Of a DNA stretch of 27,391 nt, positions 1 to 27,391 are shown piece by piece. Numbering within the stretch: position 1 is the first letter of the stretch; each line of letters starts with the position of its first letter. This stretch comes from a virus: the IMG/VR virus record IMGVR_UViG_3300008448_000493, positions 1-27,391 of that record; one strand, given 5' to 3'. The notes beneath the pieces were generated by a model. It had not been told where the DNA came from, did no database searches, and saw only the letters and a program-made list of their open reading frames with translations. The translations under genes were made by a program, and so were the position numbers.

Positions 1-1
1 T

Positions 2-109
2 CATATAAATGATGCAGAAAACTATGTCAATGAACAAGAATATTTAAATGACGACCCAGAAATAAAAGGATGGACTATTGGACCATTTGGTACACCTGAA
101 AAATTATAA
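2..109 (+). CDS. C-terminal end of an unknown protein (5' truncated by window edge)
   Basis: The reading frame is open from base 2 to a TAA at 107-109 and encodes the last 35 residues of a protein that begins outside the window. The tail is acidic and ends WTIGPFGTPEKL. The next gene starts 2 bases after this stop, as expected for a co-transcribed phage gene. The fragment has no recognisable motif, so no function is given. Confidence 0.6.
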   Translation, partial: HINDAENYVNEQEYLNDDPEIKGWTIGPFGTPEKL

Positions 110-111
110 CT

Positions 112-420
112 ATGGCACAACAAATAAAGATAACACACACGAGTAATGCAGATATGAATATAGGCATACCTAAAAACTTAACAGCAGTAGACTGGTTAGT
201 TAATGAATATTTTGGAGGGTTAGAAAATTGTACTCCTTGGTTTATAAAACATATTGAACAAGCCAAACAAATGGAGAAGGAGCAGATAATAAATGCCTAT
301 GTAAAAGGATTTGATATAAGTGCGGAAGGCTGGAATGGTGAATACGGAATAAAAGATTTTAATAATATTAAAGAAGAAATTTCAGCAGAACAATACTATA
401 ACGAAACATATAACAAATGA
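112..420 (+). CDS. small hypothetical phage protein, 102 aa
   Basis: This soluble, mildly acidic protein has a central helix (AVDWLVNEYF) and a charged helix (IEQAKQMEKEQIINAY). The pattern of a WLV helix followed by a QAKQMEKEQI helix recurs in small accessory proteins of Bacteroidota phages, from memory of such genomes. No catalytic motif is visible. The ATG at 112 follows the previous stop by 2 bases, and the gene ends in an ATGA overlap with the next start. Function unknown. Confidence 0.7.
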   Translation: MAQQIKITHTSNADMNIGIPKNLTAVDWLVNEYFGGLENCTPWFIKHIEQAKQMEKEQIINAYVKGFDISAEGWNGEYGIKDFNNIKEEISAEQYYNETYNK

Positions 421-704
421 AACAGGAACATTTAGATTATTTAGAAAAAAATATAGCTAACTATCAAATGGTTAAGATAGGGTTTATAAGAAACCTTGAT
501 TTAGAATTATTACAGATGTATGAGCATATCTATAAATTATATGTTGATCCGCAATTCGTTTTAACTAAGTGGTGTAGCACTTGTGTAATGGATATGATTA
601 CAAGGCTTTATGATTATTACCTAAACCTACCACAAGAGCAAGTTCAACAATTAACACACGCAGTAGACATCACAATTAAAAAAAGGGGCAGACCTAAGAA
701 ATGA
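417..704 (+). CDS. small hypothetical protein with basic GRPKK tail, 95 aa
   Basis: The gene starts at the ATG in the ATGA overlap at 417-420, which suggests translational coupling to the gene before it. The body is helical and rich in Leu and Tyr. The last ten residues are strongly basic (IKKRGRPKK), and RGRP is the core of an AT-hook, so minor-groove DNA binding is possible. One short hook is weak evidence and the rest of the protein is unrecognised. It ends in another 4-base overlap (701-704) with the glycosyltransferase gene. Confidence 0.65.
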   Translation: MKQEHLDYLEKNIANYQMVKIGFIRNLDLELLQMYEHIYKLYVDPQFVLTKWCSTCVMDMITRLYDYYLNLPQEQVQQLTHAVDITIKKRGRPKK

Positions 705-1696
705 GAATACTTGGAATAACATCTGCACAATCTGGTGTAGGCTATCACAGAATAATAATGCCTGTTGCACACATGCAAAAGGATTATGCTATGCTTACAG
801 ATACATTAACAGATGAAACTGTAGATGGCAACTATGATATATTCTTAATGAATAGGTTTTTTAGCGGTGTTAGTATAGATCAAGTACTTGCATGGAGAAA
901 AAAACATGGATTTAAATTGGTAGTAGATAATGATGATTTCTGGCAACTTGATCCTACGCATATCTTATATGAAAGATATAAACATGGAGATATTACATTA
1001 AAGATTTTAGAGTATGTGCAGGAAGCAGACTTATGTACTGTAACACATGAAAGGTTAGCAGACGAAGTTTACAAGTTTAATAAAAATGTAGTTATATTAC
1101 CTAATGCTTTGCCATACGGAGAAGAACAATTTTTAGATAATAAGATTGAATCAGATTTGATTAGGTTATTTTGGGGCGGATCTGGAACACATGAACCAGA
1201 TATTAAGATACTTAAAAACCCAATGCGTAAAATATCGCAGTTATTAGGGATAAAATCCGTTATCGCAGGATATAACGATCAGGAGCAGTATGTGTGGAAT
1301 AAGATGTGTATGTGGTTTAGTAACAACTACAAAATACCTACTCAAATATATAGGTTTACAGAAACCTTTAAATACATGGCAGCCTATGCTGATTCGGATA
1401 TTAGTTTAATACCATTGGTTGAATCCACGTTTAATTCAATGAAGTCTAATTTAAAGGTATTAGAAACGGCTGCTAAAAAAAATCCTGCTATAGTATCAAA
1501 TGTTCATCCATACAAAGATATGCCTGTTCTGTATGTTAATAAGCAGACAGATTGGTTCAAGCATACGAGAGATTTAGTACATGATGACCAAATGCGTATA
1601 GAACTTGGTTTAAAGTTACATGAATACTGCGTTCAGAATTACTCCCTTAAACATATAAATAAACAAAGATTTGACATTTATAGTAAATTACTATAG
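701..1696 (+). CDS. glycosyltransferase, GT-B type (group 1 / GT4-like)
   Basis: The 331-residue protein has a two-lobed layout. An N-terminal Rossmann-like lobe opens MRILGITSAQSGVGYHRI and contains VVDNDDFW at residues 74-81. A second lobe begins near residue 152 with LIRLFWGGSGTHEPD, followed by a long helix-strand series and a conserved-looking acidic region (DISLIPLVEST) where GT4 enzymes bind the nucleotide-sugar. It probably moves a sugar from an NDP-sugar to an unknown acceptor, such as phage DNA bases, a virion protein or a host surface glycan. The gene is flanked by small phage genes and not by other sugar-pathway genes, so the acceptor cannot be inferred. The fold call is fairly secure and the substrate is not. 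Confidence 0.75.
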   Translation: MRILGITSAQSGVGYHRIIMPVAHMQKDYAMLTDTLTDETVDGNYDIFLMNRFFSGVSIDQVLAWRKKHGFKLVVDNDDFWQLDPTHILYERYKHGDITLKILEYVQEADLCTVTHERLADEVYKFNKNVVILPNALPYGEEQFLDNKIESDLIRLFWGGSGTHEPDIKILKNPMRKISQLLGIKSVIAGYNDQEQYVWNKMCMWFSNNYKIPTQIYRFTETFKYMAAYADSDISLIPLVESTFNSMKSNLKVLETAAKKNPAIVSNVHPYKDMPVLYVNKQTDWFKHTRDLVHDDQMRIELGLKLHEYCVQNYSLKHINKQRFDIYSKLL

Positions 1697-2110
1697 ATGC
1701 CTGTCATTAAATGCTCAAACGGAAAGTACAGAATCGGTGGCGGTTCTTGTATATACGATACAGAAGAAAAGGCACAAAACGCATGGGCAGCTATACGAGT
1801 AGCGATGGCAGATAGTTACGATGATTACCCACAGGCAGCAAGGGTAAATGCACAAAGATCAATAAACATTAGGGAACAATACGGATTAAGTTGCGGAACT
1901 CCTGTAGGTTGGGCAAGAGCCAACCAGTTAGCAAACGGAGAAAAAATTACCAGAGAAACAATAGCGAGAATGTCAGCCTTTGAAAGGCACAGAGATAATT
2001 CTAAAGGAAATCCTAAAGAAGATTGCGGAGCATTGATGTGGTTAGCATGGGGTGGGGATGAAGGCATAGCATGGGCAAAAAGAAAACTTGAAGAAATAGA
2101 TAGAAAATGA
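1697..2110 (+). CDS. small phage protein with two-part conserved domain, 137 aa
   Basis: Residues 1-35 (IKCSNGKYRIGGGSCIYDTEEKA) form a compact Cys/Gly-rich unit. Residues 42-135 have the pattern YPQAARVNAQRSINIREQYG ... GTPVGWARANQLANGE ... MSAFERH ... WLAWGGDEGIAWAKRK. From memory, the second part occurs alone or fused to head-morphogenesis and protease proteins of many phages, where it is a small helical domain of unknown role. The ATG directly follows the preceding TAG. A virion or head-assembly role is plausible but not shown here. Confidence 0.7.
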   Translation: MPVIKCSNGKYRIGGGSCIYDTEEKAQNAWAAIRVAMADSYDDYPQAARVNAQRSINIREQYGLSCGTPVGWARANQLANGEKITRETIARMSAFERHRDNSKGNPKEDCGALMWLAWGGDEGIAWAKRKLEEIDRK

Positions 2111-2283
2111 ACAATCATGGAGTAGATCAGAGAAGTATCGGCATGTGTTTTGCATCAATATTTCTCAAAATATGGGCAGATATGACCTTGAATGAAGTAG
2201 CTACAGGTCTTGCAGCAATAGCAGCAATTACAACTATACTTTATAATCTACAAAGGATGTATAAAGAATGGAGAAACAAATAA
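2107..2283 (+). CDS. small membrane protein, holin candidate 1, 58 aa
   Basis: The ATG at 2107 overlaps the preceding stop as ATGA. The 58-residue product has a hydrophilic N terminus, one hydrophobic helix from about residue 28 to 46 (containing EVATGLAAIAAITTILYNL) and a basic C-terminal tail (MYKEWRNK). One transmembrane helix with a basic end, directly upstream of a second membrane protein and an endolysin, suits a holin or holin partner. It overlaps the next gene by 16 bases. The assignment rests on topology and position, not on a family motif. Confidence 0.6.
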   Translation: MNNHGVDQRSIGMCFASIFLKIWADMTLNEVATGLAAIAAITTILYNLQRMYKEWRNK

Positions 2284-2477
2284 AGTTTGGATATAAACAA
2301 TACTTTAAACCTACACCTAAACGAATCCGAATCTTCGGAGATAGTTTGGCTGCGGCATCTTTGTTTGTATCTGGATTAGCAATATCCAATGGATATGAGA
2401 AAATAGCAATAGGTATAGCGATAGCAGGTTGGGTAGGTAAATTTATATCTAATTTTTTTGCTGATGAAAATAAGTGA
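2268..2477 (+). CDS. small membrane protein, holin candidate 2, 69 aa
   Basis: The protein has a basic N-terminal arm (KQYFKPTPKRIRIFGDS) followed by two adjoining hydrophobic segments (LAAASLFVSGLAIS and IAIGIAIAGWVGKFISNFF), which gives a hairpin of two helices. The size and context fit a phage holin acting in the inner membrane. It overlaps the previous small membrane gene by 16 bases and the endolysin gene by 14 bases. I cannot tell which of the two small proteins is the pore former and which, if either, is an antiholin. Confidence 0.65.
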   Translation: MEKQIKFGYKQYFKPTPKRIRIFGDSLAAASLFVSGLAISNGYEKIAIGIAIAGWVGKFISNFFADENK

Positions 2478-2934
2478 ACATCTGGATATGTCAGAAGTAA
2501 TACGGAGTGAATCCGCAAAGCGATTAGGGATTAAAAATATTCCTACAGATGAACATACCGCTAACTTAAAAGTAATAGCAGAAAATATATTTGAGCCTAT
2601 AAGACAAAACTTTAGAGTTCCTATTAGAATATCAAGTGCTTACAGGTCTGCTGCTTTGAATCGTGCCATAGGAGGAGCAACCAATTCACAACATAGCATA
2701 GGTGAGGCGATTGATATAGATATGGATGGTAACCCACATGGTGTCACAAATAAACAAATATTTGATTATATTAAAAATAATCTTAACTTTGATCAACTTA
2801 TATGGGAATTTGGGGATAATAAAAACCCAGATTGGATTCATGTAAGTTATAAAGCAAAGGGGAATCAGAGGAAGCAAGTGTTAGTAGCCAAAAAAATAAA
2901 TGGCAAGACCACTTATACACCTTATGGAAAATAA
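2464..2934 (+). CDS. peptidase M15-family endolysin
   Basis: The 156-residue protein has the zinc site of M15 peptidoglycan peptidases: SAYRS at 58-62, SQHSIGEAIDID at 75-86 supplying H77 and D84, and WIHVS at 124-128 supplying H126. E115 in the preceding IWEF strand is the likely catalytic acid/base. Enzymes of this kind cut peptide bonds in peptidoglycan stem peptides. No signal peptide is visible, so export depends on the holin-like proteins just upstream. I chose the ATG at 2464 (MKISEHL) over the in-frame TTG at 2458, because family members commonly begin with MKISEHF and this start keeps a normal overlap with the gene before it. Confidence 0.88.
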   Translation: MKISEHLDMSEVIRSESAKRLGIKNIPTDEHTANLKVIAENIFEPIRQNFRVPIRISSAYRSAALNRAIGGATNSQHSIGEAIDIDMDGNPHGVTNKQIFDYIKNNLNFDQLIWEFGDNKNPDWIHVSYKAKGNQRKQVLVAKKINGKTTYTPYGK

Positions 2935-3910
2935 AAAGTTCACTACTAAAAGTAATCTTTGTGCAGAGTATCGTGAAAAGTTTGGTTGGGAGATGCCATC
3001 TTTAAAACTTGCACGTATAATATATAATGACAATAAGTTATTATTTAAGGATGTTGAAAATGTAAGGGGGATACTTAGAAACATTGAAGGTAAACAAGGT
3101 AAAAAAAGCACAGCTAAGGTAATTAAACAATTAGAAAATAGAGCACTAAATCCATACAAGTTACCAAGCAGTGATGAAACTATATACGATCCTTTTATAA
3201 TTAAAGATAAAAGAGTTCTCGTTTTGTCTGATATACACATTCCTTACCATTCAATAGAAGCTATAACCATAGCTTTTGATTGGGCAAAGAAACAGAAGCC
3301 TGATGCAATACTTTTAAATGGAGATACATTAGACTTTTTTGGGTTAAGTAGATATGCTAAAGATCCAAAGAAACGAAGTATATCTTCTGAACTTGAATCG
3401 TTTAAAGAATTTGTTAATATATTAAAGAAAACATTTAATGCTAAAATATATTTTAAGATAGGCAACCATGAGGAAAGATACGAGCATTATCTGTGGATGA
3501 AAGCAGGAGAGATAATGGGTGTTGATGAATTTGATATATCTAATATACTTAAAGCAAGGGCAGAGGGAATAGAGGTTATAGGAGATAAGAGGATTATCAA
3601 AGCAGGAGATTTAAACATTATACATGGACACGAATATCCTGGTGTGTTTAGTCCTGTGAACATAGCAAGAGGATTATTTACAAAGGCTAAGGTATCTGCC
3701 ATGCAGGGGCATAACCATCAGAGCAGTGAGCATAGTGAATCTGACATGAATGGTAAGATTACAACAACATGGTCATTAGGTTGTTTATCAGAGTTGCATC
3801 CATTGTATATGCCATTAAACAAATGGAATCATGGTTTTGCTTTTGTAGAGATTGACGGAGAAGATTTCCAAGTACAGAATAAAAGAATATATAAAGGAAA
3901 AGTGTTATGA
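2924..3910 (+). CDS. calcineurin-like metallophosphoesterase
   Basis: In 328-residue numbering, all five metallophosphoesterase blocks are present: LSDIHIPYH (D103, H105), NGDTLDF (D134), GNHEERY (N181, H182), HGHEY (H234) and GHNHQ (H263, H265). Together these bind two metal ions and hydrolyse phosphate esters. The N-terminal 90 residues (KLARIIYNDNKLLFKDVENVRGILR) form a helical domain resembling an Arg/Lys-rich DNA-binding region of phage homologues. Likely substrates are nucleic acid ends or cyclic nucleotides, but this is open. The start is uncertain: ATG 2924 overlaps the endolysin by 11 bases and is preferred over ATG 2900, which would overlap by 35. Confidence 0.85.
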   Translation: MENKKFTTKSNLCAEYREKFGWEMPSLKLARIIYNDNKLLFKDVENVRGILRNIEGKQGKKSTAKVIKQLENRALNPYKLPSSDETIYDPFIIKDKRVLVLSDIHIPYHSIEAITIAFDWAKKQKPDAILLNGDTLDFFGLSRYAKDPKKRSISSELESFKEFVNILKKTFNAKIYFKIGNHEERYEHYLWMKAGEIMGVDEFDISNILKARAEGIEVIGDKRIIKAGDLNIIHGHEYPGVFSPVNIARGLFTKAKVSAMQGHNHQSSEHSESDMNGKITTTWSLGCLSELHPLYMPLNKWNHGFAFVEIDGEDFQVQNKRIYKGKVL

Positions 3911-4095
3911 TACCTAAAAAAATAAACAAAATGAGCATAGAGGAACAAGAGGCATTTCTGATGCAGAAACTCAACGAGTTATATGAGAAGGAACAATTGT
4001 TTAGATTTGCTTTGGCGAAGGTAAGGGGTAAAGTAAAAATAGATATAAGTGAAATAGATAGACCAGATTTAATGTTAATGAAAAGTGAGGATTAA
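3907..4095 (+). CDS. small charged hypothetical protein, 62 aa
   Basis: The gene starts at an ATGA overlap with the phosphoesterase stop. The product is helical and charged, with the segment IEEQEAFLMQKLNELYEKEQLFRFAL likely forming a single amphipathic helix or short coiled coil. It has no catalytic motif. Its C-terminal 11 bases overlap the GTG start of the next gene. Function unknown. Confidence 0.6.
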   Translation: MIPKKINKMSIEEQEAFLMQKLNELYEKEQLFRFALAKVRGKVKIDISEIDRPDLMLMKSED

Positions 4096-4354
4096 AATTA
4101 AATATGCGAAACTTGGTAAGCAGAAGGCTTGGGGCATGGCTGATAGTGATGGAACTGTTATGCTTGACAATAGGCTTAAAGGTAAGAAACACCTTGAGAT
4201 ATTATTACACGAGTGTTTGCATATATTATATCCAGATGACACAGAAGAAGAAATAATAGAGAAGTCCGTAAAATTAACCCTAACTTTATGGCACGAGAAT
4301 TACAGAAGGGTTGAAGATCATAACACAATACCATTACAGGATGGTTCATTATGA
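4085..4354 (+). CDS. minimal zincin-like protein with HExxH motif, GTG start
   Basis: The 89-residue protein carries HECLH at residues 42-46 within LEILLHECLHILYPD, the zinc-binding helix of zincin metallopeptidases. A preceding strand (TVMLDNRLKGKKHLE) matches the edge-strand arrangement of small HExxH phage proteins, and acidic residues after the helix (D51, D52, E54-E56) could give the third metal ligand. GTG at 4085 is the only usable start, because a TGA lies two codons upstream in frame. It overlaps the previous gene by 11 bases and the next by 4. It may be an active protease or a structural remnant of one. Target unknown. Confidence 0.65.
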   Translation: MRIKIKYAKLGKQKAWGMADSDGTVMLDNRLKGKKHLEILLHECLHILYPDDTEEEIIEKSVKLTLTLWHENYRRVEDHNTIPLQDGSL

Positions 4355-4614
4355 AAAAATATACAAAAATATACTTTGACTATTTTGGCTATACTAAAGA
4401 TGATTTCGTTGCCTGTGAAGTTTGTGGCGGTAAGGGTGTTGATATTCATCATATTGATTGTCGGGGTATGGGTGGCGGAAAAACTAAAGACGAGATCAAA
4501 AACTTAATGAGTGTATGCAGGGAATGTCATTTGAAGTATGGGGATAAGAAAGAATATATTGAACTATTAAAAGAAACGCATTATAAATTTATGTACTATT
4601 ATGATAAGCATTGA
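4351..4614 (+). CDS. HNH endonuclease family protein
   Basis: The 87-residue protein has two zinc-binding Cys pairs, CEVC at 22-25 and CREC at 56-59, around DIHHI (H33, H34), N51 and H60. This is the beta-beta-alpha metal fold of HNH nucleases. Small HNH proteins are common near terminase genes and often assist genome packaging or cut foreign DNA. Here the terminase lies about 2.7 kb downstream, so a packaging role is possible. It starts in an ATGA overlap and shares 14 bases with the methyltransferase gene. Confidence 0.8.
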   Translation: MKKYTKIYFDYFGYTKDDFVACEVCGGKGVDIHHIDCRGMGGGKTKDEIKNLMSVCRECHLKYGDKKEYIELLKETHYKFMYYYDKH

Positions 4615-5134
4615 AGAATTTTTGAGAATAGAATTAGAGATGGGTATCAGCCTTGACAATCCTAACTTTGTTAATCTGGCTAATAATACCGCAGAGCAAT
4701 TAAAAGGTTTAGGGCATAGCCTATTAGATTACGGAGCAGGAACAGGAGTTTATGCAGATGCTTTTCATAGGTCAGGATTTGATGTGTTTATATGGGAGAA
4801 GTTTGATGCTCACAAAGAGTATATACGTGAACGACTACCACATTTGAATATAATAGATAAGCCAATAACAACCGATATAATGGCTTTTATAGAGGTAGCG
4901 GAACACATGACAGACAAAGAACTAAACGCACTATTTAAAAAGATTAAACCTACTTATATCTTATTTAGTTCAACAAGTCAGAAAACAGACAACGATGAGG
5001 CATGGGGGCATATAAATGTAAAAGAGCAGTCAGAATGGGATGCCTTCTTTGAAGGATTCGGTTACAAAGTAGAAAAACAATTATCAATACCTACATCATG
5101 GGCAAAACTATATAAGTATGGCAAAGGCAACTGA
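4601..5134 (+). CDS. class I SAM-dependent methyltransferase
   Basis: The 177-residue protein shows motif I of the Rossmann-like methyltransferase fold, LLDYGAGTGVYADAF at 41-55. An acidic second strand end (FIWEKFDA) follows and would bind the SAM ribose, and FIEVAEHMTD at 96-105 corresponds to the motif around the fourth strand. The sequence lacks the DPPY/NPPF motif of adenine-N6 or cytosine-N4 DNA methylases and the PC motif of cytosine-C5 methylases. The substrate is therefore probably not a DNA base by those routes and could be a small molecule, glycan or protein. It overlaps the next small gene by 17 bases. Confidence 0.8.
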   Translation: MISIEEFLRIELEMGISLDNPNFVNLANNTAEQLKGLGHSLLDYGAGTGVYADAFHRSGFDVFIWEKFDAHKEYIRERLPHLNIIDKPITTDIMAFIEVAEHMTDKELNALFKKIKPTYILFSSTSQKTDNDEAWGHINVKEQSEWDAFFEGFGYKVEKQLSIPTSWAKLYKYGKGN

Positions 5135-5237
5135 TAGCAGTAAAACAACATTTGGTAAAAGAAAAAGAGGTAAACATAAAAAATCATATAATAAACATGA
5201 CAGATCAGAACGCAATTATCGTGGTCAAGGTCGCTGA
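5118..5237 (+). CDS. 39-residue highly basic protein
   Basis: The ATG at 5118 opens a 39-residue frame that starts MAKATDSSKTTFGKRKRGKH and ends ERNYRGQGR. It is dominated by Lys, Arg and His. A short protein with GKRKxGKxKKSYNK and a YRGQGR terminus recurs in many Bacteroidota phages, from memory, which is the main reason to accept an ORF this small. It overlaps the methyltransferase by 17 bases and the ParB-like gene by 41 bases in another frame. It probably binds nucleic acid or an acidic partner. Confidence 0.6.
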   Translation: MAKATDSSKTTFGKRKRGKHKKSYNKHDRSERNYRGQGR

Positions 5238-5802
5238 TGTAAAAGCGAATCCTAATAACCCAAGAATTATTAAAGATGATAAGTTTAAGAAACTGGTAAA
5301 ATCTATTCAAGACTTTCCAGAGATGCTTAAATTAAGACCTATTGTAGTAAATGATGATATGGTTGTACTTGGTGGAAACATGAGGTTCAAGGCTTGTAAA
5401 GAGGCAGGGTTAAAAGAGATACCTATTATTAAAGCAAGTTCATTAACAGAAGAACAACAGAAAGAATTTATTATTAAAGATAATGTTGGATATGGTGAAT
5501 GGGATTGGAGTATGTTGGCTAACGAATGGGATTCTGAAAAATTAAATGAATGGGGAATAGATATTATTGGTTTTGATAATGTAGAAAGTTTAGGTGATAC
5601 ATTTAGTTTGCCAGATGGAGAAAAGCCACCATTTCAGCAAATGACATTTACTTTAGCAGATGAACAGGCAATTGTAATAAAAAATGCATTAGATGAAATA
5701 AAAAAAAGTGAAGAATATAAATATTGTGAAACATTCGGAAATGAAAATAGTAATGGGAATGCTTTATATTTACTTATATCAAATATGACAAATCAAAGAT
5801 AA
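5197..5802 (+). CDS. ParB/Srx-fold nuclease-like protein
   Basis: In 201-residue numbering, the ParB N-terminal (Srx-like) fold spans about residues 7-100. It has NPNNPR at 18-23 and the nucleotide-binding motif GGNMRFKA at 59-66, followed by the helix TEEQQKEFIIKDN. Residues 100-130 (WDWSMLANEWD) match the usual continuation in phage ParB-like proteins. A separate C-terminal module (MTFTLADEQ ... GNENSNGNAL, about 149-190) is also seen next to DNA-modification proteins. I prefer ATG 5197 over the in-frame TTG at 5152, because it puts the core domain at the N terminus. Phage ParB-fold proteins may bind DNA or hydrolyse nucleotides. The context suggests a role in DNA modification or packaging. 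It is joined to the next gene by an overlap at 5802. Confidence 0.8.
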   Translation: MTDQNAIIVVKVADVKANPNNPRIIKDDKFKKLVKSIQDFPEMLKLRPIVVNDDMVVLGGNMRFKACKEAGLKEIPIIKASSLTEEQQKEFIIKDNVGYGEWDWSMLANEWDSEKLNEWGIDIIGFDNVESLGDTFSLPDGEKPPFQQMTFTLADEQAIVIKNALDEIKKSEEYKYCETFGNENSNGNALYLLISNMTNQR

Positions 5803-6485
5803 TGTCTAATATAAAAAATATTGAAGTTAAAATTATAAAATCAGATATTGCAAGAAAATATACATTGGAATATCATTATATGAAAACATTTCCAATAGCT
5901 AAAATATGTTTTGGGGTTTTTTTTGATACAAAATTGCAAGGTGTCATAACATTTGGTGAAAGCACTTCAACTTTTGCAAAAATTAAAAAAATATTGCCAA
6001 AAATTAAAAAAAACGAGGTTATAGAAATGCAAAGAATGAACTTATTAGATACATTAGGTCATAATTCAGAAAGTTATGTATTAGGAAAAATATACGAGTT
6101 GTTTAAAAAAAATACTAAAATTAAAGTTATTGTAACCCATGCAGGAGGATGTAAAAATGACTGTGGAATAGTTTATCAATCATCAAGTTGGTTATATTTT
6201 GGTAAAGAAAAATGCGAAGATTTTTATTTGACAAAAAATGGTGAATATAAAAATATAATAGCACCAATGAGATTCGGACGTGTTCCAAAAAATATAAAAG
6301 GCGGACAAAAAATTGGTGAATATTTATTTGGTGAAGGACAATTAATAAAAAGTTATAGATATTTATATTTATATCCAATAAATAAAGGAATTCGTGTATA
6401 TTTACAATCTAAATCAATGCCATATCCCAAGGATAGTTTAATATTTAGGAAAAATCAAAAATGGATAAATGGGGGAGACCAATAG
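5802..6485 (+). CDS. Mom-like DNA-modification acyltransferase, copy A
   Basis: The 227-residue protein has the layout I associate with phage Mu Mom-like, GNAT-type proteins: YHYMK at 24-28, CFGVF at 36-40, GVITFG at 47-52, EMQRM at 75-79, NSES at 88-91, THAGG at 112-116 and GIVYQSSSWLYFG at 122-134. Mu Mom converts DNA adenine to N6-carbamoylmethyl-adenine and so blocks restriction. Copy B is collinear over the first 135 residues and then diverges. The last five codons (GGG GGA GAC CAA TAG) are also the 5' end of a tRNA-like RNA at 6471-6520. The gene is visibly more A-rich than the structural genes. The family call is from motifs only, and the acyl donor is unknown. Confidence 0.72.
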   Translation: MSNIKNIEVKIIKSDIARKYTLEYHYMKTFPIAKICFGVFFDTKLQGVITFGESTSTFAKIKKILPKIKKNEVIEMQRMNLLDTLGHNSESYVLGKIYELFKKNTKIKVIVTHAGGCKNDCGIVYQSSSWLYFGKEKCEDFYLTKNGEYKNIIAPMRFGRVPKNIKGGQKIGEYLFGEGQLIKSYRYLYLYPINKGIRVYLQSKSMPYPKDSLIFRKNQKWINGGDQ

Positions 6486-6520
6486 GGGTTTAAAATACAG
6501 TTCGAACCTGTACTCCTCCA
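6471..6520 (+). ncRNA. tRNA-Ala-like minihelix lacking an anticodon arm
   Basis: Bases 6471-6477 (GGGGGAG) pair over 7 bp with 6513-6519 (CTCCTCC), with one G:T wobble. A perfect 5-bp T stem (TACAG 6496-6500 with CTGTA 6508-6512) closes a fully canonical TTCGAAC loop and stacks directly on the acceptor stem. The unpaired base after the stem is A (position 73). Only 18 nt separate the acceptor strand from the T stem, against about 41 in a normal tRNA. There is no anticodon arm and at best a 3-bp D-arm remnant (ACC/GGT around AATAGG). The wobble pair is position 3:70, and G1:C72, G2:C71, G3:U70, G4:C69, A73 are the bases of bacterial tRNA-Ala that suffice for alanylation of minihelices. CCA is not encoded (ACATT follows). 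Confidence 0.6.
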
Positions 6521-6529
6521 CATTATAAA

Positions 6530-7201
6530 ATGAGTAAAGTTAAAGATATACAAATCAAAATAATAAACTCCAAAATCGCTAATGATTTTGTTAGAAAATA
6601 TCATTATAGTAAAAAGGTTGTTCCTAATTCAACATTGCATTTCGGAGCATTTCTTGATAATAGATTGCATGGTGTATTATCATATGGTCCAAGTATAAAT
6701 AAAAAAGGAACAATTAATTTAGTAGAAAATACAGGATGGAATGAGTTTATAGAATTAAATAGAATGGCTTTTGATGATTATTTGCCAAGAAATTCAGAAA
6801 GTAGATGTATAGCAATCACAATTAAATTAATTAAAAAAAATGCACCACAAATAAAATGGATTATAAGTTTTGCAGATGGAACTCAATGCGGAGATGGAAC
6901 TATATATAGAGCAAGTGGTTTTAAATTAGTTGGAATTGTAGATAATACTGCATTGAGAATTAATCCAAAAACAGGCGAATCTATTCACGTTATACAAGCC
7001 CATCATTTAAAAATAACAAATGAATTTAAAAAATGGAAGCCATTTGAAGGAAAACAATTAAAATATATATACCTAATAGATAAAACATGTAAAATAAATG
7101 CAAAAATTTTACCATTTAGTTATATAGATATAGTAAATGCTGGTATGTATAAAGGGCAAAAAATTAGTTTAGAAAAAAGAAAACAGGCGGATATAGCATA
7201 A
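6530..7201 (+). CDS. Mom-like DNA-modification acyltransferase, copy B
   Basis: The 223-residue product is homologous to copy A. Shared elements at identical positions are YHYSK (24-28), HFGAF (37-41), GVLSYG (48-53), ELNRM (75-79) and NSES (88-91), with SFADG and GTIYRASGFKLVG (123-135) following. The C-terminal third differs from copy A and carries its own basic end (SLEKRKQADIA). It starts 9 bases after the first tRNA-like RNA. Its last codons (GCG GAT ATA GCA TAA) form the 5' strand of the tRNA-Gly-like RNA at 7187-7259. Tandem, diverged copies suggest different donors or targets. Same family and same caveats as copy A. Confidence 0.72.
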   Translation: MSKVKDIQIKIINSKIANDFVRKYHYSKKVVPNSTLHFGAFLDNRLHGVLSYGPSINKKGTINLVENTGWNEFIELNRMAFDDYLPRNSESRCIAITIKLIKKNAPQIKWIISFADGTQCGDGTIYRASGFKLVGIVDNTALRINPKTGESIHVIQAHHLKITNEFKKWKPFEGKQLKYIYLIDKTCKINAKILPFSYIDIVNAGMYKGQKISLEKRKQADIA

Positions 7202-7259
7202 TGGAAATGCGGTTATTATTCCAAATAACAGAAGGCGGTTCGATTCCGACCTATCCGCT
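7187..7259 (+). tRNA. tRNA-Gly(TCC)-like RNA with aberrant anticodon loop and T stem
   Basis: The acceptor stem is perfect (GCGGATA 7187-7193 with TATCCGC 7252-7258), followed by discriminator T 7259. The D arm GCAT/ATGC (7196-7199, 7207-7210) closes loop AATGGAA. The anticodon stem GTTAT/ATAAC (7212-7216, 7225-7229) closes an 8-nt loop, TATTCCAA, that reads TCC in the usual T-TCC-AA setting but has one extra T. The T stem GGCGG/CCGACC has a bulged A at 7249 and encloses TTCGATT. U73, G1:C72, C2:G71 and C35-C36 are the bacterial glycine identity bases, and the D-loop TATAATGG-type sequence resembles bacterial tRNA-Gly(TCC). CCA is not encoded (CAAC follows). The two defects suggest poor translation competence but retained charging. 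Confidence 0.7.
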
Positions 7260-7279
7260 CAACAACCGAATATCAACCG

Positions 7280-7699
7280 ATGGCAAATAAATTAGACAAT
7301 TTAAAGAAAGGTGATGGATTTGATACACACCCAGAACGAATAAATAGAAATGGTAGACCAAGAAAGTATGTTAGCTTATTAAAAGAAAGTGGATATAAAC
7401 TTTCTGAAATAAACGATACCATACAGAACATGATGGCGATGGACTTAGATGAATTAAAGACTGTTTGGGATAATCCACAGGCTACAATACTTGAAAAAAC
7501 GGTTGCCAATGCTATGCGTAAGAGTTTAGAGAAGGGATCACTATATAGCCTTGAAACACTTTTAACGAGGGTATATGGTAAACCTAAAGAAACAATAGAT
7601 ACAAATAACAAAACTGACTTCAACGGCAAAATACAAATAGAGTTAAAGGGGAGTGATATACCTTTGGCGAAACGTGAAATAGATGTTTCAAGTAACTAA
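7280..7699 (+). CDS. terminase small subunit
   Basis: This 139-residue protein lies directly before, and overlaps by 17 bases, the large terminase gene. It contains the NRNGRPRKYVSLLKESGY motif followed by a helical centre (SEINDTIQNMMAMDLDELK) and LLTRVYGKPKE. This arrangement is typical of small terminase proteins of Bacteroidota phages, from memory. It would recognise the packaging site and load the large subunit. The N-terminal GRPRK stretch is a probable DNA contact. It starts 20 bases after the tRNA-Gly-like RNA. Confidence 0.78.
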   Translation: MANKLDNLKKGDGFDTHPERINRNGRPRKYVSLLKESGYKLSEINDTIQNMMAMDLDELKTVWDNPQATILEKTVANAMRKSLEKGSLYSLETLLTRVYGKPKETIDTNNKTDFNGKIQIELKGSDIPLAKREIDVSSN

Positions 7700-8828
7700 T
7701 GTATTTTTAGAGAATAGAAATGCAACTACAGATATAATAATTAATCAGGGTGGCACTTCATCAGGTAAGACCTATGCCATCATGCAGAATCTTTTTTGCC
7801 ACGCAATAGAAGAACCAAATCAGATCATAACGGTAGTAGGTCAGGATATACCTAACTTAAAGGTTGGTGCTCTAAGGGATGCACAAAGTATATTAGATAG
7901 TTCAGAAGCCTTACAATCATATGTATTAGATTACAATAAGTCAGATAGGGTTTACTCTTTCTTTAATGGCTCAATCATAGAGTTTAAATCCTATGATGAT
8001 TGGCAGGATGCTAAGTCAGGTAAAAGAGATTACCTATTTATAAACGAGGTAAACGGAATAGCCAAGCCGATATGGGATGAACTTCATATGAGGACTAAGA
8101 AGCGGTCTTATTTAGATTATAACCCTAATACAGAGTTCTGGGTGCATCAGGAATTAATAGGAAAAGAGAATGTAACTCTAATTATATCAGACCACAGGCA
8201 CAACACATTCCTTGATCAGAAGATGCACGATAAGATTGAAGGCATCCAAGATCAGGAACTATGGAAGGTATATGCAAGAGGATTGACAGGTAAACTTGAA
8301 GGTGTTATATTTAGGGATTACAATATAGTACCGAATGTAGATGCTAATTCTAAACTAATAGGTTACGGATTAGACTTTGGTTTTACAAACGATCCAACGG
8401 CATTGGTAGGGGTATATCAAATGAGTGGGGAGTTAATCCTTGACGAGGTAATATATGAGAAGGGATTAATAAACGCTGCTATAAGTGATTTAATGCGTCA
8501 AAATTCGGTTATCGGTAGAATTGTAGGGGATAGTGCTGAACCTAAGAGTATAGCTGAATTAAACGGATATGGATGGCATATGGAAGCAGCTAAGAAAGGA
8601 CCAGATTCAATACGGCAATCTATTAACATATTAAAGAAATATAAGTTAAACATAACGCAGAGAAGCCATAACTTAAAGAAAGAGTTTAATAGTTATAAGT
8701 GGAAGCAGAACAGGGATGGTAAATTAGAGAATGAACCTATAGATTTTATGAATCATGGAATAGATGCTATTCGTTATGTAGCTTTAAACTGTCTTGAACA
8801 ATCTTCTGGTAAATATAGCTTTATATAA
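7683..8828 (+). CDS. terL: terminase large subunit (packaging ATPase/nuclease)
   Basis: The 381-residue protein has Walker A GGTSSGKT at 23-30, a Walker B strand YLFINE at 117-122 and a coupling region YLDYNPN. The C-terminal RNase H-like nuclease begins at GYGLDFGFTNDPTALVG, and VGDSAEPKS and NHGIDAIRY provide the further metal-binding acids. Together these cut and pump DNA through the portal. It is on the short side for TerL but both domains look complete. The first bases overlap the small subunit gene. After its stop there is about 100 bp without a gene, containing a promoter at 8878-8911. Confidence 0.93.
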   Translation: MFQVTNVFLENRNATTDIIINQGGTSSGKTYAIMQNLFCHAIEEPNQIITVVGQDIPNLKVGALRDAQSILDSSEALQSYVLDYNKSDRVYSFFNGSIIEFKSYDDWQDAKSGKRDYLFINEVNGIAKPIWDELHMRTKKRSYLDYNPNTEFWVHQELIGKENVTLIISDHRHNTFLDQKMHDKIEGIQDQELWKVYARGLTGKLEGVIFRDYNIVPNVDANSKLIGYGLDFGFTNDPTALVGVYQMSGELILDEVIYEKGLINAAISDLMRQNSVIGRIVGDSAEPKSIAELNGYGWHMEAAKKGPDSIRQSINILKKYKLNITQRSHNLKKEFNSYKWKQNRDGKLENEPIDFMNHGIDAIRYVALNCLEQSSGKYSFI

Positions 8829-8877
8829 ATACTTGATTTCCAGTAATTTAAAAAATAATATAAAAAAAGATGTATTT

Positions 8878-8911
8878 TTTGCACTTTATATTACATATAT
8901 GTTTATATTTG
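8878..8911 (+). promoter_or_regulatory. Bacteroidota-type promoter
   Basis: TTTG at 8878-8881 and TATATTTG at 8904-8911 match the Bacteroidota -33 TTTG and -7 TAnnTTTG elements with a 22-base spacer, within the usual range. Transcription would start near 8918 and leave a very short A-rich leader before ATG 8931. It probably drives the accessory block 8931-10612. Confidence 0.65.
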
Positions 8912-8930
8912 TAAAACAAAACAAAACAAT

Positions 8931-9149
8931 ATGAACTTTAATTTAACTGATGTAGAATTAAACAAAATGAGCGAAGATGAATTTTTTGCTTATTTAGATG
9001 CAAAGGCTAAACATTTAGCCAAACACACAAAAAAATTATCACCGTATCACATTAAAAAATATGGATCAATAAGTTCTGCAATATCTAAAACGGAATTTGA
9101 TTATGATGCAACAAAAAAAATAATTAAAGAAACTTGTAAAAGTTTATAA
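8931..9149 (+). CDS. hypothetical accessory protein, 72 aa
   Basis: This is the first gene after the promoter at 8878-8911. It has an acidic N terminus (LTDVELNKMSEDEFFAYLDAKAKHL) predicted to be helical and a lysine-rich C-terminal half. I recognise no motif. The A-rich leader (AAAACAAAACAAAACAAT) before ATG is typical of well-translated Bacteroidota genes. Function unknown, perhaps an early or host-interaction protein given its promoter. Confidence 0.65.
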   Translation: MNFNLTDVELNKMSEDEFFAYLDAKAKHLAKHTKKLSPYHIKKYGSISSAISKTEFDYDATKKIIKETCKSL

Positions 9150-9189
9150 AATTAGTTATATATTTATTTAACAATTAAAACCAAACAAA

Positions 9190-9513
9190 ATGAACATTGA
9201 TTTTAAAAAATTTGAAGGATGGGAATTAACTAAAGCAATTTATTTAGTTCAACAAGCAAAGGAATTAGGAATGGATTTAAGAGGTTACGGAGAGATCGCA
9301 GTAAACCCAAATTCGGGATATACTTATATCTGGTGCGAAGATTACCCATTCACTTTGTATATGCCTATTGATTGCAGGTTAAATAAAAATGATGTATGGG
9401 TTATGTACACCAATAGGGAAGATGGAGAGGAAACTGAAGAAAGATTAAGTAACTTTAATGATATAGAACAAATATATATCTGGTGCGATCAAATTGAAAA
9501 ACCAAAAAACTAA
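9190..9513 (+). CDS. hypothetical accessory protein, 107 aa
   Basis: This acidic protein is rich in aromatic residues, with two similar strand motifs, TYIWCEDYPF (near residue 46) and IYIWCDQ (near residue 96). It may be a small alpha/beta domain, but no family is recognised. It follows the 72-aa gene by 40 A+T-rich bases and is preceded by an AAAACCAAACAAA leader like that of its neighbour. Its stop is 5 bases before the ATG of a small membrane peptide. Confidence 0.65.
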   Translation: MNIDFKKFEGWELTKAIYLVQQAKELGMDLRGYGEIAVNPNSGYTYIWCEDYPFTLYMPIDCRLNKNDVWVMYTNREDGEETEERLSNFNDIEQIYIWCDQIEKPKN

Positions 9514-9518
9514 ACACA

Positions 9519-9599
9519 ATGAAAGACTTATCAAACAAACAAGCAGCAATCGGATTAGCAATTATTATTATTATTTGTCTATTAGCTGATAACTTATGA
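9519..9599 (+). CDS. 26-residue single-pass membrane peptide
   Basis: ATG 9519 opens a 26-residue frame, MKDLSNKQAAIGLAIIIIIC followed by LLADNL. A polar N terminus precedes one hydrophobic helix. The frame fills the gap between its neighbours exactly and ends in an ATGA overlap with the next gene at 9596-9599, which is the main support for it being translated. It could be a toxin-like or membrane-associated accessory peptide. Confidence 0.5.
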   Translation: MKDLSNKQAAIGLAIIIIICLLADNL

Positions 9600-9883
9600 A
9601 ACTATACAACAAGCAGTTAATCATTAAGCTACTTGCCAAGCATGAGCATTTAAGAGATAACGATACTGCCTTAATAGCTAATATATGGTATAGGGAGTTT
9701 GATGCAGAACAAAAGACTTATGATTTCCTAAAGGCTTTTGCGGATGGTAAGCTGACTAACCCTGAAAGCATAAGGAGGGCAAGACAGAAAGTACAGGAGG
9801 AGATGCCAGAGTTAAGAGGTAAGAGTTATCAAATAAGACATAAGGAAGAAAAAAACTTTAAAGAAAAGGTTATTAATTATTAA
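9596..9883 (+). CDS. hypothetical phage protein, possible DNA-binding, 95 aa
   Basis: The protein is helical and basic. The pattern LRDNDTALIANIWYREF ... FLKAFADGKLTNPESIRRARQKVQEEMPELRG recurs in Bacteroidota phages, from memory. The segment from LTNPESIRRARQK to ELRG looks like a recognition-helix region of a small winged or helix-turn-helix domain, so DNA binding is plausible. The start is fixed by the ATGA overlap with the membrane peptide gene. No enzyme motif is visible. Confidence 0.7.
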   Translation: MKLYNKQLIIKLLAKHEHLRDNDTALIANIWYREFDAEQKTYDFLKAFADGKLTNPESIRRARQKVQEEMPELRGKSYQIRHKEEKNFKEKVINY

Positions 9884-9915
9884 ATTCTTTTTATATTTAC
9901 AAAAAAAAAACCACT

Positions 9916-10224
9916 ATGATCTATTCAATCCAAACCAAAAAGACAGTACCGATTAAATATCGGGCGAATTACAAAGATTATGTTACCAATAAACAGGTAA
10001 CTATGTATGTAGGCTTTGTTAATCCTTATAGCGATTACATTATGCTTACCACAATGAAGCCAAACGATGCTATATGGCACACGAAACGAGAACTGCCACA
10101 GGTAGAAACATTGCTGCAGAAAGAAGGTATTGACTACACAATACACGAAGTAAGCCAATGCGATGTCTGTGAAGGCTCTGGCTTTCTTGATTATAATACT
10201 ACTTGTCCTAAATGCGAACCATAA
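9916..10224 (+). CDS. small protein with C-terminal zinc ribbon, 102 aa
   Basis: Residues 1-80 form a strand-rich domain (VPIKYRANYKDY, TMYVGFVNPYSDYIML). The C terminus has CDVCEGSGFLDYNTTCPKC, two CxxC pairs with a DnaJ-like CxGxG feature that should bind one zinc. Such tails mediate protein or nucleic acid contacts. An A-rich run (AAAAAAAAAACCACT) precedes ATG 9916, and TATATTTA at about 9890 weakly resembles a -7 element. Function unknown. Confidence 0.68.
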   Translation: MIYSIQTKKTVPIKYRANYKDYVTNKQVTMYVGFVNPYSDYIMLTTMKPNDAIWHTKRELPQVETLLQKEGIDYTIHEVSQCDVCEGSGFLDYNTTCPKCEP

Positions 10225-10236
10225 AAACCATACACT

Positions 10237-10482
10237 ATGTTTACTATTGAAGAATACATTGAATTAAAAGAAAAGATTACTAAATATGAGTTAGAATTAT
10301 TTGGAGTAAGTTCAGTTTTGAAATACACCTATAAAATAATGAACGAGCAGCAGCAAAAGACTACAAGAAAGTTTGTGGATATTTGCAAATTATCAGAGGA
10401 AACTAAAACACACATATATGATTCACGAACTACTGAAAACAGAAAGACAGAAACAGAACCTAACACAGAAGCAGTTGGCTGA
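10237..10482 (+). CDS. hypothetical protein overlapping the XRE regulator gene, 81 aa
   Basis: The start has a good A-rich leader (AACCATACACT) 12 bases after the previous stop. Residues 1-45 look like a genuine helical protein (IEEYIELKEKITKYELELFG). The last 22 residues are a Glu/Thr/Asn-rich tail read in a frame that overlaps the HTH gene by 65 bases and does not look folded. Either the two genes truly overlap or a frame disruption has extended this one. I favour a real gene with an uncertain C terminus. Confidence 0.5.
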   Translation: MFTIEEYIELKEKITKYELELFGVSSVLKYTYKIMNEQQQKTTRKFVDICKLSEETKTHIYDSRTTENRKTETEPNTEAVG

Positions 10483-10612
10483 TAAAGCAGGTGTTTCTTT
10501 TGTTAGCATCAACAGGATTGAAAAAGGAAACCTACCAAGAGTTTCAGTTATCAATAAGATATTTGATGCGTTAGGAAAAAAGATTAACTTTGTCTTGATA
10601 GACAACAATTAA
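10418..10612 (+). CDS. XRE-family helix-turn-helix regulator, 64 aa
   Basis: From ATG 10418 the protein is essentially one HTH_3 domain: LLKTERQKQNLTQKQLADKA (5-24), GVSFVSINRIEKG (25-37) with the recognition helix VSFVSINRIE, then INKIFDALGKKINFVLID. This resembles short Cro/HipB-like repressors, including those of HipBA-like pairs, but no toxin kinase is adjacent. ATG 10418 is preferred to ATG 10373, because the 15 extra residues lie wholly inside the coding part of the preceding gene. It may control the promoter at 8878. Confidence 0.78.
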   Translation: MIHELLKTERQKQNLTQKQLADKAGVSFVSINRIEKGNLPRVSVINKIFDALGKKINFVLIDNN

Positions 10613-10618
10613 TCCCGT

Positions 10619-10703
10619 AGCAACTGACAGAGGCTTTACAGAGTGTTTATAATCGTGGTTGGTGGTATATATTCTGTAATGTGGATCGTTCCCACAGGTT
10701 GCT
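10619..10703 (+). ncRNA. possible third tRNA-like structured RNA
   Basis: AGCAACT (10619-10625) pairs with GGTTGCT (10697-10703) over 7 bp, the last pair T:G. The latter abuts a perfect 5-bp stem TGTGG/CCACA (10680-10684, 10692-10696) with a 7-nt loop ATCGTTC, which is a T-arm/acceptor arrangement. A54 and T58 would replace the usual T54-A58 pair. Between them a hairpin starts ACAGA (10638-10642) with TCTGT (10673-10677) and continues with wobble pairs. No anticodon arm is recognisable. A short ORF (10643-10714) overlaps it. Low confidence. Confidence 0.3.
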
Positions 10704-10716
10704 CTAAATTTTAATT

Positions 10717-11376
10717 ATGACTTGGCAAGACATTAACTTATTTCAATATCAAAGGCTACTGCCTATCCTTCAAGAAAGTGAGAACATAGAACAATATTCA
10801 AAGATAATTGGTGTACTATATAACAAAACTGATAATGAGGTTAATAGCCTTTCTGTTGATGAGTATCTAACTTTAAAAGCAAGAGTTAATTTACTTTTAA
10901 ACACAGATATAAAAGGTAACCCTGTAAAATACATTAAGTTGAAAGGTAAGCGGTATAAGTGCATTTATGATATAAAGAATCTACCTGCTGCCAGATATAT
11001 TGAAAGCAAGGTATTTAGTGATGACTTTATAGGCAATCTCCATAAGATCGCAGCAACAATGGTAATGCCTATGAAGAAAACAATATTCGGGTGGAAGGTT
11101 CAGAAGTATGATGCCAGTAAACATGAGGTGTACGCACAGGATATGTTAGAAGCAAGGTTTGTGGATGTGTACCACAGTTCTGTTTTTTTTTTAAGTGTAT
11201 TGCTGAATTGGACAAAAGTTTCGCAGGGTTATTTGATAGAGGAGTTGAGCAAGACGAAAACCCATTCGGAAGCAGTAAAGGAGGTAGCCGATTTATTGAA
11301 GTATATGGATGGCATTATTCCATATATGAAGTTGCCAGACTTAACAATACAAAGGCTGATGAGGTCTGGGAAATGA
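10717..11376 (+). CDS. tail assembly chaperone, zero-frame product
   Basis: The 219-residue protein begins MTWQDINLFQYQRLLPI and has the helical composition of tail-assembly chaperones that precede the tape measure in siphophages. At codons 156-159 the sequence reads GTT TTT TTT TTA, a 10-T run containing the canonical slippery heptamer T TTT TTA (11187-11193). Zero-frame reading continues 60 more residues to the TGA at 11374-11376. A -1 slip gives a longer product (see 11193-11438). The pair would behave like the G and GT proteins of lambda, coating the tape measure before tube assembly. It lies about 4.3 kb before the tape measure. Confidence 0.7.
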   Translation: MTWQDINLFQYQRLLPILQESENIEQYSKIIGVLYNKTDNEVNSLSVDEYLTLKARVNLLLNTDIKGNPVKYIKLKGKRYKCIYDIKNLPAARYIESKVFSDDFIGNLHKIAATMVMPMKKTIFGWKVQKYDASKHEVYAQDMLEARFVDVYHSSVFFLSVLLNWTKVSQGYLIEELSKTKTHSEAVKEVADLLKYMDGIIPYMKLPDLTIQRLMRSGK

Positions 11377-11438
11377 AAACTATAGAATATTTAAACGCAA
11401 TGGCATATTTAAAAGCCTATAGAGATTACCAAAAATGA
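11193..11438 (+). CDS. tail assembly chaperone, -1 frameshift extension
   Basis: After slipping on T TTT TTA the -1 frame is open from AAG 11193 to TGA 11436-11438 and adds 81 residues: KCIAELDKSF, then FGSSKGGSRFIEVYGWHYSI, then a helical end (ADEVWEMKTIEYLNAMAYLK). With the first 159 codons this gives a fusion of about 240 residues. The GWHYSIYEVA...YLNAMAYLKAYRDY pattern resembles the T-part of tail chaperones. The frame has no good initiation codon of its own (TTG 11208 only), and its stop overlaps the next gene as ATGA. Both support translation by frameshifting. Confidence 0.65.
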   Translation, partial: KCIAELDKSFAGLFDRGVEQDENPFGSSKGGSRFIEVYGWHYSIYEVARLNNTKADEVWEMKTIEYLNAMAYLKAYRDYQK

Positions 11439-11680
11439 GTTATATAGATATTGATGTGTTTGTGCATAATGATTCAACCAAGTTAATGAATAACTTGGAT
11501 ATGGATTTTGACTTGGATACCTGCGACATTAAAACAATAAGGTTATATGACATTACTTATATTATGCCTTATGAAGAAAATGGCAAAACCTATACGCAAA
11601 TCTTTACCCATTCTCAAGGCTTGGTTAGTCCGATACCATTTGATGACTTTAAAATAATTGCTAATGTGCTATTGAAATAG
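11435..11680 (+). CDS. hypothetical protein, 81 aa
   Basis: This acidic, strand-rich protein (YIDIDVFVHND, IKTIRLYDITYIMPY) starts at the ATGA formed with the stop of the -1 chaperone frame. It ends 38 bases before a strong terminator, so it is the last gene of its transcript. Position between tail chaperone and tail genes suggests a tail role, but I recognise no family. Confidence 0.65.
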   Translation: MSYIDIDVFVHNDSTKLMNNLDMDFDLDTCDIKTIRLYDITYIMPYEENGKTYTQIFTHSQGLVSPIPFDDFKIIANVLLK

Positions 11681-11718
11681 TTTTGTTTGGTTGATTAAAT
11701 AAAGGCAAGTGTCCTTTT

Positions 11719-11747
11719 ACCCTGTGCTGCGGTGCAGGGTTTTTTTT
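11719..11747 (+). terminator. Rho-independent terminator
   Basis: CCCTGTGC (11720-11727) pairs with GGTGCAGGG (11731-11739) through 8-9 bp including G:T wobbles, and is followed by eight T (11740-11747). It ends the transcript of the chaperone and 81-aa genes. Confidence 0.82.
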
Positions 11748-11784
11748 GCCCAGTTATTTTGTTGAAATTTGCACATTTATTTAT

Positions 11785-12474
11785 GTGAGCATAAACAAAG
11801 CACAGGCAAAGGCATTTGCAGAAAACTTCCTACAAGGATTAGGAACTAATCAATATAACCGTGATCCACAGGTAGGCGGTGTTATTGAAGCTATGCTATT
11901 TCAATATGGGTTAGAATGGAACAAAACTGCAAAGGCTAATCTACAGAAAGCAAAAGCAATTAGTTCTGGAGATTTAGCAGATATATCATTACCAAGAGTT
12001 TATCCAACGGCTACAGGATATACATTAGAGTTAGGTTATCCGATCAATAGCAAACAGGCAGGGTACTATGATTTTGTCAATAAAGGTGTAGGCGGTACAG
12101 GTGGACTAAAGCCTAAAAAGAATAGTGGAGATTATAAATTTAAAACACCTTTCCCGAATAAAAAGATGGCTTTGTCTATTCTGTTATGGTTAAAGAAAGC
12201 AAATAAATCAGTTAGTACAGTACAGAAACCAACTACAGGACTTGAGAGAAAAAGAAAAAAGTTAGGCAAAATGCTAACGGATGCTGACAATAAAAAGCGA
12301 TTAGCCTATGCGATCAGCACAAACATTAAGAAGAACGGATTGAGAGCAACCTATTATATAGACAGAGCAACTAAATTAATATTTAATAAAGATTTTCAAG
12401 CAGGATTAGCAGAGGCTTTGAATGCTGAAGTAACAATACAAATAAGAGCAATAAATGGCAGCAGTAATAAGTGA
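11785..12474 (+). CDS. probable tail or head-tail joining protein, 229 aa, GTG start
   Basis: The basic protein opens SINKAQAKAFAENFLQGLG and has a central Gly-rich strand region (YPTATGYTLELGYPINSKQ) and a long lysine-rich C-terminal half. I see no enzyme motif. Its place just ahead of two large tail proteins suggests a tail-completion or HK97 gp10-like role, which is inference. The frame is open from TTG 11746, but that codon lies in the terminator's T-tract. GTG 11785, preceded by CACATTTATTTAT, is the more reasonable start. It overlaps the next gene by 20 bases. Confidence 0.6.
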   Translation: MSINKAQAKAFAENFLQGLGTNQYNRDPQVGGVIEAMLFQYGLEWNKTAKANLQKAKAISSGDLADISLPRVYPTATGYTLELGYPINSKQAGYYDFVNKGVGGTGGLKPKKNSGDYKFKTPFPNKKMALSILLWLKKANKSVSTVQKPTTGLERKRKKLGKMLTDADNKKRLAYAISTNIKKNGLRATYYIDRATKLIFNKDFQAGLAEALNAEVTIQIRAINGSSNK

Positions 12475-13645
12475 TGCACCAAGTGCTTACGCACCCGCAC
12501 ATGATGACATTTGGTTTACCTTTACAAGTAACCAATCGGGAACAACTAACTTTAAGTTCATTGTAGATATTAAAGTAAACAATACTTTAGTATCAAGGGC
12601 AAAGGTATTCCCTGATGCAAGTGGGTATGGTTATTATAATACTGCACCCATTGTAAGGGCATATATAACCAATTATTTTGAACCAAGTGGCAGTTCAATA
12701 CTTGTGGCTTCAAACGATAAATTAAAGGCTGCATATAGGCTTGAATTAGGCGAGGAGGTAAGCGGTGTGATTACAACGAATCAGGCATCTGGAAACTATG
12801 CTGCCTACAATTGCTACAGACCTTTATTTACAGATTACTATGCAACAGGTAATAAAACATTTACAAGTTATTACGATGCAGATACTTTAGTAAATTATGA
12901 GGACAATTGGCTTACAGAAAGGGATTTAGAAGTAAATGCAAGTTATGGAGATAACATATATATAAGTTTCTTTAAAAAGACATCGGGAACTTATACAGGT
13001 GTATTGCAGGTATTAGGCGAAGGAGAGGTAGTGCAGAATAGTGTTAGTGCAACAATATCTTTAAACGAGTTCAATTTATTTAATATGGGTGCTGCAAACA
13101 TTAACACATGGGCAGCATCTTCAGTTATAACATCTAACACTTATGGTTACAACTTTTACTTGGACAGATCAGGAACTAAAAGCCGTACACTTAAAATACG
13201 AAACAAATGCTACCCAAAGCATAAAAGTTATAACATTCACTTCCTCAATAGATTGGGTGGCTACGATACGATGAAGTTTGCTTTAGTTAATAAGAGGCAA
13301 AGCAGTTTTGAAAAAAAGATGTTTCAGAAACCGCAATGGCAGGTTCAAAGTAATGTCAAAACAATGGCAGATACTTACAACAGGATTAGAGAAACAGATA
13401 CAGTATTTTCTGTAGCACATAAGAACACAATGCACTTGGTTTCCGATTGGGTTAGTCAGCAGGAATCTGATTGGCTGCAGCAGTTGGTAGCTTCAACAAG
13501 TGTATATCTTGAGAGCAATGGTGGATACTTCCCTGTAACTATTAGTACTGCCCAATATGACTTTAGGCTTACATCGGCAGATAAACTATGGAATGTTGAA
13601 ATAGATATTGAAGTAGGCAGAGTAATAAATTCGCAATTTAGATGA
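12455..13645 (+). CDS. tail structural protein, 396 aa
   Basis: The protein is strand-rich with low helix content. The N terminus reads ISDAPSAYAPAHDDIWFTFT, then VDIKVNNTLVSRAKVFPDASGYGYYNTAPIVRAYI. The second half contains TLKIRNKCYPKHKSYNIHFLNRLGGYDTMKF. This overall pattern is familiar from virion proteins encoded before the tape measure in Bacteroidota siphophages, and a distal tail or baseplate-like location is likely. Ends in an ATGA overlap with the next gene. Confidence 0.65.
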   Translation: MAAVISDAPSAYAPAHDDIWFTFTSNQSGTTNFKFIVDIKVNNTLVSRAKVFPDASGYGYYNTAPIVRAYITNYFEPSGSSILVASNDKLKAAYRLELGEEVSGVITTNQASGNYAAYNCYRPLFTDYYATGNKTFTSYYDADTLVNYEDNWLTERDLEVNASYGDNIYISFFKKTSGTYTGVLQVLGEGEVVQNSVSATISLNEFNLFNMGAANINTWAASSVITSNTYGYNFYLDRSGTKSRTLKIRNKCYPKHKSYNIHFLNRLGGYDTMKFALVNKRQSSFEKKMFQKPQWQVQSNVKTMADTYNRIRETDTVFSVAHKNTMHLVSDWVSQQESDWLQQLVASTSVYLESNGGYFPVTISTAQYDFRLTSADKLWNVEIDIEVGRVINSQFR

Positions 13646-15684
13646 GGACTGAAATTTTTATAGAAGGCTATGCTTTAGATTTAATGAATGATTTGCCAAC
13701 AGAGTTTACCTATGCCATAGATGACATACAGGACTTTGGAAGTAAGAATACATCTTTTAGCAAGACTTTAAACATTCCAGGTTCTGCTAAAAACAACCAG
13801 ATATTTGGATTTATCTTTGATTTAGGCAATGCTAACTTTACTGATAACGCACAGCCTAATGTATTATACAACTTTAATGCTACAAGAGCATCACAATGCA
13901 GAATCTTTGTAGATGGCATACAGATATTTAAAGGCATTTTAAGGCTATTAGAGATTGTTAAAACAGGAGAGGTAATAGAATATCAATGCTCTGTGTTTGG
14001 TGAATTAGGAGGCTTTATTACGGCTTTAGGCAATAAGAAACTTGAAGAACTTGATTTCTCTAATTATGACATGGTTTGGAATTACACAAACATTACAGGA
14101 TCGTGGGATAATGTTTCTGGTGGTAGTGTATATTTCCCTTTAGTAGATACAGGAGAAGTTAGCACAAACAAAATAGATTTTCAATTTAAGGCTTTTAAAC
14201 CTGCGTTATATGTAAAGCAATATCTTGAAAAGATTGTTAGCGGTGTAGGTTACACATGGAATTTCCCGTTACTTGATACTAATTTTTTTAAAAGATTGAT
14301 AATACCTAATAATCAAAGAGAAATAGTATCAGCAAATCAGACAACACTATTACAGGCAGATTATACAGTAGATACTACAGTAGTACCTAATAACTTTCCT
14401 TCTCTTGGTCTTGAAATGACTACAATTACTTTAGGAAACTTTGTGCTTGAAAGCGTAAATACTACATATAGGTATAATAATGGAACTCCTGTTACTGGTA
14501 CTGTTACCGCAAATGTAGTAGGCAATATGGATGCAGGAGCAAATATTCCAAGAACATTCTATGTTAGGCTAAAGAGAAACGGAACAACTATAGCAGAACA
14601 AGCAATTAATATGACTGCTAACCCAACTAACTTCAATGTTAATTTCAGTGTTCCAAATATAACGATGAACCTAAATGATTTCTTTACAACAACAATAGAT
14701 AATGGTTCAGGTACTATAAATATTACTGATGGCACATTGACATATACATCAGATACTAATACACTTGTTCCTGTTCAATATAATGAAACAATAAATATAA
14801 ATCAAACGATACCTAAAGGAATCTTTCAAAGGGATTTCTTTTTATCAATTTGCAAAATGTTTAACCTTTATGTTTATGAGGATCAATGGGATAGTAAAAA
14901 ACTTATTATAAAGCCTTACATAGATTTTTATGATGGTTCTTTTATTGATTGGTCTGATAAAATAGATAGAAGTAAACCTATGGGCATTAAGCCAATGTCA
15001 GAAATTAATGCAAGATACTTTCAGTTTAAATATAAGGATGATAACGATTTTTATAATGAAAACTATAAAAAGAAGTTTAACGAAGGTTATGCTGATCTTA
15101 TATATGATAGTGAATTAGACTTTGTTAAAGATACTGCAACTACAGAAATAATATTTGCAGGTAGTCCATTATATCAATTAACATCAACAGATAAAGTATA
15201 TCCTGCTATATATAAAAAGTCTGATAATAATACGAAAGAAGATAAAATGGATTTCGTTATTAGGATTATGCAAGCAAAGAAAATAACAGGAAGGAATAGT
15301 TGGAAAATTAAAAATGGGGCTACTGATTTAGTTACTCTTACAACCTATGGTTATGCAGGACACCTTGACGATCCTTTTACACCTACTAATGATATAAACT
15401 TTGGTGCACCTAAAGAAATATTCTTTACACTAACAACATATCCAACTACTAACCTATTTAATGCCTACTATTCAGACTATATGGCTGAAATTACAGATAA
15501 AGATAGTAAACTATTAACCTGTGAGGCATTGCTAAACATGGCAGATATACAGAACCTTGATTTCTCTAAACTGATAATGGTAGATAACATTTTGTTTAGG
15601 TTAAATAAAGTAGATGGATATAGTATAACAGACTATAAGACTGTTAAACTTGAATTATTAAAAGCGATAAATAAAACATTCTAA
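13642..15684 (+). CDS. large tail/baseplate structural protein, 680 aa
   Basis: The N terminus (MRTEIFIEGYALDLMNDLPT, then YAIDDIQDFGSKNTSFSKTLNIPG) resembles hub-type tail proteins, where an early beta domain contains the SFSKT..IPG motif. A central Thr/Asn-rich beta segment (about residues 240-380) is followed by GIFQRDFFLSICKMFNLYVYEDQWD, a region like the domains of tail-associated gp27-type hubs. It probably forms part of the tail tip. It starts in the ATGA at 13642 and ends one base before the tape-measure ATG. Homology is judged by layout only. Confidence 0.65.
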   Translation: MRTEIFIEGYALDLMNDLPTEFTYAIDDIQDFGSKNTSFSKTLNIPGSAKNNQIFGFIFDLGNANFTDNAQPNVLYNFNATRASQCRIFVDGIQIFKGILRLLEIVKTGEVIEYQCSVFGELGGFITALGNKKLEELDFSNYDMVWNYTNITGSWDNVSGGSVYFPLVDTGEVSTNKIDFQFKAFKPALYVKQYLEKIVSGVGYTWNFPLLDTNFFKRLIIPNNQREIVSANQTTLLQADYTVDTTVVPNNFPSLGLEMTTITLGNFVLESVNTTYRYNNGTPVTGTVTANVVGNMDAGANIPRTFYVRLKRNGTTIAEQAINMTANPTNFNVNFSVPNITMNLNDFFTTTIDNGSGTINITDGTLTYTSDTNTLVPVQYNETININQTIPKGIFQRDFFLSICKMFNLYVYEDQWDSKKLIIKPYIDFYDGSFIDWSDKIDRSKPMGIKPMSEINARYFQFKYKDDNDFYNENYKKKFNEGYADLIYDSELDFVKDTATTEIIFAGSPLYQLTSTDKVYPAIYKKSDNNTKEDKMDFVIRIMQAKKITGRNSWKIKNGATDLVTLTTYGYAGHLDDPFTPTNDINFGAPKEIFFTLTTYPTTNLFNAYYSDYMAEITDKDSKLLTCEALLNMADIQNLDFSKLIMVDNILFRLNKVDGYSITDYKTVKLELLKAINKTF

Positions 15685-15685
15685 A

Positions 15686-17419
15686 ATGGCAGAACAATTA
15701 AATATAAGTATAAATCTTAATGGTACAGAACAAGTTGTTACTTCTATTGGGCAGGTTAAAAAAGCATTAAAAGAAGCAGAATTTCAAGCATTAGCATTAG
15801 AAGAACAATTTGGTGCAGGTTCTCCACAGGTAGTTGCTTTAAGAAAAAATATTGAAGCATTAAGAGATAAAATTGGCGATGCAGCCGATGCTACTAAAAG
15901 TTTTGCAGAAGGTGGATTATTTACTACTGCTGCTAAATCACTTGCAGGTGTAGCAGGTGGATTTTCTGCCGTACAAGGTGCTATAGGATTGCTTGGTGTT
16001 GAAAGTAAAGAACTTGAAAAACAATTATTAAAAGTACAATCTGCACTTGCTTTATCACAAGGACTTGGACAAGTAATTCAAAGTAAAGATGTTTTTATAA
16101 ATTTAGCTAATGCAATTAAAACTCAAGTAGTAACTGCGTTTAATACATTAAAAGGTGCTATTAGTGCAAGTGGTTTATTATTACTTTCTGTTGCAATAGG
16201 TCTTTTAATTTCTAATTTTGACAAGGTTAAGAAGGCTGTATTAGACTTAGTTCCTGTATTTGCAGATATTGGAGAGTTTATAGGAAACCTTGTAAATAAA
16301 GTTACTGATTTTGTAGGCATAACAAGTGAGGCAGGTAGGGCAACTGCTAAACTTATTGCAGATAACAATAAAGCAATTAAGGAAAGTGAAAGATTTTTGG
16401 AATTAAATGGCGATAAATACGATGAATATACTCAACGCAAAATTAAAGCCAATTTAGAATTTAAGAAAAAGCAAAATGAGTTTTCAGAAGATGAGAAATT
16501 AACAGAGGCTCAAAAAATTGAATATATAAAACAAGCGAGGGAAAAGGCTAATAGAGAAATATTAAAAGCAGATCAAGATAGGTATGCTAAATCAGAAGAA
16601 GATAATAAAGCAGCCTTTGAAAAGCAAAAGAAAATAGATGATGATAGAAAGAAAAGAAAAGAAGAAGAAGATAAAGCAGAAAAAGAAAGAATAGAAAAGC
16701 AGAATCAAGCACAGGCTAATGCTTTAAAGTTAAGATTAGAAGCAATTGATAATACTAATAAAGCAGCAGAAGAACAAGCAAAAGCAGATGAAGATGAAAT
16801 TGCAAAATTATATGCACAGGAAGAAAAAAAACAAGGTGTAATAATTGAAAGCAATAATAAACAGATATTAGAGCAAAACAAATTTAACAATGCTATTATA
16901 TCTGCAGAACAACAATTACAAGATGCAAAATTTGCTGCTGCAAGTGCAGGTATAAATGCTTTGGGTTCATTGGTTGGACAAAACGAAAAACTTGCTAATG
17001 CTTTATTTATTCTTGATAAGGCTCTTGCTATTGGTAAAATTGTTGTAGATACACAAAGGGAAATAGCAGGTTATGCTGCATCTAACTCTGTTTTTGGTCC
17101 TGCAGGTATAGCCTTAACTGCAAAAATGGCTTTAGGTGCAAAGATTCGTGCAGCAGCAGGTATAGCAACAATTGCTGCTACAACTATTGCTAAATTTAAA
17201 GGAGGCGCAAGTGCATCTAATTTCGGTGGCGGTGGTTCAATAAACACTTCTGGTGTTCCTATAGTACCACAACAAAACCAAGCGCAATTAACACAATTAA
17301 ATCAAGCATCTATTAATGCACTTGGGAATCAAGCAGTTAAAGCCTATGTAGTTGAATCTGATGTAACAAGTTCACAACAAAGAATAGCAGCCATTCAACA
17401 AAGGGCAAGGTTTGAGTAA
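15686..17419 (+). CDS. tail tape measure protein, 577 aa
   Basis: The protein starts with a coiled coil (INLNGTEQVVTSIGQVKKAL then EEQFGAGSPQVVALRKNIEA). Hydrophobic helices follow near 160-178 (ISASGLLLLSVAIGLLISNF), then a very long charged Lys/Glu coiled coil (about 230-410) and a Gly/Ala-rich C-terminal membrane-like region (ALAIGKIVVDTQ, GPAGIALTAKMALGAKIRAA) ending in Asn/Gln-rich sequence. This organisation sets tail length and helps DNA ejection. At 577 residues it is short for a tape measure and implies a short flexible tail if the usual length relation holds. It is followed by a 30-base gap before the protease. Confidence 0.85.
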   Translation: MAEQLNISINLNGTEQVVTSIGQVKKALKEAEFQALALEEQFGAGSPQVVALRKNIEALRDKIGDAADATKSFAEGGLFTTAAKSLAGVAGGFSAVQGAIGLLGVESKELEKQLLKVQSALALSQGLGQVIQSKDVFINLANAIKTQVVTAFNTLKGAISASGLLLLSVAIGLLISNFDKVKKAVLDLVPVFADIGEFIGNLVNKVTDFVGITSEAGRATAKLIADNNKAIKESERFLELNGDKYDEYTQRKIKANLEFKKKQNEFSEDEKLTEAQKIEYIKQAREKANREILKADQDRYAKSEEDNKAAFEKQKKIDDDRKKRKEEEDKAEKERIEKQNQAQANALKLRLEAIDNTNKAAEEQAKADEDEIAKLYAQEEKKQGVIIESNNKQILEQNKFNNAIISAEQQLQDAKFAAASAGINALGSLVGQNEKLANALFILDKALAIGKIVVDTQREIAGYAASNSVFGPAGIALTAKMALGAKIRAAAGIATIAATTIAKFKGGASASNFGGGGSINTSGVPIVPQQNQAQLTQLNQASINALGNQAVKAYVVESDVTSSQQRIAAIQQRARFE

Positions 17420-17449
17420 TAACATTTAAAAAAATAAACATTTATAATT

Positions 17450-18034
17450 ATGGAACTTCCTGTATATGAACTATTAATAAACGAAGATATAAACGATGAT
17501 GCAGAAGTAAACTTTGTTGCACTCGTTGATAGACCTGCTATACAAAAGAATTGGAACGCATTTAAAGATAAAGTAAAGTTTGAAATTGTATCTGAAGAAA
17601 AGCGCATTATCTCTGGTCCACTTATGTTGGCTGATACTCCTATTTTTAGGTCTGATGCTACACATGGCGATTACTATGTTACTTTTTCTAAAAACACGAT
17701 TCTTAAAATTGCTCAAAAGTTCTTTAAGAAAGGCTATCAAGCGAATGTTAATGTAGAGCATAACCCAGACTACAAAGTAGAGGATATGGTTATGTTTGAA
17801 AGTTTTATATCTGATAAAGATAGAGGCATAGCACCAATGAAAGGCTTTGAAGATGCCCCTGATGGTTCATGGTTTGGATCGTTTAAAGTTGATTCAGATG
17901 ATGCTTGGAATAAGGTAAAGAACGGAGAAGTTAAAGGTTTTAGTGTTGAAGGTGTGTTTGAATATCGCAAAGAAAAAAGCAAGGAGATGCAACTATTAGA
18001 GGATATTAAAAATATTTTAACCTCTGTTAAGTGA
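17450..18034 (+). CDS. XkdF-like phage serine protease (prohead protease)
   Basis: The 194-residue protein has the XkdF-type pattern: SGPLMLADTPIFRSD (55-69), YYVTFSK (75-81), NVNVEHNPDY with H104, FESFISDKD with E117, WFGSFKVD (141-148) and KGFSVEG (162-168) with S165. H104 and S165 are the probable catalytic pair and E117 the third member. It would process the scaffold or capsid protein during head maturation. The genes for an acidic scaffold and the capsid follow, which is the expected order. C terminus ends in a charged helix. Confidence 0.8.
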   Translation: MELPVYELLINEDINDDAEVNFVALVDRPAIQKNWNAFKDKVKFEIVSEEKRIISGPLMLADTPIFRSDATHGDYYVTFSKNTILKIAQKFFKKGYQANVNVEHNPDYKVEDMVMFESFISDKDRGIAPMKGFEDAPDGSWFGSFKVDSDDAWNKVKNGEVKGFSVEGVFEYRKEKSKEMQLLEDIKNILTSVK

Positions 18035-18065
18035 TAAACTTATTTATTAACAAACATTTATAAAC

Positions 18066-18644
18066 ATGAATCCGAAAGACGCAATTTTAAAAATCAAGGC
18101 ATTGTTTGAAGATATGCCTGTTGAAGAAAAAAAGGATGAAGTCATTGAAGAAGGTAAAGTAGAGATGGCTGAATATTCTTTGGCTGACGGAACTAAAGTT
18201 ATGATTTCTGCACTTGAAGTAGGTGGAGAAGTTAAACTTGAAGATGGTTCTGCTGCTCCTGATGCTGAACATGAATTGGCTGATGGTACTAAAATAGTTA
18301 CTGTTGATGGTATCATCACAGAAGTAAAGCCTAAAGAAGATGAGGCTGCTATTGAAGTAGAGATTGAAGCAGGTAAGAAGCCTGAAGAAATGGAATCAGA
18401 ATTTAACGCAAAGATTGAAGCACTTGCTGCTGAAAATGCAATGTTGCTGGAAAAGATTAAGGCTATTGAAAGTAAGGCTAAAGATGGTTTTGCTCAAGTA
18501 GCCGAACTTATTGAGGCAATGGCTAAAGTTCCTTCTGCTGATCCGATTAGCAAACCGCAATCGTACAAGTTTGAGGACACAAAAGACATTAAGTTGGATA
18601 GACTTAATAAATATAGAAACGCAATTTTAAACAATAAAAACTAA
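18066..18644 (+). CDS. acidic capsid scaffold protein, 192 aa
   Basis: The protein is strongly acidic with two copies of an LADGTK motif, at about residues 38-43 and 77-82 (YSLADGTKVMISALEVGGEV and ELADGTKIVTVDGIITEV), and an intervening Pro/Ala/Asp turn. A coiled coil (about 118-155, EFNAKIEALAAENAMLLEKI) follows. Acidic scaffold plus coiled coil between protease and capsid genes is the usual arrangement. The ordered C-terminal tail (DIKLDRLNKYRNAIL) probably binds capsid shells. It is likely cleaved by the upstream XkdF-like protease. Confidence 0.75.
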   Translation: MNPKDAILKIKALFEDMPVEEKKDEVIEEGKVEMAEYSLADGTKVMISALEVGGEVKLEDGSAAPDAEHELADGTKIVTVDGIITEVKPKEDEAAIEVEIEAGKKPEEMESEFNAKIEALAAENAMLLEKIKAIESKAKDGFAQVAELIEAMAKVPSADPISKPQSYKFEDTKDIKLDRLNKYRNAILNNKN

Positions 18645-18649
18645 AGAAA

Positions 18650-19600
18650 ATGGCATTTAATGTATCTTCATTAGCAGACTACACAGAACAAAACGAAGCC
18701 TTGCTCGTTACTTCTTCTGTACTTGGTGCTAAAACTGCTGCTCTTATTAAGAGTGCAGGTAATGTAATGGTGGGAGTGAAATCTTCAGAAACCATTAATA
18801 TCATGGACACAGACGCATTTTTCCAAGCAGGTGGTACTTGCGGATTCAATGCTTCTGGTACAACTTCTTTCACACAAAGGACTGTAACTGTAGGTAAGAT
18901 CGCAGTTATGGAGGCTCTTTGCCCTGCTGACCTTGAGGCTAAGTATTTGCAGAAAGCACTTCCTACAGGTTCAATGTATGATAGTGTTCCTTTTGAGCAA
19001 GAATTCACAGAGAAGAAGGCTAAGAGAATAGCATCTCAACTTGAGAAGGCGATCTGGCAAGGTAATGTGGCTTCTGGTGATGGCAATCTTAACAAATTCA
19101 ATGGTTTGATTAAGTTGATTGCTGATGCTTCTGCTTCTGTTGCTGCAAATGCTTCTACTTATATTTCTGGTGGTCCTGTTGCTTCAATTACCGATGCTAA
19201 CGTTATCGCAGTATTTGATGCAGTTTACAAGGCTATACCTGCAACTGTTGTCGCTGAAGATGACATGACTATCTTCTGTGGTCAAGACCTTTTCAGAACT
19301 TACACTATTGCTCTTAAAAATAGTGCTTCTTTCCATTACGCAATTGATGTGAAGGCTGATAGTGAGTTTGTACTTCCAGGTACTATGATTAAGGTTGTAG
19401 CGGTTCAAGGTTTGAACGGAACTAACAAGATTTATGCAATGCGTCTTTCTAACTTGTTCTTGGGTACAGACCTTTTGAACGAAGAAGAAAGATTTGAAAT
19501 GTTCTATGCTAAAGAGGCTGACGTTGTTCGCTTCGTAGCAAAGTTCAAAATCGGTGTGAACGTTGCGTTCCCTGATGAGATTGCATTTTTCGCACTTTAA
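18650..19600 (+). CDS. major capsid protein
   Basis: The 316-residue protein follows the scaffold by 5 bases and matches HK97-fold capsid proteins of Bacteroidota siphophages in size and order of elements. These are an N-terminal arm (SLADYTEQNEALLVTSSVLG), the TINIMDTDAFFQAG and SFTQRTVTVGKIAVMEALC strands, and a long backbone helix (EQEFTEKKAKRIASQLEKAI). A P-domain region (DDMTIFCGQDLFRTY) and the C-terminal strand KFKIGVNVAFPDEIAFF complete it. Codon use is richer in C-ending codons than its neighbours, as expected of a highly expressed gene. It is followed by a GGGGG/CCCCC hairpin. Confidence 0.85.
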   Translation: MAFNVSSLADYTEQNEALLVTSSVLGAKTAALIKSAGNVMVGVKSSETINIMDTDAFFQAGGTCGFNASGTTSFTQRTVTVGKIAVMEALCPADLEAKYLQKALPTGSMYDSVPFEQEFTEKKAKRIASQLEKAIWQGNVASGDGNLNKFNGLIKLIADASASVAANASTYISGGPVASITDANVIAVFDAVYKAIPATVVAEDDMTIFCGQDLFRTYTIALKNSASFHYAIDVKADSEFVLPGTMIKVVAVQGLNGTNKIYAMRLSNLFLGTDLLNEEERFEMFYAKEADVVRFVAKFKIGVNVAFPDEIAFFAL

Positions 19601-19608
19601 TTTATAAT

Positions 19609-19640
19609 GGGGGTGTAATAGCCCCCTTTAAAACTTTTTT
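19609..19640 (+). terminator. intercistronic hairpin, possible partial terminator
   Basis: GGGGG (19609-19613) pairs with CCCCC (19622-19626) over a short A/T-rich loop, then TTTAAAACTTTTTT. The interrupted T tract suggests a leaky terminator or 3'-protecting hairpin that separates capsid mRNA from downstream genes. Confidence 0.5.
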
Positions 19641-19643
19641 AAT

Positions 19644-20165
19644 ATGGCATGTGCATTAACACAAGGATATGTCTTGGATTGTAAAGATTCACTCGGTGGT
19701 ATAACTGAAGTGTACTTTATGGCATCACAGGATGTTGCTTCTTACACAGAAGCATCTGGAGTTATTACTGCCCTAACTAAAGATAGTGGTAAGAGGTTTT
19801 ATAAGTATGAACTTGTAAAGGGTACATCTTCTTTTGTTGAGAATATCAATGCTTCTGTAGAAAACGGAACTATTTTTTATCAACAGGAATTGACTATTAT
19901 CCTAAATAAACTACAGGCTAATACAAGGAATGAAATCTTGCTTCTTGCTAAAAATCTTTTGGTAGCGGTTGTAAAAGATAACAACGATAAGTATTGGTAT
20001 TTAGGACTAAAACGTGGTCTTGATATTACTGCAGGTTCTTCTGGTAGCGGTGCTGCCGAAGGGGATCGTAGCGGTTATACTTTGACTTTCACGGCTAAAG
20101 AAGATGCTCTTGCTCCAGAGGTAAACTCTACTGTTGCAGGACAACTACAAACTCCAGGTACATAG
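19644..20165 (+). CDS. probable major tail tube protein
   Basis: The 173-residue beta-rich protein begins MACALTQGYVLDCKDSLGGI and contains ENGTIFYQQELTIILNKLQA and LLLAKNLLVAVVKDNNDKYW, ending SGYTLTFTAKEDALAPEV. From memory this is the recurring small structural protein after the capsid gene in Bacteroidota phages, with tail-tube-like strand organisation. It is preceded by the capsid hairpin and followed by a strong terminator, so it probably sits on its own abundant transcript. Confidence 0.7.
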   Translation: MACALTQGYVLDCKDSLGGITEVYFMASQDVASYTEASGVITALTKDSGKRFYKYELVKGTSSFVENINASVENGTIFYQQELTIILNKLQANTRNEILLLAKNLLVAVVKDNNDKYWYLGLKRGLDITAGSSGSGAAEGDRSGYTLTFTAKEDALAPEVNSTVAGQLQTPGT

Positions 20166-20186
20166 TTTAGGAATAAGAATAACACG

Positions 20187-20215
20187 ATGCCCTGCCTTTA
20201 TGGTGGGGCATTTTT
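20187..20215 (+). terminator. Rho-independent terminator
   Basis: ATGCCCTGCC (20187-20196) pairs with GGTGGGGCA plus the following T (about 20202-20211) in a 10-bp stem with two G:T pairs, followed by TTTTTG. It closes the capsid/tube transcript about 20 bases after the stop. Confidence 0.78.
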
Positions 20216-20247
20216 GTTAAATTCCGTTACTTCTGACATTTATTAGT

Positions 20248-20622
20248 GTGATATATCTACAGAAAGGCAATACGGAGAATGTAATACTAACACTTACAGA
20301 AAAGCAGTTGCTTACTTCTCCTAACTACTTATTTATATTTACCAATAGGACAAGTGCCTATGATGTGCGTTTTGTACTTACTAACAATAAAGATACAAGC
20401 GCATACAAGGATAGATTTAATAAGTTCAGTATAAAAGTAGATTCATATTTTGCTACTAAACTAACAGGTCAATGGGATTATGCGGTGTACGAGCAAACGA
20501 GCAATAACAATACTGATCCTAAAGGTTTAAACTTACTTGAAAGCGGTATAATGATGTTGAAGGATGAAGAAAAGATATATAAAGAGTATGAAACTTCCGA
20601 TAAATATAAAATAAGGAAATGA
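20248..20622 (+). CDS. hypothetical structural protein, 124 aa, GTG start
   Basis: The product begins MIYLQKGNTENVILTLTEKQ and alternates strands (NYLFIFTNRTSAYDVRFVL, TGQWDYAVYEQ), suggesting a small beta-sandwich like those of head-decoration or tail adaptor proteins. GTG 20248 is the first usable start after the terminator and gives this expected N terminus. It overlaps the portal gene by 4 bases (20619-20622), so it is probably co-translated with it. Function unproven. Confidence 0.65.
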   Translation: MIYLQKGNTENVILTLTEKQLLTSPNYLFIFTNRTSAYDVRFVLTNNKDTSAYKDRFNKFSIKVDSYFATKLTGQWDYAVYEQTSNNNTDPKGLNLLESGIMMLKDEEKIYKEYETSDKYKIRK

Positions 20623-22400
20623 GTAATTTTGTATTAGTTCAATTTGCAGAAGCAAAGCAGCCAGAATATATTGAGAAGAAAGGCGAAGGTTATATTCAGT
20701 ATGGTCATCGTAACGATTACCCTAACTATTTAGTAGAACTTTTCAATAAGTCTGCAAAGCATCAGTCTATTATTAAAAGTAAAGTTCATTACATTACAGG
20801 TAATGGGTGGAAAGGTTCGGAAGGATTCGTTAATAACCCCAATAGAAGCGAAAATTTAGACGATATTACCCGCAAGGTATCTTTAGACATAGAATTATTT
20901 GGAGGTGCTTATATTGAAGTTATATGGTCCACAATGGGAACTATAGCAGAGATATGGCATTGTGATTATACTAAGTTCAGAACTAATAAAGATAACACGC
21001 AGTTCTGGTACAAAAAGGATTGGAGAGATGCTAAGGAAAAATATGAGGTATATCCTGCATTTAATCCTAAAAATCCTGTAGGAAAACAGATACTCTATGT
21101 AAAGGAATACAGACCTAACATGGAAACCTACACTTTACCAGGTTATTTTGGTGCGTTAAATTATATTGAATCAGATATTGAGGTTTCTAAGCATATCTTG
21201 GGTAATGCTAAAACAGGATTCAGTGCAAGTAAACTTATTACCCTTCCTAATGGAGAACCAAGTCCAGATGAGCAAACTGTTATACATAAGAAGTTTAAAA
21301 ATACATATACAGGTGCAGATGGTATAAAGTATATGTTAGCTTTTGTTAATGATGCTTCAAGGAAACCTATAGTAGATGATCTTGGACAAAGTGATTTAAC
21401 TAAAGAAGATTTTAGTAATGTAGATACATTGATTCAGACTAACATTTTTAGTGGTCATCAGATTACTACACCTTCTATATTCGGTATTGCACAACCTGGA
21501 ACGCTTGGTAGTCGCAGTGAGATGCGTGATGGTTATGAGATTTTTAAGAACACTTATGTTAATTCAAAACAGATGTTCTTAGAATCAACATTTAATATGT
21601 TGGCAGGGTTTGCAGGATATGAGGAAGATTTAAAATTGATACCAACTGAACCAATAGGAATAGAGTTAAGTGAGGCGGTACTTTTACAAATAGCACCTAA
21701 AGAATGGCTACTTGAGAAGGCAGGTATAGATATTACTAAATATGTACAGAATCCTGTACAACCAGAATTAAATCCTGTTCAACTTTCAGAGCAGTTTAAC
21801 TTTAATGAGTTAGATGGTTTTGGAGATACTAAAGAAAATTATAATATCTGGAAGCAGAAAGAACACTTTGGAGATGTTGAGTTATTCGCTGATGTAACAC
21901 AATTGCAGTCTAATGTTTTGGATTTAATTAGCAAACAAAAGTTAATTACTCCAGAAACGATTTCCGATGTAACTAAAGAAGATGTAGGTGTTATCAAAAG
22001 AATAATAACAGACCTTGAGAAAAAAGGTTTTATTAAATCGGTTGAAAAGTCTATAGGCGAAGGTTACGATGAAAGTGTACTTGTAGAAAGAACACTAACA
22101 GAGCCTTTAAAAGATATTATAGAAAAAGTTAAACCTACTACACAGGAGTTTTTAATTCGTTACTCTTATGAATGGAGGCAAGGGTTTAATGATTCTGATT
22201 TAAAAACTTCAAGAGATTTCTGTAAATACTTTGTAACAACTGATAAACTTTATAGTAGATCAGAGATTGAGGCTATGAGTGCAAGGCTTGGGTATGATGT
22301 GTTTAGTAGAGGTGGCGGTTGGTACACATTACCAGATACCAATACTCATAGAAACTTTTGTAGACACCAATGGAAAGCAAATGTTGTAACACGCAAATAA
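20619..22400 (+). CDS. portal protein with C-terminal extension, 593 aa
   Basis: Residues 1-340 are portal-like: GYIQYGHRNDYPNYLVELFN near the N terminus, SKVHYITGNGWKG, the clip/stem region (ELFGGAYIEVIW, YILFV-like strands) and FSGHQITTPSIFGI with MRDGYEIFKNTY. A second section (about 400-500) has a winged-helix-like segment (ITDLEKKGFIKSVEKS). The end (EFLIRYSYEWRQGFNDSDLK, TSRDFCKYFVTTDKLYSRSEI, and TNTHRNFCRHQWKANVV) resembles the Cys/His-containing terminal domain of MuF-like head proteins. So portal and a head-morphogenesis domain seem joined in one chain. The portal forms the dodecameric vertex for packaging and joining. Confidence 0.75.
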   Translation: MSNFVLVQFAEAKQPEYIEKKGEGYIQYGHRNDYPNYLVELFNKSAKHQSIIKSKVHYITGNGWKGSEGFVNNPNRSENLDDITRKVSLDIELFGGAYIEVIWSTMGTIAEIWHCDYTKFRTNKDNTQFWYKKDWRDAKEKYEVYPAFNPKNPVGKQILYVKEYRPNMETYTLPGYFGALNYIESDIEVSKHILGNAKTGFSASKLITLPNGEPSPDEQTVIHKKFKNTYTGADGIKYMLAFVNDASRKPIVDDLGQSDLTKEDFSNVDTLIQTNIFSGHQITTPSIFGIAQPGTLGSRSEMRDGYEIFKNTYVNSKQMFLESTFNMLAGFAGYEEDLKLIPTEPIGIELSEAVLLQIAPKEWLLEKAGIDITKYVQNPVQPELNPVQLSEQFNFNELDGFGDTKENYNIWKQKEHFGDVELFADVTQLQSNVLDLISKQKLITPETISDVTKEDVGVIKRIITDLEKKGFIKSVEKSIGEGYDESVLVERTLTEPLKDIIEKVKPTTQEFLIRYSYEWRQGFNDSDLKTSRDFCKYFVTTDKLYSRSEIEAMSARLGYDVFSRGGGWYTLPDTNTHRNFCRHQWKANVVTRK

Positions 22401-22401
22401 T

Positions 22402-22998
22402 ATGAGTGCAAATATTTTATTTATATCAGTAGATTCAATAAAGGAATTAAGCGGTCTGCATAATAATGTAGATGAGAAACTGATCAAGCCAGAGATTAAG
22501 ACGGCTCAAGACATGTATATCCACCCTGCGTTAGGCTCTGCTCTTTATTTGAGATTGCAAGACGGAATAGAGTGTAACAATTTAAACTGTGACGAATTGT
22601 CACTACTTGACGATTACATTACAGATACATTAGTAAACTTTGTATTATCTGAATTGCCACAAGGTTTAAGTTATCAGTTCTATAATAAAGGCTTGGTGCG
22701 TAAGAGTTCTGATAATACAGAGTTGCCTTCAATGCAGGATTTGATAGACATAGCCAATAGATACAGGGCAAGAGCAGAGTTTTACAAGCAAAGATTAATA
22801 AAGTATCTAAAAGAGAATCAGAACCTTTACCCACAATACCTGAACTTTGGTAGTGGAATAGATGCTATAAAGCCTGATAACGATGCTTATAGGGCAAGTA
22901 TATGGCTTGGAGATGATGGGTGTTGCGGACCATTTGACAAAAAACCATTGTATAAAGATATTTATCAAGGTAATAATCCACCATGTTGTTTAGATTAA
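22402..22998 (+). CDS. head-tail connector-like protein, 198 aa
   Basis: The helical protein follows the portal by one base. Its pattern (VDEKLIKPEIKTAQDMYIHP, LGSALYLRLQDGIE, LLDDYITDTLVNFVLSELP, then IANRYRARAEFYKQRLIKYL) corresponds to gp6-type or similar adaptor proteins found after portal genes in Bacteroidota phages. A Cys-rich tail (GDDGCCGPF ... PPCCLD) is unusual and could form disulphides or bind metal. The connector role is inferred from position and helical content. Confidence 0.65.
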   Translation: MSANILFISVDSIKELSGLHNNVDEKLIKPEIKTAQDMYIHPALGSALYLRLQDGIECNNLNCDELSLLDDYITDTLVNFVLSELPQGLSYQFYNKGLVRKSSDNTELPSMQDLIDIANRYRARAEFYKQRLIKYLKENQNLYPQYLNFGSGIDAIKPDNDAYRASIWLGDDGCCGPFDKKPLYKDIYQGNNPPCCLD

Positions 22999-22999
22999 T

Positions 23000-23149
23000 A
23001 TGAGTAAACAAGCGAACCTAAAGAATCAAGAGAAGTTAAAAGCATATTTAAAGAAACATGACACTGAACCAAATAGTAAAGCAGATAAAAAACTACGGAG
23101 AAACACATCCACAAATAAAGACGGTGTACTTCGGGGAGTTCAGCGATAA
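23000..23149 (+). CDS. small basic hypothetical protein, 49 aa (tentative)
   Basis: ATG 23000 lies 1 base after the connector stop and opens a 49-residue, Lys/Arg-rich frame starting MSKQANLKNQEKLKAYLKKH. Only its first 19 or so codons lie outside the next gene, and it overlaps that gene by 92 bases in another frame. The tight start spacing favours a real ORF and the long overlap argues against. No family recognised. Confidence 0.35.
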   Translation: MSKQANLKNQEKLKAYLKKHDTEPNSKADKKLRRNTSTNKDGVLRGVQR

Positions 23150-23480
23150 GTTAGATGACAATGATGTTGTCTATCCTGCCATGTTTTTTGACATGACAGA
23201 TGCTGCTATTTCTGCAAAGTTAATAACCTATAATTTTGTCATTTATTTATTAGATAGGCATTTAGTAGAAACGGATGCTTTAGAAGTTTTATCTGATATG
23301 AATTTAGTAGCACAGGATATTGTGGCAGAGTTCAGAGATCCTTCTAACGAGTGGGTAACGGGAGATACAATAGCAGTTAATTATTTTAGAGAAGATAGTC
23401 CTGATTATTTAGCAGGAGCAAGTATAAATTTAAGTGTAACATTACCTTCATTAAATAACAGATGCCAAATACCTACATAA
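23058..23480 (+). CDS. probable tail terminator/completion protein, 140 aa
   Basis: The protein begins MTLNQIVKQIKNYGETHPQI and continues VYFGEFSDKLDDNDVVYPAMF, FVIYLLDRHLVETDALEVLS and GASINLSVTLPSLNNRCQIPT. This alpha/beta layout with a strand pair ending in a RCQ(I/V)PT tail is familiar from Bacteroidota phages between portal and fibre genes, where a tail-terminator role fits. The ATG at 23058 has no good in-frame alternative. Followed after one base by the next ATG. Confidence 0.65.
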   Translation: MTLNQIVKQIKNYGETHPQIKTVYFGEFSDKLDDNDVVYPAMFFDMTDAAISAKLITYNFVIYLLDRHLVETDALEVLSDMNLVAQDIVAEFRDPSNEWVTGDTIAVNYFREDSPDYLAGASINLSVTLPSLNNRCQIPT

Positions 23481-23481
23481 T

Positions 23482-23829
23482 ATGAGTTCAGATTTCAGAC
23501 CAGGAAACTTTGATATACAGATAAAGAAAGGCGATACATGGCAAGAGGTTTTTGCCTTAACGCTTAACTCTGCACCTATCAATTTAACAGGATCAACAAT
23601 AACTATCACTATTAAAAATAATACTTGCGATAATAATACTGTTCTAACATTTAGTAATGGAAGCGGTATAACTATAGGCGGTGTTAGTAGCAATAATATT
23701 ATTATCAAAAAAGATATAACCCTTGATGCTAAAGATTATGTTTGGGAGTTAAAGATATTAGCTACAGACAATACAACAAGGACATACCTTTGGGGTAATT
23801 TTATAGTAGATGATAATTTTTCAGAATGA
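23482..23829 (+). CDS. BppU-like baseplate/fibre-anchor domain protein, 115 aa
   Basis: The single beta domain reads FDIQIKKGDTWQEVFAL then INLTGSTITITIKN, with the KGDTW and TGxxxxITIK strands typical of N-terminal domains of receptor-binding-protein adaptors (BppU_N-like) that link fibres to a baseplate. It directly precedes and overlaps (ATGA, 23826-23829) the large fibre gene, consistent with attaching it. Assigned by motif pattern. Confidence 0.65.
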   Translation: MSSDFRPGNFDIQIKKGDTWQEVFALTLNSAPINLTGSTITITIKNNTCDNNTVLTFSNGSGITIGGVSSNNIIIKKDITLDAKDYVWELKILATDNTTRTYLWGNFIVDDNFSE

Positions 23830-26800
23830 GTGTTGAAATAAATGTTACAGATCAGATTATTGAAGTTACACCGACAGATGCACAGATTGATGTTAATATA
23901 ACAGAAACACCTGTAGTAGTTGATGTAACCGATCAGATTATTGAGATTTCAGAAACAGGTTTGCAAGGTCCACAAGGTCCAGCAGGTCCAGGTGTTCCCA
24001 TAGGTGGTACAACGGGGCAGATACTTGCTAAAAATTCTGCTACCAATTATGATACTCTTTGGATTGATAATGCAGTAGGAACAGTTACTTCAGTAAATGC
24101 TTCTGGTGTTAGTGGAATAAGTGTCAGCGGTGGACCTGTTACATCTTCAGGAACTTTATTAATTACTAATACTGCACCTGACCAAATAGTTAGCTTAACA
24201 GGTACAGGTACAACATCAATAAGTGGAACTTACCCTTCATTCACAATTAATAGTGCTGACCAATACATAGGAACAGTTACAAGTATTGCAACAACAGCAC
24301 CAATAACAGGAGGAACAATAACTGCATCAGGTACTATTGGAATAACACAATCAGGGATTTCAACAGACGGCTATTTAAGTTCTACAGATTGGAATACTTT
24401 TAATAATAAGCAAGGTACAATAACTTTAACTACAACAGGTACAAGCGGTGCAGCTACATTAATAGGTAATACATTAAATATACCACAATATGAGGCAGAG
24501 GGCAACTATGTAACAACTGCTACAACATTAACAATAAATGGAACTACCTATGATTTATCAGCAAATAGGTCATGGAGTGTTGGTACAGTAACAAGTGTTA
24601 ATGCAAGTGCAGGAACAGGAATTTCTGTTAGTGGAGTGCCTATTACAGGTAGCGGAACAATTACTATTACTAACACAGCACCAGATCAGGTTGTAAGTTT
24701 AACAGGTACAGGAACAACGAGTGTTACAGGTACTTATCCAAATTTTACAATTAATAGTGCAGACCAATACACAGGAACAGTTACTTCAGTTGGACTATCA
24801 ATGCCTTCTGCTTTTACTGTTAGCAATAGTCCGATAACAGGTGCAGGTACTTTAACTGTAATAGGAGCAGGTACTGCTTCACAATACATTCGTGGAGATG
24901 GTCAGTTAGGAGATTTCCCAACAGTAGGCGGTGGTGGTGGCGCATCTGTTAGTTATTATTTAAATGGCTCTGTTAATCAAGGTACAATAGGTGGCAGCAC
25001 ATATTATGAAGTTAGCAGAACTCCAGTAATCGGTGTTGGTACTGATTTTTCAACATCAACAAATGGATTAATAGCGCAGTTTATTACAGATGCTAATGAC
25101 CCTAATAGATTATTAATTCCTGGTGGTAACTTTAATTTAGAGTTTTATTTTTCTGCATCTTCAGGTGGAGGTAATCCAGATTTTTATGTTGAGTTATATA
25201 AATATGACGGAACTAATTTTACATTAATTGCATCAAATAGTACAAGTCCAGAGTTAATTGCTTTTGGAACAACTATAAACCCATATTTTAGTTCATTAGC
25301 AGTACCTGAAACTATTATAGCTGCCACAGATAGACTTGCTTATAGAATATTTGTAAACACAAGTGGAAGAACTATTACCTTACATACAGAAAATAGTCAT
25401 TTATGTCAGATAATAACAACTTTTACAACAGGCTTATCTGCATTAAATGGACTAACTGCACAGGTTCAATATTTTTCTACAGGAACAAGCGGAACTGATT
25501 TTAACATATCAAGTGTTACAGATACACATACTTTTAATCTACCTACTGCTTCTGCTACAAATCGTGGTGCTTTAAGCACTGCTGATTGGGGTACATTCAA
25601 TAATAAAGAAAATGTTTTATCATTTACATCTCCTTTATCAAGAAGTATAAATACAATATCTATACCTGCGGCAACATCAAGCATCAATGGATATTTAACA
25701 TCATCAGATTGGACAACTTTTAATAATAAACAAAATGCAATAACACTAACCACAAGTGGTTCAAGTGGTGCATCTACTTTTATATCAAACACATTAAACA
25801 TACCTAATTACACATTAAGTGGATTAGGCGGTGTTCCAACAACAAGAACATTAACTATCAATGGAACATCTTACGATTTAAGTGCAGATAGGTCATGGAG
25901 TGTGGGAACGGTAACAAGTGTTGCTGCTTTAACAATAGGTACAACAGGAACAGATATTACTTCTACGGTTGCTAATGGAACTACAACGCCTGTAATAACA
26001 TTAAATATACCAACTGCATCAGCTACTAATCGTGGTGCTTTAAGTACTGCCGATTGGACAACTTTTAACGCAAAGGTGGGGGGTAGTGGAACAGAGAATT
26101 ACATTACCAAATGGAATAACGCAGGTGGTACAACTATTGGCAATAGTTTAATATTTGATAATGGAACAAGTATAGGTGTAAATACAACAACACCGCAGAA
26201 CTCTTTTGATATTATTAGGGGTACTGCAGGTACTATGCCACGTTCTAATTATGAATCAGCATCTTTTTCTTATAACGGCGATGCTAAACTTGGTGTTTAT
26301 TCTTCCGCAACAGATATAAGTAATAATGGGGCATCTGTAATATTTGGTAATTCGCAGACTACAGTTGGTTCGCTATATACAGGTGGAGAGGTTCAGTATC
26401 TCGGAAATACAACAATAGCAAATAGCAGTTTGAGATTTAGTTTTGTTGGCAGAAATTCAAGCGGTGTAGTTACATCTGCGGTTGAGAACGCTTTAAGGAT
26501 TTACCATGATGGTAGGATTGTAATGAGTCCAACCCTATCGGGTGCGTATGTAGGGGCATCTACACCGAGATTAATTATAGGTACAACTACAGATACAAGC
26601 GAAACCCTACAAATTACTGGTACTGCTAAAATCACAGGTAACTTAACAGTAGATACCAATACGTTGTTTGTTGATGCTACGAATAATAGGGTAGGTATAG
26701 GTACTGCAAGTCCTGCCACACCATTACACATAGAAGGTAATAGTACTGGTGGTGACGTACAGCTTAGAGTTAAGAACAATAATTTAGCAAACGGAAATAA

Positions 26801-27391
26801 ATATGTTTCACTATTTGTTGGTGGAACATCAACTGGTATTACAGAATGGAACAATAGTGGTGTATTAGAATCAGCAGCAGGTACAGGTTCAAATTTAGTA
26901 TTAAGTAATTATGAGGCTGGAAATATAATATTTCAGACTAATAACAGGTCTGAGAAAATGCGTATCACAAGTGGTGGGAATCTTGGTTTAGGAGTAAGTC
27001 CTTCTGCCTGGCGTTCTGCTATGAAAGCATTTCAGATAGATGAACGAGTTTCTTTATTTTCAGGTTCTACAAAAGAAACCATTTTAGGATATAATTATTA
27101 TCAAAATTCTTCATCTCAAAATATATATATTGCAAGCGCAGGTGCCAATGCATATATAATGGATGGTTCCCATAAATGGATAACCGCCCCATCAGGCACA
27201 GCAGGTGCAGCTATAACCTTCACCCAAGCAATGACACTTAATGCGAGTGGGAATCTTGGTTTAGGAGTAAGTCCTTCTGCGTGGAGTACATTTAAAGTAT
27301 TACAAGTAGGTTCTTTAAGTTCTTTATATTCATCTCCATCAACTTATTTAGGTCATAACATATATTATAATTCAGGCAACAAATATATTGC
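23826..27391 (+). CDS. tail fibre / receptor-binding protein (3' end beyond window)
   Basis: ATG 23826, in the ATGA overlap, opens a frame with no stop to base 27391 (at least 1188 codons). Residues 1-42 are a strand-rich anchor with a repeated VTDQIIE motif. Residues 45-56 are collagen-like (GLQGPQGPAGPG). The shaft has repeated Ser/Thr/Gly modules (TVTSVNAS, SLTGTGTTS, TFNNKQ, TINGTTYDLSANRSW, SATNRGALSTADW). Later come NRVGIGTASPATPLHIEG and GLGVSPSAW units that usually precede a C-terminal chaperone or receptor-binding domain, which is outside the window. It should recognise the host surface. Confidence 0.85.
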   Translation, partial: MSVEINVTDQIIEVTPTDAQIDVNITETPVVVDVTDQIIEISETGLQGPQGPAGPGVPIGGTTGQILAKNSATNYDTLWIDNAVGTVTSVNASGVSGISVSGGPVTSSGTLLITNTAPDQIVSLTGTGTTSISGTYPSFTINSADQYIGTVTSIATTAPITGGTITASGTIGITQSGISTDGYLSSTDWNTFNNKQGTITLTTTGTSGAATLIGNTLNIPQYEAEGNYVTTATTLTINGTTYDLSANRSWSVGTVTSVNASAGTGISVSGVPITGSGTITITNTAPDQVVSLTGTGTTSVTGTYPNFTINSADQYTGTVTSVGLSMPSAFTVSNSPITGAGTLTVIGAGTASQYIRGDGQLGDFPTVGGGGGASVSYYLNGSVNQGTIGGSTYYEVSRTPVIGVGTDFSTSTNGLIAQFITDANDPNRLLIPGGNFNLEFYFSASSGGGNPDFYVELYKYDGTNFTLIASNSTSPELIAFGTTINPYFSSLAVPETIIAATDRLAYRIFVNTSGRTITLHTENSHLCQIITTFTTGLSALNGLTAQVQYFSTGTSGTDFNISSVTDTHTFNLPTASATNRGALSTADWGTFNNKENVLSFTSPLSRSINTISIPAATSSINGYLTSSDWTTFNNKQNAITLTTSGSSGASTFISNTLNIPNYTLSGLGGVPTTRTLTINGTSYDLSADRSWSVGTVTSVAALTIGTTGTDITSTVANGTTTPVITLNIPTASATNRGALSTADWTTFNAKVGGSGTENYITKWNNAGGTTIGNSLIFDNGTSIGVNTTTPQNSFDIIRGTAGTMPRSNYESASFSYNGDAKLGVYSSATDISNNGASVIFGNSQTTVGSLYTGGEVQYLGNTTIANSSLRFSFVGRNSSGVVTSAVENALRIYHDGRIVMSPTLSGAYVGASTPRLIIGTTTDTSETLQITGTAKITGNLTVDTNTLFVDATNNRVGIGTASPATPLHIEGNSTGGDVQLRVKNNNLANGNKYVSLFVGGTSTGITEWNNSGVLESAAGTGSNLVLSNYEAGNIIFQTNNRSEKMRITSGGNLGLGVSPSAWRSAMKAFQIDERVSLFSGSTKETILGYNYYQNSSSQNIYIASAGANAYIMDGSHKWITAPSGTAGAAITFTQAMTLNASGNLGLGVSPSAWSTFKVLQVGSLSSLYSSPSTYLGHNIYYNSGNKYI
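24078..24280 (+). repeat. fibre shaft repeat module 1, copy 1
   Basis: This 203-base unit encodes GTVTSVNAS ... TNTAPDQIVSLTGTGTTS ... FTINSADQY and is repeated, diverged, at 24582-24784 with identical length. It represents an internal duplication in the fibre shaft. Confidence 0.75.
24369..24597 (+). repeat. fibre shaft repeat module 2, copy 1
   Basis: This unit encodes GYLSSTDWNTFNNKQ ... ITLTTTGTSGAATLIGNTLN ... TINGTTYDLSANRSWSVGTV. A near copy lies 1320 bases downstream. Confidence 0.7.
24582..24784 (+). repeat. fibre shaft repeat module 1, copy 2
   Basis: Second copy of the 203-base unit at 24078-24280, encoding GTVTSVNAS ... TNTAPDQVVSLTGTGTTS ... FTINSADQY with substitutions but no length change. 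Confidence 0.75.
25689..25920 (+). repeat. fibre shaft repeat module 2, copy 2
   Basis: Second copy, encoding GYLTSSDWTTFNNKQ ... ITLTTSGSSGASTFISNTLN ... TINGTSYDLSADRSWSVGTV. It is 3 bases longer than copy 1. Confidence 0.7.
26974..27007 (+). repeat. 34-base exact direct repeat, copy 1
   Basis: A 34-base stretch starting GTGGGAATCTTGG and ending TCCTTCTGC recurs exactly at 27247-27280. It encodes the GNLGLGVSPSA motif of the fibre. Confidence 0.88.
27247..27280 (+). repeat. 34-base exact direct repeat, copy 2
   Basis: Exact copy of 26974-27007, 273 bases downstream and in the same reading frame, so recombination between the two would delete 91 codons without a frameshift. Confidence 0.88.

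What the first reader, a model, noticed from the sequence alone, without database searches (positions are those of the whole stretch)
6471..6520. A 50-nt tRNA-Ala-like minihelix with no anticodon arm
A 7-bp acceptor stem with G3:U70, a coaxial perfect 5-bp T stem, a canonical TTCGAAC loop and A73 are all intact, while the anticodon arm is missing. AlaRS is known to charge such minihelices from G3:U70 alone, and it does not read the anticodon. So the RNA keeps just what charging needs and lacks what translation needs. That pattern is hard to explain by decay, which would damage the 12-bp stack first.
Basis: partly seen in the sequence, partly recalled or inferred. Interest (0 to 1): 0.9.

Follow-up and report, generated by a model that had tools for sequence, protein, structure and literature searches.

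The report
Anticodon-less tRNA paired with DNA-modifying enzyme
A bacterial virus carries a tiny tRNA that keeps the part an enzyme needs to load alanine onto it but has lost the part used in making proteins, and across dozens of related viruses it always travels with one type of DNA-modifying enzyme (Mom), which suggests that these viruses use charged tRNAs to attach amino acids to their DNA.

Summary
The element is real and conserved. It overlaps the 3' end of a Mom-family DNA-modification gene (mom1, 5802-6485). A second Mom gene (mom2, 6530-7201) overlaps an odd tRNA-Gly-like element (7187-7259) in the same way.

In viral contigs, 44 of 44 fetched mom1-bearing loci carry the tRNA-Ala-like element; 0 of 67 loci without mom1 do, apart from one contig cut off where mom1 would be. 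All 12 base pairs hold in 17 aligned variants, with many compensatory changes. G3:U70 is invariant (45 of 45 hits, not required by the search), and so is A73. In three contigs the element sits on the opposite strand behind mom2, so it is not a mom1 mRNA structure. Deeper relatives show shrinking anticodon arms (74, 58-60, 48-50 nt).

About 76 of 80 mom2 loci carry a Gly-type partner: GCG acceptor, U73, anticodon CC, bulged A in the T stem.

Best reading: two Mom enzymes, each with its own aminoacyl-tRNA-like donor, alanine for Mom1 and glycine for Mom2. RNA conservation and linkage are shown; charging is strongly implied; donor use and the modified bases are inferred. No such report was found in the open-licence library (preprints and most subscription journals not searchable).

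The parts
6471..6520 (+). tRNA-Ala-like element without anticodon arm (acceptor 6471-6477/6513-6519, A73 6520)
   Evidence: sequence; conserved in 19 distinct forms; covariation
6478..6489 (+). D-like hairpin ACC-AATAGG-GGT
   Evidence: RNAalifold consensus; covarying hairpin in distant relatives
6496..6512 (+). T arm, 5 bp, loop TTCGAAC
5802..6485 (+). mom1, Mom-family DNA modification enzyme, always linked to the Ala-type element
   Evidence: Pfam Mom E 4e-37; linkage; clade; fold
6530..7201 (+). mom2, Mom-family paralogue linked to the Gly-type element
   Evidence: Pfam Mom E 4e-51
7187..7259 (+). tRNA-Gly-like element, 8-nt anticodon loop UAUUCCAA, T stem with bulged A, U73 at 7259
   Evidence: Rfam tRNA 36.2 bits; ARAGORN without proper anticodon; homologues
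5152..5802 (+). ParB_N-domain gene directly upstream of mom1 (possible module member)
   Evidence: Pfam ParB_N E 6e-8; same order in phage Y8A

Best explanation
The element is a dedicated, non-translational tRNA. It is transcribed with mom1, or separately where it lies on the other strand, and trimmed by host tRNA enzymes; host CCA-adding enzyme completes the 3' end where CCA is not encoded. Host AlaRS charges it through G3:U70 and A73. Mom1, a GNAT-fold enzyme related to phage Mu Mom, then takes the alanyl group from this RNA and places it on an adenine amino group in phage DNA. Mom2 does the same with glycine from its own tRNA-Gly-like partner. N6-glycyl-adenine and N6-carbamoylmethyl-adenine (the Mu base) are isomers, so acyl transfer followed by an intramolecular Smiles-type rearrangement would give the Mu base from glycine and N6-(1-carbamoylethyl)adenine from alanine. 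Losing the anticodon arm, or weakening the T stem in the Gly type, would keep the charged RNA out of translation. Shown: conserved structure, conserved identity elements, strict linkage to mom1, strand independence. Inferred: transcription, charging, donor role, chemistry.
For: mom1 and mom2 are both Mom family, and the Ser mutated in the inactive Mu S124A structure is conserved in both. Ala-type RNA is present in 44 of 44 mom1 loci and 0 of 67 mom2-only loci; the single extra hit is on a contig truncated where mom1 would be. mom1 is one clade, SH-aLRT 99. 3:70 is G:U in 45 of 45 detector hits, and A73 is in every aligned variant, while neighbouring pairs swap freely. In L085/L086/L090 (the same contigs as L122/L128/L119) the RNA lies antisense behind mom2; the printed tails of L085 and L090 show it in tandem with the Gly type. 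In L162 both RNAs stand in tandem behind mom1. The anticodon arm shrinks in relatives while the rest stays. Gly type: 59 distinct elements, 99.8% of cells paired versus 71.6% in shuffles, all GCG, 57 of 59 U73, 57 of 59 anticodon CC, which match bacterial GlyRS identity elements (established knowledge). GNAT-fold enzymes that use aminoacyl-tRNA are known (FemX, Leu/Phe-tRNA transferase; established knowledge).
Against: No transcript, charging or enzyme data exist here. Mu and nine other distant cultured Mom phages examined have no such RNA behind mom, so Mom there uses host Gly-tRNA or needs no tRNA. A published review assumes glycyl-CoA as donor (PMC7824862), and after Mu Mom the nearest folds to Mom1 are CoA-dependent GNATs. 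The window's single-sequence energy minimum is not the canonical fold. A few mom2 loci (L006, L007, L039, L074) show no convincing Gly-type RNA near mom2.
Confidence: 0.62

Rival explanations
1. The RNA is charged by AlaRS but serves another purpose, such as a decoy that occupies host AlaRS or tRNA-acting defence or toxin enzymes; its place next to mom1 reflects a shared counter-defence module.
For: Phage tRNAs that resist anticodon nucleases are known (established knowledge), and an RNA without anticodon arm cannot be cut there. Mom itself is a counter-restriction gene.
Against: Strict one-to-one linkage with the mom1 clade and absence from mom2-only loci; a parallel Gly-type RNA tied to the mom2 clade. 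A general decoy should also occur away from mom, yet the whole IMG/VR scan found no other context.
Confidence: 0.15
2. Cis-acting mRNA structure between mom1 and mom2 (terminator, processing site or translation control, like the Com-bound hairpin of Mu mom mRNA, PMC6483171).
For: It lies just upstream of mom2 in most loci, and Mu mom is controlled through an mRNA hairpin.
Against: Found antisense and downstream of mom2 in three contigs with the full fold; conservation of G3:U70, A73 and the T loop is not needed for a plain hairpin; interior sequence and length vary freely.
Confidence: 0.05
3. The RNA is a non-donor cofactor: it binds Mom1 as a scaffold or guide and is not consumed as aminoacyl donor.
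For: Linkage data alone cannot tell donor from scaffold.
Against: A scaffold would not need an invariant 3:70 wobble pair plus A73 in the Ala type and U73 plus anticodon CC in the Gly type, which are synthetase identity elements.
Confidence: 0.12
4. A remnant of tRNA-Ala or tmRNA, for example from prophage integration.
For: tRNA-like sequence in a phage; weak Rfam similarity to tmRNA, 13.3 bits against a cut-off of 47.
Against: Compensatory changes throughout both stems and no broken copy among 19 distinct forms; fixed position at mom1 rather than at an integrase or attachment site.
Confidence: 0.02

Closest known systems
tmRNA tRNA-like domain
   Same: tRNA-Ala-like, G3:U70, A73, no anticodon arm, charged by AlaRS; the best tRNA-clan Rfam match of the element is tmRNA at 13.3 bits, far below its cut-off.
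   Different: Stand-alone RNA of about 50 nt without mRNA-like part or pseudoknots; has a short D-like stem; linked to a DNA-modifying enzyme.
Non-proteinogenic tRNA-Gly of Staphylococcus that feeds Fem peptidoglycan ligases (from memory)
   Same: Dedicated charged tRNA kept out of translation, serving a GNAT-fold transferase.
   Different: Full cloverleaf with anticodon and a cell-wall product; here the acceptor would be DNA, and the alanine version has no anticodon arm.
Phage Mu Mom (adenine modification)
   Same: Mom1 and Mom2 are family members with the same fold and conserved Ser.
   Different: Mu has one mom gene regulated by Com and no tRNA-like RNA next to it.
Synthetic alanine minihelices and microhelices of AlaRS studies (from memory)
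   Same: Acceptor plus T arm with G3:U70 suffices for alanylation.
   Different: Those are laboratory constructs; this is a natural, conserved, phage-encoded equivalent with a D-like hairpin.
Armless mitochondrial tRNAs and plant-virus tRNA-like structures (from memory)
   Same: Reduced or non-translational tRNA shapes that are still charged.
   Different: Mitochondrial ones lose D or T arms and keep the anticodon; plant-virus ones are 3' ends of RNA genomes.

Membership tests
Mom DNA-modification family (ORFs 5802-6485, 6530-7201) | Profile match over the full domain | tested here: met
   Pfam PF25680 E 4e-37 and 4e-51, cut-off exceeded
Mom DNA-modification family (ORFs 5802-6485, 6530-7201) | GNAT-like fold as in Mu Mom | tested here: met
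   AF2 model of Mom1 (pLDDT 83): best PDB match 8bv8, E 2.9e-13, TM 0.67
Mom DNA-modification family (ORFs 5802-6485, 6530-7201) | Conserved Ser (S124 in Mu) | tested here: met
   Ser in all Mom1 and Mom2 rows aligned
Mom DNA-modification family (ORFs 5802-6485, 6530-7201) | Adenine modification of phage DNA | not testable with these tools
   needs mass spectrometry of DNA
Translation-competent tRNA (element 6471-6520) | Anticodon arm with 7-nt loop | tested here: not met
   the 18 nt between acceptor and T arm hold only a D-like hairpin
Translation-competent tRNA (element 6471-6520) | Acceptor stem, T arm, discriminator | tested here: met
   12 bp, TTCGAAC, A73; covariation
tRNA-Ala identity set (element 6471-6520) | G3:U70 and A73 conserved | tested here: met
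   G:U in 45/45 detector hits, not required; A73 in all aligned variants and deep representatives
tRNA-Ala identity set (element 6471-6520) | Aminoacylation by AlaRS | not testable with these tools
   needs in vitro charging
tmRNA | mRNA-like region, pseudoknots, model score above cut-off | tested here: not met
   13.3 bits versus 47 gathering; element only 50 nt
Com-type mom mRNA regulatory hairpin | Acts in cis in the mom mRNA | tested here: not met
   element found antisense and behind mom2 in L085, L086, L090
tRNA-Gly identity set (element 7187-7259 and homologues) | C2:G71, U73, C35 C36 | tested here: met
   59/59 GCG acceptors, 57/59 U73, 57/59 CC
Translation-competent tRNA-Gly (element 7187-7259) | Regular T stem and 7-nt anticodon loop | tested here: not met
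   bulged A in T stem; 8-nt loop in the window

The most novel reading that the evidence does not exclude
Phages run a two-channel, tRNA-dependent DNA hypermodification system: two Mom paralogues, each with its own dedicated aminoacyl-tRNA-like donor, write glycine- and alanine-derived groups onto adenines, and the alanine donor has evolved into a natural stand-alone anticodon-less tRNA.
Probability: 0.5. Interest if true: 0.96.

Novelty: categorically new. Interest (0 to 1): 0.9.

Why it matters
In the literature found here the donor of the Mu Mom modification is a CoA compound by prediction only (PMC7824862). If dedicated tRNA-like RNAs are the donors, amino acids carried by tRNA are building blocks for DNA, a use I do not know to be established. 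It would also be a natural counterpart of the laboratory minihelix: a conserved RNA that keeps only the operational (acceptor) code. Both ideas can be tested in cloned form and, for the glycine branch, in a sequenced cultured phage (Psychrobacter phage Y8A).

Tried and rejected
A simple tRNA pattern with a regular 5-bp T stem failed to find the Gly-type elements; the reason was a conserved bulged A in the T stem, recognised afterwards. My first regular expression for Ala-type copies required U70; this was circular, so the search was repeated without any demand on acceptor bases, 70 or 73 and again with a detector that ignored 3:70. tmRNA origin: weak Rfam similarity only. Integration remnant and cis-regulatory element: rejected on covariation and antisense placement. 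A host tRNA-Ala for comparison was sought in the genome holding L168; none was among the tRNAs read there. The genome-contig scan gave only two mom1 loci, both in uncultured or unnamed assemblies, so the hosts are unknown. Ten literature searches found no paper linking Mom with tRNA.

Full report
What is in the window. The window is a 27,391-base virus record with terminase, portal and tail-related genes. The next ORF (6530-7201) is a second Mom-family enzyme (E 4e-51), and it too ends inside a tRNA-like element, 7187-7259. That element scores 36 bits with the Rfam tRNA model, but ARAGORN finds no proper anticodon. It looks like tRNA-Gly(UCC) with an 8-nt anticodon loop.

Conservation of the Ala-type element. 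Searches for mom1 relatives in IMG/VR gave 22 loci, and an alignment-based search gave 45. An independent DNA scan with only GGGGNNNACCAATAGGGGT found 31 contigs. Of these, 29 lie at mom1/mom2 and have the whole fold; the two others (L116, L126) have no fold and no mom. On 17 distinct aligned sequences all 204 pair cells are standard pairs (75% in shuffles). There are 50 two-sided changes (14 expected), and none of 500 shuffles reaches either value; sliding the partner by 1-3 columns destroys the pairing. Pair 3:70 is G:U in all 17, whereas T-stem pairs take up to five different types. A detector that ignored 3:70 found G:U in 45 of 45 hits. A covariance model built from these sequences finds the unseen L168 copy at 72 bits and the distant L138 copy at 35.5 bits, and nothing in Mu or the other cultured Mom phages examined.

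Deep relatives. In mom1 loci with 44-72% protein identity to the divergent query L093, the RNA at the same place has a different interior but always GG..CC ends, G3:U70 and A73. Lengths fall into a series. L136 is 74 nt with a shrunken anticodon arm. L134, L137 and L162 are 58-60 nt with a small hairpin in its place. L093, L138, L139, L167 and the window type are 48-50 nt with none. The first interior hairpin is D-like and covaries: CGGC/GCCG, CGAC/GTCG, CTGC/GCAG, GTGC/GCAC, GAC/GTC, GCG/CGC, and ACC/GGU in the window type. RNAalifold finds the window-type hairpin by itself. So the RNA is acceptor plus D-like arm plus T arm, with only the anticodon arm and variable region gone. Several relatives also encode the CCA end.

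It is a gene of its own. In L085, L086 and L090 mom1 and mom2 overlap directly and the Ala-type RNA is not between them. It lies on the other strand behind mom2, and the printed tails of L085 and L090 show it directly after a Gly-type element. In L162 mom2 precedes mom1, and the Ala-type and Gly-type elements follow in tandem. This argues against a mom1 mRNA structure and against protein-coding constraint on the overlapping codons.

Linkage. Among the tabulated loci and records, mom1 and the Ala-type element occur together in 44, mom2 alone without the Ala-type in 67, and the single exception is a contig that begins 47 nt before the element, where mom1 would be. The counts include overlapping fetches and related contigs, so they are not independent events. 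But mom1 is one deep clade (SH-aLRT 99) and every intact member examined has the RNA. One locus (L160, not in the table) has lost the end of mom1 and the 5' half of the RNA together.

The Gly-type partner. About 76 of 80 mom2 loci carry a tRNA-Gly-like element within about 250 nt of the mom2 end, on either strand. A strict detector finds 72. Of 59 distinct ones all start GCG, 57 have U73, and 57 have CC in the anticodon loop. 99.8% of acceptor and T-stem cells pair, against 71.6% in shuffles, with 196 two-sided changes against at most 70. A bulged A in the 3' strand of the T stem is required by the strict detector; the four elements it missed for other reasons (L001, L035, L062, L079) still show an A at that place. 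EF-Tu grips the T stem (established knowledge), so this bulge, like the lost anticodon arm of the Ala type, may keep the charged RNA out of translation (inference). In the cultured Psychrobacter phage Y8A, published as lacking tRNA genes (PMC10434257), mom is followed by two tandem Gly-type elements of about 65 nt.

Enzymes. An AlphaFold2 model of Mom1 (mean pLDDT 83) matches the Mu Mom crystal structure 8bv8 best (E 2.9e-13), then CoA-type GNATs. The Ser mutated in the inactive 8bv8 protein (S124A) is present in all Mom1 and Mom2 rows. Mom1 differs from Mom2 and from the Mu type at conserved sites, for example M27 and T29 (S and K/R elsewhere) and G115 (Asp elsewhere). A changed donor pocket is possible but not shown.

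Mechanism. GNAT-fold enzymes that take an amino acid from aminoacyl-tRNA are known (FemX, leucyl/phenylalanyl-tRNA transferase; established knowledge). The Mu base, N6-carbamoylmethyl-adenine, is an isomer of N6-glycyl-adenine, so glycyl transfer and rearrangement would give it; alanine would give the 1-carbamoylethyl analogue. Two Mom clades tied to two RNAs with two amino-acid identities is what a donor role predicts. A published prediction names glycyl-CoA (PMC7824862); I found no test of it in the library. In the window both RNAs overlap the stop codon of their mom gene, so cutting out the RNA would cut the mRNA: one transcript gives either enzyme or RNA (inference).

Limits. Nothing here shows transcription, charging or chemistry. 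Hosts are unknown. The literature library lacks preprints and most subscription journals, so a prior report that Mom uses glycyl-tRNA cannot be excluded. Such a report would lower the novelty from categorically new to new variant, but would strengthen the mechanism.

Noticed in passing
L173 (OQ059336.1, Psychrobacter phage Y8A), about 2160-2300: Two tandem tRNA-Gly-like elements (GCGTGTA...TACACGC T CCA and GCGTATA...TATACGC T CCA) follow the mom gene of a cultured phage reported to have no tRNA genes.
   Followed up: partly
window 6471-6485 and 7187-7201: Both tRNA-like elements overlap exactly the last 15 nt (stop codon included) of their mom gene, so excision of the RNA would truncate the mom mRNA; possible either-or expression.
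   Followed up: no
Gly-type elements in mom2 loci (table): A bulged A in the 3' strand of the T stem is present throughout while the flanking pairs covary; its purpose (EF-Tu exclusion or Mom recognition) is unknown.
   Followed up: partly
L063 and L064, at the mom2 end: Gly-type elements with A73 instead of U73 and an encoded CCA, unusual for a bacterial glycine tRNA.
   Followed up: no
L160 around 3520: A decayed copy: the end of mom1 and the 5' half of the Ala-type RNA are missing together.
   Followed up: no
L006, L007, L039, L074: mom2 homologues without a convincing Gly-type element in the searched region near mom2; useful controls.
   Followed up: no
window 5152-5802: A ParB_N-domain gene lies directly upstream of mom1 and, in phage Y8A, directly upstream of mom; possibly part of the modification module.
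   Followed up: no
window 23826-27389: One long open frame of at least 1188 codons runs off the window end (probably a tail protein).
   Followed up: no
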